From Candidatus Cloacimonadota bacterium (GTDB lineage Bacteria > Muiribacteriota > UBA6191): 64,000 nt of DNA. The notes below the pieces were generated by a model. It was not told the DNA's origin and did no database searches. It saw nothing but the letters and a program-made list of their open reading frames with translations. The stretch's first letter is position 1, and each line of letters starts with the position of its first letter. Where the stretch lies: positions 107,464 through 171,463 of the forward strand of contig JAGSHD010000011.1 in the NCBI GenBank assembly GCA_023954715.1, in the 5' to 3' direction. The position numbers were made by a program, and so were the translations under genes. This document shows, piece after piece, positions 1-64,000 of this stretch.

Positions 1-2
1 TT

Positions 3-2858
3 CATTTTTCACTTTTAAGTCCAGTGGTGTTTACTTGGCTTATGTTTGTATTTTCAGCGGATTATTTAAGTAGACCAAAAATACAGCTACAAAGAGCAGG
101 TTTTTTCTATTCCTTTTTCTTTTTGTTTGCTCTAGCAGCGATAGCTACAGAGCAAAATATCTTTCTATTAAGTGGTAGCATCTTATTTTTAATTAATCTA
201 TCTAAGATGCAAATTCATTCTCCTCACTGGTTAAGAGGCTGGATGATCGTACTTTTAAGTCAAATTCTTGTCTACTTTGTGCCTCCACAAATGTTTTTTA
301 TGAACTATAAGTCCTCCATGGGTGTATTTATTGCAGTTTGTTTTATAGAGTTGGTTGGCGGAGCAGCATTAGCAAGATTTTTAAAGCTAAACTACAGAAT
401 TGAAGTTTTCGCTATCATTTCTGTTTGTTTTTATCTTTTAAGTATAGGCTTTAAATCTTCTCTATTGATCGTCCCTGTATTTTCATTATTAGCCGTTTTA
501 CTATTCAATTTTAAGCGCAGTTTAAATTTTATAGAGTCTTTAATCTTTTATCTTTATATCTCTAGTATTTTAGTACTTGATTTTAAATTTATAAGTTTCA
601 TTGAGCTAAATACAGTGTTGGCCTTTGTAGCTTTTGTGGCGTTTTACAATTTTAAAATAAAAAAATTAAATATTAGTGCTTTGTTTGTTCTAGCATTAGT
701 ATATTTAATTATAGCTCAGCTAAGTATTTTAGGTGAGATATATCCACGGCTTTCGGACTCTTTGTATTTGAAAGTTTTGATATTTAACTCTGTAATATTT
801 TGGTTGTTGTTGAAGTCAAAATACCATGTTGTAACATTGCCCTTATACCTGCTAGAAAAGCAACTCATGGCATTTTCTTTAGGTTGGCTTTATTTCAAAG
901 GAGAAAACTTTTTATTCTCATTGGCTTTAAGTCAGGTGATTATTTTCCTATTGGCTCATCCTAAGACCTTGTCATTAATAAAGTCAAAAGTTAATACAAA
1001 TACAATTTTATTGGCCAGTTATGAAAGATTTTTACGCAAAAGTTTATCTATAGTATGTTTGGTTTTTGTAGCAATATTTTGGGTCCAATTTACCTGTTTG
1101 ATTCCTTTGTTGCTACTGGCCTTTATTTATCAATTGGGAGCTTTAAGTGTTTTGATGTTTTCATTGGTTTTTGTCTTTGGCTTAAACTCTTTGACTTTAG
1201 TTTCAATGGACTTTTTAGCTTTGTTTTTAACTTGCTTCTATCTAATAACAGCAGAGTTCAAGTTGAGTAAATATACTGTATATCTTAAAGACTGGGTGGT
1301 GGTGTTTACCTATGTCGCTTACTTCTTTTCACTATGTTTTGTTCAATCAAATTCTATTGGTTTTAAGGCTAATAATGATTTTCTAACACTATTTAACAGT
1401 GGGTATTTATATAACTTTGGTACATATTGGCTGTTATTTTTAGTGGTTTTCTACTTTTTGGCCAAGAAAAAATATCATCCATTTCTTTTACTATATTTAT
1501 GTTGTGCGGGGGGCCTATTTTTAAGTCCAGTTTTAATGAATATTGTAGGGGTTCCTTTATTTATATTATCAATGGTATCTATGATCATTGTGCTGGAGAT
1601 ATTAGGACTACAAATTGTAGAAAAGCATAGTTATAGTCTATTTATGACCGGACTGTTAGCTTTTGTAATGTTTAACTTAGGTTTTTCGTTCACAAATGCT
1701 GGATATAATCCATACGATCTTTATGGTGCATTACTTCTGATAGTGCCAATTTTTAGTTATTTGAGAACTAAAGAAACTTGTTTTTTAGATAGCTTTTATC
1801 TTTTATTGCTGATTTATAGTCTATTTCATTCATTCTTTCCTTACTATGTAATTGGGCTTGCTCTGTTTTGTTGGGCTGCTCATATTTTAAAGATAAGAGA
1901 TGCTAAGCACCATATGACTTGGTGTAGTCTACTACAAGTAGTGATAGTAATATCATTGGTTTTATTAGACAAGGCTCCACTAGTCTTGGGGTTACACTTT
2001 TGTATTTTAGCTACTCATGTCTTCATTGCCTCATACTTTTATAAAATCCACTTTTTAGTGGACTTATCTTTTATATTTTATGGCTTAATTTATTTATTTT
2101 TGAAAGATCATGGGATTGTAGGTGGTAGTGTTTATAGCTCTTATGCTTTATTGGTTTTGGGTGTAGTTTTAGACCTTCTAACTAGAGTAAACTCGTTGCA
2201 CTTTTTTAGAGCGCCTTTTCATCGTATTTCACGAGTATTGCCTTTATTGGTGATGTTCAAAGAAAGTCAATCATCTCAAAGCCCGTTTGTGTTTTTGGTA
2301 AGTGGAGGAGTCTACGAGTGGTTTCAAGATACTTCTAAATTGTCTTATACTCGACTTTTAGGTCTATTGAGCTTTAATCTTGCTTGTTTTGCATTTGTCG
2401 AAGCTTATGAGCTTGGCTGGGAGATTTTTTCTTCTTTTTTAGGGTTTTCAGTTCTTTGGTATGCAAAATCAGTACAAAAATATTGTTCAAAAGAGATAAT
2501 GGTTTTGTTAAAAGTTACTGGTAGCTTTTTGTTTTACTCCGGATTTTTATATGAGTTTGTAATGGTTGGAACGGTATATCATTTGCTCTTTTTATGGTTT
2601 GCCTGCATGATGGGAGGACTGTTAGCGATTTACTTCGAAGGAAGAATACAACTATATATGTCTACCTTAGTATTTGTATTTTCAGTGGGCTTCTTTGTGA
2701 TTCGGCAAATTATATTTCAAATCAATATGGGCTTACCAGCCATGATGGGGCTTGGGCTAATTTTAATGATTATTGGAGTTCTTTTAGAAAAAAACAAGAG
2801 CTTTTTTGTAGATAGATTATCGAGTTTATCTAAGCGATTTGAAAAGTGGAGTGATTAA
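3..2858 (+). CDS. Large polytopic membrane protein (about 950 aa), N-terminus truncated by window edge
   Basis: Long ORF, almost entirely hydrophobic segments. The frame stays open upstream of the called GTG at 24 to the window edge (codons from position 3), so the start is probably outside. No family recognised. Confidence 0.75.
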   Translation, partial: HFSLLSPVVFTWLMFVFSADYLSRPKIQLQRAGFFYSFFFLFALAAIATEQNIFLLSGSILFLINLSKMQIHSPHWLRGWMIVLLSQILVYFVPPQMFFMNYKSSMGVFIAVCFIELVGGAALARFLKLNYRIEVFAIISVCFYLLSIGFKSSLLIVPVFSLLAVLLFNFKRSLNFIESLIFYLYISSILVLDFKFISFIELNTVLAFVAFVAFYNFKIKKLNISALFVLALVYLIIAQLSILGEIYPRLSDSLYLKVLIFNSVIFWLLLKSKYHVVTLPLYLLEKQLMAFSLGWLYFKGENFLFSLALSQVIIFLLAHPKTLSLIKSKVNTNTILLASYERFLRKSLSIVCLVFVAIFWVQFTCLIPLLLLAFIYQLGALSVLMFSLVFVFGLNSLTLVSMDFLALFLTCFYLITAEFKLSKYTVYLKDWVVVFTYVAYFFSLCFVQSNSIGFKANNDFLTLFNSGYLYNFGTYWLLFLVVFYFLAKKKYHPFLLLYLCCAGGLFLSPVLMNIVGVPLFILSMVSMIIVLEILGLQIVEKHSYSLFMTGLLAFVMFNLGFSFTNAGYNPYDLYGALLLIVPIFSYLRTKETCFLDSFYLLLLIYSLFHSFFPYYVIGLALFCWAAHILKIRDAKHHMTWCSLLQVVIVISLVLLDKAPLVLGLHFCILATHVFIASYFYKIHFLVDLSFIFYGLIYLFLKDHGIVGGSVYSSYALLVLGVVLDLLTRVNSLHFFRAPFHRISRVLPLLVMFKESQSSQSPFVFLVSGGVYEWFQDTSKLSYTRLLGLLSFNLACFAFVEAYELGWEIFSSFLGFSVLWYAKSVQKYCSKEIMVLLKVTGSFLFYSGFLYEFVMVGTVYHLLFLWFACMMGGLLAIYFEGRIQLYMSTLVFVFSVGFFVIRQIIFQINMGLPAMMGLGLILMIIGVLLEKNKSFFVDRLSSLSKRFEKWSD

Positions 2859-3006
2859 AAATTAGTTTATACTACAGATAGTTGGTATTGGGATCTATAA
2901 GATAGTTTTGTATGTATTGACAAAAAGAAAATACTTTTTATAATCGGTATGTCTTAATTTTCAAAAGATTTTGTGATGAAACAAAATGAAAGAGCAATAA
3001 CTCTGT

Positions 3007-4161
3007 ATGAACCTAACTAAGCTGTATATAAGCGTTTTCTACTTACTGACGATTCAATGTGCCTATTCTATTGAAACAGCAAAATTTAGTGCATTATACA
3101 ATGAGGGTCAGACTCAATCTTATTTAAAGATAATGAGTTTTAATACTTACTTTTTGTATGATACAGAAAAAGACCCTAGCTTAAGCTATGAAAAGGTCTA
3201 TACCAAAGAAGCTTACTTTAAAAAACTGGGAGCTTTAGCAGATGTTATTAACGCGGCTTCTCCAGATGTTTTAGCCCTACAAGAGGTTGAAAATAGAAAT
3301 GTCTTAATTGACTTAAGCTATTATCTTCAAAAAAAATACAACATTCTACATTACGAAAGTAATGATACTTTTACGGGTCAGGATGTGGCTTTATTGTACA
3401 ATAAAGATGTTGTTAGAGAAATGTCGAAGATGAAGAGCAACTTGGATTATAAAGTGCCTTTATTAGGTAAAGATGGAGAGATAATCTATCCAGCCAAGCC
3501 ACTATCTAAAGGTATTTTAGAGGCAGAGCTAATCGTTAGAGAGTCAGGACAAAGAGTTGTTTTTTTAGTAACCCATTTGAAAAGTCAAAATGGAGGATGG
3601 TTGTCTGATTTAAAGAGATTTGCTCAGGCCAATACTCTTCGTCATAAAATGGAAGAAGTCTATCATACTAAAAGTAAAAGAGTGATTGTCCTTGGAGATT
3701 TGAATGATGTTAATCCTACCGCTACTCTAGAGCATTTAACAGGAGAGGCACAGTGCGTATATGATTATGATCAAAGTAAGTTGATCGTATTTCATGATGT
3801 TTTGGTGGATTATCCTGTTGAAAAAAACTTTACCTACATTTTTAAGAAATTTAAAAAATCGCAAGGGCACTCAGTTTATATGGGTACCTTCAAATCTAGA
3901 CTCGATGTTATTTTGGCATCGCCTTGGTCTAACTATGAGATAAAAACAAAATTCATTGAGTCGGTCTTTGACCCAAGTACACGTTTTCCATCGGATCACT
4001 TGCCGGTTATCGCTCACATGTTGATACAAAAGGATCAGAGTCTTAAGTTAGAAAAAAACAAAAAGAGTCCTGTGATTGAACCAATCGAACCAGTAGATGA
4101 GACAAAGCCCCAATCCGTACGTATCGAAATCCCTAAAGATAAGTGGGAGCTAAAACTCTAG
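3007..4161 (+). CDS. Endonuclease/exonuclease/phosphatase (EEP) family secreted protein
   Basis: Signal peptide; motifs IMSFNTYFL, DVLALQEVENR, THLKSQNGG, VLGDLND, SDHLPVIAHML typical of the EEP/DNase I-like fold. Confidence 0.88.
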   Translation: MNLTKLYISVFYLLTIQCAYSIETAKFSALYNEGQTQSYLKIMSFNTYFLYDTEKDPSLSYEKVYTKEAYFKKLGALADVINAASPDVLALQEVENRNVLIDLSYYLQKKYNILHYESNDTFTGQDVALLYNKDVVREMSKMKSNLDYKVPLLGKDGEIIYPAKPLSKGILEAELIVRESGQRVVFLVTHLKSQNGGWLSDLKRFAQANTLRHKMEEVYHTKSKRVIVLGDLNDVNPTATLEHLTGEAQCVYDYDQSKLIVFHDVLVDYPVEKNFTYIFKKFKKSQGHSVYMGTFKSRLDVILASPWSNYEIKTKFIESVFDPSTRFPSDHLPVIAHMLIQKDQSLKLEKNKKSPVIEPIEPVDETKPQSVRIEIPKDKWELKL

Positions 4162-4263
4162 TTTTTTCTATAAAATTCTATTAATTTTACCTTATATCTT
4201 ATAAAGTAGGGTAAACTCTTTTGATATATACAAAAACCGATGATTCGATTTTATGGAGCTTCT

Positions 4264-4851
4264 ATGAAAAAACACCTTCTATTACTTAGTATTTCTTTTA
4301 CAAGTCTATTTGCCCAAGGCATAAATATGGAAATGAGTGTCTCTGTAACCAAAACAGAAGCTGTGTATGAAACGGTTATTGATAAAATTCCTGTAGAACA
4401 TTGCTGGGATGAAAAAATTCCAATTACTAGAAAAAACCGTACTAATCTTTTAGGTGCTTTAATTGGTGGCGGCATTGGTCGAAACATCGGAAAAGGCAAA
4501 GGAAAAGAAGCTGCGACTGTAGCAGGGACTTTGATTGGCTCTGGAGCAAATAGTAGAGATGAAGTCTTTGGTGGTCTTTTAGGGGGTCTATTGGGACGAA
4601 AGATTGGTAAAGGCAAAGGAAAAGAAGTTGCCACTGTTGCTGGTACTTTACTTGGATCCAAGCTATCTCAAAAAGATAAACATACAGGGCAGTATCGCTA
4701 TGAAAAACGATGTGAAACTGTACACAAAGAAGAAAAGAGAAAAGTATTGGTAGGTTATAATCTACATGGTGCTTTTATGGGCAAGCCAATCACAAAATTC
4801 TCCACTGTCAAACAGTCTAGTATTCGAGTTACTATCAACGCTAGTTACTAA
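4264..4851 (+). CDS. Glycine-zipper 2TM-like envelope protein with internal duplication
   Basis: Start refined to MKKHLLLLSISF signal peptide. Two copies of G(A/G)L(I/L)GG..GR.IGKGKGKE.ATVAGTL(I/L)GS. Confidence 0.75.
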   Translation: MKKHLLLLSISFTSLFAQGINMEMSVSVTKTEAVYETVIDKIPVEHCWDEKIPITRKNRTNLLGALIGGGIGRNIGKGKGKEAATVAGTLIGSGANSRDEVFGGLLGGLLGRKIGKGKGKEVATVAGTLLGSKLSQKDKHTGQYRYEKRCETVHKEEKRKVLVGYNLHGAFMGKPITKFSTVKQSSIRVTINASY

Positions 4852-4888
4852 TATAGTATTAATGTGAACTAGTTGAACAAGCTACAAA

Positions 4889-5971
4889 ATGCCGATCTTA
4901 AATATAGATGTATCAGCGATACATTTTAATCTAAACACTCTACTAGATATCTGTAAGCAAAACTCTTTAGAGTTTGTGCCGGTGATAAAATCGTTTTCTG
5001 GTGTATCTAATATTTTAGAGATTTTGGATTGTAGTTCTATTAAGACCTTAGGCCTATCTAGGCTATCTACAGTAAATCAAGTTTCAAAGTTTCGATATAA
5101 CCCTTTGCTTACCTGCATTAGTTTAGTTGATCAAGATAGGTTTACAGAGGCATTTTTTCAGTTTGACGAAGTTTATGTGTCATCTGAAGTTGCTTTAAGC
5201 TCTTATATTTCACTTGCAAAAAGTAATCCCCATAAAAATATTAGACTAATCTTTTTGGTTGATTGTGGTGATCATAGAGAAGGTTTGGACCCTAATAAGG
5301 TATATGATCTTATTGCCAAACACTGTAAAAGTGTCCCACACAACCTTCAAATTGCTGGGTTAGCTACGACTTTAGGATGTAACTATGGTGTGTTGCCAAA
5401 TGAGGAAAACCTTGCGGTGTTAGAGTCTTTGTCTAAGCGCTTAGAGCTTCTGCTAGAGCATAGGATAGATACAATTAGTGTTGGCGGGTCCGTCATACTT
5501 AAGATGATTTTGGACAACAGATTACCGTCATTTATCACTCAAGTTCGTATTGGTGAAGCACTTTTACTTGGCACTATTCCTGCATACTCTATGGATCATC
5601 CTAGTTTAAGGCAGGATGCCTTTTCTTTTAGCAGTAGTGTTGTTGAATTAGATGAAAAGCCAAATTACCCTAGTTTTAGTCAAGGCTTAAATGCATTAGG
5701 GAAAGAGTATAAAACAGAGGCTAAAAGAGTCATTTTACAGGGTATTTTAGACTTTGGAATACTAGATACAGATGCAAATGGATTATCGCCAAAAAATGCA
5801 AATATAAAGTTTTGTAATCAAAACTCAGACTATACTATGATCGAAGTATACGGTGATCCAAAGGCTTTACCTAAACATATATGCTTTAGGCCAAATTATA
5901 AATCTTTGGCCCAAGCTTTACATTCTGACTTTGTAGAAAAGAAGATAGTGCCTAAGGCTTACTCCGAATAA
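4889..5971 (+). CDS. Alanine/ornithine racemase family PLP-dependent enzyme
   Basis: PLP-Lys context FVPVIKSFSG near N-terminus, VDCGDHREGL motif, TIS-VGGSV and RIGEALLLG motifs resembling ornithine-racemase/YhfX-like proteins. Confidence 0.7.
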   Translation: MPILNIDVSAIHFNLNTLLDICKQNSLEFVPVIKSFSGVSNILEILDCSSIKTLGLSRLSTVNQVSKFRYNPLLTCISLVDQDRFTEAFFQFDEVYVSSEVALSSYISLAKSNPHKNIRLIFLVDCGDHREGLDPNKVYDLIAKHCKSVPHNLQIAGLATTLGCNYGVLPNEENLAVLESLSKRLELLLEHRIDTISVGGSVILKMILDNRLPSFITQVRIGEALLLGTIPAYSMDHPSLRQDAFSFSSSVVELDEKPNYPSFSQGLNALGKEYKTEAKRVILQGILDFGILDTDANGLSPKNANIKFCNQNSDYTMIEVYGDPKALPKHICFRPNYKSLAQALHSDFVEKKIVPKAYSE

Positions 5972-7923
5972 AGTTGATCAAAGGTTTGTCTTTGCTCTCT
6001 ACTTTCTTCTTTGAATTGGGCTTCTTTTTCGTCAAGGTTCATGTCGTAAGACCGATCATTTAAAATGGATTGAACATACTCTAGCTCATGATATAGGGAG
6101 CTTTTTGGATTGTTACCATAGTTAAACTTTATCGCCTTAGTGTCTTTTGCGCTCCATCGAAAACTTACATAAACTTCATCTTCTAGGTTTTTTTGAGGAA
6201 TTAAAGAGATTAGAAAGCCGTTTCCGATAGTCTCAAAAGCTATGTTTTTTCTTAGTTTTAATAATTGTAGAATACTATTTTTAAAATCTTTATGATTGTT
6301 AGGGGCCTGAAAGATTTCATATAGTTTTTTTGTCATTCTTCTTAGGGAGAAACTATTTTTGTCTTGCCAAGTGGCATCTCCATAATCATCATTGTTATCA
6401 TGTACAGCAGGCAATGGAATAGTTTCAAGATATGCTTTTAGTCTTTGTTTTAGCTCGTCAAGGGAAAATCTAGACCAAGATTGAAGTGCCTGTTTGTGAA
6501 AAAATATTTGGTAAAAGAATCGTGTATTGCGACGTTTCTTTTCGTCTTCCCAATCTCCAAATGCAATGTTTGAAAAGATTTTAGGCGATATAGCTCTTTC
6601 TAGCTCTCGTTTAGCTTGTTTTTGCTCCCATCCCCATACCCGCTTTTCACGAATATCCATTGAGGTACCGTAATCACTTAACTCTTGTACTTCTCCTTTG
6701 TCATTTGTTGGGAGTAAGGCAGATACAGAGAAGTTTCTAGAGTATTTACTAAATCCCCATAAAAACTTTCGTTTGTTTTGCTTAGAATAAGTAGGATAAA
6801 AATAGTTGCTTTGTTTTTCATTTTTATCGAAATGGGAAATATGATTTTCGGTATAACTTGTTTTACGATCAAATCGAATCAAATTAAAGCCTAATTTAAT
6901 ATTACTTGTTTTACGATCGTATTTATTGAGTCCTTTAAATACACGATCAACTCTACGAGTTTTTTTGTCTTTGTCAGCTTTAAATAAATTTTCAGCTTGG
7001 GTTAAATCAGCGATTAATGAATCTTTTAGATCTTTGTTTCCTAGAAAAGGGTTTAATACTTTTAGTTTCTTAAATTTGAGTGCTGAAGCCATTACACTAT
7101 TGTATGCAACTTTAGCATTTTGATCTTTCAAATCAAAAATATAGTCCAACATAAAGAGGTCGCCTTGCTCTTTAGAAATCCCCATTTTCAACAAATTGAG
7201 ATCGATAAGCTTTTTGATTTGTTTATCAACAAGGCTCATACCAAAGATTTTAAAGTCAGCTTTTATATTGACTCCACCAGAAGTCGCTTTTTTACGATGA
7301 GCAATCAACCTCATCCTAATCTTTTGATCTTTCATTCTAAATAGGTGAATTTGAAACTCCCCACTTAGTAGATACTGAGAATAAGCTCCACCTGAAAAAA
7401 CACCATCTTTAGCATCAATGGATGCATTAACTGCTATATTCAAGCGAGCTGGTATCGATACGAAGTCGCCTGGAGCTAGGTTTTTTATAGCCCATTTGGC
7501 CTTAAATGGGATTCTCTTTGGAGTATATGGTTTAGCAAGTAAAGCTTCTTTTTGATTTTTAAATTGTCGGACAAACATGATTTCTGAACCACTATCTATA
7601 TTGAGTGAGATAGGTAGTTCATAGTTTTTAACAAAATCACCTGGACGAATTGCAAAGTTAAGGTTCCATTTATCTATTCTTGTGTAATAATTGTCCTTAT
7701 ATGATGGCTCTACCTCATACTTATACTTAGAAGAGATCCCGAGGCCTTCAAAAGCTTTAAGGTCTAAAAGTTTTACATCAAAGCCAATATCAAGTGATGC
7801 CACTTCGTCTACGATTTTTTGTTTAATTTTACTTGGCTCTAGAAAATCTTTGATTCCAGCTTGGCTTAGAGTGACGAAACTTAATAATAGGAGGGTTTTT
7901 AGAAGGAGTTTTTGAACTGTCAT
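5959..7923 (-). CDS. Uncharacterised secreted protein (about 654 aa)
   Basis: Long ORF with signal peptide MTVQKLLLKTLLLLSFVTLSQA; no recognised domain. Confidence 0.7.
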   Translation of the reverse strand: MTVQKLLLKTLLLLSFVTLSQAGIKDFLEPSKIKQKIVDEVASLDIGFDVKLLDLKAFEGLGISSKYKYEVEPSYKDNYYTRIDKWNLNFAIRPGDFVKNYELPISLNIDSGSEIMFVRQFKNQKEALLAKPYTPKRIPFKAKWAIKNLAPGDFVSIPARLNIAVNASIDAKDGVFSGGAYSQYLLSGEFQIHLFRMKDQKIRMRLIAHRKKATSGGVNIKADFKIFGMSLVDKQIKKLIDLNLLKMGISKEQGDLFMLDYIFDLKDQNAKVAYNSVMASALKFKKLKVLNPFLGNKDLKDSLIADLTQAENLFKADKDKKTRRVDRVFKGLNKYDRKTSNIKLGFNLIRFDRKTSYTENHISHFDKNEKQSNYFYPTYSKQNKRKFLWGFSKYSRNFSVSALLPTNDKGEVQELSDYGTSMDIREKRVWGWEQKQAKRELERAISPKIFSNIAFGDWEDEKKRRNTRFFYQIFFHKQALQSWSRFSLDELKQRLKAYLETIPLPAVHDNNDDYGDATWQDKNSFSLRRMTKKLYEIFQAPNNHKDFKNSILQLLKLRKNIAFETIGNGFLISLIPQKNLEDEVYVSFRWSAKDTKAIKFNYGNNPKSSLYHELEYVQSILNDRSYDMNLDEKEAQFKEESREQRQTFDQLYSE

Positions 7924-8077
7924 GGGTTCACTTTCTGTATAGGTCAAAATCGCTTATGATTTATAGTTGAGTGCTATCTTATCAAAAACTACGCACTCAT
8001 AGCAGAAATGTTGCTATATTTATTAAAAACAAGGGATTTTTATCGGTCGTCAGCGTTAAATCTGTCTAGAACACAAA

Positions 8078-8101
8078 AAATGACCCGAGTTAGGGTCATT
8101 T
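8078..8101 (-). terminator. Rho-independent terminator of the downstream-ending minus-strand HTH gene
   Basis: Perfect 9-bp inverted repeat aaatgaccc/gggtcattt followed on the minus strand by a T-run. Confidence 0.7.
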
Positions 8102-8127
8102 GAATACAAAATTTGACTAGTTAAAGC

Positions 8128-8418
8128 TTAGTTATGCATCTTTAGCCAGGATAAAATATCAGACTTTTTATATAGAATTTTTCTAGCTGTTTTTTGATAA
8201 GGAACATCAAGAGTTTGGTTTTCTCTCATTTTTTTAAATGTTTTATCGCTGATACCTAAAAGTCTGCAGGCTTGCTTTTGAGTAATAACCTGATCTTCTG
8301 GGTTTACGGCTTCTTCGATTTTTTCAAGTGATCGTTGCAGGCCACCGATAAGACCTTCAATGTAGGTTAGTTTATCTTCTAAGGCGTTTATCTTACGTTC
8401 AATTAGTAATTCGCTCAT
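8128..8418 (-). CDS. Helix-turn-helix (excisionase/HTH_17-type) DNA-binding protein
   Basis: VITQKQACRLLGISDKTFKKMRENQ...KILYKKSDILSWL matches HTH_17 pattern, with N-terminal coiled coil. Confidence 0.75.
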   Translation of the reverse strand: MSELLIERKINALEDKLTYIEGLIGGLQRSLEKIEEAVNPEDQVITQKQACRLLGISDKTFKKMRENQTLDVPYQKTARKILYKKSDILSWLKMHN

Positions 8419-8538
8419 GGTTTCATCCTTGTTTAAAGAATGAATTCATAATATTTGAATATTCGATTTTCTTTTTGCTAACAAAAGCATATAAAATTTA
8501 GCGATCAATATCAATAGATAACCATGATATGATTCGTT

Positions 8539-11124
8539 TTAGTACAGGTTTTCATGGAGGCTAGGGTCTGTATCTTGATAGAATATATACTCTAAGACGG
8601 GTTGTAAGCCCCTTTTAGAGGAAAAATTACGGAGATGCTCTTTGATTTCTTGTTTGTTATGGATTGTTTCATTGTTAAAGCGATTGACTATTTGGTGGTA
8701 GGCTTTTTTGTGTTTTTGGAACAAGTTTTGGATTCTTTGAATTTGATCTTGGAGCTTTGGTTGGATTTTTTCTAAAACTTGATTGATTAGCTCATTGCGA
8801 GACTCTTGGTTATTGATCTGATTAATACTAAATCCTAAAAATAGGGTTGCTCCACCTTGTTGGTCTTTTTTATAGACTCCAGCGGTTTCTCCTGAGGTAT
8901 AAAATAAAAAGTTTTCAGAGTTGCTGGCGCTTGGAGTTAAAGTGTCTGGATAATAAAAACTAGGATTGTCGGCTAGGGTTGATTTACTTTGAGAAAATAG
9001 GATAGATTTAACCGCGCTAGAATCCTTAGAAAAATCTACGCCACAACTTTCTTTTAAAAAAGAAGAAAATCTTAAGTGATAAGCAAGGTTTTCACCAGAA
9101 AAAACGACACGGCCACCAGTGGAAATATAGTCTCTTAGTGTATTTTGCTCAATAGAAGATAGAGTGTCAAAGCTTTCTTGCTCTGTAAGCCAAAAGACTA
9201 AGTCATAAGCCAATATATCATCAGAAGCGATGGTATGGTTGATCATATCATAAGCGATATTTAGGGATTGTAATGAATTTTCAACTTTACTCATTTGATC
9301 ATTTTCTTTGGCATCTTTTACGATTAAGATGGCGGGGATGCTTGAGACTCGGTAATCAATTTGATCATGCATACGGTCTACGTTTAGTAAAAAAGGCTGA
9401 TCTTTTAACCCTGAAACTTCAATTTGTCCCCGATAAAGTCCTTCAAATAGGGTGACAGAGAGTGTACCATCATCGATAAGAAACTGTTTATCTTGATCAT
9501 CATATAGCTTTAAAACTCCGTTGATTTTAGTATCCTGGGAATCTACAATATTTATTGAGACTTCATGTTCTTGAGAGTTTTGTAAATCTATCATCAAGGA
9601 GTGCTTTTTTTGTTTTCGTATTGTTATTTCTTCTGTGTAAGTTCGAAAGCCTTGGGAGTTAAATGTAAGTTGGTAGGTCCCTTCTTTTAAAAAAAAGTTA
9701 AAAGCTCCAGTGGTCTTAGACACAAATGTTAGATCCCCCGGCTGAACCGATATTTTAGTGCTGGATTCAGGTCCATCAATCAAACCTTTTACGACACCTC
9801 CATGGACAGCTAAATCAATTGCTTGATAGGCATCTACGATATGAGTCTTTTTGCCATCAGCTAAACGGTGTGTAGTTTGAAGCAAGATTTTTTTTATGTG
9901 TTTAGGGCCTAGCTTAGGGTTTGCTTCTTGGATAAGAGCAATGATTGCTGCCACATAGTTGCTACTACAACTAGTACTTGAAATTTCGGCGTATTGTCCA
10001 TCGGGCAAAACAGAGATTATGTTTTCTCCGGGAGCAAAGAGCTCAGGTTTCTGATAGGTGATCCCTTCCCACTCAACCTCTGCTTTTGTAGAAAAAGTAG
10101 ATGGAGAACCATTGTTTGAGATCGATCCTATGGATATAGCATGAGGCAAACCAGCAGAAAGTGAAATTTTTTGGCTTTGTCCTGAATTACCAGAAGGAAA
10201 AATAGGAATCACTCCTAGTTTTTTCATGGTAGACAGGGCCTCCCAAAAAGGAAGCATTAACTCTTTGTTTAGGGTTAAGGTAGCCCAAGAGTTTGAGATG
10301 ACCTTTGGAAAGTCGTCAGTACTTGGATCATCATCAGGATCAAGTAACCATTGCATGGCAGTTAATATTGTACTAATCCGACTTGTATTATTATGGTGAA
10401 ACACCTTGGCGTGGTATATATGTGCGTCAGGGGTAATAGCAGTTTTTACCTTATTGTTTTTTGAACCGATTAAAATACCTAAGCTATTTGTAGCGTGTTC
10501 AATACTAGGGGATTTCCCGTCATATTGACTTGTAAAATCTTTGGAAGTAATCTGCTCTTCATTGAATAATGTGGGGTCAAAACCTGTATCGATTAATCCA
10601 ATCTTAGAGTTTTTACCAGTCATGTTGAAGTAGCTAGAGTTTCGGAGCTTAGATATACGTAAATGCTTTAACCCTTCAGAAATTTCACTGATCTCATGTG
10701 GCTCTAGAAGTCTTTTATGGGCGAGCCTAGGAAGAAAAACCTCTGAATCCATTTGAATGTATCGAATGTCATTTCTTTTGTGAATTTCTTCAATAAACTC
10801 TGCGGGACAGGTGATCCGCATACTATTAGAAACCCACAATGAATGCATTTTGTAATCTTGAAGTAATAAGAGGTGATCATTTTCAAAGGAGGCTTGTGAG
10901 GCTCTTACGTGCTGCTTGTGGCGTATTAAAATGTCGGTAGAGCTTTCCTTAATTCGATGTTTCTTGCCTTTGTGTTGCTTTCGGTAAACAGGTTTAAAAT
11001 GTATTAAAAAAGTTTTGATTACAGTAGGTCTATTATCAATTAGTTCTTGTACAGAAGGGCTAATCTGATTATAAGCGTATATACCATTAGTAATGGCAAA
11101 GAAAGTTACTAATAATTGAAGCAT
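8539..11124 (-). CDS. Subtilisin-like (S8) secreted serine protease
   Basis: IGLIDTGFDP (Asp), EHATNSLGILIGS (His), FPSGNSG (oxyanion Asn), STSCSSNYVAAIIALI (Ser); signal peptide; C-terminal beta-rich extension. Confidence 0.85.
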   Translation of the reverse strand: MLQLLVTFFAITNGIYAYNQISPSVQELIDNRPTVIKTFLIHFKPVYRKQHKGKKHRIKESSTDILIRHKQHVRASQASFENDHLLLLQDYKMHSLWVSNSMRITCPAEFIEEIHKRNDIRYIQMDSEVFLPRLAHKRLLEPHEISEISEGLKHLRISKLRNSSYFNMTGKNSKIGLIDTGFDPTLFNEEQITSKDFTSQYDGKSPSIEHATNSLGILIGSKNNKVKTAITPDAHIYHAKVFHHNNTSRISTILTAMQWLLDPDDDPSTDDFPKVISNSWATLTLNKELMLPFWEALSTMKKLGVIPIFPSGNSGQSQKISLSAGLPHAISIGSISNNGSPSTFSTKAEVEWEGITYQKPELFAPGENIISVLPDGQYAEISSTSCSSNYVAAIIALIQEANPKLGPKHIKKILLQTTHRLADGKKTHIVDAYQAIDLAVHGGVVKGLIDGPESSTKISVQPGDLTFVSKTTGAFNFFLKEGTYQLTFNSQGFRTYTEEITIRKQKKHSLMIDLQNSQEHEVSINIVDSQDTKINGVLKLYDDQDKQFLIDDGTLSVTLFEGLYRGQIEVSGLKDQPFLLNVDRMHDQIDYRVSSIPAILIVKDAKENDQMSKVENSLQSLNIAYDMINHTIASDDILAYDLVFWLTEQESFDTLSSIEQNTLRDYISTGGRVVFSGENLAYHLRFSSFLKESCGVDFSKDSSAVKSILFSQSKSTLADNPSFYYPDTLTPSASNSENFLFYTSGETAGVYKKDQQGGATLFLGFSINQINNQESRNELINQVLEKIQPKLQDQIQRIQNLFQKHKKAYHQIVNRFNNETIHNKQEIKEHLRNFSSKRGLQPVLEYIFYQDTDPSLHENLY

Positions 11125-11378
11125 AAGTACCTCGGAGTATTGACTACCCATTCAGAGTTGGTGTTCTTGTAATCTGAAAAACCATAAAGCCCTATCAAAA
11201 CAAAATTTTGAACTGAATGAGTATCTTAAAAATATACACGCCATTAGCATGGGGTTTTCGTCAGTAAAAACAGGAAACCCATTTGTATTAGAGTATAAAA
11301 TTCATGTTTTTTATTTTTGTTAAAACAATGGTACACTTTCCACTCAATATTTCATAGCGAAAGCTACAAGGAGAAAGT

Positions 11379-11732
11379 ATGTTAAGCATTTATCATAACC
11401 CAAGATGTTCAAAAAGTAGGTTATCTTTACAAGTTTTAGAAGAATCTGGTCTAGACTTTAAAGTCAAAAAATATCTAGAAGACGGTCTGACAAAACCAGA
11501 GGTTGATACGATCTTATCTAGTTTAGGGTGTGAGCCTATTGAAATTTTTAGAACAAAAGAAAAAGAGTTTAAAGATCATAATTTGACTAAATCCTCTAGC
11601 AAAGAAGATCTTGTTAAGGCATTACTCGCAGCTCCCAAGTTGTTGGAGAGGCCAATTGTTTTAAACGAAAAGTCCGGAGTCATAGGTCGTCCAGTTGAAA
11701 ATACCCAAAACTTTGTGTCAAATCTAGTTTGA
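11379..11732 (+). CDS. arsC: ArsC/Spx-family arsenate reductase-like protein
   Basis: IYHNPRCSKSR N-terminal Cys motif, RPIVLNEKSGVIGRP C-terminal motif. Confidence 0.88.
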   Translation: MLSIYHNPRCSKSRLSLQVLEESGLDFKVKKYLEDGLTKPEVDTILSSLGCEPIEIFRTKEKEFKDHNLTKSSSKEDLVKALLAAPKLLERPIVLNEKSGVIGRPVENTQNFVSNLV

Positions 11733-11992
11733 TAGAGTTACAGACGGTTACTTTTCTTATATCAATCCTAGTAAAAAACTAAATTTGCAAATTTGTTTTT
11801 GGATTGCTCGGTTTAGGCTAGAGTCATGAAACATAGAAATCCACTTAACGTGGGTTTTCTATTTATTCAGTATATAATAATGGTATATCATAAAATTTTA
11901 TCATCTTAAACGAAGTCAAAAGGTCTTAAATAGTTAAGTGATTAATTTACATTACTTGTTGTTGTCTTAAGTTATAAATAAGCGGTATAAAA

Positions 11993-12460
11993 ATGAATTT
12001 AAAATTGATTATATTATTTTTAGCTCTTTCGCAGGTTGCTCTTCATTCTCAAGACCCAATTTCCAGGGAAGGCTTGATCATTAGTTTGCTATCTAGAATG
12101 GAGTCACTAGAGAAAAGAGTTCGATTTTTAGAAGAACAATTAATGAGACAGTCTCAGGTGAAACCTTTCGTGCAGTCAGTAGAGACTAAACCCTTAGCAA
12201 AAGTGCCTGTGAATGTTTCTAATGAACCTAAACCCTCTGATATGTCTTCAAAGTATGAGGCTTTTTTTTTAAAGAATGTTACACAAGCTTCTTGGAGAGT
12301 TAGAAAAATTCAGTGCAAACCAGACTTTATAAACAAAAAGGTCGAGTGCAACGCAGAGTTTCGGGTTAGTGGTAAAGTAGGGAGGAAGGCTCGACAAGTG
12401 GTTAGAGGTTTAGTTTTGTTAAATCCTGATTCTGAGCCGATCCGTGTTTTCAAATTTTAA
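11993..12460 (+). CDS. Hypothetical secreted protein with coiled coil
   Basis: Signal peptide-like N-terminus, heptad-rich region RMESLEKRVRFLEEQL. Confidence 0.55.
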   Translation: MNLKLIILFLALSQVALHSQDPISREGLIISLLSRMESLEKRVRFLEEQLMRQSQVKPFVQSVETKPLAKVPVNVSNEPKPSDMSSKYEAFFLKNVTQASWRVRKIQCKPDFINKKVECNAEFRVSGKVGRKARQVVRGLVLLNPDSEPIRVFKF

Positions 12461-12461
12461 T

Positions 12462-12650
12462 TTATTTTGAATTAACTAATGCATCATGAAATAGAGCTTC
12501 AAGCATTGCATCTATCATGGTGTCGTCCTCAAGTAGGTTGAGAAGCTCTTCGTCTGTCATAACATCTTCAACATACAAAGAAGACTTCTCTTCTATTTGT
12601 GCAAATGTTTTCTTTTTTTGCCAGTCTGATATTTGTATAATTTTTCCCAT
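12462..12650 (-). CDS. Small hypothetical acidic protein (62 aa)
   Basis: Complete short ORF with plausible codon use; convergent with preceding gene. Confidence 0.4.
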   Translation of the reverse strand: MGKIIQISDWQKKKTFAQIEEKSSLYVEDVMTDEELLNLLEDDTMIDAMLEALFHDALVNSK

Positions 12651-13506
12651 AACATGAACAGTTTCGACGGCTGTAGGAGAAGTCTATATAGGCTTGATTT
12701 TGCCAATAGTCAAAAAGCGAAGGTTTCTCGTGATTTTTGGCTACATCTTAAAAATGCGCTAGAAAAAAGTGAGAAAATCCATCATTTTTTCAGATTGTGG
12801 GTATACAAACTATATAGGTAATATATGAGATCTATTATATATACCCACTCAGAATGAGTTTAAAGTTGTAGGGAAAATCAAAAAAAACATCAGCTTGGGG
12901 CTCTAGTAGGTAAAGCCAGGGAAGCCAATCACTTAAGGATATAAATTAGTTACCCCATCCCAATTTAACAGAGGTTTTGAGATCTATAATATAAGGGGTA
13001 TAAAAACAACCTCTATAATATATAGAGTAATAAGGGGCTCTTTAGGTGCTCAACTTATAATAAGTATTAAAAGTGGAGCATTTATATAAATTAGGAGTAG
13101 CTTGTGTATTTATTTTACAAAACCATCACAAGCCATCTAATGCGATAAGTAGATGTAATCTGTTTCATTCTAAACTGAATATCCGTTAAAAACTCCAAAT
13201 TGGAACAGAAATCTATTGAATAAATCATAGATATTATGAAGGACTGATTAGCTTTATACAAAAAGTAATATTTTGATGAGATAATGTATACATCTGCATA
13301 CAAGAGCAATTATTTACTAAAAAAAAGTTAAATCTTAGTCAAATAAAATCGAAAGTAATGTTATAACTAGTTCATGAGAAAAAAGTTTACGAAAAACTTG
13401 ATTTTCATCGAAGCAGGGATTATAATTCTCGGCTTTTAGAAATTAAAATTAAATAATAATAATAAGATAGAAATTATTAACAAACAACTTAGGAAGGGAA
13501 CTCAAA

Positions 13507-15123
13507 ATGAGAAGACTTTTAGGAACATTGGCAGTTAGTGCCACAATTTTAGCAACATCACATGCTGCAAGTCCATTCACAGACGTATCATCAAACCACT
13601 GGGCATATGACGCAGTTAACACTGTAGTACAGTCAGGTTTAATGAAAGGTTACACAGGCGGAATGTTTAAAGGTGGAGAAAAAGTATCTAGATACCAAAT
13701 GGCTATCATCGTTTCTCGATTACATGACAAAATCGCTACTGGTGGATCAGCAAACGTTTCTCCAGATGTAATGCAAGCAATGGATCGTCTTGGTGAAGAA
13801 TTCATGGACGAACTAGATTTAATCGGAGCTAGATTAACAGCTCTAGAAAACGCTTTCCATGAGCATGTATCTACTACTGATGGTGCTACAATGTCTACAG
13901 ACGGATTCAAATTCTCTGGAGATACAAGAGTAAGAACAGAATTCAGAAACATTGATTATGCAGCAAATTCTGGTTTTTATGACGAAGATACTCAAACTTT
14001 AGTAAGAACTAACTTAAACATCGATAAGTCTGTTGATAAGGCTGACTTTCATGTTCAACTACAGCACTCAACAACAATGGGTGATGCAACTGGTGCAGCT
14101 GGTACTCAATTAGAGTTACATGAAGCATATGTTAACTTACATATTGGTGATTCCTCTTCATTAAAAATGGGTCGACAAGAGGTTAGCCGTGGAAACGAAA
14201 GTTTAATCGGAAGCGTTAACTGGTCAAACACTCCAATGTCTTATGATGGATTTGTTTTCTCTTCAAATACTGATTCTTTTGATTACAAATTATGGACTTT
14301 AAGTGTAGCTAATAACGGTAACACTTTTGGTGCTCTTCCTGTTGCTGGAACTGTTGATACTCAATTAAACGGTGCTGATGCATGGTGGAAAGATGTATTT
14401 GATGGTGCTTTGCACGTACATTACTACAACAGAGTTGATGGAGATGCAGCAGCTACAGCTGGAGATCGTTTAGATACTTACGGATTTGATTGGACTAGAA
14501 CTCATAACGAGTGGGACTTCTATGTACAGTACGCTAAGCAAGGTGGAAACGATGGTGCAGCTGGATCTTTAGTAGACTACGATGGTGACATGATGAACTT
14601 GAAGGTTATGTATGATTTCGATAACGGGCACAAAGCTGGTTTAGAATATACTAACTACTCTGGTGATGATGCTGGTGCTGTTGGAGCTTCTGTTAATAGT
14701 AACGGAGCTTTCGAAGCATTATACCCTACTGGACATAAGTTCTTAGGTGCTGCTGACATCTTTACTCAGTCTAACATCGAAGACATTACTATTCACTGGA
14801 CTAAGAAAGCAAACGAAAGAAACACTTTTGGTTTAGCTTACCATATGTTCAAATTGGACAACTCTAATACTGCTGTAGGTTTAAACGCTGCTAATACTGC
14901 TGGGTTTATTGCTCCAACTTTAACACCAGGAACTACTTCATTCAATGATGATTTAGGTACTGAATTAGATTTATTCTGGAAGCACACTTACTCTAAAAAC
15001 GTAGATTTTAAAGTAGGATATGCAATGTTTAGCGCTGGAGATTACTTCACAGCTAACAAAGCTGCTGGAACTGTAGCTCCTGATTCTAACTTCGGTTGGG
15101 TATCAACTTCAGTAAAATTCTAA
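13507..15123 (+). CDS. SLH-domain outer-membrane porin
   Basis: Signal peptide, single SLH domain FTDVSSNHWAYDAVNTVVQSGLMKGYTGGMFKGGEKVSRYQMAIIVSRL, coiled-coil segment, beta-barrel-like C-terminus ending in NFGWVSTSVKF. Confidence 0.9.
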   Translation: MRRLLGTLAVSATILATSHAASPFTDVSSNHWAYDAVNTVVQSGLMKGYTGGMFKGGEKVSRYQMAIIVSRLHDKIATGGSANVSPDVMQAMDRLGEEFMDELDLIGARLTALENAFHEHVSTTDGATMSTDGFKFSGDTRVRTEFRNIDYAANSGFYDEDTQTLVRTNLNIDKSVDKADFHVQLQHSTTMGDATGAAGTQLELHEAYVNLHIGDSSSLKMGRQEVSRGNESLIGSVNWSNTPMSYDGFVFSSNTDSFDYKLWTLSVANNGNTFGALPVAGTVDTQLNGADAWWKDVFDGALHVHYYNRVDGDAAATAGDRLDTYGFDWTRTHNEWDFYVQYAKQGGNDGAAGSLVDYDGDMMNLKVMYDFDNGHKAGLEYTNYSGDDAGAVGASVNSNGAFEALYPTGHKFLGAADIFTQSNIEDITIHWTKKANERNTFGLAYHMFKLDNSNTAVGLNAANTAGFIAPTLTPGTTSFNDDLGTELDLFWKHTYSKNVDFKVGYAMFSAGDYFTANKAAGTVAPDSNFGWVSTSVKF

Positions 15124-15155
15124 TTAAAACTTATATAGTTTAAATAGATAAAAAG

Positions 15156-15190
15156 ATCACCTTCTTGTTTTCAAGAAGGTGATTTTTTTT
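15156..15190 (+). terminator. Rho-independent terminator of porin gene
   Basis: atcaccttcttg-tttt-caagaaggtgat followed by T8-9. Confidence 0.9.
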
Positions 15191-15598
15191 TGTATAAAAC
15201 AAATTTGTAAAAACAGCTACTAATAAAATATATAGTGAAGTAAATAGTATCCAATAAAGATACACACGATGTAAGAGTAACAGAACAGCTTAGATTAAAA
15301 GGTATATTTTAGAATTGTTAATTGATATATGTTTAGCTTAATTGATGGGTATGGTATAATTTAGGAAAATTACCATGGAAGAACTCTGTTTGATTGAGCA
15401 AATTGTCGATAAATAGCAAAGAGAATCACTACTATTATCCCAGATTTGATTAGGCGGGGGTGCCCAATTAAATACTTTTTTAACTTCTAATATGGTAGTA
15501 GCACTGCATTGTCAAACACAGACTACTTTTACGTAGATTAAAGGTGCAAAAATTAATATAGCTTGGCCTAGCTACATAGGCATAAAAAATGGGGATTT

Positions 15599-18500
15599 AT
15601 GAAATATTTATTTACACTATTACTCTTAGTTTGTATAAACTCAGGGAGTTTAATTCAAGCATCTATAGATCTAGAGACTCTGAAAAGTGGAGAAAACTCA
15701 ACTTTTGGAGTTTGGTCGACTCAAAATAAATCATGGTCATTTTGGTCTACAAATAAAAAATACACTAATAAGATCTCTCATTTGAACTCACTAGAGGCGA
15801 TATACCCGGGGATTGGATATCATGTTGTGGGGCAGGTAGCCAATAGCATAGAGACAGAAATACAGCAAAATTTACAAAAAGTGTCTGTACTTGTTAGAAA
15901 TGCAGGATGGGCTTACATTAACTTAGCTAACTCAGAGCCGTTCAGCTTAAGTGCAGAAACACTAAATAAAATAGATGAAGTAAACTATTTTGATGACAGC
16001 TCACAAACTTGGGTACAATGGAAGTCTAACTCAAGCCAAACATTGTTTGCAATACCGGAGCATACCTCATTTTGGATTAAGGCCAATAAGGCTAACGTAG
16101 AGATAAATCAAGATAATGCGAAGCAGTACTCCATCGAAGGTGGAGTTGTGTTACATACAAAAAATGTAAAGCCTCACCTAGGGTTTAGCTTACAGTCTGA
16201 ACTTATAGAAAAAGTAAGTGATGTATCTTATGTCTTAAACAAGCAACAAAGTTCAGATGGGTTTTATATAAACTTAAACTCATTTCATCCTGAGGGAGTT
16301 TCTTTAGAATATTTAAAAGTAGAAGAGACAAGAGTTTCACATGGTGTGTCAAACAAGAGGTTTGTATTCATTCGATCACGATATCAAAGTGCCTACGCCA
16401 ATGAAAGAGTGTTTGTCAATCCAGATTACAATGAGTTTTTAGAGTACAAAGTCATTGCGAAAGTGTTAAACTCTGATCCAAGTGTTGAGACTTTTTCTGT
16501 ACGAGTAAAAGATCAACGAATGACTCCTTTGAAAAACTTGTTTAACAATTTGAAAAGATCGTCAAGACTACGTTCCCCAGCAAATATAAGTGCCAATGAG
16601 ATTGACATGATTGAGCTAAGTGTTTCAGGAGAAGGTATTTCTCCCACACAAATTCAGACATATCCTGCTAACACTGTTGAGGCCCAAATTAGTATTATTG
16701 CAGGGCCGCAGCGTACATTTCTAGTTAGATATTTTGATCAATTTGGTGATGTAATGAAACAAGCATCAACTACAATGGATGTGTTAGATAGTATTCAAAG
16801 CCCCATACGATTAGAAAGTAAAGAGTTGGGCTTTGCTCCAATTGAGCTAAGTCATCTAGCAGGAGAATATCAAGAAGCAATTGATCTAAATTTATCCATA
16901 GCAAGCGGTAAACTGTTTTACACTTTAGACGGAACAAACCCAAAACTCGAAGGTTCGACTGCATTAGAGACAGACTCGGTTAGTATTCCAATCAACGCAA
17001 CCACACTTTTAAAGGTATTCATTGAAGATGAAAATGGAGTTCGTAGTGGTGTCTTTTCATATCTTTATGAATTAGGGGGATCACCAACTGTAAGTGCTGA
17101 TGTGTTGACAGCTTCGTATCAAGGAGAGTATGAATCTCCTGTTCAACTAAGGTTTAATTCAAACTTTGCCAATACAACCATATTTTATAGTATCAATGAA
17201 ACAACAGTTTCTACATCATCCACTTCAGCAGTTGCCCCGTTTACGATTGTGTTAACCGATCCAAGCGAAATAAAATATTTTGGAGAAAGTTCCCTTGGAT
17301 ATCAAAGTACCAGTCAAGAGTTAAACATAGCTCTTTTACCTTCAGAGTTTTCAGAAGATCCAAATGTTGATCTACAAATTGAGGGGACATTTTTTAACAG
17401 CAAATATATCTGGCCTGTAGACCTTAACTTTAGTGCAAATCTCCCAGAGACAAAAATTTATTATAGTACAAACTCAGCTCCAGTAACTACCCAATCGAGT
17501 TATGTGATTGCACCTGCAACAATGACTTTAGATCAAGATACCAGTTTACAATATTTTGCAGAGTCGGTAGTTGGAAATAACAGCCCGATTATCACTGAAG
17601 AGTTTATCGGCTACAATGAGGGTGAAATCAGTCCAGAAGTCACGGTTGAATTTTCAAAACCAGGTGTAAGTGGCCGCTATACATATCCAGTGACAGCAAC
17701 ATTTACAGGGATCCCAGGTACATTAGTTTATTTTGCAACGGATGGATCAAACCCAGCAAACTTGACCAGCTCTGTTGTAGCTCCTCACAGTATAGAGATT
17801 ACAGAAGATACTTTGATTCGCTGGTATGGCTCTGTTGCAGATACTGTAAATTCAGATCAACATAGTTTACAAGTTTTAGAGTTTGTTGAAAACTTCTACG
17901 AGTCACGAGATGTGGATATCTCATCAACTGGTGATCGAAGCTACTCCGGCGTTTTGTACGGAGGAGAGCAGTTAAGCTTATTTATTAATGGACAAGACCA
18001 AACTCAACTGGTTCAGTTTAGTAATGAAAATACAGGATACGCTTATGAAATACCTTCGGATCAAGCACTTAGTTCAATTGTTTTGACAATAAAAAATGAA
18101 GAAGGGGACGAATTAGCAATATTTGAAGAAGAAGTTATTAATCCAAGTTTAAATCATATTCTTGGGGGAGCAAACTTTGGTTTACCATCACAGTATATGA
18201 GCTTGGATGCTTTAGGTGGATTTGGTTCAGCAACTTTTGATTATGAAAAAAATGAAAAAGTATTTTTTAACTCTATGACAGGATCTTTGTTTAAAGTAGA
18301 TACACTAGGAGTCTCTACTTTGATTCAAAACTTTGAAGAAATTGCAGGGATTCTTCAACTAAAAGTTCGTCTTGAAAACAGCAATCAGCAAGAGCAAGGG
18401 TTTTATGCAAAACTACAAGAATATGGAGAAAGAACAGGTGCTGTAGCAGCCAAAGATGGTGAGTATCTTATAAGTAGCCATGACTGGTTAGAGGCTCCAA

Positions 18501-21500
18501 TTAATACAGGTCAAAACACAAATGACTTTGGAGCAAAAATCTATCATTTTGGAGAAAATGGTTTACGATCAATTGCAGGACATTATCCTCAAGCATCAGA
18601 TTCATTTCTATTTTTAAAAGATTTAATTGGTACCAATGCTACCTATGTAGCAACTCACACTTATTTGGGAGATGAGATTCAGCAATTAGCTCATTTAGCT
18701 GACTCTGTGTTATTTATAGCACACGGTTCTATTTTTGAAATATTACCAGAAGGCTTGATACAGTGGGTTGGAGGTGCGACTTTTAGCACAGACATCTCTA
18801 GTGCTTTCACAGGGATTCAATCTAAAAAATGGGATATGAAAGCTTTTGAAAAAGTAAGCCCTACAAGCATTATGGTTTCGGCTATTGAAACGGACACTTC
18901 TGTTGCTTTAGTTGATGGAAGGCCTCAATATCGACCTGCAAAAATTTATGAGCTAACAAAACAAAACGGACAATTTAGCTTACTTGAAAAATTTACTATT
19001 GGAGATAGTTTAGTTAGTCTAGATTATATAAAAGATGGCGTTCCATCCGCACAGATACCAGCTTCATATTTATACCAAGGGGAGTATAAGGACTTGATCA
19101 AGTCATATGGATTTACAAAAGACAAAGTCTATTTTAGTATTTCTGATTCGAGTATCGTATCAGACTCCTATGGTGAAGTACTTGAGCATATTTATTCCAT
19201 AAATCCTTCAACATCGTTAGTAAAACATGAGTTGGATCCAAAATTTGGTTTAGTTGATGAGTTACCAAGCCCCCTAGACAAGTTAATGTACGCACCTAGA
19301 CATATGGTGACTATGGGTGATGAAATATTATTTGTTTATAAAAGAGATCTCTATCATGATCAGGGGCGATCAAACACATCTATTGCTCTTCCAAGACTAG
19401 ATATTAAGGATTTAGTAGAAGGAAGCGGATCAGAAACCGAGTTAGGACTTTTTAACCCACTAAATAACTCAGTTTCATATTTTATGGATGGCGAAGGTGA
19501 AATGACTCTTGATGCAGATAGTCAAGTAATAGTTTCAGCTACAAATATGTATCTGCTTTTAAATCATGAACAGAATAATAGTGATGGATCATATACTGAA
19601 ACCGAGCTAATAAAGAAGCCGCACTTCAAATCATTTGATGAAGATGAGTCAGGAGTAGCTTTGAGTATTCCTGAAGATATGCAGGTTTATGATATTGTAC
19701 TTGCAAATGGTAATGCAACTCCAACAGCAATTACTAGAGTGTATCAAGACACCTTTTTAACTAAACTAGATGTAAGCTCCGGTGAGATAGTTAGTTTGAC
19801 TACTTCACCAGCTGTGTTTGGATCTTTACACCCAGACCTAACTTCAACTCTACCAGCAATAACTATTACAGCAACTGGACATGAAAGTTATGATACATTA
19901 GCTTATGCAGCTGACAATAATTTATCTTTGTCAGAAATCTCATTACCAGGATCACAATATCTATCTATTAATAGTGATAGCGTTACTCAGGATCTATATA
20001 TTTTGGTTCAAAGCGATGTGTATTCAAAACTTTACAAAGCTGAGCCAGTTACGAATAAAGTAAGCCTTATTATCGATTTTAATCAAACCTTTGTGGGTGA
20101 ATTCGGAGAAGCATCCTTCCAAGGAAGAGAGATTGATATAAAAAGTATCATTGACTCTAATATTTTCTTTACTCATTTAGGTGGTGTTTTTCAATATGAT
20201 GTTAAACAAAGCGTAAAGACGATACTTTATGTAAACTCAAGTTTAGATAGTGCTACAGCACAATTGGTCCCCGAAAGGTCAGCCAACCTAGCAGTTGAAG
20301 ACCTTAAGTTTTCTTTAGACAATGATTCTGTCCCTTATGTGCTCTTTAACTACCCACTAATTGATGGAAAACGAATTTCTGGAATCTCCAAAGGGATGCC
20401 AAAGCCAAGCAATATACTTTTTTCTTTTCCAAGAAAAGAGCAGCAGTTATCTTCTATACAAAGTGCGTTCAACTTTGATCAAAGAACAATACAAGAGTTG
20501 GTGCAAGCAAGTACAAGATATTTGGACCAAGAAGCTCAAACTCTATTATCCGATGTAAGCAATTTTATTGCCGTATCTTTTGGAGAATTAGAGTTAATAA
20601 ATGCTCCAACAGGAGTATATTTGAAGGCTAATGGGGCGTTAGACTCTAAATTTATAGCGATCGATCCAAGACCAGCTGTGTCGACTTCTTTAGTTATAGC
20701 AAATTTAACAAACTCTAGCGGAACCAATGTGGCAGCCAAAGATATACTAAGTTTTAATTATAGTAGTTCAGGTGGCCCTATTGATCTATATGCAACAATA
20801 GGAAATGAGCTTGTAGCATATAATCAAGGCTCTGCAAGTTTGCAAGTAGACCCTTATGTAGCTAGCTTTTCAACAAGAGTGTTACAAGGAGCTGTAGGGG
20901 TAGATATATTAGGACGTAAAACAGAGGCATTTTCAGGCTTGGATACCAACTTGAGCTATCAACAAAATATTTTAAACTTTGTTCCTCAAGCGTCTGAGAT
21001 AACGATTGAAACAGATCTTCAAGAGCCAGTAGAATTTAGAGATTATATTTCATTTTCAGTGGAGTCAACTCCATTTTCTACGATGATCATTGTAACCCTT
21101 TTGTCTAACAATCAAGTTGTCGAGGTGTTTCATCATAGAATGAACAGTTATGATGATAAGAGTCAAGGCCATGTCTTTTTGAATTTACCTAGTGGTGTAG
21201 ACCAAATAAAAGTGGAAGTATCTAATCCAAATGGGGTTTCTGGGACTCCGATAGTCTATGATTTACTGATCAAAAAGTTTACAACTATATCGGGTGCCTA
21301 TGGAAGTGGTTACGGAGCAGACCATGCTGTAGTAGACCCGCTTCGTAGTTTAAAGTATTCCGGTACAGCGGTATACCCTGACTTGTTTGCAGAAGGTAGT
21401 CCAGGGCAATATGATCTAAATTTAGGGGATCTATATCATATTGATCAAAATCAAACGGTCCAAGGGTCTGCATTTTATGCCGCTTTTTTAGATGAATTTG

Positions 21501-24379
21501 GTGAGCTTGACTTTGAAAAGGTATTGTCATATTCGGATATAGTAAATACACCGGCTGGGACAATAGGTATCGAGTCAGTATTAAACTCTGAGACCAGCTC
21601 TTATGAAACCCTCATTGAACTTGAGACAGAAGATTACGGTATTTTTAAGAATATTAAAGTTATGGAGGCAATTACAAAGTTGGATGGAGACTACAAATTT
21701 ATTTCTTATGTAAATGGCTTCTTTTATATGCTTGGAAAAACACTTGATCATCAAGGAGTTATTATCAAGACAGATGACTTTACTGACTTTACACCTTACT
21801 TTTTAGTCGACGCGAATGGTCTATTAGTGGGGGCAACAAATAACTTTATGAGTTATGATGAAAACTCTAATGCACTTTATATTGGAGTCCAAACATCTAC
21901 TAAAGCTCACTTGTTTAAATTGGATACTACAAAAGTAGATCCAGAGCCAATAATCATGTTTACCCAGGACTTAACCCTAAATAACACAGTAACAAGTTTT
22001 TATGATGATGACCCTAGATATCTAAACGGCAGTCAGTTATACGGATTTTTTGCGGCGTTCACCTTAGATACAAAACTCTATGTGGGGCTAAATGTCAGTA
22101 ATTATCAATCAGGTGGGGTAGTTGTAGAAATACAGCCAACACCATTTGATTTACAAGATGAAGACCCAAGCTCTGGTACAAATAAAGGTTACTTTAAGCC
22201 TTTTATTAGTGGTCCACAGCACTTATATTTTGACAGACACTTTCCTCGAGAGATGTCGGATAGACACTCAAACGGGACTAAATCTATTATTAAGCAGGGG
22301 GGCCGATTATTTCGTTTAGACTTTTCTGATAATTTCTTAGAAATTGTAGATGGTAGACAAGTACCAGTGATAGTAGGACAAGAGCAGAGAAGAGAAGTTG
22401 AGGGGGCTAAAATCCAAGGATATGATCCTTATGATTTTCGTGACGAAATTGATCACATTGCTCCAAACTATAGTCGTTTAGATGATGGGTTGTTTATTGG
22501 TTTAAAGGACAATAAACTGTCTTACTATAGTTTTCCTAATATGAAGATTTTTTCTTGTGATGATTTTGGTCAATATCAGGAGATTAAAGCAAATGCAAAC
22601 GGTACAGAAACTCTTGTTTCTAATAAATTCCGAAATATCTATCATGTAGATGTGAATGATTCTCAAAATAGTTGTCGTTATTATTTAAAGTACTCCATAC
22701 CTAAGAGTATCGTTGGTACAGGTGAATATAGTTTTACACAAATTAGTTCAAATGAGCTTTACATTGCTCAGGGCGATAAAATTAGCTACTGGAACACCAC
22801 TACTGATGAGATTAATGAAATATTGAGTCTTGATAGTGGTACGGAGATTAGCGGTCTGGTCTATCATAATGGAGTTATCTTCTATTTATATGGAGATAAG
22901 GGCAATGACAGTCAGGAGTTATATGCCTTAGATTTGAGTACAAGTCAGTCTAATTATATTTCTGGTAGTACTCGTCAAGTGTTTGCTCATGAAAATAAGT
23001 TTTACTATCTCGAATATACTGGGTTATACGTTTTAGATCCAAACAACGGAGAGTTTTCTGAAGCCTTCAGATTTGGTGATGGTACAGAAGGGGCTAATCA
23101 ACAAACATCTTTACTGAATGATATTCAGTATTATAAGGTTAGTTCTATAGCACCGGGACTAAATAGAGCTGTAGCTTATATTTCTCAAATGGCTGATGAT
23201 TATTCTCAAATAAAAAAAGTACATGATGTGGACTTTACTAAACCTGTAATTAGTACAGTAACAGCTACGCATAATGGTATCTCTGGCAATTTAGTGAATG
23301 GAGATGTTGTTACATTTACTGCTATTGTCAACCATAATAGTCCAGTCGTTTTAAATGCTAGATTTAACGGAAGTAAACTTAATTTTGTAAAAGAAAATAG
23401 TGATACATATGTGGCAGAGTATGAAGTTGGTCCTAGATCAATTGCTATGTCTTCTGCTCTATCATTGGTAGGTCTGAGAGCTATTGACAACAAAGGTCAA
23501 ATATCAGATCCAATGAATGTGAGCGTGAATGGGTTGATTGATATCACTCCAACTTATACTTCAGCTACGGATCTGATCTTAAGATCAGCTTCATATATTA
23601 AAGTGGAGACAGATAACTATAACTTTCAATTTAGCGTAGAAAATATGACGAATACAACGGTAAACCGGGTGATGATTCGCTTAAAGGCTAATGGTAGTAT
23701 TTATAAAACTGCTATGGATTTAGAAGTGACTGCTCATTCTACAAAGGACTTTGTTTATAATGTAGTTCCTAGTACGGTTTTTTCAGCCTTAAATAATTTT
23801 GATCCTTCAATATTAAGAGTAAGAGCTGGAGTTATTCCGCAATTGGGAGATGTTGAAGTTTTTGAGGATCGTAGACCGATAGATAACTATATCGTTTTAG
23901 AAAAAAAGGAGCCAATTTTTACTGAGTTTAATGATGTTAATCAGGCTTTGGTAATTCCGTTTCCTGCAATAGATGCTTCTACAACATATTATGTGGTGAG
24001 AGATGCGGCACAAGGGCCTACAAGTGGAGTATACACTACAGATACTACGACAACGACGTTAACAGTCAAAGTTTTAGACTCACAAGGAGTTGAAACCGAT
24101 CTTGTATTACGTGCTCAAAGAGATGCAAACTCAACGAACGGAAACGGTGTTAAATACCCAATGAACAATGCTAAAGCGGAGACAGATGCTTTTGGTAATG
24201 CCATAACACACTCTTCTTTGGTTTTAAGCTTTCATCCTGAAGATAATCAAGGGTTAGCAAGTGGAGAAACCTTTGAAACCATTGGTGATTTAGTGATCGA
24301 TGCTCATAACTGGCACTTAGAGAGAAGTCTACGTAATACAATCTATATAAAAGTTAAGATTACCACTCCTCAAATTTAA
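15599..24379 (+). CDS. Giant secreted protein (2926 aa) with CHB_HEX_C-like repeats, beta-propeller-like regions and CARDB-like C-terminal module
   Basis: Signal peptide; repeated Y-x-YPV-x-F...(I/V)YY(S/T)T(D/N)...I.YF(A/G)ES segments between about aa 400 and 770; many YxLD/LYxLD segments; TNTTVNRVMIRLKANG.. Confidence 0.8.
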   Translation: MKYLFTLLLLVCINSGSLIQASIDLETLKSGENSTFGVWSTQNKSWSFWSTNKKYTNKISHLNSLEAIYPGIGYHVVGQVANSIETEIQQNLQKVSVLVRNAGWAYINLANSEPFSLSAETLNKIDEVNYFDDSSQTWVQWKSNSSQTLFAIPEHTSFWIKANKANVEINQDNAKQYSIEGGVVLHTKNVKPHLGFSLQSELIEKVSDVSYVLNKQQSSDGFYINLNSFHPEGVSLEYLKVEETRVSHGVSNKRFVFIRSRYQSAYANERVFVNPDYNEFLEYKVIAKVLNSDPSVETFSVRVKDQRMTPLKNLFNNLKRSSRLRSPANISANEIDMIELSVSGEGISPTQIQTYPANTVEAQISIIAGPQRTFLVRYFDQFGDVMKQASTTMDVLDSIQSPIRLESKELGFAPIELSHLAGEYQEAIDLNLSIASGKLFYTLDGTNPKLEGSTALETDSVSIPINATTLLKVFIEDENGVRSGVFSYLYELGGSPTVSADVLTASYQGEYESPVQLRFNSNFANTTIFYSINETTVSTSSTSAVAPFTIVLTDPSEIKYFGESSLGYQSTSQELNIALLPSEFSEDPNVDLQIEGTFFNSKYIWPVDLNFSANLPETKIYYSTNSAPVTTQSSYVIAPATMTLDQDTSLQYFAESVVGNNSPIITEEFIGYNEGEISPEVTVEFSKPGVSGRYTYPVTATFTGIPGTLVYFATDGSNPANLTSSVVAPHSIEITEDTLIRWYGSVADTVNSDQHSLQVLEFVENFYESRDVDISSTGDRSYSGVLYGGEQLSLFINGQDQTQLVQFSNENTGYAYEIPSDQALSSIVLTIKNEEGDELAIFEEEVINPSLNHILGGANFGLPSQYMSLDALGGFGSATFDYEKNEKVFFNSMTGSLFKVDTLGVSTLIQNFEEIAGILQLKVRLENSNQQEQGFYAKLQEYGERTGAVAAKDGEYLISSHDWLEAPINTGQNTNDFGAKIYHFGENGLRSIAGHYPQASDSFLFLKDLIGTNATYVATHTYLGDEIQQLAHLADSVLFIAHGSIFEILPEGLIQWVGGATFSTDISSAFTGIQSKKWDMKAFEKVSPTSIMVSAIETDTSVALVDGRPQYRPAKIYELTKQNGQFSLLEKFTIGDSLVSLDYIKDGVPSAQIPASYLYQGEYKDLIKSYGFTKDKVYFSISDSSIVSDSYGEVLEHIYSINPSTSLVKHELDPKFGLVDELPSPLDKLMYAPRHMVTMGDEILFVYKRDLYHDQGRSNTSIALPRLDIKDLVEGSGSETELGLFNPLNNSVSYFMDGEGEMTLDADSQVIVSATNMYLLLNHEQNNSDGSYTETELIKKPHFKSFDEDESGVALSIPEDMQVYDIVLANGNATPTAITRVYQDTFLTKLDVSSGEIVSLTTSPAVFGSLHPDLTSTLPAITITATGHESYDTLAYAADNNLSLSEISLPGSQYLSINSDSVTQDLYILVQSDVYSKLYKAEPVTNKVSLIIDFNQTFVGEFGEASFQGREIDIKSIIDSNIFFTHLGGVFQYDVKQSVKTILYVNSSLDSATAQLVPERSANLAVEDLKFSLDNDSVPYVLFNYPLIDGKRISGISKGMPKPSNILFSFPRKEQQLSSIQSAFNFDQRTIQELVQASTRYLDQEAQTLLSDVSNFIAVSFGELELINAPTGVYLKANGALDSKFIAIDPRPAVSTSLVIANLTNSSGTNVAAKDILSFNYSSSGGPIDLYATIGNELVAYNQGSASLQVDPYVASFSTRVLQGAVGVDILGRKTEAFSGLDTNLSYQQNILNFVPQASEITIETDLQEPVEFRDYISFSVESTPFSTMIIVTLLSNNQVVEVFHHRMNSYDDKSQGHVFLNLPSGVDQIKVEVSNPNGVSGTPIVYDLLIKKFTTISGAYGSGYGADHAVVDPLRSLKYSGTAVYPDLFAEGSPGQYDLNLGDLYHIDQNQTVQGSAFYAAFLDEFGELDFEKVLSYSDIVNTPAGTIGIESVLNSETSSYETLIELETEDYGIFKNIKVMEAITKLDGDYKFISYVNGFFYMLGKTLDHQGVIIKTDDFTDFTPYFLVDANGLLVGATNNFMSYDENSNALYIGVQTSTKAHLFKLDTTKVDPEPIIMFTQDLTLNNTVTSFYDDDPRYLNGSQLYGFFAAFTLDTKLYVGLNVSNYQSGGVVVEIQPTPFDLQDEDPSSGTNKGYFKPFISGPQHLYFDRHFPREMSDRHSNGTKSIIKQGGRLFRLDFSDNFLEIVDGRQVPVIVGQEQRREVEGAKIQGYDPYDFRDEIDHIAPNYSRLDDGLFIGLKDNKLSYYSFPNMKIFSCDDFGQYQEIKANANGTETLVSNKFRNIYHVDVNDSQNSCRYYLKYSIPKSIVGTGEYSFTQISSNELYIAQGDKISYWNTTTDEINEILSLDSGTEISGLVYHNGVIFYLYGDKGNDSQELYALDLSTSQSNYISGSTRQVFAHENKFYYLEYTGLYVLDPNNGEFSEAFRFGDGTEGANQQTSLLNDIQYYKVSSIAPGLNRAVAYISQMADDYSQIKKVHDVDFTKPVISTVTATHNGISGNLVNGDVVTFTAIVNHNSPVVLNARFNGSKLNFVKENSDTYVAEYEVGPRSIAMSSALSLVGLRAIDNKGQISDPMNVSVNGLIDITPTYTSATDLILRSASYIKVETDNYNFQFSVENMTNTTVNRVMIRLKANGSIYKTAMDLEVTAHSTKDFVYNVVPSTVFSALNNFDPSILRVRAGVIPQLGDVEVFEDRRPIDNYIVLEKKEPIFTEFNDVNQALVIPFPAIDASTTYYVVRDAAQGPTSGVYTTDTTTTTLTVKVLDSQGVETDLVLRAQRDANSTNGNGVKYPMNNAKAETDAFGNAITHSSLVLSFHPEDNQGLASGETFETIGDLVIDAHNWHLERSLRNTIYIKVKITTPQI

Positions 24380-24483
24380 GCCCTTGCCATATTATAAAAA
24401 GTTCTTAGACTGTTTTGTACTGTAATAGTTCAAAATAGTTTTTGAACTTTTTGTTTATATCTATCACTTCATATGGAGTCTCT

Positions 24484-25875
24484 ATGAGAAAACTAGCAAT
24501 ATCTGCAATAATCCTTTTAAATACAGCTTGTGTAATGGCTGCGCCTATTATGCGAGTACCCAATACTGCATCTTCAAGAGTAATAGTAAATCAGTTAAAC
24601 TTAGATTATACCAGTCGAACCCCAGAGTATATCGAGTTTGTCTATGATGAAGAAGCAAAGCAAAGATTGATTGATTTAGGTCACGAAAACACTTCGTTCT
24701 TCAAAAAAACAACAATTACAAATAAAAATGCAGATGAGCAATTTAGCGAGCTTATGAGAAAGGATGACTTGGGCATCTATCATACTTATGAAGAGATTGT
24801 TACTGAGTTAAATGATTATGCTAGTACTTATCCAGGTCTTGCAAAAGTAATTCAAGTAGGTACTACTTTTGAGGGTAGAAATATCATAGGTATTGAAATC
24901 GGAAATCAATCCAATCAAGATAGGGTTCCATTTTTAGTAATGGGGACACATCATGCCAGAGAGTGGATTGCATCCGAAGTACCAATGGCTTCTGTAAAAG
25001 ATCTATTAGAGTCCTATGAGAGTGATGCACAAGCTAAAAAGATTGTAGATTCATCAACTATAGTTTACGTACCAATGTTAAATATTGATGGTGGAATCTA
25101 CTCCAGAAACGGATCTCCCATGTGGAGAAAAAACAGAAATGCCAATAATAAAGGTGGTGTTGGAGTAGATAACAATAGAAACTATGAGTATAAATGGGGA
25201 GTAACGGGAGCTTCTTCTTCTCCTTGGTCTGACACTTATAAGGGCGAGGAGCCTATGTCTGAAAATGAAAATCAGGCTGTAGAGTCTTTGTACCAAAAAT
25301 ATAAGTTTAAGAGCTCAATTTCTTTTCACTCCTATTCTGAGCTAGTTTTATGGCCATGGGGTTATACATCATCGATTCAGTGTAAAGATAATGAAATCTT
25401 TAAAAAGATCGGAACAGGAATGGGTGAAATTATGGGTTATCGACCTATGCAATCAGCTGATCTTTATCCAGCAGCTGGAGATTCTGATGACTACCTTTAC
25501 GCTAAGCATGGCGTGTTAGCTTATACTATCGAGTTAGGGCGACGATTTGTACCAAGTGAGTCTAAGGTACCAGAAATTAATTCTAAAGGATCTAAAGCGT
25601 TAAGATACTTTTTTGAAAATGCTCGTAATCCATTTGAAAAAGTTGTAGAAAACAAAGAGTACAAAGTTCTAAAATCACTAGAGTACACTGTATATGCTTT
25701 AGAAAGAGCAGAGTATGATACGCAAACACTTCAAGATGCATATCAAAAACTTGCTACATTTACCAAGCAAGAGATTCAAACTGGAATGAACACATTGAAA
25801 ATGAAGCATAGGGTAAAAAAGCACATTGAAGCTGACCTGAGCACATTTGAGAGGTTTAAGAAACACAATCAATAA
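24484..25875 (+). CDS. M14-family zinc carboxypeptidase
   Basis: GTHHAREWIASE zinc motif (HxxE), RKNRNANNKGGVGVDNNRNY, SFHSYSELVLWPWGY, YTIELG. Confidence 0.93.
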   Translation: MRKLAISAIILLNTACVMAAPIMRVPNTASSRVIVNQLNLDYTSRTPEYIEFVYDEEAKQRLIDLGHENTSFFKKTTITNKNADEQFSELMRKDDLGIYHTYEEIVTELNDYASTYPGLAKVIQVGTTFEGRNIIGIEIGNQSNQDRVPFLVMGTHHAREWIASEVPMASVKDLLESYESDAQAKKIVDSSTIVYVPMLNIDGGIYSRNGSPMWRKNRNANNKGGVGVDNNRNYEYKWGVTGASSSPWSDTYKGEEPMSENENQAVESLYQKYKFKSSISFHSYSELVLWPWGYTSSIQCKDNEIFKKIGTGMGEIMGYRPMQSADLYPAAGDSDDYLYAKHGVLAYTIELGRRFVPSESKVPEINSKGSKALRYFFENARNPFEKVVENKEYKVLKSLEYTVYALERAEYDTQTLQDAYQKLATFTKQEIQTGMNTLKMKHRVKKHIEADLSTFERFKKHNQ

Positions 25876-25906
25876 CTTGATCGTTTATTAAAACCCTAAA
25901 TAAAAC

Positions 25907-25940
25907 AAAAAGCTGTGAGCATTTTACTCACAGCTTTTTT
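25907..25940. terminator. Bidirectional rho-independent terminator between convergent genes
   Basis: aaaaagctgtgag/ctcacagcttttt inverted repeat flanked by A- and T-runs. Confidence 0.9.
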
Positions 25941-25950
25941 TATGAAGGAC

Positions 25951-26490
25951 TTAAGTCCTCAGAATCGTTAGTTCATATCCTAAACGGCTTCGAGAGTTAA
26001 GGTGTATATGATACTTTTGGTCGTGAAATTTTAAAGTTAGAGACTTTTGTTTTGGGTGAAACTCAATGATACTACTTAAAGCTTGTGCTTCTTTAGGGCT
26101 TAATGCTCCTAAATTGGTTAAGCAAGTGATGATAAGGTCTAAAACTTTAGAAGTAGGTAGGGAGTTTTGATATGTACTAAACAATTTTGCCACAATAGAG
26201 ATAACAAAACTCTGATCTCGAAACTGCTCTGGAAAGCGGATGACTCTTCTAGGGTTAAGTTTTCTGTAGATGAGGGTGAGGCTTGACTCTTCTAGATGTT
26301 CGTGGATGTAGTACAAGGCTTTGCAAAAGATACAATTGAGTATGAGCTCTTGGTTACTAGCTTTATCTACACCAAGATATTGATATTGTGCTTTTGGTAA
26401 AATTGTTTCAACTCGTTTGACAACATCATCAATAAAATTGATTTTCTGGTGTAAACTAAGTTCAAAAAAGTGATTCATAAACTGCTCCAA
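25951..26490 (-). CDS. Hypothetical protein (179 aa)
   Basis: Complete ORF downstream of a shared terminator; no recognised domain. Confidence 0.55.
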   Translation of the reverse strand: MEQFMNHFFELSLHQKINFIDDVVKRVETILPKAQYQYLGVDKASNQELILNCIFCKALYYIHEHLEESSLTLIYRKLNPRRVIRFPEQFRDQSFVISIVAKLFSTYQNSLPTSKVLDLIITCLTNLGALSPKEAQALSSIIEFHPKQKSLTLKFHDQKYHIHLNSRSRLGYELTILRT

Positions 26491-26817
26491 AAATTGTTTT
26501 GTAAATTGTAGTCATGATTAGATAGATTTACAAATTACAAAAATTAAGCTCTTGTGAAACTTACAATTTTAAACTGTTATGATATACTGCAACACAAGAT
26601 TTAACCAAGCATTTTTAAGAGTTTGAGTGCAATTGAGTCACTAATTAATTTTAAAAATAGCTATTTATATAACTAAAAATATATACCCATCCAGATTGCT
26701 TTTCTAATTAGATATAAAAGCAAAAAGCTTGAAAAGCTTATTAAAACAACGTTTTAAACTGGTTGGTAACACAACCCAAAACTGTAAAATTGTTTGTTTT
26801 TGGGTATAGAGGAAGTC

Positions 26818-28122
26818 ATGAGTAAATTTACTAAGAGACAAAAAGAGTTAATGAATTCTTTAGGGGATGGGGTTCTGGTTTTGGCAGGAGCTTCTTTGAT
26901 GGTAAGAAATTCTGATGTAGATTTTCCGTTTCGTCAAAATTCGGACATGAGATATTTAGTTGGTTTTGAAGAGCCTGACTCTGTTTTGATTTTAAGAAAA
27001 AAGTCAGACTTGATTGAGTCTGTTTTAATCGTTCCACCAAGTGATAAATTACAAGAAATCTGGAACGGAAAAAGACAAGGTATTGAGGGAGCAATTAATA
27101 ACTTCAATGTAGATCGGGCATACTCAAATAAAGAGCTAGAAGCTGCACTACAAAAAGAGCTCGAAGGATTTACCACTTTATTTTTTGAATGGAACGAGTC
27201 AGATAGCTTTGATCAAATCATTCTAAAAACCTTTAAAGCCTTCAAAAATGCTTACAGAAAAAATCCAATCTATCCAACGACTACAAGTTCTTACGGAAAG
27301 TCTCTATGGCAAATGAGACAAAGAAAAGATCAGGATGAACAAAAAACTTTAGGAGTAGCTGCAAAAATTACTCAATCTGCTTTTGAGCACAGCATGAAAA
27401 ATCTAAAGCCAAACATGAATGAAGCTGAAATATACGCTTTATTAGAGTATGAATATCTTAAAAATGGTGGGACATCTGGTTATGGCAATATTGTAGCTGG
27501 GGGGGCAAATGCCACTTGCCTTCATTACACTAATAATAATGCACCATTAAATGCTGAAGATATTCTATTGATTGACTCAGGGTGTGAAAAAGATGGTTAT
27601 ACTGCTGACGTAACAAGGTGCTTTCCTGTGAATGGAAAATTTGGTGATAAGCAAGCTAAGATTTACTCCATTGTCTTAGAGGCTAATAAAAGGGCGATTG
27701 AAAAATGTGTGGTGGGAAGTTCACTTCGTGCAGTACATGAAGAGGCTTTAAATGTTTTGGTACAAGGTCTGATTGATATTAATGTATTAGATGGTAGCCT
27801 AGAGCAAAATCTAAAAAGTATGTCTTATAAAAAGTTTTACATGCATAACACTTCTCATTGGTTGGGTATGGATGTTCACGATGTTGGTTTATATGATGTG
27901 GATGGTGTACCAGTACCCTTCGAAGAAGGGATGTGTTTAACAGTAGAGCCAGGTTTATATTTTAATCCAGACTTTTCAGAGCGCAGTACAGATTATGACG
28001 GCATTGGAGTAAGAATTGAAGATAACATCGTGATTTCTAAGTCTGGACCAATCAATTTAACAAAAAATATCATAAAAGAAATTTCAGAAATTGAAAGTAT
28101 GATGGCAGGATCTTCTGAATGA
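26818..28122 (+). CDS. pepP: Xaa-Pro aminopeptidase (M24B)
   Basis: FRQNSDMRYLVGF aminopeptidase P N-domain; LLIDSGCEKDGYTADVTRCFP, HNTSHWLGMDVHDVG, LTVEPGLY, GIGVRIEDN metal/active-site motifs. Confidence 0.93.
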   Translation: MSKFTKRQKELMNSLGDGVLVLAGASLMVRNSDVDFPFRQNSDMRYLVGFEEPDSVLILRKKSDLIESVLIVPPSDKLQEIWNGKRQGIEGAINNFNVDRAYSNKELEAALQKELEGFTTLFFEWNESDSFDQIILKTFKAFKNAYRKNPIYPTTTSSYGKSLWQMRQRKDQDEQKTLGVAAKITQSAFEHSMKNLKPNMNEAEIYALLEYEYLKNGGTSGYGNIVAGGANATCLHYTNNNAPLNAEDILLIDSGCEKDGYTADVTRCFPVNGKFGDKQAKIYSIVLEANKRAIEKCVVGSSLRAVHEEALNVLVQGLIDINVLDGSLEQNLKSMSYKKFYMHNTSHWLGMDVHDVGLYDVDGVPVPFEEGMCLTVEPGLYFNPDFSERSTDYDGIGVRIEDNIVISKSGPINLTKNIIKEISEIESMMAGSSE

Positions 28123-29813
28123 GTGAAGAAGATGATAGATTTTTAGAGCTTCAAAACTTACTCGCTGATGCAGGACTTATAGAAAATAGTGATAAAATCG
28201 AGCTAAACTCCAGTGAGTTTGAAGAGCTAGATGAAGAAAATGCTGTTATAAGTAAACCTCGCAAAAAAAAGAAGGTAAAGCCTGCTAAAAAAGCTATAAG
28301 TAGTGCGGATACAATGCCATCTATCGATGATATGATAGCAGGCATGCCCGATGATGATGAAGACGATGTGGATGATATCTACGAGCAGCAAATTAATCAT
28401 GGTGAGGGGCTTGAGAAAGCAAAAGTAAATTTGAGCTTTTCAGAAGACTTAATGGAAGCCTACATGCATGTGGAGCCAGAAGAAAACTACCCTTTAGATC
28501 GTAGGTTTTTTAAAAGGTTCTTTTTGTTTAGAGGTCTACGCTACGGAATAGATTGGGAAGCTGTTGACTCTGTAATTGAGAGCTCTAACCAGATGATGTT
28601 GGTTGATCAAGAAATCATCGCAAGAGGAACGGCTGTTAAACTAGGCCGACCGGCTCAGATTTTAAAATATTTTGAAGAAGTTAAAACATTTAAATTTGTA
28701 GAGGCATCAGCAGAAGAAAAAAAAGACTATTATAAAAAACATCGAATCAACATGGTCAATAAAGGCTTGTTGTTAGCTGAAAAGCTAACAGCGATTCCTG
28801 GTGTAGATGGCATTAATGTAAAGGGTGAGGTTATACCTTCACTTAGTTCAAAAGATGTCATATTCAAGGCTGGAAAAGGCTGTAAACAAGTAGGCAGTCA
28901 AATTTTTGCAGAGATTGATGGACGACCTGCGATCGATGACACGGGCCGAATTGAAGTTGTGCCATTGTATACAGTTTACGGTGATGTGGACTTAAGTGTT
29001 GGTAATTTAGACTTCAATGGTAATATTGAGATCATGGGTGATGTAATGGCTGGGATCACTATAAAAGCTGGTGGAAGCATATTTGTTAAGGGCTCTGTTG
29101 AGTCTTCTATTTTAAATGCAGAAGAAGATATAACCATCAATGGTAGTTTGACAGATCCGACAGCCAAGGGTTTAATTCAAGCAAAAGGAAACTGTAAGCT
29201 TTCACATTGTAACTCAGCAAACATTGAAGTAGGCGGAAATCTATATGTAGATAAGGAGTTAATTAACTCAACTGTTTTTGTGGCAGGTAATCTGAGCTTT
29301 AATAAGTCTCGTGGTGCCATTGTAGGAGGGCGAATCTCAGTTGGTAAAGACGTTGATTTATATAGTTTAGGTTCAAATTTTGGGGTTACGACTATTTTAA
29401 ACGTGGGCCGTGGTGAAGTGATTCGTAGAAAACTGGTACACGTAATTCAGCGTGTAGAAGATTTTTTTAATCAGTTAAGAGTAGTACGACAAGCCAAGAA
29501 AAAGTTTCAATCAGAAGATGGGACGTCGACTATGTCTGAACTAAAAAGAGCACAATTAGGTAAAGCAATTAGCAACAATGAAAGCCGTCTCACCAAAGCT
29601 TTGTTAAATGAGCGAGAAGAAAAAGAAGAACTAGAAAGACAGCTGGGTAGCTTTTCGGCCCATTTTGTAAAAATAAGAAACAAAATTCATGCTGGAGTAC
29701 GTATGTCTATTGGTGGCTGTCAGTTAAACATTGAGAAACGAGACGGCAGAGTAGAATACTACGAAGATGTAAAAACTAAAAAAATTAAAAATCGACCATT
29801 ATCAGAAGGCTAA
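28119..29813 (+). CDS. FapA/DUF342-family protein
   Basis: GINVKGEVIP...GKGCKQVG..IFAEIDGRP, VYGDVDLSVGNLDFNGNIEIMGDVMAGITIKAGGSIFVKGSVE; overlaps pepP stop by ATGA. Confidence 0.85.
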   Translation: MSEEDDRFLELQNLLADAGLIENSDKIELNSSEFEELDEENAVISKPRKKKKVKPAKKAISSADTMPSIDDMIAGMPDDDEDDVDDIYEQQINHGEGLEKAKVNLSFSEDLMEAYMHVEPEENYPLDRRFFKRFFLFRGLRYGIDWEAVDSVIESSNQMMLVDQEIIARGTAVKLGRPAQILKYFEEVKTFKFVEASAEEKKDYYKKHRINMVNKGLLLAEKLTAIPGVDGINVKGEVIPSLSSKDVIFKAGKGCKQVGSQIFAEIDGRPAIDDTGRIEVVPLYTVYGDVDLSVGNLDFNGNIEIMGDVMAGITIKAGGSIFVKGSVESSILNAEEDITINGSLTDPTAKGLIQAKGNCKLSHCNSANIEVGGNLYVDKELINSTVFVAGNLSFNKSRGAIVGGRISVGKDVDLYSLGSNFGVTTILNVGRGEVIRRKLVHVIQRVEDFFNQLRVVRQAKKKFQSEDGTSTMSELKRAQLGKAISNNESRLTKALLNEREEKEELERQLGSFSAHFVKIRNKIHAGVRMSIGGCQLNIEKRDGRVEYYEDVKTKKIKNRPLSEG

Positions 29814-29830
29814 ACTTCAGAGGATTTAAT

Positions 29831-31114
29831 ATGAGTAATGAACTAAAAATTGTTAAAGGATTAATCGGTGTAGGTTTATTGAGTTTGTGCTTACAATCAA
29901 ATGATACTACTGTAATGCAAGCGCTATCTACAAAAGCAGTAGTTAAAGCTCCTACACCACCAATGTCATCACCAAAATTCAAGAAAAAAGCATCTGTTGA
30001 AGACAAATTATTAGAAGTGTCTAATTTACAAAAACAATTAGAGACTGAAAAACAGCAGATACAGATTTATGGACAAATGTATCAGCAATATCGAATGATG
30101 CAACAATGGGGAAGAGTTCAAGAAATCACTCAAAAGTATAAACAAGCTCAAGCTCGAATTATGTCTGGAGAGCAAATTCTTAAGGCTAAAGTTGAAGACC
30201 TAAAAGCGTTCATGCCTGAGCTTGAAAAAACAAAAACGAAGAGTGGAATGCAATCTCTAGTGACACTATATTCCTCTATGAAAGAGTATGACGCTCAGTT
30301 TCATCTACTTGGAAAAATGAAAGCTCAATTTGGACTAAGCAATACAGAGCTTTTAGAGTATGCAAAAGTAGCTGGTAAAACCAATCGATATGAAGAAGTG
30401 ATCGCAATCAATTCAGAACTAGAAAAGCTTTTAAAAGGTGAAGAGCTGTCTCCTGTTTTATATGATAAAGCACAAGCTCAATTTTTTTTACATAAGTTTA
30501 AAGAGAGTTTACACTCGATTCATCTTGGTTTGAAGTATAAAAACTACAGACAACAGTTTACAGCTTTAAGAGCCCAAGTTACGTCATGTAGAGATCAGTT
30601 TAAAAAAGAGCTTCGATTTAGATCAAGAGACAAAAACTTACCAATTGTAGAGTTTGAAACCTCAAAAGGTAAAATCGAGATGGTTTTGTTTGAAGATGAT
30701 GCTCCAAATGCTGTAGCCAATTTTATTTTATTAGTGGACAGCGGATATTATAATAAGCAAAAATTTCATAGAGTGATACCACAGTTTATGGTTCAGGGTG
30801 GAGATCCTAACTCTAAAGATGACAATCCAAATAATGATGGATCGGGAGGCCCAGGTTATAAGATTCGTACCCAAATATCTAAAAGACTTCATTTTCGTGG
30901 TGTAATGTCTTATGCCAATGCAGGAAAAGACACAGATGGATCTCAATTTTTTATGACCCATAAGCCTACAACTCATTTAAATGGTAAACATGCAGTGTTT
31001 GGGTATATTACTAAGGGGATGGATGTTGTAGATAGTATTCGTCAATATGATGAGTTAATCAAAGCCAAAGTTGTTTATAAACGAGACACAAAATATAAAG
31101 TAAACAAAATTTAA
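29831..31114 (+). CDS. Peptidyl-prolyl cis-trans isomerase (cyclophilin) with helical N-terminal extension
   Basis: FHRVIPQFMVQGGDP, FRGVMSYANAGKDTDGSQFFMTHKPTTHLNGKHAVFG. Confidence 0.92.
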   Translation: MSNELKIVKGLIGVGLLSLCLQSNDTTVMQALSTKAVVKAPTPPMSSPKFKKKASVEDKLLEVSNLQKQLETEKQQIQIYGQMYQQYRMMQQWGRVQEITQKYKQAQARIMSGEQILKAKVEDLKAFMPELEKTKTKSGMQSLVTLYSSMKEYDAQFHLLGKMKAQFGLSNTELLEYAKVAGKTNRYEEVIAINSELEKLLKGEELSPVLYDKAQAQFFLHKFKESLHSIHLGLKYKNYRQQFTALRAQVTSCRDQFKKELRFRSRDKNLPIVEFETSKGKIEMVLFEDDAPNAVANFILLVDSGYYNKQKFHRVIPQFMVQGGDPNSKDDNPNNDGSGGPGYKIRTQISKRLHFRGVMSYANAGKDTDGSQFFMTHKPTTHLNGKHAVFGYITKGMDVVDSIRQYDELIKAKVVYKRDTKYKVNKI

Positions 31115-31122
31115 TTTTTACT

Positions 31123-32865
31123 ATGAAAAAAATAGACTTATTCGATGCTCATCTATTTCATTTAGTTGAGCATCACTTAAAAGCAAAAAAGCTTGTATCG
31201 CAAATTTTATTTGTGTTGTTGTTTCTTGTGCTGCTAACAGGATGCAACGAACAAAATCAAACAAAGTTAAGGGTTAGTTTTTCTAATCAAAAAATTCAGC
31301 TGTTGGCTGATCTAAAAGATGCAAATACCTTTCATGGTGAGTTTATCGAAAACTATCGTAGTGGCAAACAAAAAGTTGTAACTCAATTTAAAAATGGTTT
31401 GCTAGATGGTGATTTTACAGTCTATTTCTCAAATGAAGAAATCAAACTAAAGAGATCCTTTGTAAAAGGGGTGTTAGTTGGCGAGTCTTTAGAAAACTAT
31501 CCCGTAGGAAACCCCAAATTTCAAGGAGAGTATTTCCAAGGAAAAAAACATGGAAAACATATTAAATACTTTGAAAATGGTGTAGTTGAATCCAGTACGG
31601 AATTCGACAAAGGACTATTAGATGGAATTTCTGTTGTAAACTTCAAAGAAGGTTATGTAAAAACTTTAAAAAAATATGAACAAGGTCAATTGATCTACGA
31701 AAAAGAGTTTGATTTTCAAGGTATATTAGTTAGTTTCAAAGAAGTAAAAGACAAGAAGCTATTTGATTACAAGATCAAAACAATTCGAAATAATTTCCCC
31801 AAAACAAAAGACAAGTCATGGATGTATGCTGTGGCAACTGCCGGGCCATTTGCAGACAAAAAAGTAGGCTATGAAAAAAAGTGGCATCCAAATTATCAAA
31901 TGAGTGTTGAAAAGAAATGGGATAAAGGTCATTTAATTTATACTAAAAAAATGAACCAACAAGGGGTTTTAATTTATCATCAATTTGAAAAAGATAAATT
32001 AAGACATATTCATACTTGGTATGATAATGGCAAGCAAAAAGAAATCAAATCCTTTGAGGATACAAAACGACATGGAAACTTCAAAAGCTATTATGAAAAT
32101 GGAGTTTTAAAAATTAAAGATCAGTTTCGTCACGGAAAAAGAATTGGATCTTATTTAGAGTATGATGAACAAGGTCAAAAAAGAGTAGAGTTGAATTATG
32201 AGAATGGGCTCAAATCGGGTAGAGCCATTTTATACTATGCAAACTCCAATAAAAAAGAAGATAGAAAGTATAAAGCGGGTAAACTAAATGGACCACAAAC
32301 TCTATATTACTCCAATGGTAAGGTAGAGCAGATTTTATCTTATAAAATGGGTTTAAAAGAGGGAGTTTGGATCTCTTATTATCAGGATACATCAAAAAAG
32401 AGGGCTCAAGTTACTTACAAAAATGACATACAAAATGGTATGGCTTTAAATTACCGTGAAAACGGAAGACTTAAAGATCAAGTAAATTATGTAAATGGTA
32501 AAAAACAAGGAAAATTTGAGAGTTTTGACTCATTAGGAAAACCCCTAGAAACAAGTACTTATCAAATGGATCAACTTCATGGTTTACAAATATTTTACAC
32601 ACCAAACGAAACAGTACTAGAGTCAAGAACCTATAAAATGGGTGTACGCCATGGTTTGTCTCAAAACTTTTATCCTAATGGGCGAGTTTTAAGTAAACAA
32701 ACTTATAGAGAAAACCTGTTGTGGGGTACCAAAGAGATTTTTTATAATAATGGTAGAAAAAAGAAAACTTGCGAATACGTAAAAGGTAAAGAAAGTTTTT
32801 GTAGGTTTTACAAAGCCACTGGTGAAGAGATTTTTGATCCTCAAGAGCAAGCAAAATTAGATTAA
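31123..32865 (+). CDS. MORN-like (MORN_2/YwqK-type) repeat lipoprotein
   Basis: Lipobox LLTGC; about 15 repeats of the type Y..G(K/R)......Y..G.(L/K).G....Y(Y/F).(N)G. Confidence 0.85.
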   Translation: MKKIDLFDAHLFHLVEHHLKAKKLVSQILFVLLFLVLLTGCNEQNQTKLRVSFSNQKIQLLADLKDANTFHGEFIENYRSGKQKVVTQFKNGLLDGDFTVYFSNEEIKLKRSFVKGVLVGESLENYPVGNPKFQGEYFQGKKHGKHIKYFENGVVESSTEFDKGLLDGISVVNFKEGYVKTLKKYEQGQLIYEKEFDFQGILVSFKEVKDKKLFDYKIKTIRNNFPKTKDKSWMYAVATAGPFADKKVGYEKKWHPNYQMSVEKKWDKGHLIYTKKMNQQGVLIYHQFEKDKLRHIHTWYDNGKQKEIKSFEDTKRHGNFKSYYENGVLKIKDQFRHGKRIGSYLEYDEQGQKRVELNYENGLKSGRAILYYANSNKKEDRKYKAGKLNGPQTLYYSNGKVEQILSYKMGLKEGVWISYYQDTSKKRAQVTYKNDIQNGMALNYRENGRLKDQVNYVNGKKQGKFESFDSLGKPLETSTYQMDQLHGLQIFYTPNETVLESRTYKMGVRHGLSQNFYPNGRVLSKQTYRENLLWGTKEIFYNNGRKKKTCEYVKGKESFCRFYKATGEEIFDPQEQAKLD

Positions 32866-32912
32866 TTATGTAATTTAAAACTGGACAACAGTGATGAGCA
32901 ACTGTAGTAATT

Positions 32913-33668
32913 ATGGTTAAAAAATGTATACTTTTTATTCTGTTGTTCATTGTTTTTGTACCATTAGAGAAGCTGTTCCCGATAAAAAAGCAAAAAGTAT
33001 TTAGAGAGCAGTTTAAAAATGATATGGTTCATTTTTTTATGAATCAAATCTTCATAACTGTAGGCATATTTATTTTTGTGATTCCTTTTTTTATTTTAAG
33101 TAAATTTACGAGTACAGTATTAGCAATCAAGGTTTCGTCTCAACCTCAAATCCTACAGTTGTTTGAAGGAATCATAATCGCAGAGTTCTTTGGATATTGG
33201 ATCCATCGATTGCATCACAAGGTACCGTTTTTATGGAAACTTCATGCGATTCACCATAGTCCAAAAGATTTAGATTGGTTGGCGGCAGTAAGGGTTCATC
33301 CTCTAAATGTCATTTTAAATCGTTTGTTTGCCACGATACCTTTATTATTTTTAGGGTTTTCAAAAGAGTCATTTGGTGGTGCAATCATTTTTATCCAGTT
33401 TTATAGTTTATTTTTTCATGCAAATATTAATATTAGGCTTCATAAGCTTTCTTATTTGATCGGGACACCTGAGTTGCATCGAGTGCATCATAGTAAAGAC
33501 ATAGAAGAGTCCAATTGTAACTTTGGTGGCTTAACGCCAATATTTGATCAAATTTTTGGTACTTTCAAGTTTCCAGATCAATTACCAAAAGAGTATGGAG
33601 TAGAAGAAGACACTCCCACTACCTACATAGCGCAACTAAAATTTCCTTTTCAATCCAAGGATAAGTAG
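32913..33668 (+). CDS. Sterol desaturase/fatty acid hydroxylase family protein
   Basis: HRLHH, HAIHHSPKDLDW, HRVHHSKD histidine clusters; GLTPIFDQIFGTF. Confidence 0.92.
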   Translation: MVKKCILFILLFIVFVPLEKLFPIKKQKVFREQFKNDMVHFFMNQIFITVGIFIFVIPFFILSKFTSTVLAIKVSSQPQILQLFEGIIIAEFFGYWIHRLHHKVPFLWKLHAIHHSPKDLDWLAAVRVHPLNVILNRLFATIPLLFLGFSKESFGGAIIFIQFYSLFFHANINIRLHKLSYLIGTPELHRVHHSKDIEESNCNFGGLTPIFDQIFGTFKFPDQLPKEYGVEEDTPTTYIAQLKFPFQSKDK

Positions 33669-33872
33669 ATAATCTTTTATTCAAATATCTTTGCTTTTTT
33701 GAAACAAATTAAGTTAATGTACGTATAGATTGTTGCTGTAATAAAAAAGCAGCAATTTGTCGTATATTTGTGAAAACGGCTAAGAGTGGGCACTTTCAAG
33801 GTAAAAGCTCGCTGAGTGAATTTAAAGATTATAATATGAACAATTTACAATAAAGTATTCAGGATAAAGTTT

Positions 33873-34853
33873 ATGAAGTTTCTAGTTTTGATGATGTTGG
33901 TATTCAACGCTTTTGCAGTTGAAGGTAATGATAGACAATGGTCTAGCATATACTCACAGTTAAAGTCATCTAATTTTCCTCAAATGGATCCTTATGCAGC
34001 TGAGTATAAAGGAATTGACCCTTTAGTACGCTACCCTGTTGAAAAACAAAACCAAGGCTCTGTCTATTTGGTGGATAATCTTCGTATTAGTAAATTGCAA
34101 GAAGAAATAGGTAAAAAAGATAAAGTAAAGTATGTAAGGGATATTCAGTGGTCGTCGGCTATGATTGATGTCTCAAAGTTACAAAGAGTTAGTGTTGTAT
34201 TTGCAAAAACTCAGATTAACTTGGGTGTGGTAACTCCAAAAACTGGACATGCTCAAATGTTGTTTGAGTTTGGACGTGGAGGCGTAGTAACCAAAGAGGG
34301 TTTTGTTGATACATTAGTCATATCTTATGAAGGAAAAAGAAAAGACGATCAAAACTTTAATCCTTTGGTTGGTTTGTTTAAAGTGTATCCATCGATTTTT
34401 GTTATGAGTACCTTTGAAGATTTATTAGTTAAGATCAGTACTTTTTTTAATGGAATGGAAATCTATGACTTGGATTTGAGTGACTCTCAAAAGAAAGCAT
34501 TGTTAACAAATTATTTAAAAGCGGCTTTGGATACAGAGACATTAAAAAATGAAAGATATCATACAACTAGAAACTCATGTGTAACTAATATGTTTAAATT
34601 GCTTAATTCTGTGTTACCAGAAGGTAAGCAAGTACAAGAGTGGTATCAAGCCTTTGGTTTATACCCAGCAAGAACCCTAGACTCAATTTTACCTGAGCGC
34701 ATGGAAAAGACATTGCGAAAGTTAGACTTAGTAACATTAAAGACCGATATATTTGGCAAAGAGAAATTGCGAGAGTATTACTACGGATTAGTAGAGGTAC
34801 AAAAGAGATATATAAAATCTCCTAGAATTTTTCAAATGATGTATAAAGATTAA
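33873..34853 (+). CDS. Secreted protein, possibly DUF4105-like
   Basis: Signal peptide; TGHAQMLFEFG and TTRNSCVTNMFKLL resemble the GH...NC pattern of DUF4105 proteins. Confidence 0.55.
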   Translation: MKFLVLMMLVFNAFAVEGNDRQWSSIYSQLKSSNFPQMDPYAAEYKGIDPLVRYPVEKQNQGSVYLVDNLRISKLQEEIGKKDKVKYVRDIQWSSAMIDVSKLQRVSVVFAKTQINLGVVTPKTGHAQMLFEFGRGGVVTKEGFVDTLVISYEGKRKDDQNFNPLVGLFKVYPSIFVMSTFEDLLVKISTFFNGMEIYDLDLSDSQKKALLTNYLKAALDTETLKNERYHTTRNSCVTNMFKLLNSVLPEGKQVQEWYQAFGLYPARTLDSILPERMEKTLRKLDLVTLKTDIFGKEKLREYYYGLVEVQKRYIKSPRIFQMMYKD

Positions 34854-34875
34854 AATTATTCATCAAGCAGATATT

Positions 34876-34905
34876 GAGGTCCACAAATTGGGCCTCTTTT
34901 TTTTT
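34876..34905 (+). terminator. Rho-independent terminator
   Basis: gaggtcc/gggcctc stem (one G-T wobble) followed by T-run. Confidence 0.75.
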
Positions 34906-34967
34906 GGGCTTAAAAAAATGAAATTATTACTTAGACTTTGGTAAAAGACCAAAGCTATGGAGAAAAT

Positions 34968-36722
34968 ATGAAAACTATAAAATTATTTATAGAGCAATTT
35001 AGTTTAATAAAGAGGCTTTTGCCATACATTCAAAAGCACAAAACAAAGTATTTTGCTGCTTTGCTTTTGTCTTTGGCTTTAACAGTGGTGAGTATCTCAA
35101 AACCATTGATTTTAAAGCTGATTATTGATGAAGCTGTACAGGCAAAGTCAGAAAGCACTTTAATAGCATATTCAGCTTTGTTTGTATTGATGTTGTGTAT
35201 TGGGGTTTTTGGTGGTTACAAGCAATTGGTATTAATGTCTGAGTTTGGCATAGATATGATTAACTCTGTCAAAAGAGATCTCTTTGATCACATATTGAAA
35301 CTCGGATTGCGATTTTTTAACAAACATCAGGTTGGTTGGATCATGTCTCGTATCGAAAGTGATACAGAAGAGTTAAAAAACTTTTGTTCTAGGTTAACGA
35401 TTCACTTATTGATGGATATTTTGAGTTTTGTGGGTGTGTTTTGCATTATGTTTTATTATGATCAGCAGATCGCTGGCATGATTGCTTGTGTATGTGCAGC
35501 TTTATTTTTCATGGTTTTGTTTTTTATAAACTATATGAAGAAAATCTATAATAAAGCTCGTTCTGCTTATGCAACATTGAGTGGTTTTATTGCTGAATAT
35601 GTATGTGCCATTGAAATTATTCAAATGTACGATCAAAAAGAGAAATTAAAGCAATTGTTATCCCAAGTTACTAAGGATCGATATGATATCGAGTTACACT
35701 CTCAAAAACTTGAAAATGGTTTTTGGGGACTGTTTCGATTTTTTACAGAGAGTCTTTTGATTATCATTATCTTATGGGTTGGAATCCCTCAGTTGATGGC
35801 TAAGACCATGTCTCTTGGTAAACTGATTATGTTTTTGGAGTTTTCTGTACAGATGACTCGTCCATTGTTTGCTGTAAGTGAAAACTTTAACAATATCCAA
35901 AGAGCTCTTGTTTCTTTAACACGAGTTTGTGGCTTATTGGACGAGAAACCAGACGTAGATACTGGTGAAAAATTAGAGCAAGCGTTTCATTCTACAATTG
36001 AGTTTAAGGGAGTCGACTTTTTTTACAATGAAGATAAAAAGGTTTTAAAAAACGTAAACTTTAGTATCAACAAAGGAGAAAAGATCGCCTTGGTAGGTCC
36101 ATCGGGTGGTGGTAAGTCTACTATTGCAAGTCTACTCTGTCGGTTTTATGATCCCACCATCGGTGATGTATTGGTTGATGGTAAAAAGTTGAGTGACATT
36201 CATGTTAGCTCCTGGAGAGCGCAATTGGGACTTGTTTTACAAGATGTATTTTTGTTTGGTGGAACCATATTAGATAATTTAAGAGTGTTGGATGATAGTT
36301 TTGAAGTATCCAAGGTGGTTGATGCAGCAAAAAACTTAGGAGCTGACTCTTTTATTTCAAACTTGCCTAATGGATATGAAACAGAGCTAAAAGAAAAAGG
36401 AAAAAACCTCTCTCAAGGAGAGAAGCAATTATTGAGTTTTTCACGAGCCATGACTTTTAATCCTGAGATCTTGGTTTTGGATGAAGCTACTGCTTCTATA
36501 GACCCTCATACTGAGTATTTAATCCAAAAAGGTCTAGATACCCTACTTGAGGGTAGGACGGCTTTAATTATTGCTCATCGATTATCGACTATTAAAAATG
36601 TGGATAAAATTTTGTTTGTTGAAAACGGTGAGATTATTGAGCAAGGCAGTCACATAGAGTTGATTGCACAAAAAGGTAGATATTTTGACATGTTGAATTT
36701 ACAGCTTCAGCAATCAGCATAG
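34968..36722 (+). CDS. ABC exporter half-transporter (consensus Walker B, non-consensus signature)
   Basis: Walker A VGPSGGGKST, signature NLSQGEKQL, Walker B EILVLDEATASID, H-loop AHR; six-TM N-domain. Confidence 0.92.
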   Translation: MKTIKLFIEQFSLIKRLLPYIQKHKTKYFAALLLSLALTVVSISKPLILKLIIDEAVQAKSESTLIAYSALFVLMLCIGVFGGYKQLVLMSEFGIDMINSVKRDLFDHILKLGLRFFNKHQVGWIMSRIESDTEELKNFCSRLTIHLLMDILSFVGVFCIMFYYDQQIAGMIACVCAALFFMVLFFINYMKKIYNKARSAYATLSGFIAEYVCAIEIIQMYDQKEKLKQLLSQVTKDRYDIELHSQKLENGFWGLFRFFTESLLIIIILWVGIPQLMAKTMSLGKLIMFLEFSVQMTRPLFAVSENFNNIQRALVSLTRVCGLLDEKPDVDTGEKLEQAFHSTIEFKGVDFFYNEDKKVLKNVNFSINKGEKIALVGPSGGGKSTIASLLCRFYDPTIGDVLVDGKKLSDIHVSSWRAQLGLVLQDVFLFGGTILDNLRVLDDSFEVSKVVDAAKNLGADSFISNLPNGYETELKEKGKNLSQGEKQLLSFSRAMTFNPEILVLDEATASIDPHTEYLIQKGLDTLLEGRTALIIAHRLSTIKNVDKILFVENGEIIEQGSHIELIAQKGRYFDMLNLQLQQSA

Positions 36723-36731
36723 GATAAAATT

Positions 36732-38480
36732 ATGAAATCAAATATATTATTTTCGAAATTTCATTGGCAATGGATTTCAAATATCTGGAAAAGGCATTTA
36801 CCCTTTGCTTTATTGTTAGTTTTTTTGACAATATTATCAACGGTATCCTCATTATTATTTCCGTTATTTTTTAAATACCTAATTAATGAGTTACAGAAAA
36901 ATGCTACCTCATTACAATTAGATGAGTTTCGCTTGCAAATGATTGGTCTACTGTTAGTTATGGGATTATTACAATTGTCTGCTGCAAGTTATCCTTATTT
37001 TCGAGCAAAGATGAACCTAATCATTGATTGGGAAGTGAGAGAAAAGTACTTTCATTTATTGCTAGAGCAAAATCAAGAGTTTTTAAGCCACTTTAAAACA
37101 GGAGACTTGATCACAAGGTTGACCGATGATATCGCAAGGTTTCCTAAAATTTCATGGTTTTGTTGCTCTGGTATTTTTCGAGCCTTTAACTCTTTATCTA
37201 TTGTTGTCTTTTGCATTGGTGTAATGACTTATTTAAACTGGAAGTTGGCTCTGTGTACGTTGCTTCCATTGCCTTTTGCCTTGTGGGTTTATACTACCTT
37301 GGCTTCTAAATTAGATGAGGGGTATAAAGCTTCACAAAAAGCTATTAGTGAAACAAATAATCATTTGGAGTCTTGTTTATCTGGGATCAAGATATTAATG
37401 GCTTTCAATGGAGAAAAAAGAGAAGTAAATCGTTTTGAAAGAATTTTAGATGATCGTTACCATGCAGAGTTTAATATTACAAAACTTTCTGGAAAAATGG
37501 GCTTGTTTTACGAGTTTATTGGTCATTTTGGGCAGGTTATTGTGGTTTTAGTTGGTGGTTTGATGGTTGTTCGGGGTGAGTTAAGTTTAGGGGACTATTA
37601 TGCATTTTTTTCTTATCTAGGAATCATTGTGTACCCAATGCTAGATATACCCCATTTATTTGTTACATCAAGACAGGCTTTTGTATGTATTGATCGTTTA
37701 GAGGCTCTCAATCAAAAAGCTGAGGATGTGAATCAAGAGGTGACAGAAAAATCTCATGTAATGAGCGAGTTTGAGCATTTGGAGCTAAGAAATGTTTCTT
37801 TTTCTTATGAAGAGCAAAGTGTTTTAGATAATATTACTTTTTCTGTGAAAAAAGGTCAGATCGTAGCAATTGTTGGTAAGATTGGCTCCGGAAAATCCAC
37901 TCTCCTACAATTGATTGCGGGTACACATAAGGCTGGTTTTGGGGATGTTCGATTTAATGGAGTATCTAGAAAAGACATCAATGAAAAATCTTTAAGAAAG
38001 TCCATGGCTTTTGTAGCACAAGAACCAACAATTTTCTCAGAAACAGTAGAAGAAAATATTCGATTTTTTCGAGAGTACACTCCAGAGCAGATCAAGACCT
38101 CTGCTGGTTTGTCTCAAGTGAAAGATGAAATGGATTTATTGCCTAATGGATTCTTGGAGAAATTAGGGCAAAATGGAGTAAATATATCTGGGGGGCAAAA
38201 GCAAAGGCTTACTATTGCAAGAGCATTGCTAGGTAAACCGGGTTTGCTTTTAATGGATGATGTAACCGCAGCATTAGATGCTGAAAATGAGAAATTATTT
38301 TGGGGGGATTTAAAAAATCATTTAGATGATGCAGCTATTGTAGTAGTAACCCATCGAATGGCAACAGCAAGACAAGCTCATAAGGTGATTTATTTAGATG
38401 AAGGAAAAATAAAAGCTCAAGGAACTTTTGAAGATTTAAAAGAAAGATCACAAGACTTTCGTGAAATGATTAATGAATAG
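36732..38480 (+). CDS. ABC exporter half-transporter (degenerate Walker B, consensus signature)
   Basis: Walker A VGKIGSGKST, signature NISGGQKQR, Walker B GLLLMDDVTAALD, H-loop THR. Confidence 0.92.
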   Translation: MKSNILFSKFHWQWISNIWKRHLPFALLLVFLTILSTVSSLLFPLFFKYLINELQKNATSLQLDEFRLQMIGLLLVMGLLQLSAASYPYFRAKMNLIIDWEVREKYFHLLLEQNQEFLSHFKTGDLITRLTDDIARFPKISWFCCSGIFRAFNSLSIVVFCIGVMTYLNWKLALCTLLPLPFALWVYTTLASKLDEGYKASQKAISETNNHLESCLSGIKILMAFNGEKREVNRFERILDDRYHAEFNITKLSGKMGLFYEFIGHFGQVIVVLVGGLMVVRGELSLGDYYAFFSYLGIIVYPMLDIPHLFVTSRQAFVCIDRLEALNQKAEDVNQEVTEKSHVMSEFEHLELRNVSFSYEEQSVLDNITFSVKKGQIVAIVGKIGSGKSTLLQLIAGTHKAGFGDVRFNGVSRKDINEKSLRKSMAFVAQEPTIFSETVEENIRFFREYTPEQIKTSAGLSQVKDEMDLLPNGFLEKLGQNGVNISGGQKQRLTIARALLGKPGLLLMDDVTAALDAENEKLFWGDLKNHLDDAAIVVVTHRMATARQAHKVIYLDEGKIKAQGTFEDLKERSQDFREMINE

Positions 38481-38565
38481 TCTTATGTTTAGATCGTAAT
38501 ATTGTAATATTAGATTATTAGGAGTAGAATTAAGTACTTAATATTTTTTACTTCAGGGGATCTAT

Positions 38566-40971
38566 ATGTTTACCAATATGACGATCAGACAAAGACTTTT
38601 AGTTATATTAGCAGCACCTTTTTTTGGGGTGCTGTTTTTTTCTGGCAAAATGATTTTGGACAGTAGACAAGTCTACTTGAAAACAAGTCATTTTGACTCA
38701 TATTTTAAAGTTATGGTTTCCTCATACAATTTAGTGCATGAGATTCAAAAAGAAAGAGGACTATCAGCTGTTTATCTGGGTAAGGTAAACGACACATCTA
38801 AGCAAAACCTGAAAAGGCAACAAAAACTTACAAATACTAAGTTAAGACTGTATCAAAAACTAACACACGAAAACAAGTTAAAAGGCTTTCCTGAGGACTT
38901 GTTAGGATCAATAAAAATATCTCAAAAGCATTTAGATCATATACAAAAAACTAGGGTTGGGATTATTGAAAACTCTATCAAAATCGATCAAGCTATCGGG
39001 TATTTTTCTAAGGCAAATGAGTATTTATTGAACAATGGTAAGCTATTGTCGCGGCATGCAATCTCTTCAAAAATTGGTCGCAATTTGTTTTCTATAAACT
39101 TTTTACAACAAGCAAAAGAAAAGTCCGGTACAATTCGGGCCAAAATCGCTGGTGGATTAGCTAAAAACCACTTTTCTTTTACATTGATGGAAGAAATTAT
39201 TCAACTTCTAAATGTAGAAAACTCCAATATTTTGAACTTTCAAAATACGCTTCAAGGTCAATCACAAAATAACTTTGAAGGAGTCATGAAACAAGAGTCC
39301 TTTCAAGTTGTTCGTGATTTATCTAATCGTATGCGAAAAAGACAAGCTCGAATAGAATATGCCAATGATGTTTCAAGAATCGTGGGATATGGTGGTGTGA
39401 TTCATTTGTTTAAAAATTATGTATTGAGAGGCACAGAAAAGTATAGAGAACGCTTTACAAATAATATTTCTCAGTTAAACGACTTGATAAAAGATTATAG
39501 AGCTCACGGTAATATAGAAAAAGACGAGATTGAGGCTTTAGACAAAATTGAAGGTGTATTTAACAAATATGATGATGCAGTTAGTGAGATCCAGCAAATG
39601 TTCAAAGATGGGCTATCTATTAAAGAGGTGGATCAAAAGATTAAAATTAATGATACTCCCGCATTAGAAGGTGTGCGTACCTTATTTAGTATTTCATTTG
39701 ATTTAGATGCAATGACATGGTTTAAGCATTCTACAGCACGGATCGAATCATTAAATGACTTCAGTGATGAGATCGTTTCTGATCTAGAAATTGATGAAGT
39801 GAGGGTTATTAAAGAAAGCTATCAAAATATTGTTAGTGCTTCTATTGTGATTAGTTTGTTTATTATATTATGTATTTATCTTGCTTGGACTAACTCTAAA
39901 ATTATTACTTCAAGTTTACAATCTATTTTAGATATGATAGGTGAATTTACTCAGGGTAACTTAGATTATCGAGTTCATTTTAGATTAAATAATGAAATTA
40001 CAACCGTTGGACGGGCTATAAATACTTTATTAGACACTCTTCAAAAGGAGATATTTCCAGCATTCGATAGTTTAGCAGAGGGTGACTTAACATATTCTAC
40101 TGACAATATCATTGTTAAAGAGCGTATTGAAAATACAAATATTCGTATGGCAAATGTTATATCTTTAGTGAAAGATACCTCTGATGATATTTTTTATCAG
40201 GGGCAGGAGATTACTAGCTCTTCACAAAGTATACTAGATTCATCGGTAGATCAAGCAGCAGCACTAGAGCAAATTTCAGCATCCATCGAAGAAATTGTTC
40301 ATAGTAATAAGTTAAATCAAGAATCTTTTCAAGAAGTAAGAGAGTTGGCTATGGACTCGAAAGGGTCAGCTAAAAAGGGTAATGATCAAATGGCAGAAAT
40401 GGCTCTTGCCATTCGAGAGATCCAGGACTCCTCCCAATCCATTGCTAAAATGGTGAAACTGATTGATGATATTTCTTTTCAAACCAATTTATTAGCCTTA
40501 AATGCAGCTGTTGAAGCAGCAAGAGCGGGAGCACACGGAAAAGGTTTTGCTGTAGTAGCAGAAGAAGTGAGAAACTTAGCCCAACGAAGTGCAAAAGCTT
40601 CGGGTGAGATTTCAGATGTAGTAGAAAATTCAATTTCAAAAATTAATCGTGGGATTTCTTTAGTGGAACAAACAGAAAATAGTTTAACTGAGATTAATGA
40701 ACACTCCATTAATCTAGAAAACTTGATTCAAGAGATTGCTGAAAAAAATGAGCATCAACTATCATCTAGTAATGAAGTTAAAATTTCGATTTTGCAAGTG
40801 ACGGATTTATCAGAAAGATCAACAGCTAGTTCTCAACAAAGTACAGTAGCCATAAAAGATTTAATGAATAAATCTGGGGAGCTTACAAACCTTGTTCAAG
40901 CTTTCACTTTATCAGAAGACAATGGTTCAAATAGCTTACCAGGACCCAATACGAAGCTACTGAACAGTTAA
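38566..40971 (+). CDS. Methyl-accepting chemotaxis protein with NIT-like sensor domain
   Basis: [12 protein letters not shown] near N-terminus (NIT domain); HAMP region; [44 protein letters not shown] signalling hairpin. Confidence 0.92.
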
Positions 40972-41056
40972 AATAGTCTGTTTAGCATTCATATGACAAA
41001 AGTTACAAGTAAGTAGTCAGGTTTTAAATCTGACTTTGCTTGTTAACCTCGATGAT

Positions 41057-41088
41057 AAAGCCAAGTTGTTAATCTACTTGGCTTGTTT
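41057..41088. terminator. Terminator hairpin between convergent genes
   Basis: aagccaag/cttggctt inverted repeat with T-rich flank. Confidence 0.6.
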
Positions 41089-41097
41089 TAAGCCCTT

Positions 41098-44000
41098 CTA
41101 TTCGTCGCTCTTTTTATTATTAATGTACCCCAAGTAAGCTATGATTAACGCTAGATAAAAGTATTGTAAACTCGATGTTACGGTAGATATAAATAAAATA
41201 GCAACTATAGATAAAGCAACTCTAACTTTAAAAAAGGGTAAGCTTAGCTGAAATACGATTGCCACAATAAATAAACAAAGTATAGAGAAGTAATCAACTG
41301 TGTTTGCTTGTTTTTCTTTTTTCTCTGGAATTTCTTCAAATTGAATGTTGATTTCGGAATCTACTCCGTTTCTAGCGCCAGTGTAGTAGTATCGACCTCT
41401 AGGAAACTGAAAATCAAATGAGTCGGTACTACGTACTCTTTGCACAAAACCATTCATATTATACTTTTGACTAATACGAATAGGGTTTTCATCAGAAAAC
41501 TTATACATGTTTTTATCGGTAGTTAAAGCGAAATACAAGTTTTTAATGTCTGTTTTAAGACGAGGTAGCTTTAAACTAAATTGATCACCACTTTGGCTTA
41601 GTGTAGCCTTGAAAAGTAAGGTAATATTAAAGTTGCGCTGCTTTTTATATTTTTTTAGTGGTAAAAGAAGATTTTTATCGTCCTTTTTTACAATATTTAA
41701 GTGTTTTCCATCAATTAGGGCTTCTTCTAAAACTGTACCGTCTGGTAAGTTAAGCTCTAGGAATTGGCTTTCTTTGTTGCTTAAAGTTAGTACAAGTTTT
41801 TGATAGATTTTGTCTTTGGACAATAGGTAGTTTTCAATTTTATAAGATATACATTGAGTTTTAGAAAAAGAAACAAATGATTTGCTTTTAACCTTCACTT
41901 CAAATTGAGATGTATCGCTTAAGCTTTGAGGAAGGTTTTCAAATTCAAGCACTTTACTTTGGTAGCTTTTTGAAGCTGTTTGAGACAATGAATCTTGCAA
42001 TTTGAATTGTATGTCTTGGCCTTCCTTGCTCTCTTTTTCAAGTTTAAAAATAGTTTCTTTGAACTCTTTTGGTGAGAAAGGAATATAAAATTGAGAGCGA
42101 TCTTGATTTTGAAAGTGGCGATAGGAAACCGTCACTTCAGAATAAGATTTAATTAAATCAATATGCAATTGATTGTCTTTGTAAGAGAGAGAGTAGTCCT
42201 CTCCTTGCTTTAAAGTAGTATATCTATGCTTCACTTGAAACTGAGATAGACTAGCATCCTTTGGTAGCCGTAATTGAAAACTATCTTTGTTTGATAATCT
42301 AACAAAATTTTTAACAATTAAATAAGGAGTGGCAAAGGATATTTTTTGGCTGAAATGGATTTTTGATTTACTAGACTTTGTAACTCTACTATTCACATAT
42401 CTTTTATAGCTTTTTTGTTTTTGAACTGATTTAACCTTTTCTACCTTAAAAGGATATTTACTGAAGTGGATAGATGTCTTTGTCTTTTTAGAGGATAAAT
42501 AATGTTGTTGGTTTTGTTTGATAGCATTGGAGACTTTCAGGTAGTATTGATCTTTTTTGTAGTCTAGAGTGGTGCTTGATGTAAGGGCCAAAGTAACTTC
42601 ATTATGAAAATCATCTCCGTAGTTTTTAGATATCAGAGGGCTCTCAATTTGAAGATGAATTGATTTTCCTTTAAAGTCCTTTACATATAAATAGGCATAA
42701 CCTTTTTTATACTTTATTTCTAGTTGAATGGCATCACCATTTTGATCAATACACTGACTGATGAGGCTTTTTTTATTGAGCCGAAGTAAATAAAAACTAT
42801 CTTCGTGTTGTTTTGAGATTGCAAAGCTATAAAAGACATTGAGCTTTTTTTCTTTAAAGTTAGGACGAAGTAAAATAGCTTGTGATTCAACTTCAAGTAG
42901 ATTTTTATCTACCTTATTGTTTTTTTGGAGTTTGTTTAACAAATGGTCTTTTACCAAAAGTTGGTTTTCAAACTGAAAGTCATTTTTTTTGAAGTCAAAA
43001 ATAGTGTAGATTTTTTCAGTTTTAGGAGCTTGGATACGATGATTGTGATAATGACTTTGTTGTATGTTTTGGCTCCATACTTCTTTAGAAGCATGATTTG
43101 CTTGTATACAAAGTAAAAGGCTTAATACAACCATGGAGTTTTTACAGATTCTGGCAAAAGAGTTAATAATAATGATTGCCAGTACAAAAAAGAGTGGCTC
43201 TGGTGTCATAAACATAAATTGTCCTGCTGGTGATAAAAGCATGAGTACAGATAAAAATCCCAATAATCCTAGTTTCTGTTTTCTTTCCAAATATAAAAAT
43301 ATAGCAAGATATAAAATGGAGAAAATACTACTAATTAATAAAGTATTGCTTTTTTGAAAGTCCTTTATGGATAATTTAATGAAAACAAGTCCATCAATAG
43401 GCGTGTTTTTACCAAAAGAAATCTTACTAGATAATTTAGGAAACTGTATTTCTACAGGCTTTACTCCACTTTTACGTATCTTTTTATATTTTGATTTTTT
43501 TTCACGTTTAGGTAGACTTTGTTTATATGCTCGAACCGCTTTTTTAGATCGATACCCACGAAGTGAGGAAGATCTTTGGCGAGAGACAGACTCTCGTTTT
43601 TCTTTAAGCATATTTAATTCTTGATTTGCCTTAGAGCGAGACTGACCTGGATAAGGGGGAGCTGGAGGAGCGTAAACATTTTTACGTCCTTTTCTTGGTC
43701 TATATTTATCTTTAGCTCCAATACCCTCAGCAAGACCACCAAAGTCATCACCAAAGCTATCTCCATCAAATGAGCTTGTAATGGACTCTTCTGGCTCAAA
43801 AGCATCAAATTCATCTTCGAAGTCAAGATTGTTTTGATCTGCTTTTATAGCTTGGGATCTTGGGTAGGATCGAAAATTTGAGCTATCTCCTCTAAACTTT
43901 ACAGAATTTCCGATAGGAGAGAGTATAAATAATGGAATAATTATGACCACCCCAATAATAAAAATAGCCAAGCCCCATTTTATTTTGCTAGCAGATTTTT

Positions 44001-45732
44001 TAGTAGTAAAACGATTAAAAATCCATGAAACTATTTTTAAAAAAATGAGCAGAGCAAGTAACGGAACAAAAATCACTACAATACACTCAAAAGTAGAAGA
44101 TGTGGATTTGAAGAACTTTCTTAAGACAAAGTTTGCATAATTTTTTATGAGACCTTGATCTTGTATTTTTTTATAACTTAAATTGGAGCCGATTGCTTGG
44201 ATGTTAAGGGCTTTTGGGTAATAAAAGTTCCAACGGGTTCTTAGACTCTCTTCTTTGGTTGGCATATATAAAGATAACTGATGGTCCTTATCTAGAGTTT
44301 CAAGAGTTTTAATGGCAATGGTTAAGCGCTTGTCTTTTGGTAAGTTAATAGCGATTTGAGCTTTGTCATTTCGAAACGGTTTTACTGGTTTATTATTGAT
44401 ATAAGACCCCAAAAACTGTACCTGAGGTGGTATATCAAAAACAAAGTTAGATGCTCCTAAATTGAGTACTTTAAAGCTATAGGAGTTAGCCAAGCGAAAC
44501 TCTTCTGTTAAAATAGAAGATACAGTAGTGTCTAAGACTTTTAATTGAGAGGACTTTTGTTGGGCAAAGGTTTTACTTTTTAATTGAATTTTACCTAATC
44601 GCTTATGAAACTCAAAACTCTTTAGAATTGGTAAATTATAATTGTCCAAGCTTTGATCTTTTAGATAAGGCAGTTTAACTAAATTTACATTTTCAATGGA
44701 ATTGATTTTTACATTTTCACTAGATATAAAATATAAAACTCCTTTAAAGAGACTGGCGTCTATTAAATGAGGGAGAGAAAAGCCATCAACTAATTGCTTT
44801 TTAGGGATACTTTGAATAAAGTTTAGGTTGATTTGCCCCATAAAGCCATCAGGAAAGATGATTTGTTTACTGTCGAAATTAAACGGTATACTTGGTTCAA
44901 AACTCAATCTCTTTAGCTGTAGATCTTTAGAAAAGCTATGCTTTAAAGAGTATATTTTTTGATGTAATACATTAATATTTAGTTTGCCTTGTATGACAAT
45001 TTCGTTTTTCTTAACATCTACTTGATATAGAGGTTTACTCAAAATGGAAGCTTTTAAACCACTAATTTTTACGGGGGCCATTACTTCTACTTTTGGTTGG
45101 ATTGGATCCACTTTTTTTGGTGTAGTAGACTTGATAAGGGTGTTTGAAATTTGAAGTGCATTTAGGCCACCACAATAAAATATATCCTCACTTTGTAGAT
45201 CGATAAACTGCTTTTTATTGTATGGATTTTGCAGGGTAAACTGATCTCCACCAATTACTTTGACTTGGGTAAGTGCAACGGGAGGCAAGTCAAAATAACC
45301 AGGAGATTCAATTAAAAAGCTCACTTGACCTTTCATTTTTTGACTTAAAGGAATCTTAAAGTGTTTAGAGTCTGTCTCAACATTTTGTAAGGATGAGTTA
45401 TTAGTTAAAACCCAAGAACGAGGGACTAATGCTAGAGATTGATTGGGATCAAACGTGGAGTAAGATAGATCCCAAACAAAGGTACCTTCAAATACGTTTT
45501 GCTCTGTCTTTTTTAAGGTTAGACTATACTTTGCAGATTGTATTTTTTGACTTTGAACTTGTTGATTATATTGATCGAGAAGTTTTTGAAACTCAACTTG
45601 AGATATCAATTGATGGTTAGAAAAGTGACTTTGAGACACATCTAATGGAAGTAATGTTGGCAAGACATTGAGTTTATTAGCAAAATTGAATGATAAAGTA
45701 ACTAAAAATATAAGAGTAGATAGAAATTTCAT
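41098..45732 (-). CDS. Giant uncharacterised envelope protein A (about 1544 aa): beta-rich domain, TM and Arg/Lys-rich linker, TM cluster, beta-rich domain, TM tail
   Basis: Start refined to MKFLSTLIFLVTLSFNFA signal peptide; hydrophobic segments mid-protein and at C-terminus; basic linker RPRKGRKNVYAPPAPPYPGQSRSK. Confidence 0.8.
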   Translation of the reverse strand: MKFLSTLIFLVTLSFNFANKLNVLPTLLPLDVSQSHFSNHQLISQVEFQKLLDQYNQQVQSQKIQSAKYSLTLKKTEQNVFEGTFVWDLSYSTFDPNQSLALVPRSWVLTNNSSLQNVETDSKHFKIPLSQKMKGQVSFLIESPGYFDLPPVALTQVKVIGGDQFTLQNPYNKKQFIDLQSEDIFYCGGLNALQISNTLIKSTTPKKVDPIQPKVEVMAPVKISGLKASILSKPLYQVDVKKNEIVIQGKLNINVLHQKIYSLKHSFSKDLQLKRLSFEPSIPFNFDSKQIIFPDGFMGQINLNFIQSIPKKQLVDGFSLPHLIDASLFKGVLYFISSENVKINSIENVNLVKLPYLKDQSLDNYNLPILKSFEFHKRLGKIQLKSKTFAQQKSSQLKVLDTTVSSILTEEFRLANSYSFKVLNLGASNFVFDIPPQVQFLGSYINNKPVKPFRNDKAQIAINLPKDKRLTIAIKTLETLDKDHQLSLYMPTKEESLRTRWNFYYPKALNIQAIGSNLSYKKIQDQGLIKNYANFVLRKFFKSTSSTFECIVVIFVPLLALLIFLKIVSWIFNRFTTKKSASKIKWGLAIFIIGVVIIIPLFILSPIGNSVKFRGDSSNFRSYPRSQAIKADQNNLDFEDEFDAFEPEESITSSFDGDSFGDDFGGLAEGIGAKDKYRPRKGRKNVYAPPAPPYPGQSRSKANQELNMLKEKRESVSRQRSSSLRGYRSKKAVRAYKQSLPKREKKSKYKKIRKSGVKPVEIQFPKLSSKISFGKNTPIDGLVFIKLSIKDFQKSNTLLISSIFSILYLAIFLYLERKQKLGLLGFLSVLMLLSPAGQFMFMTPEPLFFVLAIIIINSFARICKNSMVVLSLLLCIQANHASKEVWSQNIQQSHYHNHRIQAPKTEKIYTIFDFKKNDFQFENQLLVKDHLLNKLQKNNKVDKNLLEVESQAILLRPNFKEKKLNVFYSFAISKQHEDSFYLLRLNKKSLISQCIDQNGDAIQLEIKYKKGYAYLYVKDFKGKSIHLQIESPLISKNYGDDFHNEVTLALTSSTTLDYKKDQYYLKVSNAIKQNQQHYLSSKKTKTSIHFSKYPFKVEKVKSVQKQKSYKRYVNSRVTKSSKSKIHFSQKISFATPYLIVKNFVRLSNKDSFQLRLPKDASLSQFQVKHRYTTLKQGEDYSLSYKDNQLHIDLIKSYSEVTVSYRHFQNQDRSQFYIPFSPKEFKETIFKLEKESKEGQDIQFKLQDSLSQTASKSYQSKVLEFENLPQSLSDTSQFEVKVKSKSFVSFSKTQCISYKIENYLLSKDKIYQKLVLTLSNKESQFLELNLPDGTVLEEALIDGKHLNIVKKDDKNLLLPLKKYKKQRNFNITLLFKATLSQSGDQFSLKLPRLKTDIKNLYFALTTDKNMYKFSDENPIRISQKYNMNGFVQRVRSTDSFDFQFPRGRYYYTGARNGVDSEINIQFEEIPEKKEKQANTVDYFSILCLFIVAIVFQLSLPFFKVRVALSIVAILFISTVTSSLQYFYLALIIAYLGYINNKKSDE

Positions 45733-45733
45733 T

Positions 45734-48700
45734 TTAGTTCTCCTTCTTTTGGTTAGCATAAAATGATTTAGATATGCTCAGAGCAAGTATCCAAAATACA
45801 GAAAATAAGGTGGCCACTTTGATGGTGTGAAGAGCACTAAAACTTAGAGTATGTTCAAAAGTAATTAAAAGTAAAATATGAAACAGTATCACTCGAAAGC
45901 GTAAAGCCTTGGGGGGAGATTGAAAAATCATCAATAAGTAAAATAATACAAAGAAAAAGAGGCTATAAATGATTTGTTTATTGTCATGTATTTTAGATAA
46001 GGTAAAGCCTTGAGACGGGGACTCTTCATTTGCTTTTTGAAAATATCGGTGTAGGCGAATCGGGTAAAAACTTTTGTACACTGAAAAGTCTACGGGCGCC
46101 TTGGTTGGGTTTTTTATGTTTGTAGCTTGGGGATTTTTTAGAAATTCAGGCTCTTTTTTAAAGTTCCCACGTACAAAGGCACCTTTTTCAAGATCTAACT
46201 TTAAAGGTTCATGTAAAGAAAGCTCATAAAATATTTGGGCACTTGCCAATGAAAAGTTAGGGACTCGTATTTGTCCTTGATTGTCTGAAAGAACTTTTTG
46301 TTTACTTGTGATCTCAAGTAAAAAGGCTTCGATCTCTTTTTTGTTGTTTAATTCCATTCTCATAGGAACAACAACCATATCTTTTTGTTTACCAGCTTGA
46401 ACGATATCTCCGTTGATTCGGGCTGTGATGAGTTGCTCTGTGTCTGATAGTTTGAGGTTAAAAAACTGTTGACCATTGTTTCGGATAGTAAAAGCATATC
46501 GACTAAACAGCCAACCATCCTTTTGTAGATAAGAGTGAACTCGTAAACTATCAACAAAGGCGCTAATAGAGTGAACAATCTGTCTAGGAATAGCTTGAAT
46601 TTTAAACGATTGAGCCTTTGGAGTAGTATCTTTGTGCAAAAGTTGGTGAAAGCTTGGATTAGCTTCACTTTGAAGTTGCGTGGCATTTTTTAAACTAGCG
46701 ATCAGCTCATTACTAGGCAATATGGAAAAAGATAGGTTTTCATTGGCACTAAAATGATAGATATTTTCAAATTGATCGGCTTTTGGATTAAAGAAACTTT
46801 GTAAGTCAGTCGCTTTAGATTTTAAGGGGACTTCCATCTCTAGATCTACATAGAGATTGTTTTTTTGTCCTTGATCATATTTGATCATTAAAATATGCTT
46901 TTTATCATCCACATACCAATCGCTTACTTTTGGTTTACCTTCTAGGTTAACTATTTTGATTTGTTTTGGTAAATGAATCAGAAACTCATCTTGATACGCA
47001 CCTTTCTTTAAAATTTTGGCTTGAGTTTTAATTTGAATATAGTTTTCTTCAATGAGTGCCTTATGATTTAAGGTAAATTGAAGCTTTTCAGGTTCTAACA
47101 CTTGTGTTTTGGTGATTTTATGAGCTTTAACAATAGCTGCTTCTTTTTTTACTTTTGCAAACTTAAAAGTAACTTGTGTTCCTGCTGCCAAATGATATTG
47201 GTAGAGTTTTTTAGTCTCACTTGAATAAACAGAAGACTTGCTACTCAATGAGTATCCTTTAAGCTTTGGAAACTCCAATTTTTGAATCGCTATATACGGT
47301 GTTTGTAAATATAAAGAAAAGTCATAAGGAAAGTCATTACAAACAAAATAGTCTACTTGGATAATAGGGTAATATTGATTGGTATTTAAAACTTGAATGT
47401 TTTGTTGGTCTATATTTTGAATATCTAAAGCTTGTCCATTGATAGAAACCTTTTCAACTAAAAAAGAGTTTTTATTGTTATAGAAGTTTTGATATCTAGG
47501 GATAGTAATCAACGGCTGATTGCTCTGATCTCTTTTTAGATAATAGTCCACTTGCAGTTTAAGTGAGTTGCCTTTTAGATAAAACTTCAAATCACTTCGG
47601 TAAAATTGTGTTTGAGTAGGGTGCTTTACTTCATTAACTGTTTTTGGGTATTGAGATTGCTTGATAAAGCTCAAAGTTTTTTTATTGCTTTTATATTTGT
47701 ATACATCAATAACTTGGGCAAAGTTGGGGCTAAAACAGCTTGCTAGTATAAAAGTTGCAGCAGCAACATTTTTAAAGCCTAAGAGCTTTTTAACTAAGGG
47801 ATAAAAGAGCAAAAATAATGGTCCTATGAGCAAGGAGCTAGATGGAGGCAAAGATCCACTATTTTGAAAAAAGCTAGTTAACAAAATAGCCAAGCACAAA
47901 AATAAAATAGCTTTTATATAGGACTTCTTATAAAAGAAAAAGAAGATTAGGCCTAATACAATCATAAATATAGCGGTGAAAACTGGAGATTGTATAAATG
48001 GTGTACTATCAAAATCTAATTCAATGAAAAATGGTGTTTCTAGACCATGGGGAGAAAATAAATGAGAAAAATTAGTTTCACTTGCCACACTATATATTTT
48101 TTTATGATTTAAACTTGGTGAAAAATCTCCTTGTAAAATAGGGTGGGCTGGAACATTCGATGAAGGAATATCTTGTTGCAAGTGTCCACTATAAAAGGCA
48201 GCAAAAATCGTAAAGGCTACTAGTAACAAGGTAGAAAGGAAAAGCTTTAGTTTAGTTAAAAAGCAATCATGAAAAAAGAGATTGTATCCTAATTGAGATT
48301 CTAAGAGATAGATGAAAGCAGCAAGGATAATTAAAAAAGGTAAAATGTATGGGGTGTAAGTGCCAGCAAAACTCAAAAATTGGCTTAAATCACTCTTATC
48401 TGCTTTAGGAATGGTAGGAAAGTTAGTCTTTAATATTGGGCTTTTAATACTATCATTTGTGATTTCATAGTGGATATTTGTAGTGTCCTGCTCTAGGGGG
48501 ATTTCTAGGCGAAAGTTTTGTTTGTCTTTATTTTTGGTTAAAAACTGAACCTCTAGTTTATGCTGTTTTAAGGTAGCTAATGATTTGGATTGTTGGTTTA
48601 AATTGAGGTAGTTACCTACTTCACTTCTAAATAGGCTAGAGCTAGGCACATCAACAGAAAACTCTCCCTGTTGATTAACATAAGTATGAATCTCCTTACC

Positions 48701-50041
48701 ATTTAGGTGAGCAGATTTTAGATTAATATTTTTAGGAAGCGGGATTACAAAATTACCCGAGTCTTGTTTTTGAATATCAAAGCTCCATTTATGACTAGCA
48801 CTAAGGTCTGGGTTGATTTTTGTATTGCCTAAAAAAGAAGAGATGAGTGTTTCTTTTAAAGGATATTTAGCAAAGGTCTCCGTTTTAATCTGAAATTGAA
48901 GTTTAGCTTCAAAAAAGCGAAATGCATAAAGAATCGGAACTTTTAAATATTGGGTTAAAGATTTAGGTAGTTCTGAGGCATCGATTTTATTAATTGTTTC
49001 AGGAAACTGAAATTGTACTTCGTGAATCTTAACTACATCTTTGGTGAAAAAGGATAGATAACCTCTTTCTTCTTCTAGTTTTTTAAAGTGAATGCCCTCT
49101 GCTTCAAGGTGGCCCATAGTTTTATCTAATTTTAAAGGATAGCTACCATTGATAATAACGGAGATTTTATCTCGTTGTGATGTGTGAAACTTTATTCTGT
49201 CATTTTCTAGTGTATAGCCTGTATGAGGCTTTATTTTTAAGTTGTTTAACTTAAAGTTTTTTGGAATATGGATTTTTAGCTCTTTAATGGGGTTTCTTGA
49301 AATTTTAACTTCTGAATCAAAGGTATAATGGAGGTATTTACGTGACACATTAAATTTGTGTTTAGACTCAGCAAACACAAGTGCTTTTCTAGATTTTTTA
49401 ACAATAACTTTGGGTGGCTTTACGTCCGTTTTGATTTGGGTATTTACTGGAAGGCTTGCTGAAATAGTGATCTTGTTGATATTAGAAAAGGGGGTATATT
49501 GATCCTTCATAGGAAAGGTTCTAACTAATGATGAAGTGAAATAATTAACGTAAGCCGTTAAAAATGACTTATCTTTAGTAAACTTGGCCTCACCAGCGAT
49601 ACTAGAAATCCAGTTTAAGCTAAATTGCCAATGGTTGGATTTTTCAAAAATAGGTAAAAAGGCTTTGATTTTTATTTTTTTTGCTTCATTGGGCTGTATA
49701 TAAAAACCAGAGTTGTCTTGGTATAACGCTAGACTACTACTAATGATTACCCAAGTTTTTGGTAAGACATATAATTTGTCATCTTTTAAATTGAGAGTAA
49801 GATGTAAATTGAGTTGAAGACCTTGTTTTTGAAGATGAAAGTGGGCTTTTTGATGCAAAATACTAGATTGATCTTTTTTTGTTTTCTTTTTAAACAGCTC
49901 ATCTAGTTTATTTTCGTCAACTAAGATGTATTGGCTGGAGTTTCGTTTTAACTCACTCTCCGATAATAGCCTGTTTTTGAACTGCACTGCAAAAGTGCTT
50001 TGAAGAGTTAAGATAAACAATAAAATAGAAGCAATTTTCAT
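45734..50041 (-). CDS. Giant uncharacterised envelope protein B (1435 aa), probable paralog of A
   Basis: Signal peptide MKIASILLFILTLQSTFA; same beta-TM-beta-TM layout; LYVLPKTWVIISSSL aligns with A's LALVPRSWVLTNNSSL; stop lies 1 bp from A start. Confidence 0.8.
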   Translation of the reverse strand: MKIASILLFILTLQSTFAVQFKNRLLSESELKRNSSQYILVDENKLDELFKKKTKKDQSSILHQKAHFHLQKQGLQLNLHLTLNLKDDKLYVLPKTWVIISSSLALYQDNSGFYIQPNEAKKIKIKAFLPIFEKSNHWQFSLNWISSIAGEAKFTKDKSFLTAYVNYFTSSLVRTFPMKDQYTPFSNINKITISASLPVNTQIKTDVKPPKVIVKKSRKALVFAESKHKFNVSRKYLHYTFDSEVKISRNPIKELKIHIPKNFKLNNLKIKPHTGYTLENDRIKFHTSQRDKISVIINGSYPLKLDKTMGHLEAEGIHFKKLEEERGYLSFFTKDVVKIHEVQFQFPETINKIDASELPKSLTQYLKVPILYAFRFFEAKLQFQIKTETFAKYPLKETLISSFLGNTKINPDLSASHKWSFDIQKQDSGNFVIPLPKNINLKSAHLNGKEIHTYVNQQGEFSVDVPSSSLFRSEVGNYLNLNQQSKSLATLKQHKLEVQFLTKNKDKQNFRLEIPLEQDTTNIHYEITNDSIKSPILKTNFPTIPKADKSDLSQFLSFAGTYTPYILPFLIILAAFIYLLESQLGYNLFFHDCFLTKLKLFLSTLLLVAFTIFAAFYSGHLQQDIPSSNVPAHPILQGDFSPSLNHKKIYSVASETNFSHLFSPHGLETPFFIELDFDSTPFIQSPVFTAIFMIVLGLIFFFFYKKSYIKAILFLCLAILLTSFFQNSGSLPPSSSLLIGPLFLLFYPLVKKLLGFKNVAAATFILASCFSPNFAQVIDVYKYKSNKKTLSFIKQSQYPKTVNEVKHPTQTQFYRSDLKFYLKGNSLKLQVDYYLKRDQSNQPLITIPRYQNFYNNKNSFLVEKVSINGQALDIQNIDQQNIQVLNTNQYYPIIQVDYFVCNDFPYDFSLYLQTPYIAIQKLEFPKLKGYSLSSKSSVYSSETKKLYQYHLAAGTQVTFKFAKVKKEAAIVKAHKITKTQVLEPEKLQFTLNHKALIEENYIQIKTQAKILKKGAYQDEFLIHLPKQIKIVNLEGKPKVSDWYVDDKKHILMIKYDQGQKNNLYVDLEMEVPLKSKATDLQSFFNPKADQFENIYHFSANENLSFSILPSNELIASLKNATQLQSEANPSFHQLLHKDTTPKAQSFKIQAIPRQIVHSISAFVDSLRVHSYLQKDGWLFSRYAFTIRNNGQQFFNLKLSDTEQLITARINGDIVQAGKQKDMVVVPMRMELNNKKEIEAFLLEITSKQKVLSDNQGQIRVPNFSLASAQIFYELSLHEPLKLDLEKGAFVRGNFKKEPEFLKNPQATNIKNPTKAPVDFSVYKSFYPIRLHRYFQKANEESPSQGFTLSKIHDNKQIIYSLFFFVLFYLLMIFQSPPKALRFRVILFHILLLITFEHTLSFSALHTIKVATLFSVFWILALSISKSFYANQKKEN

Positions 50042-50362
50042 AAAATCCCCTGATGGAAAATTAAAACGTTTTTACGAATAGATCGTATTGGAAAGATATA
50101 AACGACTATAATCATAGTCTTTGCGGTATAGGGCAGGCATAAAAAATAGAAGAAATTTACCGGTGCTTAGAAAATACCATTTCAATATAGTTTGAAAGTA
50201 TAAGCTAAAAATTACAATTTTGCGAAGGGTTTGTATGGGTTATGAGGGTAAATTTGAGCAATTCTTATTTTAATCGAATAACATGTGTAGGAATAGTATA
50301 TGTTTTTGTAAGGATTGTGTGAGTAGATCGACTCGCTTTTAACTATTTGATTTGGAGCCAAG

Positions 50363-51613
50363 ATGAAAACAGTAGTACAGTTTCTTTTTATAGCTATGGT
50401 CCTAGGGACTATGAATTATACGGGAGAAAATGATATATCTAGTGAACTTCAAACACTTATTAGATTTCATAAAGACTTCAAAAGAGGCTCATTCAAAAAG
50501 GTGGAAAAGGAAATTCAGAAGCAGTTTGATTTACTTCCTCAATCAGAAGATAATTTATTTAAGTTTATTAGTTCAATATCGATAGCGAATAAATCCCATC
50601 TCGACTCGATAAACCAATGGATTGATCAGAATCGGAAAAGCTCTATTGCTCAAGCGGTAAAAGGTATGTTGCTAGTGGGATTAGCGTGGAAAGAACGAAC
50701 AAACTCTTTTTCAAAGGACGTAAAAAAAGAATCATGGGATGGTATGCAACAATATTTAAAGGAAGCATATTCAGCAGCGAAACAAGCTTTGAATTTAGAT
50801 CCAGACAACTATGTAGCCCATTATATTATTCTAAAGTATCGTTATCATTATCGTGATAAAGAGCAGTTTGAAACTTATTATAGAGGTATAGTTAAGAAGT
50901 ACCCAAATTCAACTGCTGTTCGGTATCTGTATTTAGGTAAGCTATGGCCTAGATGGTCTGGTTCTATTGCTGATATAAAGAAAGAATTAGACAAGATTAC
51001 TTCAGATTTTACTAATCCAGATGGGAAAAAAGGCTTCGAAAATTACATGAATTTCTACAATGCTTTTTTGGCTCGTGAAAGGAAAGACTTTGAAGAATGT
51101 GCTGACATAGCTTCTATAGATGAAAGCTATCCATTGTATGGGACTAGGGCGAGATGCAATTATGTTTTAGAAAATTACATAGAGGTAAATGCAGACTTTA
51201 GCGAAGTTATAAAGTCTAATTTTTTAGATGAAAGTGATCTCATTATGTTTAGTAAGTCCTTGTATGAAATGGGTAGATATTTTGATGCTTCAAGAGTTAT
51301 GGATTATGCAATTGAACATTATCCAGACAATGCATATTTTTGGAGTTCAGCTTATTTTTATCATTATAAGAGTAATCGTGTAACCACTTGCAAGATAGCA
51401 GAGTCTTCATTAGAGCACTTTCCAGAAAATGCATACCTTTTAAAAGCGGCAGTAGCTTGTTTTGATAGAAAAAAGCAGTATCGAAAGTGTATAAAAGTAG
51501 GGGGGAATGCCATTAATACAATGAAGTCAAATGGTGACTTTAAAAAGAAGTCTAAAGAATTTGCATCAATAAATAGAAGTTATGAACACTGTACGAAGAT
51601 GTTGAAAAAGTAA
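50363..51613 (+). CDS. TPR-like repeat secreted protein
   Basis: Signal-like N-terminus; repeated A...LDPDNYVAHY / YPNSTAVRYLYLG / YPDNAYFWSSA / FPENAYLLKAA. Confidence 0.65.
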   Translation: MKTVVQFLFIAMVLGTMNYTGENDISSELQTLIRFHKDFKRGSFKKVEKEIQKQFDLLPQSEDNLFKFISSISIANKSHLDSINQWIDQNRKSSIAQAVKGMLLVGLAWKERTNSFSKDVKKESWDGMQQYLKEAYSAAKQALNLDPDNYVAHYIILKYRYHYRDKEQFETYYRGIVKKYPNSTAVRYLYLGKLWPRWSGSIADIKKELDKITSDFTNPDGKKGFENYMNFYNAFLARERKDFEECADIASIDESYPLYGTRARCNYVLENYIEVNADFSEVIKSNFLDESDLIMFSKSLYEMGRYFDASRVMDYAIEHYPDNAYFWSSAYFYHYKSNRVTTCKIAESSLEHFPENAYLLKAAVACFDRKKQYRKCIKVGGNAINTMKSNGDFKKKSKEFASINRSYEHCTKMLKK

Positions 51614-51812
51614 TTAAAATATATCCGATATCACTTACTGGATATTGACGTCCTTTTGGTTCATCTAACAAGGTTATAGGAAGTTTTAAGTACTTTTTAC
51701 TATTTTATAGTATCAAGCTTGCTCTTTACTTGAATTTAATGAAAGTTTAGATAAAATGGTCGCAAAAGATGCAAACAAGATCGTTTGAATCAAGGCTAAA
51801 TCGGAGCTTAAT

Positions 51813-52178
51813 ATGGCAAAAATGGGAAAAGTAGTTACCTTAAACTTTGGTAAAATTGATAGAAAAGCAATTTTGAAATACTTAGATGACTCTATCAAAG
51901 GTATGGATAAAGAAAAAGATCAAATCAAAGAAAAAGAGTACGAACTTGCAAGAAAATCCCTGCGTCATGTTCAAAAGAAAGTCCGTAAGGCAGAGCCTAA
52001 CACAGATTTTACCATCGGTCATATCGAGTATGAGTTTCTTAAAAAGGGACTTGAGCAAATGGTAAAAATGAATGAAACTCGCTTTGATAATATGTTCTTT
52101 TTAAAAAGATGGTTTTACAAACTACTTGTAAAAAACTACGAGCACATGGCTACAGTTGTAAAAAGACGTAAAAGTTAG
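51813..52178 (+). CDS. Hypothetical charged protein (121 aa)
   Basis: Complete ORF, helical, Lys-rich; no recognised family. Confidence 0.6.
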   Translation: MAKMGKVVTLNFGKIDRKAILKYLDDSIKGMDKEKDQIKEKEYELARKSLRHVQKKVRKAEPNTDFTIGHIEYEFLKKGLEQMVKMNETRFDNMFFLKRWFYKLLVKNYEHMATVVKRRKS

Positions 52179-52259
52179 TAAGGACTTCTTACAATAAATT
52201 GAGCTAACAAGCTTTTTCTCTAGCAGATCAACAGACTTCGTATGCATTAATTCGAGGGT

Positions 52260-53030
52260 TTACTTTAACAATCGTCTTTGGTCTAATTTTTCTTTGATAG
52301 TTTCAAAACCAAGATGATTTAGTTTGTCTTTTGGGCCAAGTCTTCCGATTTCCTCACCATACTTCTCTAAAATTAAAACTTCTTTAAGACCAGGGTAAGA
52401 AATTTTCTTAAAATAGGCCTGGATTCGATTTGCCGGGACCGTTTCAAGTAACTGATCTGTTCTTAGATTATATATATGGCAGTTATTTTCCTCAAATTTA
52501 AGTTTGAGGATCACTCTTTTCTTCTCCAGCCAAAAGTAAGTACCAAAGCAAGGAACAAAAAAGAGATAAACTATATTGGGATCTATATTTATAATAGCAA
52601 TACCCCCGATGATGGGGATGAAAAGAATCAGTGATAGAGTTAAAAGAGCGAACTGCCCCTGGCTTAAGCTATAAGAGCCATAACGAAAGGTCCGAGCAAG
52701 TAAGATGAGTGGTGGATGATCTTCTTGTAGAGGAGTGCTTTCATCAACAGAAGCACTAAGCTGATCAACCTTTTGGTATAACTTGGGATCGTTTGACTCT
52801 TGAAGGCTTTCGTCTAGCTCTTTAAGTGAAGGGCTGATGATGAGCTTGTAGAATTTGTATTCGACGTAGCCGATAGGAATTGCACTTAAGCCACATATGA
52901 CCTGTAGAGTTATACTGTCATAATTAAATGATATGAATAGAGGAATGAAGGGGGGTAGTACTATCAGTACATAGAATAAATCAGAGAGGATCGCCAGAAT
53001 TGGTGAGAAAAGAATGATAAAAAAGTTCAT
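52260..53030 (-). CDS. Hypothetical membrane protein
   Basis: Four hydrophobic segments followed by a soluble C-terminus. Confidence 0.6.
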   Translation of the reverse strand: MNFFIILFSPILAILSDLFYVLIVLPPFIPLFISFNYDSITLQVICGLSAIPIGYVEYKFYKLIISPSLKELDESLQESNDPKLYQKVDQLSASVDESTPLQEDHPPLILLARTFRYGSYSLSQGQFALLTLSLILFIPIIGGIAIINIDPNIVYLFFVPCFGTYFWLEKKRVILKLKFEENNCHIYNLRTDQLLETVPANRIQAYFKKISYPGLKEVLILEKYGEEIGRLGPKDKLNHLGFETIKEKLDQRRLLK

Positions 53031-53136
53031 GATAAGATTAGCTTATCATATATTTTTTACAAACCTCAAATCTACGCTTGGTATCTTTAAAGTACTTTAA
53101 GGTTAAATGCCCTTTTAAACACCATGTCTTTATTTT

Positions 53137-54435
53137 TTAGTTCAATAAAGACTTTATATAATTAAAAACCTTGGTATCTTTAGTAATGTCTACGTGGTTT
53201 AGTTTAAATACTTTTTTACCAATCATCTTTGCACCTTGATTAGTAAGACCTTTGTCATATAAAGCACTATTTAGATAAAGTAGACCATCACTCTTACCAC
53301 TCATTTCCATTCCAGCAGGAATTTTCATAGCAGGGTATCGTTCATCGTAGATGATAGGGAAGTCCCCAGCGATCAAAGCAAATTCAACAGATTTAGGAAG
53401 ACCCTTTTCGTTTAGAACTTCGATCATTCTTCCACCAGCAAGTCGAGCCTTTTCAAGTCCTTGTGAAGCAAGTAACATAGAGTGACCCCCTTCGTATAAC
53501 TTGTTCATGGTTTGATTAAAATCACTTGTGTAACTCATCATTCCAAGAGGAATACCGATTTTTCGTTGATCACTGATCATTTGAAGTTGACCTTGCCATA
53601 AGCCAGAGTGAATATAGTTTTCTCCAGTGCTTTGGTATGATCCGTACATGAGTAACTTAGAGGCTCCCATAGGTGCTGGAATCTTACTTGAACTTAGAGT
53701 TAGATTATATAAGTAGTATCGAAACATATTATCGAGTCCTGCAAGTGGAGCACATTGAAAGATAACTCTTCGAACATCGTTTCTGTATTGAGTTAAAAAC
53801 TTTTTATGATAGTAAGCTGGAGCAGACTCTAAATAGGATCGAGCAGCCATTGCTCCTTTGGAGTGAGTAATAATATCTACTTTAAAGTCTTTGTTTTTTG
53901 TTTGCTTTAAAACTTCTTTGATTCGAGTGATGGCATTGGCTACAGCCTCACCTTGATAGATGTTATCCCCATGGTAATGACTAAATGAGATTGCAAATAC
54001 AGCATAACCTTGATCGCTTAAATATTGCATCAGACCAGTTTTTGTTAAATGATCTTTAGCAAGTGGACTATTTGGGTGAGCATATCTTCTAGTGGCATCA
54101 TCATTTGCACCGTGAAGCAATAATATGGGAGTTTTGTGAGTTGCTTTATCAAAGTTTGGAGCAAAATGAAGTAAAAACTCAGATGAGTGAGGAGTTTTTG
54201 TACCAAACCCTGAGAGTACATGAGAGTAAAAGTGACCTAGTTTTGGATGAAATTGCTCATTTGGAAATCTTGGGTGAAGATCTTTAAGTTTTTCAATTTT
54301 TTGCCAAGGAGCAGACTTTTCACCGCTTAAGGTTTGAATCGGCTCTAGTTGGAACTGTGATGTAGCGTAGTTAAAGGTATTAATACATAAGAGTAACTGC
54401 ACTAAAAACAAAGATTTTTTAAGTAATTTTTTCAC
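53137..54435 (-). CDS. Secreted lipase-like alpha/beta hydrolase
   Basis: Signal peptide; ILLLHGAND; nucleophile elbow ITHSKGAMAARSYLE; GGHSMLLAS; NHVDITKD near C-terminus. Confidence 0.75.
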   Translation of the reverse strand: MKKLLKKSLFLVQLLLCINTFNYATSQFQLEPIQTLSGEKSAPWQKIEKLKDLHPRFPNEQFHPKLGHFYSHVLSGFGTKTPHSSEFLLHFAPNFDKATHKTPILLLHGANDDATRRYAHPNSPLAKDHLTKTGLMQYLSDQGYAVFAISFSHYHGDNIYQGEAVANAITRIKEVLKQTKNKDFKVDIITHSKGAMAARSYLESAPAYYHKKFLTQYRNDVRRVIFQCAPLAGLDNMFRYYLYNLTLSSSKIPAPMGASKLLMYGSYQSTGENYIHSGLWQGQLQMISDQRKIGIPLGMMSYTSDFNQTMNKLYEGGHSMLLASQGLEKARLAGGRMIEVLNEKGLPKSVEFALIAGDFPIIYDERYPAMKIPAGMEMSGKSDGLLYLNSALYDKGLTNQGAKMIGKKVFKLNHVDITKDTKVFNYIKSLLN

Positions 54436-54688
54436 AAATTCTACTTTCGATTTTACTTAGGCTATTAACAAAAATAGTCTAATTGTATCCAAAATTGTAT
54501 ATGCAGGGCTCTGAGCTCGGTCGCTTGTATAAAAGCCAAACAAAGTTTGTTTCAATTTAATCAAAAGAATTATGAGAAACTTTTGATTTATGTCAAGCTT
54601 TATACGAATATATTTAGCCTAATTTATTGCTCCAATATTAGTGGATGATTGATTAACTATTTTGTTGGATTTCACTACTATTTTTGAT

Positions 54689-55168
54689 TTATTTACCTAG
54701 GTTTTTCATTAGGTCTTCCATTTTTTTGAGTCGTTCTTTTAAATCATCGATTTCATTTTCGGGCTCGTCTTGTGGAGCGGGATCATTTTTTGGAGGATTA
54801 AAAGGAGAGTTTTGGAAAAATGAGTTGGGCATTTCCATTTGCCATGGATTCATTAAGTTTTTCATGTTAGTAAATCCAAACGATGGATTTTGTCCAAACA
54901 TTTGAGCTGTATTAGAAGCACTCGATCTTAGTAGCATGTGTGCAAATTGCGGAGGAATGGCAGAGATTACATCAGAAGCCTCTGTAATTACTAATTGTAA
55001 TAAAAGCTCTGTTGTGACATCGTTTCCTGAGCCGACCTCTTGCACTTGCACATCTCTACCACTTCGAATGGTTTCAACCAATTCTTCTCTGGTTATATAA
55101 GTAGATTGCTCTGTGTCATATAACCTACGGTTTTTATATTTTTTTATAATTAATAGGCCTTTTTTCAT
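54689..55168 (-). CDS. phaR: Polyhydroxyalkanoate synthesis repressor PhaR
   Basis: IIKKYKNRRLYDTEQSTYITREELVETIRSGRDVQV is the classical PHB/PHA accumulation regulator DNA-binding domain. Confidence 0.93.
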   Translation of the reverse strand: MKKGLLIIKKYKNRRLYDTEQSTYITREELVETIRSGRDVQVQEVGSGNDVTTELLLQLVITEASDVISAIPPQFAHMLLRSSASNTAQMFGQNPSFGFTNMKNLMNPWQMEMPNSFFQNSPFNPPKNDPAPQDEPENEIDDLKERLKKMEDLMKNLGK

Positions 55169-55201
55169 GGATATTTCCTAGATTTTAAATTTGCTTTTTA
55201 A

Positions 55202-55245
55202 CTGCTTATCTAGAGCAGAACTTCATCTTCTCATAATGCAATATA
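55202..55245. promoter_or_regulatory. Candidate PhaR autoregulatory region
   Basis: Inverted repeat ctgct-tatctag-agcag (55202-55218) plus TGCAATATA (55237-55245) immediately upstream of phaR. Confidence 0.4.
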
Positions 55246-55257
55246 CAATGAAAGGAA

Positions 55258-55462
55258 GTAATTATTCAGCTGGTCCCTTCGATAAGAGTTGAGGAGTATA
55301 CAATTTTTTCGCAGTTTTTGCTTTATTGATGCGGTTTAGCTCATCATCATCTTTTGTGTTTAAATCTTTTTTCGAGTAGTTCACTACACTTCAAAAGCTA
55401 TAAAAACAAAATATAACAATGATCAAAAACCTAGGTTTAATCAACCTTTGTAAAGAAGTTGA
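55258..55462 (+). repeat. PHA-locus noncoding repeat, copy A (about 205 bp)
   Basis: Near-collinear match to 63795-64000, from gtaattattcag to aagaagttga. Confidence 0.9.
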
Positions 55463-55523
55463 AAGATTATAGCTGAATAGTTACGAAAGCAAAAGATAAA
55501 ATGTTACAAAATGGCAATATATG

Positions 55524-55537
55524 TTGCATTTGCACAA
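55524..55537 (+). promoter_or_regulatory. Candidate PhaR operator upstream of phaC (ttgcatttgcacaa)
   Basis: Exact 14-mer also present inverted at 63399-63412 upstream of phasin; TGC-rich like described PhaR targets. Confidence 0.6.
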
Positions 55538-55632
55538 TATAGTCTCTATGGTGCACTTTATAGAAAACAAATTATGTAGATAGAAAAGGGTTCAAGATCA
55601 CACTTGAACTTCCATAAACAAGAGATGAGACT

Positions 55633-56694
55633 ATGAAAGAAATGAACTTTGAAGATTACATGGATGAAATTTGGAAAACTCCACAGAGATTAAATAATAT
55701 ACATAAGATTATGAAGGGTGATTTTGAACCAACTCCAGCTCAAACTCCATCAAGAGTGGTAAAAGAGTTTGGAAGAGTTAAGCTATTAGCTTATTATCCA
55801 AAAGGGGAGGTAACCCAATCTCCTGTTTTAATGGTTCCTTCAATAATCAATAAGTATTATGTATTTGATTTAGCTCCTAATCAAAGTATGGTTGAGTACC
55901 TTTGTGATCAGGGGATTCCAGTATATATGATTGACTGGGGAATTCCTGGGCCACAAGATAAATATACTACTTTTGAAGATCATATTATTAGATGGCAAGG
56001 GGCTTGTTTAAGAGCTGCTTGTAAAGATTTTGGTGTTGAAAAGATGCACTTACTTGGATATTGCGTTGGCGGAACAATGGCTACAATATACGCCGCTTTA
56101 AAGCCAAAAAGAGTTGCTGGTTTAATCGCTTTGACGGCTCCAATTAACTTTCATGATGATGGATTATTAAGCTCTTGGGCATCAAGTGATCAATTAGACG
56201 TTCGTAAGTTATCTGAAGCTTGGGGAAATATTCCGGCTGACTTTTTAGAAGAGTCCTTTGCTTTATTGATGCCAACTGCCAAAATGAAAAAGTACATGAA
56301 CTTATACGAAAATGCTCACAAGGATAGCTTTCTAAAAAAACACTATGCATTAGATGGATGGTTAAATGACAATGTTGGGTTTCCGGGCGCTACTTATGAA
56401 GAGTATGTTAAAAAATGCTATGTAAATAATGACTTAATGAACAATGAGTTTATTTTGGGTGATATGAGAGTAGATCTTAAAAATATTAAGTGTCCATTGC
56501 TTGTTTTAACTGCTAAGCATGATCATATTGTTCCGGATCAATCAGCGACAGTTTTAGCTGAAATGGTTGGCAGTGAAGATATAACAAGCGAACAATTTAG
56601 AGCAGGTCATATCGGAATCACAGTCGGATCTAAAGCAAAAGATACCATGTGGAAAACGGTACAGGCGTGGTTAAAGGATCGAGTTGTTGAGTAA
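55633..56694 (+). CDS. phaC: Class III-type poly(R)-hydroxyalkanoate synthase PhaC, paralog 1
   Basis: Lipase-like box LLGYCVGGT (Cys nucleophile), LTAKHDHIVP (Asp), AGHIGI (His); about 355 aa length. Confidence 0.92.
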   Translation: MKEMNFEDYMDEIWKTPQRLNNIHKIMKGDFEPTPAQTPSRVVKEFGRVKLLAYYPKGEVTQSPVLMVPSIINKYYVFDLAPNQSMVEYLCDQGIPVYMIDWGIPGPQDKYTTFEDHIIRWQGACLRAACKDFGVEKMHLLGYCVGGTMATIYAALKPKRVAGLIALTAPINFHDDGLLSSWASSDQLDVRKLSEAWGNIPADFLEESFALLMPTAKMKKYMNLYENAHKDSFLKKHYALDGWLNDNVGFPGATYEEYVKKCYVNNDLMNNEFILGDMRVDLKNIKCPLLVLTAKHDHIVPDQSATVLAEMVGSEDITSEQFRAGHIGITVGSKAKDTMWKTVQAWLKDRVVE

Positions 56695-56772
56695 TCCACT
56701 ACACTTCAAGTGATTTTGACACAAAATATAACAATGATCTTCAACCTAGGTGTAGCTTAATTCTTTGTAGAA
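56690..56772 (+). repeat. PHA-locus noncoding repeat, partial copy C
   Basis: agtaatccactacacttcaa...acaaaatataacaatgatc..caacctagg matches the 3' half of copies A and B. Confidence 0.75.
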
Positions 56773-56935
56773 CAAACGAATCAGAAGCTAAAATGTACAA
56801 GTGATTTTTGAATGTCACAAATTTATCAGGGGTAATTAGCCCAAAATAACTAGTTAAAAAAGTGGAAGCAAGTAAATTGAGTTTGTATACTTATTTGCTT
56901 TTTCTGTAAAAATAAAAAATTAATAGGAGTATAGA

Positions 56936-57343
56936 ATGAATTTTGATCCTTTTTCAATGCAAAAAAAGATGTTTGATGAGTGGGAAAAATCTACAGCAGA
57001 GTACGTAGATAAGGTAATGAGAGATCCATCATTTATGAAAACGATTTCTCAAAATATGGGATCTACTTTAGATATGCAAGATGCAATTAAAGAGCAGACT
57101 AATAAAGTTCTTAAATCCATGAATGTACCTACAGAAGATAGTTTGGATGGACTTTATAAAACGGTTCATAATTTAGAAACAAGAATGCTAGACTTTGAAG
57201 AAAAAATTGATGACTTATCTGATATGTTTAAAAAACTAGTAGAAATTTCAGAGTCTATCCAATCAGAGGCTAAAACTTCAAAAGCAAAGCCAAAAGCTGT
57301 AAAACAAGCCACAAAAAAAGAGTCCCCTAAAAAAAGTAAGTAA
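56936..57343 (+). CDS. phaE: PhaE-like PHA synthase subunit / coiled-coil protein
   Basis: Helical N-region FDPFSMQKKMFDEWEKSTAEYVDKVMRDPSFMK and C-terminal coiled coil; located between the two PhaC genes. Confidence 0.6.
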   Translation: MNFDPFSMQKKMFDEWEKSTAEYVDKVMRDPSFMKTISQNMGSTLDMQDAIKEQTNKVLKSMNVPTEDSLDGLYKTVHNLETRMLDFEEKIDDLSDMFKKLVEISESIQSEAKTSKAKPKAVKQATKKESPKKSK

Positions 57344-57363
57344 GTTATATAAAGAGAGTAGTT

Positions 57364-58440
57364 ATGGAAGATAATGCATCTTTTGATGAAGTAAAAAAAG
57401 AGTACCAAGAGTTTTATGATTTTTTAAATGCTCAAGAGGGTTTAAAAGAAGCTCGTGAAGAAGCCCGAAAAGTCATGAGCCCTTCTAAAAAAGAGCTTTT
57501 GTTTCAAGAGCACTCCATCAGTGTTTATAAATATATTCCCACTGAAAAAACTCTTCATGCTACTCCTTTGTTTATTGTCCCTTCTCTTGTAAATAAGTCT
57601 AGTATTATGGACTTGTTAAAAGATCAAAGTTTTATTGAGGCCATGTTGAAGCGTGGATTTTTAGTGTACATGATTGATTGGGGTGAACCTACAAAAGCCC
57701 AACGAGACTGTAGCTTAGAGTACTATTTAAAACACTATTTAGGGCGAGCAATTCGACGAATCAATAAAGATGCATCTAGTTCAAAGGTTCATTTATTGGG
57801 TTATTGCTTAGGTGGAATGTTAACTACTTTATATTGTGCTTTAACTGAGTCTAAGGGTGTAGATAAGATGGTTACTATGGTCACTCCCTTAAACTTTTCA
57901 GATGGTGGAATGCTTTCTTGGTGGGCTAACAAAGATCATTTTGAAGTGGAGCGAATTGTAAAAAGCATGGGGAATATCCCTGCTGATTTCTTTTCTGCTT
58001 CTTTTCCTTGGTTAGTGCCTACAAGTAAAATTAAACAAACTAAATTGTTGATGAAAAAGCACACAGATAAAAAGTTTTTAGAGTCGTTTTATGCTTTAGA
58101 TATTTGGGCTACTGAAAATGTGGGGTTTCCGGGTAAGGTATATCAAGATGTTATTAAATATGGTTATCAAGAAAACCAATTAGTAGAGGATAAATCTTGG
58201 CCTTTTGAGAGTGAAAAGCTGTCTTTAGATCGAGTAAAAATAGATGTTTTAAACCTTTGTGCAAGCTTTGACCACATCTCACCGGTGGGATCTTGCGAAG
58301 TAATGGAGAAATTGCTCGACAATGCTAATGTTGAGACGCAAACTTTTGCAACAGGCCATTTAGGTTTTGCTACTGGTAAAGATGCTCGAGGAGTTTCAAC
58401 TTCTGAATATTGGGACAAAATCGAAAGTTTTTTATCATAG
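57364..58440 (+). CDS. Class III-type poly(R)-hydroxyalkanoate synthase PhaC, paralog 2
   Basis: LLGYCLGGM (Cys), LCASFDHISP (Asp), TGHLGFATG (His). Confidence 0.9.
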   Translation: MEDNASFDEVKKEYQEFYDFLNAQEGLKEAREEARKVMSPSKKELLFQEHSISVYKYIPTEKTLHATPLFIVPSLVNKSSIMDLLKDQSFIEAMLKRGFLVYMIDWGEPTKAQRDCSLEYYLKHYLGRAIRRINKDASSSKVHLLGYCLGGMLTTLYCALTESKGVDKMVTMVTPLNFSDGGMLSWWANKDHFEVERIVKSMGNIPADFFSASFPWLVPTSKIKQTKLLMKKHTDKKFLESFYALDIWATENVGFPGKVYQDVIKYGYQENQLVEDKSWPFESEKLSLDRVKIDVLNLCASFDHISPVGSCEVMEKLLDNANVETQTFATGHLGFATGKDARGVSTSEYWDKIESFLS

Positions 58441-58462
58441 ACTTAATCATTGGGAGAAATAC

Positions 58463-60118
58463 ATGAACACAGCAGCAAAGATCTTACTTGAAAATGCACA
58501 AAAATATAAAGATGAAATTCGTTTTCAAATCCCAGTAGAAGATGGCTTTCAAGCTGTATTGTGGGATGAGTATTTAGATAAAACTCGTAGTATAGCTTTA
58601 TATCTAAATCATATTGGAGTAACTCGTGATGATAAAGTAGCTGTTTATTCAGGTACTTGCGTAGAGTGGGTATATGCTGGTTTTGCTGCTCAAGCATCAC
58701 AAGGAGTTTTAGTTCCTGTTTATCACTCTAATACAAAAGATCAAGTTCATTATGTTTTAGAGCACTCCGATGCTAAAGTAGTTTTTGTACAAAAAGTTTA
58801 TCTACAAAATGTCTTAGATAGTTTGCAAAAATTACCATTGATTCAAAAAGTAGTTTGTATAGATGGAGACTTTGATCATCCTTTGGTCGTTTCTTTAAAT
58901 GATGTTTACGAGCAAGGAGCTCAATTGCATCTTCAAAAACCAAGTCTATTTCATGATTTAGTACATGCAATTCAAAAAGACGATATCGCCTCTATGATTT
59001 ATACATCAGGTACAACAGGGCAACCAAAAGGTGTTTTGTTATCCCATGAAAATGTTGTAGATAACGGTGAGGACTGGTTGACTGTACTTGAGGATCAGAT
59101 TCCACAGGAGAGAGTAGATTTATTGTGGTTACCCTTATCTCATATCTTTGGTTGGGGAGAGATTGGTCTTGGTAATACTCTTAACTTTACAACATGGTTT
59201 GTAAATCCAAAAAATGTATTGTCATTAATGCCAGATAGAAAGCCAACCGTATTTATGTCTGTCCCAGCTTATTGGGAGAAACTCTATATTCAAGCACAAG
59301 ATAAAGCTCGTGATGGTAGTGATCCACTAGCTAATTTATTAGAGTTAACGGGAGGACGACTACAATTTTGTTTATCAGGGGGAGCTGGATTAAAAAGAGA
59401 AGTAAAAGATTTCTTCTTAAAAGCTGGAATGTTTATCGTAGAAGGTTATGGTTTAACAGAAGCCTCTCCAACATTAACAATGAACTCCCGCCATGACTAT
59501 GATTTTGATTCAGTAGGCAAGCCCTTTCCTAGAGTCGAGGTAAAATTGCTTGAAGATGGCGAAATCGTAGCAAAAGGCAGTAATATCTTTAAGGGATATT
59601 ATAAAAATCAACAAGCGAGTTTGGATGCTGTAGATACAGATGGTTATTTGTTAACTGGAGATCTTGGAGAGTTTACTTCGGATGGTTTTCTAAAGATTAT
59701 TGGTCGCAAAAAGGATATCATCGTTACGGCAGGTGGTAAAAATATCTCTCCACAGTTGATTGAGCAACATTATGCAGATGATCCTTTGATTGAACATCTA
59801 GTTTTATACGGAAATGAAAAAAAATATCTTGTAGCTATGGTAACCCTGCGAAAAGATGGAGTCATCTCTTTTGCACGTGAAAATGATATAAGTTTTGAGA
59901 GCTATGATCAACTTGCTCAAAGTATGCAAATCCGAGATCAAATTCAAAACAAAGTAGATCAAGTAAATGGTACATTGTCCTCCTACGAAACAGCAAAATC
60001 CTTTTTCGTCTTCCCACAGTCTTTGTCCGTTGAAGCCGGCCATATTACCCCTTCACTAAAGATCAAAAGAAACCAAATTCACAAAGACTTTTTTGATGAA
60101 TTTGAGGGACTTTATTAA
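58463..60118 (+). CDS. AMP-dependent acyl-CoA synthetase/ligase
   Basis: SMIYTSGTTGQPKGVLLSH, YGLTEASPTLT, LLTGDLGEF, GRKKDIIVTAGGKNISP; start refined to ATG at 58463. Confidence 0.93.
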   Translation: MNTAAKILLENAQKYKDEIRFQIPVEDGFQAVLWDEYLDKTRSIALYLNHIGVTRDDKVAVYSGTCVEWVYAGFAAQASQGVLVPVYHSNTKDQVHYVLEHSDAKVVFVQKVYLQNVLDSLQKLPLIQKVVCIDGDFDHPLVVSLNDVYEQGAQLHLQKPSLFHDLVHAIQKDDIASMIYTSGTTGQPKGVLLSHENVVDNGEDWLTVLEDQIPQERVDLLWLPLSHIFGWGEIGLGNTLNFTTWFVNPKNVLSLMPDRKPTVFMSVPAYWEKLYIQAQDKARDGSDPLANLLELTGGRLQFCLSGGAGLKREVKDFFLKAGMFIVEGYGLTEASPTLTMNSRHDYDFDSVGKPFPRVEVKLLEDGEIVAKGSNIFKGYYKNQQASLDAVDTDGYLLTGDLGEFTSDGFLKIIGRKKDIIVTAGGKNISPQLIEQHYADDPLIEHLVLYGNEKKYLVAMVTLRKDGVISFARENDISFESYDQLAQSMQIRDQIQNKVDQVNGTLSSYETAKSFFVFPQSLSVEAGHITPSLKIKRNQIHKDFFDEFEGLY

Positions 60119-60149
60119 TTTTACTTAAGCTTATAAATGATTAATGGAT

Positions 60150-60179
60150 AATCCTCTGCCTTTGGGTGGGGGATTTTTT
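60150..60179 (+). terminator. Rho-independent terminator of PHA operon
   Basis: aatcctctgcc-tttg-ggtgggggatt stem (G-T wobbles) followed by T6. Confidence 0.75.
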
Positions 60180-60397
60180 GTAGTTTTTATCTTATGTTTT
60201 GAGTATATGAATAGTGCTATGTAGATCGAATCTGGCATCTAACCCATCAAAATGATCAAATTGTTATGGGAAAAGATATCAATCGCCGGCTAATTGGCAA
60301 GCACTTGTAAGCTTTTCTTGATGTGGTAATCGTTAACTGTTAATATTCGAACACATATAAACTTATTGAATAAATGATAGATGTTTTAGGAGAAAAT

Positions 60398-60727
60398 ATG
60401 AGAATACAATTTTATGGAGCATTATTGCTTTTTACATTCTTGTTAGTTGCAGATAGTTATGGGGCTTCTTGGTCCGTGGAAACACAGAATCCTTACAATA
60501 ATATGAGTTCAAATAATTCAGTTGCTGTAAATGGAAAAATTTATTATTTTGGAGGATATAATGGTAGTCCAACTTCTGGTGATATGATAGTTTTTGATCC
60601 TAATGGAGGAGCATCAAAATGGAGTCAAGAAGACACGAATACTATGGGGAGAAGAAGCAATGCTGGGACAGCTGTATGCTCTGATAATAGGATATATATC
60701 ACGGGGGGCAAGGTGATGCTGGTGTAG
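60398..60727 (+). CDS. Kelch-repeat secreted protein, fragment 1 (frame interrupted at G6)
   Basis: Signal peptide MRIQFYGALLLFTFLLVADSYG; AVNGKIYYFGGYNG kelch motif; frame breaks at 60703-60708. Confidence 0.75.
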   Translation: MRIQFYGALLLFTFLLVADSYGASWSVETQNPYNNMSSNNSVAVNGKIYYFGGYNGSPTSGDMIVFDPNGGASKWSQEDTNTMGRRSNAGTAVCSDNRIYITGGKVMLV

Positions 60728-60768
60728 CTCTTTCAGATACAATTGTTTATGATACAACAGCTGCGCGT

Positions 60769-62946
60769 GTGGGTAACATGCTGTATGTCACGGGAGGAAT
60801 GAATAATGGTGGTCCCAATGCGTATTCTACAGTGTATTATTTAGATGTAAGTTTACCAAATCCTACCTGGAGTTCAACTACAATGGTATCAGGAAGGTGG
60901 CAGCATAGTGCCGTATTAGTAGGTACTGATATATATATTATGGGAGGATATTCTGGAAATTCTGGTTCAGCTATTTCATTGATGGTTGATGTTTTGGATA
61001 CTCTAACAAATACTCATTCGAGTAAATCAGTAGATAATCTTCCCCGCATGAGGTATGCCCACGAGGCAGTTTATAGTTCGACAGAATCACGAATTTATGT
61101 TTATGGAGGAAGCGTTTCCAATCAATCTGCTGTTTATAGTAATGTAGTAGATGTTTTAGATGTTTCTACTGGATCATGGATACCCGGTGTTATCCCTGAT
61201 GGAGGTACAGGTACCATGTACGTAAATGCTTCAATCATAAATGAAAAAATCTATTTTAAAAGTGGTTGGAATGGAGCTCATCCCAATTTAATGGATGTTT
61301 TAACCTTGGATACTTTTAATGGCGGAGGTGGTGGAAACTCTGGAACAGGAACTGAAAACTTCGTCGCAAAGTTTAACGCTTCTGGTGAGCATGAAAATTC
61401 TATGATTTACCAAGATGTGGATGATGAATTTGTTGTGGGAACTAGCGTAGCTACCAATGCTCAACAAGCGTTAGATGTAATGGGCGCAATCAATGTAGGG
61501 GATACAGATACAGATACAGGTACTGAAGGTGCAATCAAATATTCTGCTCTAGCCCAAGATCTAGAAGGGTTTGTAAACGGGGAATGGAAGTCTCTAACAT
61601 TAGGTGCAGGGAGTTCTCCTGCACCTACGATAACACCGTGGTCAGAAAACGCTTCGGGTGATGTATATCGGGATGCTAACAATGTTGGTATTGGTACTGA
61701 TACTCCTTTTTCAAGACTATCCTTTGGAGATAGTCCAGCAGTTTTTGATAACCCAGAAACTAGAATAGCAATATTTGAAGATCAGTTTGGTAGGGAGTTT
61801 TACGGAATCGGAGCTACGAGTATAGACCCATTAGATCCCGGTTTAGCCTTTTTTGGTGGAACAGGAGCTTCTATTCCATGGGATGGAACAACAGGTAAAC
61901 AAGCAAGTATGATCTTACATAAGTCTGGCAAAATTCGATTTAAGAAAAATGCTAATTTCGAAGAAAAAATTGGTATTGGTAATGAGTATCCATTTTCAAG
62001 AATATCATATGGCGGAACTTCTGCCTTCGATTCACCAGATACAAGAATAGCTTTATTTGAAGACCGGTTTGGAAAAGAGTTTTATGGTATGGGTGCTACA
62101 AGTGGCACTGGTGCAGAACCTGGTTTAGCTTTTTGGGGTGGAACAGGGTCTTCTATTCCTTGGAATGGTACGACTGGTAAAAAAGCTGATTTTGTTTTAT
62201 ATAAGTCAGGTACTGTGAAATTTCGGAAGAATGCAAACTTTGAGGCTAAAATTGGTTTAAATACTGATAGCCCGAATTCAATTTTCTCGTTAGGGTCGTC
62301 TCATGCATTCAATGATCCAAACTCTAGAATAGCACTATATGAACTATCATCTGGCACATATTTTTATGGGATTGGAGGAGCTACTCTACCTAAGCTTTCT
62401 GGTGGAACAAACTCTGGCCTTGCCTTTTGGGGTGGGACAGGTTCATCTATTCCTTACAATGGATTTAGTGGAGACTTTCCAGATTTGTTTATAAATGAGC
62501 CGAACGGAAATGTTGGAATTGGATTATTAAGCTCTCCCAACGAAAAGCTACAGGTGAATGGCGGGATATCCCTGGGTGATACAACAGGATCAAATGCAGG
62601 AACCATTAGATATAACGGCGACTTTGAAGGTTATGATGGTAGTGAATGGGAGTCATTGACTAACTCTGTAGCTGTCTCGAGTCCATGGATGTTGGTGGAA
62701 ACTCTTGCAAATAATCCTTCTGTCCATACGAGTTATAATGGGGGTCGTGTAGGTATCGGGACTGGAGAAGATGCTCCAAATGGTACACTAGAGGTCAGAG
62801 ATGATCACGCAACTTTAATGATAACGAGCATGTCTGACACTGTATCTCATCCATCTATTGCTATGAGCGCAATGGCTCCAAATGGTTTTAGAAAAGGGGG
62901 GCAATGTACTTTCACAGTGGTACATCGGCCAATGAGACTTTTGTAG
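60769..62946 (+). CDS. Kelch/tail-fibre-like secreted protein, fragment 2
   Basis: NMLYVTGGMNNGG, TDIYIMGGYSG, SRIYVYGGS kelch repeats; then VGIGT..P...L repeats; ends after G6 at 62896-62901. Confidence 0.8.
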   Translation: MGNMLYVTGGMNNGGPNAYSTVYYLDVSLPNPTWSSTTMVSGRWQHSAVLVGTDIYIMGGYSGNSGSAISLMVDVLDTLTNTHSSKSVDNLPRMRYAHEAVYSSTESRIYVYGGSVSNQSAVYSNVVDVLDVSTGSWIPGVIPDGGTGTMYVNASIINEKIYFKSGWNGAHPNLMDVLTLDTFNGGGGGNSGTGTENFVAKFNASGEHENSMIYQDVDDEFVVGTSVATNAQQALDVMGAINVGDTDTDTGTEGAIKYSALAQDLEGFVNGEWKSLTLGAGSSPAPTITPWSENASGDVYRDANNVGIGTDTPFSRLSFGDSPAVFDNPETRIAIFEDQFGREFYGIGATSIDPLDPGLAFFGGTGASIPWDGTTGKQASMILHKSGKIRFKKNANFEEKIGIGNEYPFSRISYGGTSAFDSPDTRIALFEDRFGKEFYGMGATSGTGAEPGLAFWGGTGSSIPWNGTTGKKADFVLYKSGTVKFRKNANFEAKIGLNTDSPNSIFSLGSSHAFNDPNSRIALYELSSGTYFYGIGGATLPKLSGGTNSGLAFWGGTGSSIPYNGFSGDFPDLFINEPNGNVGIGLLSSPNEKLQVNGGISLGDTTGSNAGTIRYNGDFEGYDGSEWESLTNSVAVSSPWMLVETLANNPSVHTSYNGGRVGIGTGEDAPNGTLEVRDDHATLMITSMSDTVSHPSIAMSAMAPNGFRKGGQCTFTVVHRPMRLL
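61684..62511 (+). repeat. Three tandem repeats of about 95 codons
   Basis: (N)GIG(T/N)..(T/Y)PFSR(L/I)S(F/Y)G...R(I)A(I/L)(F/Y)E..(F)G.EFYG.GAT...GLAF(F/W)GGTG(A/S)SIP(W)(D/N)G.. at about 61684, 61969 and 62251. Confidence 0.85.
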
Positions 62947-63206
62947 GAATAGCTGCTGATACTGTAGTTACTAATATATCAGCGACAGCAGACAATAAAG
63001 TTGGCATAGCTACAACAACTCCAACAGAGACTCTAGATGTAAATGGAAACACCAAGATTAACGGTTTCGTACAGTTAGATACAACTGTAGGTAGTCCAAA
63101 CATTGCATGTTCTGATTCAAGTCATTACGGTAGGATGGTAGTTGACCCTACCGCAACTCCAGCAGCGCTATGGATTTGTGGAAGTGCGGGATGGGTTTCA
63201 AAATAG
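62904..63206 (+). CDS. Kelch/tail-fibre-like secreted protein, fragment 3 (C-terminus)
   Basis: VGIATTTPTETLDVNGNTKINGFVQLDTT typical C-terminal fibre repeat; open only in the +1-shifted frame after the G6 tract. Confidence 0.7.
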   Translation: MYFHSGTSANETFVGIAADTVVTNISATADNKVGIATTTPTETLDVNGNTKINGFVQLDTTVGSPNIACSDSSHYGRMVVDPTATPAALWICGSAGWVSK

Positions 63207-63230
63207 ATAAAATATTATCAAGTTTATAAC

Positions 63231-63264
63231 AAAAAGCTCCAATAGAAATATTGGAGCTTTTTTA
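63231..63264 (+). terminator. Rho-independent terminator
   Basis: aaaaagctccaata-gaaa-tattggagcttttt perfect 14-bp stem. Confidence 0.92.
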
Positions 63265-63398
63265 GTTGTAATATTAAAAAGCTACAAATTTATAGAGAAA
63301 GAAATCTGTAAATATTCACAAATGCCCCACAATGGTGCACACGCACACAAGCCTCAAAATCCTATAAATAAAGGGTTTTCCTACACAACTTCGATGAA

Positions 63399-63412
63399 TT
63401 GTGCAAATGCAA
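63399..63412 (-). promoter_or_regulatory. Candidate PhaR operator upstream of phasin (inverted copy of 14-mer)
   Basis: ttgtgcaaatgcaa is the exact reverse complement of 55524-55537; adjacent perfect inverted repeat aatattgc-atcagca-gcaatatt at 63418-63440. Confidence 0.6.
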
Positions 63413-63507
63413 AATAAAATATTGCATCAGCAGCAATATTGATTTAATATATACCCATCGAAACAAAACAACTTAAAACAAAAATATTAAATACTTAGGA
63501 GATTAAA

Positions 63508-63792
63508 ATGGAAAACTTAATTACAAAAAACACAGAAGCAGCAGAAAAGTTAAACGAAGTATTGAGCAAGTCTTACCAAGAGTGGATGGAGATTGGTACT
63601 AAGGCGCAAGACGAGTTAGTAGATATGCATAAAAAGCAAGTTGAGACTATGCAAGAGTCATTTGATTTTGCTGTTAGAAATCAAAAATATATGATGGACA
63701 TGATGGAAAAAAACATGAAATCTTTTCAGGATATCGCTCAAGCCTCTATGGCACAATTTAATGATGCATGTGCAGCTGCTACTAAAAAGTAG
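63508..63792 (+). CDS. Phasin-like protein (94 aa)
   Basis: Short amphipathic helical protein, AEKLNEVLSKSYQEWMEIGTKAQDELVDMHKKQVETMQESFDFAVRNQKYMMDMMEKNMKSFQDIAQ; shares promoter motif with phaC. Confidence 0.7.
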   Translation: MENLITKNTEAAEKLNEVLSKSYQEWMEIGTKAQDELVDMHKKQVETMQESFDFAVRNQKYMMDMMEKNMKSFQDIAQASMAQFNDACAAATKK

Positions 63793-63794
63793 TC

Positions 63795-64000
63795 GTAATT
63801 ATTCAGGTGGCCTCTTCGATCGAGGTTGAGGAGTATACAATCTTTTTTTTACTTTTTACTTTACTGATGCGGTTTAGCTCATTATCATCTTTTGCCTTTA
63901 GTGCTTTTTTCGAGTAGTCCACTACACTTCAAAAGCAATAAAAACAAAATATAATAATGATCAAAAACCTAAATGTAGTCAATCTTTATTAAGAAGTTGA
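63795..64000 (+). repeat. PHA-locus noncoding repeat, copy B (reaches window edge)
   Basis: Collinear with 55258-55462; starts immediately after the phasin stop codon. Confidence 0.9.

Follow-up and report, generated by a model that had tools for sequence, protein, structure and literature searches.

Near the end of the window, the 64,000-base stretch of DNA analyzed here, a gene for a secreted Kelch and fibre-like surface protein is broken twice, and both changes of reading frame occur at a run of six G residues (G6). A same-genus relative carries an uninterrupted counterpart, and comparable G/C runs scanned elsewhere in the genome leave their reading frames intact. We conclude that the gene is probably a recent pseudogene, the product of replication slips at G tracts in a dispensable surface gene.

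Three reading frames of one Kelch-fibre gene

The initial annotation described three consecutive ORFs in frames 2, 1, and 3 that would yield one product of ~935 aa if repaired. We recovered the same three frames; they are collinear and together make up a single gene of ~936 codons (Table 1). Both frame steps are -1, and the central fragment runs for 751 codons without a further stop. The frames overlap by 37 nt (fragments 1 and 2) and 55 nt (fragments 2 and 3), with one G6 run in each overlap; these are the only two G/C runs of at least six bases within the gene, and if two runs were placed at random, each overlap would receive one of them with p = 0.0004. The proposal that the breaks lie at these runs agrees with frame log-odds from a codon-position Markov model trained on long ORFs of the same genome. 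Between the first G6 run and the first stop, the frame of fragment 2 is already preferred (+4.3 vs -10.0), and between the second G6 run and the second stop, the frame of fragment 3 is preferred (+3.3 vs -8.8); the model's frame change falls at the G runs, not at the later stops.

Table 1 Features of the Kelch-fibre gene, in window coordinates.
Feature	Position	Strand	Content	Basis or remarks
Terminator-like hairpin of upstream gene	60150..60175	+		Scan match only
Fragment 1	60398..60727	+	Signal-peptide-like N-terminus, Kelch blade 1, start of blade 2	ORF, frame 2; alternative ATG 60374
Fragment 2	60691..62946	+	Remaining propeller (blades 2-6), fibre modules; without export signal	ORF stop to stop, frame 1; first usable start GTG 60769
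G6 run, break 1	60703..60708	+		Homology (YITGG then QGDAG..ALSD vs YISGGQ..ALSD) and frame log-odds
Possible loss of ~22-24 residues, Kelch blade 2	60745..60781	+		24-column alignment gap; blade spacing
Fragment 3	62892..63206	+	Last fibre repeat and conserved C-terminus	ORF, frame 3; first ATG 62904
G6 run, break 2	62896..62901	+		Frame log-odds; inside overlap of fragments 2 and 3

The intact counterpart lies in a comparison genome of the same genus, G001 (NVVD01000001.1, MAG NORP72, labelled Candidatus Cloacimonadota), where a single uninterrupted ORF of 831 aa aligns with all three fragments. Identity to this protein is 46% for fragment 1 (at the N-terminus), 36-50% for fragment 2, and 57% for fragment 3 (at the C-terminus, including GRM.VDPTATPA.LWICGSAGW.SK). 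At break 1, the two glycines encoded by the G run mark the exact point where the alignment leaves fragment 1 and enters fragment 2; the DNA of the relative at this site reads GGAGGG and is not a G6 run. The segment that holds break 2 is absent from the G001 protein, and the stretch just 5' of break 2 has no homologue among 36 relatives; because no relative has that segment, break 2 is placed by the frame overlap and coding likelihood only. Because the gene neighbourhoods differ, the G001 gene is only a possible strict orthologue. Compared with this intact homologue, the gene in the window carries frame-disrupting changes of the kind used to recognize pseudogenes.

The domain content fits a single secreted protein, as the initial annotation had it. 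In Pfam, fragment 1 matches Kelch_6 (E 3.7e-10) and fragment 2 matches Kelch families down to E 2.6e-19, with Kelch_1, Kelch_6, and Kelch_2 above the Pfam cut-off in these two fragments, as in a Kelch-repeat beta-propeller; six blades can be counted. The putative signal peptide of fragment 1 was read directly from the sequence. Judging from the terminator-like hairpin upstream, the gene is probably transcribed as a unit separate from the preceding gene.

Beyond the propeller, the protein is made up of VGIG..TP...LDVNG-type repeats, a kind often met in fibre proteins of phage-like or predator origin. Against PHROG, fragment 3 weakly matches tail-type families, and the protein has no fibre match in Pfam or NCBIfam and no S74 match. 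Like the mosaic adhesive trimer (MAT) fibres of Bdellovibrio (PMC10769870), it is fibre-like and secreted and carries short repeats of the form VGIG..TP...L.V.G, and fragment 3 gives a non-significant match (E 0.027) to the Bd2439 MAT structure 8OL4. Bdellovibrio MAT proteins combine an invariable N-terminal domain with a variable C-terminal tip. The protein studied here differs in starting with a Kelch propeller, a domain that goes unmentioned in the MAT fibre paper (PMC10769870), and its host is not known to be a predator.

Blade 2 of the propeller is short: its spacing is ~30 aa, compared to 50-54 in the other blades, and it lacks ~22-24 residues relative to the G001 protein. The gap lies directly after break 1 and may be a third lesion in the gene. 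It could instead be natural variation, which is conceivable because the counterpart is only ~46-50% identical and sits in a different neighbourhood.

Homopolymers and frame changes across the genome

We considered whether the source cells carry an intact gene from which the consensus dropped one base at each G tract. The window corresponds to bases 107464-171463 of contig C32 (171,463 bases), in a draft genome of 4.58 Mb in 38 contigs, in whose assembly we found no 16S rRNA gene; a completeness of only 86% and the position of the gene, which stops 794 bases before the end of C32, are both compatible with a local error. On the other hand, many contig ends, that of C32 included, overlap one another exactly, usually by 141 bases, which indicates a short-read de Bruijn assembly, and Illumina assemblies are reported to contain the fewest frameshift pseudogenes and artefacts (PMC11017572). 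The end of the window (position 64000, also the end of C32) itself overlaps the end of C31 by exactly 141 bases.

Frame scans covering 1.69 Mb of the genome, with most contigs sampled at both ends, also argue against a local error, as they revealed no other comparable break at a G/C run. Within this sequence, the frame holds across 51 coding G/C6 runs and all eight coding G/C7 runs. The scans flagged four G/C6 runs as frame switches, namely the two of the Kelch-fibre gene and two that are ordinary gene overlaps. Three other genes contain G8 or G9 runs within intact ORFs, including a G9 in a 386-aa ORF ~1.6 kb inside C31, measured from the end that overlaps C32. The G7 run at 27499 and the G6 runs at 38190 and 22297, which had been offered as intact controls, do sit in uninterrupted coding frames, and the other fibre-family members of this genome are uninterrupted, although two of these contain G6 runs of their own. 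Frame breaks are not enriched near contig ends in these scans, and we found neither a second copy of the gene nor a variant contig in the draft genome. The strongest other candidates for frame switches are mostly gene junctions or overlaps, with priA as the clear exception; some with short overlaps or low confidence (e.g., on C6 and C11) stay candidates. We rejected a genome-wide undercall of homopolymers on the basis of the frame scans together with the 59 in-frame coding G/C6-7 runs. These genome-wide controls favour real frame changes over sequencing error, and we regard a local error at both sites of this one gene, for instance through locally low coverage, as unlikely.

Phase variation, recoding, or loss of the gene

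Because the interrupted gene encodes an exposed surface protein, the typical class for such switches, its two G tracts could in principle toggle expression through slipped-strand changes, the assembly having caught both tracts in the OFF state. Within the gene, only the G tracts are sites of breaks and the remaining frame is preserved, and the Campylobacter-type poly-G contingency loci are alike in that G tracts set the frame of a surface gene. In contrast to those loci, where tracts are mostly 9-10, the tracts here are 6 and lie below the published threshold of 7: the poly-G switches on record have 7 or more residues, mostly 9-10, and switching has been shown from 8 (PMC6321876). Nor does the genome show an excess of long G/C runs. 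In the 1.69 Mb scanned, runs of length 5, 6, 7, 8, and 9 number 407, 72, 8, 0, and 1, a steady fall-off, and the whole 4.58-Mb genome contains six sites of at least 8. The tract at site 1 is absent in the relative, and two tracts that are both OFF would make an inefficient switch. A contingency gene would be expected to have a tract of at least 7-8 and either conservation of that tract in homologues or an excess of long tracts in the genome; the gene in the window has none of these. The two-switch phase variation that the initial annotation had put forward is thus left without every testable signature (tract length, genome-wide excess, and conservation), and we consider it quite unlikely. If the tracts proved variable, the gene would stand out among contingency loci for its short tracts, and it would come from an uncultured lineage.

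Programmed -1 recoding at both G6 runs, by ribosomal frameshifting or transcriptional slippage, would restore the full protein. Both steps are indeed -1, site 1 offers G GGG GGC in frame, which might act as a tandem slippery heptamer and is preceded by AGGA at a distance of some ten bases, and priA of the same genus appears to be recoded at an A10 run (see below). Against this, site 2 is a poor heptamer, and the sequence downstream of either site forms no stable structure (z +1.19 at site 1 and +0.12 at site 2); we found no pseudoknot or hairpin that could act as a stimulator downstream of the two G6 runs. The slippery site and frame change are not conserved, as the same-genus counterpart is one ORF that reads straight through, without the G6 run at site 1. 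Transcriptional slippage is reportedly not caused by G and C runs, which were found to be free of it in E. coli and Buchnera (PMC5574713). Programmed recoding at these sites is therefore very improbable. We are hardly more inclined to a variant in which expression tolerates slippage, as may be the case at the A10 run of priA, and two frameshifts yield low, regulated amounts of the Kelch-fibre protein, or in which the two G tracts form a two-lock phase switch.

Among the explanations first listed for this locus, then, the central observation of one gene broken twice at G6 runs stands, whereas undercalls and slippage of the polymerase or ribosome are disfavoured; an ordinary, recent pseudogene, originally named only as a refutation, fits best. 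The intact gene would encode a secreted surface protein in which fibre-like repeats follow a Kelch propeller of six blades. Each G tract is one base off the coding register, which would arise most simply through slipped-strand replication. We infer from the sequence that the first slip would have abolished function and that the second could then have accumulated without selection; half of a Kelch blade may likewise have been lost, in frame, in the absence of selection. The loss is judged to be young because the frames are otherwise free of stops, although the lack of further nonsense mutations also fits an allele that is still in use.

Like bacterial pseudogenes that arose by homopolymer slips, this gene shows single-base tract changes, retains the rest of its ORF, and has an intact counterpart in a relative; it differs in having been hit twice and perhaps in having lost part of a blade as well. 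This appears to be ordinary homopolymer slippage inactivating a surface gene, and it cautions against taking every frameshift at a G tract for a switch.

A split priA at a conserved A10 run

The frame scan also found that priA, which encodes the replication-restart helicase, is split at an A10 run in the window genome (L083:13036-13623 and 13590-15218, on contig C15). The two parts match PriA_3primeBD, DEAD, Helicase_C, and PriA_C in Pfam. In the same-genus relative G001 (L183:944-3126, contig C21), priA is split in the same way: the A10 run is identical, sits at the same position, and again goes with a -1 step, and the helicase parts of the two proteins are 80% identical. In contrast, priA is a single open frame of 737-755 aa in G002, which represents the next genus, and in G006 and G007. 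Between the opening of the helicase frame and the Walker A motif, there is no ATG, GTG, or TTG in either species of the genus.

The conservation of the split in two separate assemblies argues for recoding. We think that priA is probably recoded, most likely through transcriptional slippage at the A10 run, with -1 frameshifting as another candidate mechanism; slippage of this kind has been described for Thermus dnaX (PMC1088944), which we invoke as a parallel. Our literature search returned no reported case of priA with a programmed frameshift, and the main text of the works on frame transitions that it covered does not include priA. The priA result is stronger than that for the Kelch-fibre gene, and this conserved A10 split in a replication-restart helicase merits separate study.

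A further frame transition in both genomes lies at a conserved G6 run where a DNA polymerase I-like gene overlaps with the TsaE-like ORF downstream of it, near 14716 in L108 (at the end of contig C5 of the window genome) and near 279649 in contig C40 of G001. This junction resembles an ordinary overlap of genes, with TTG as the start codon.
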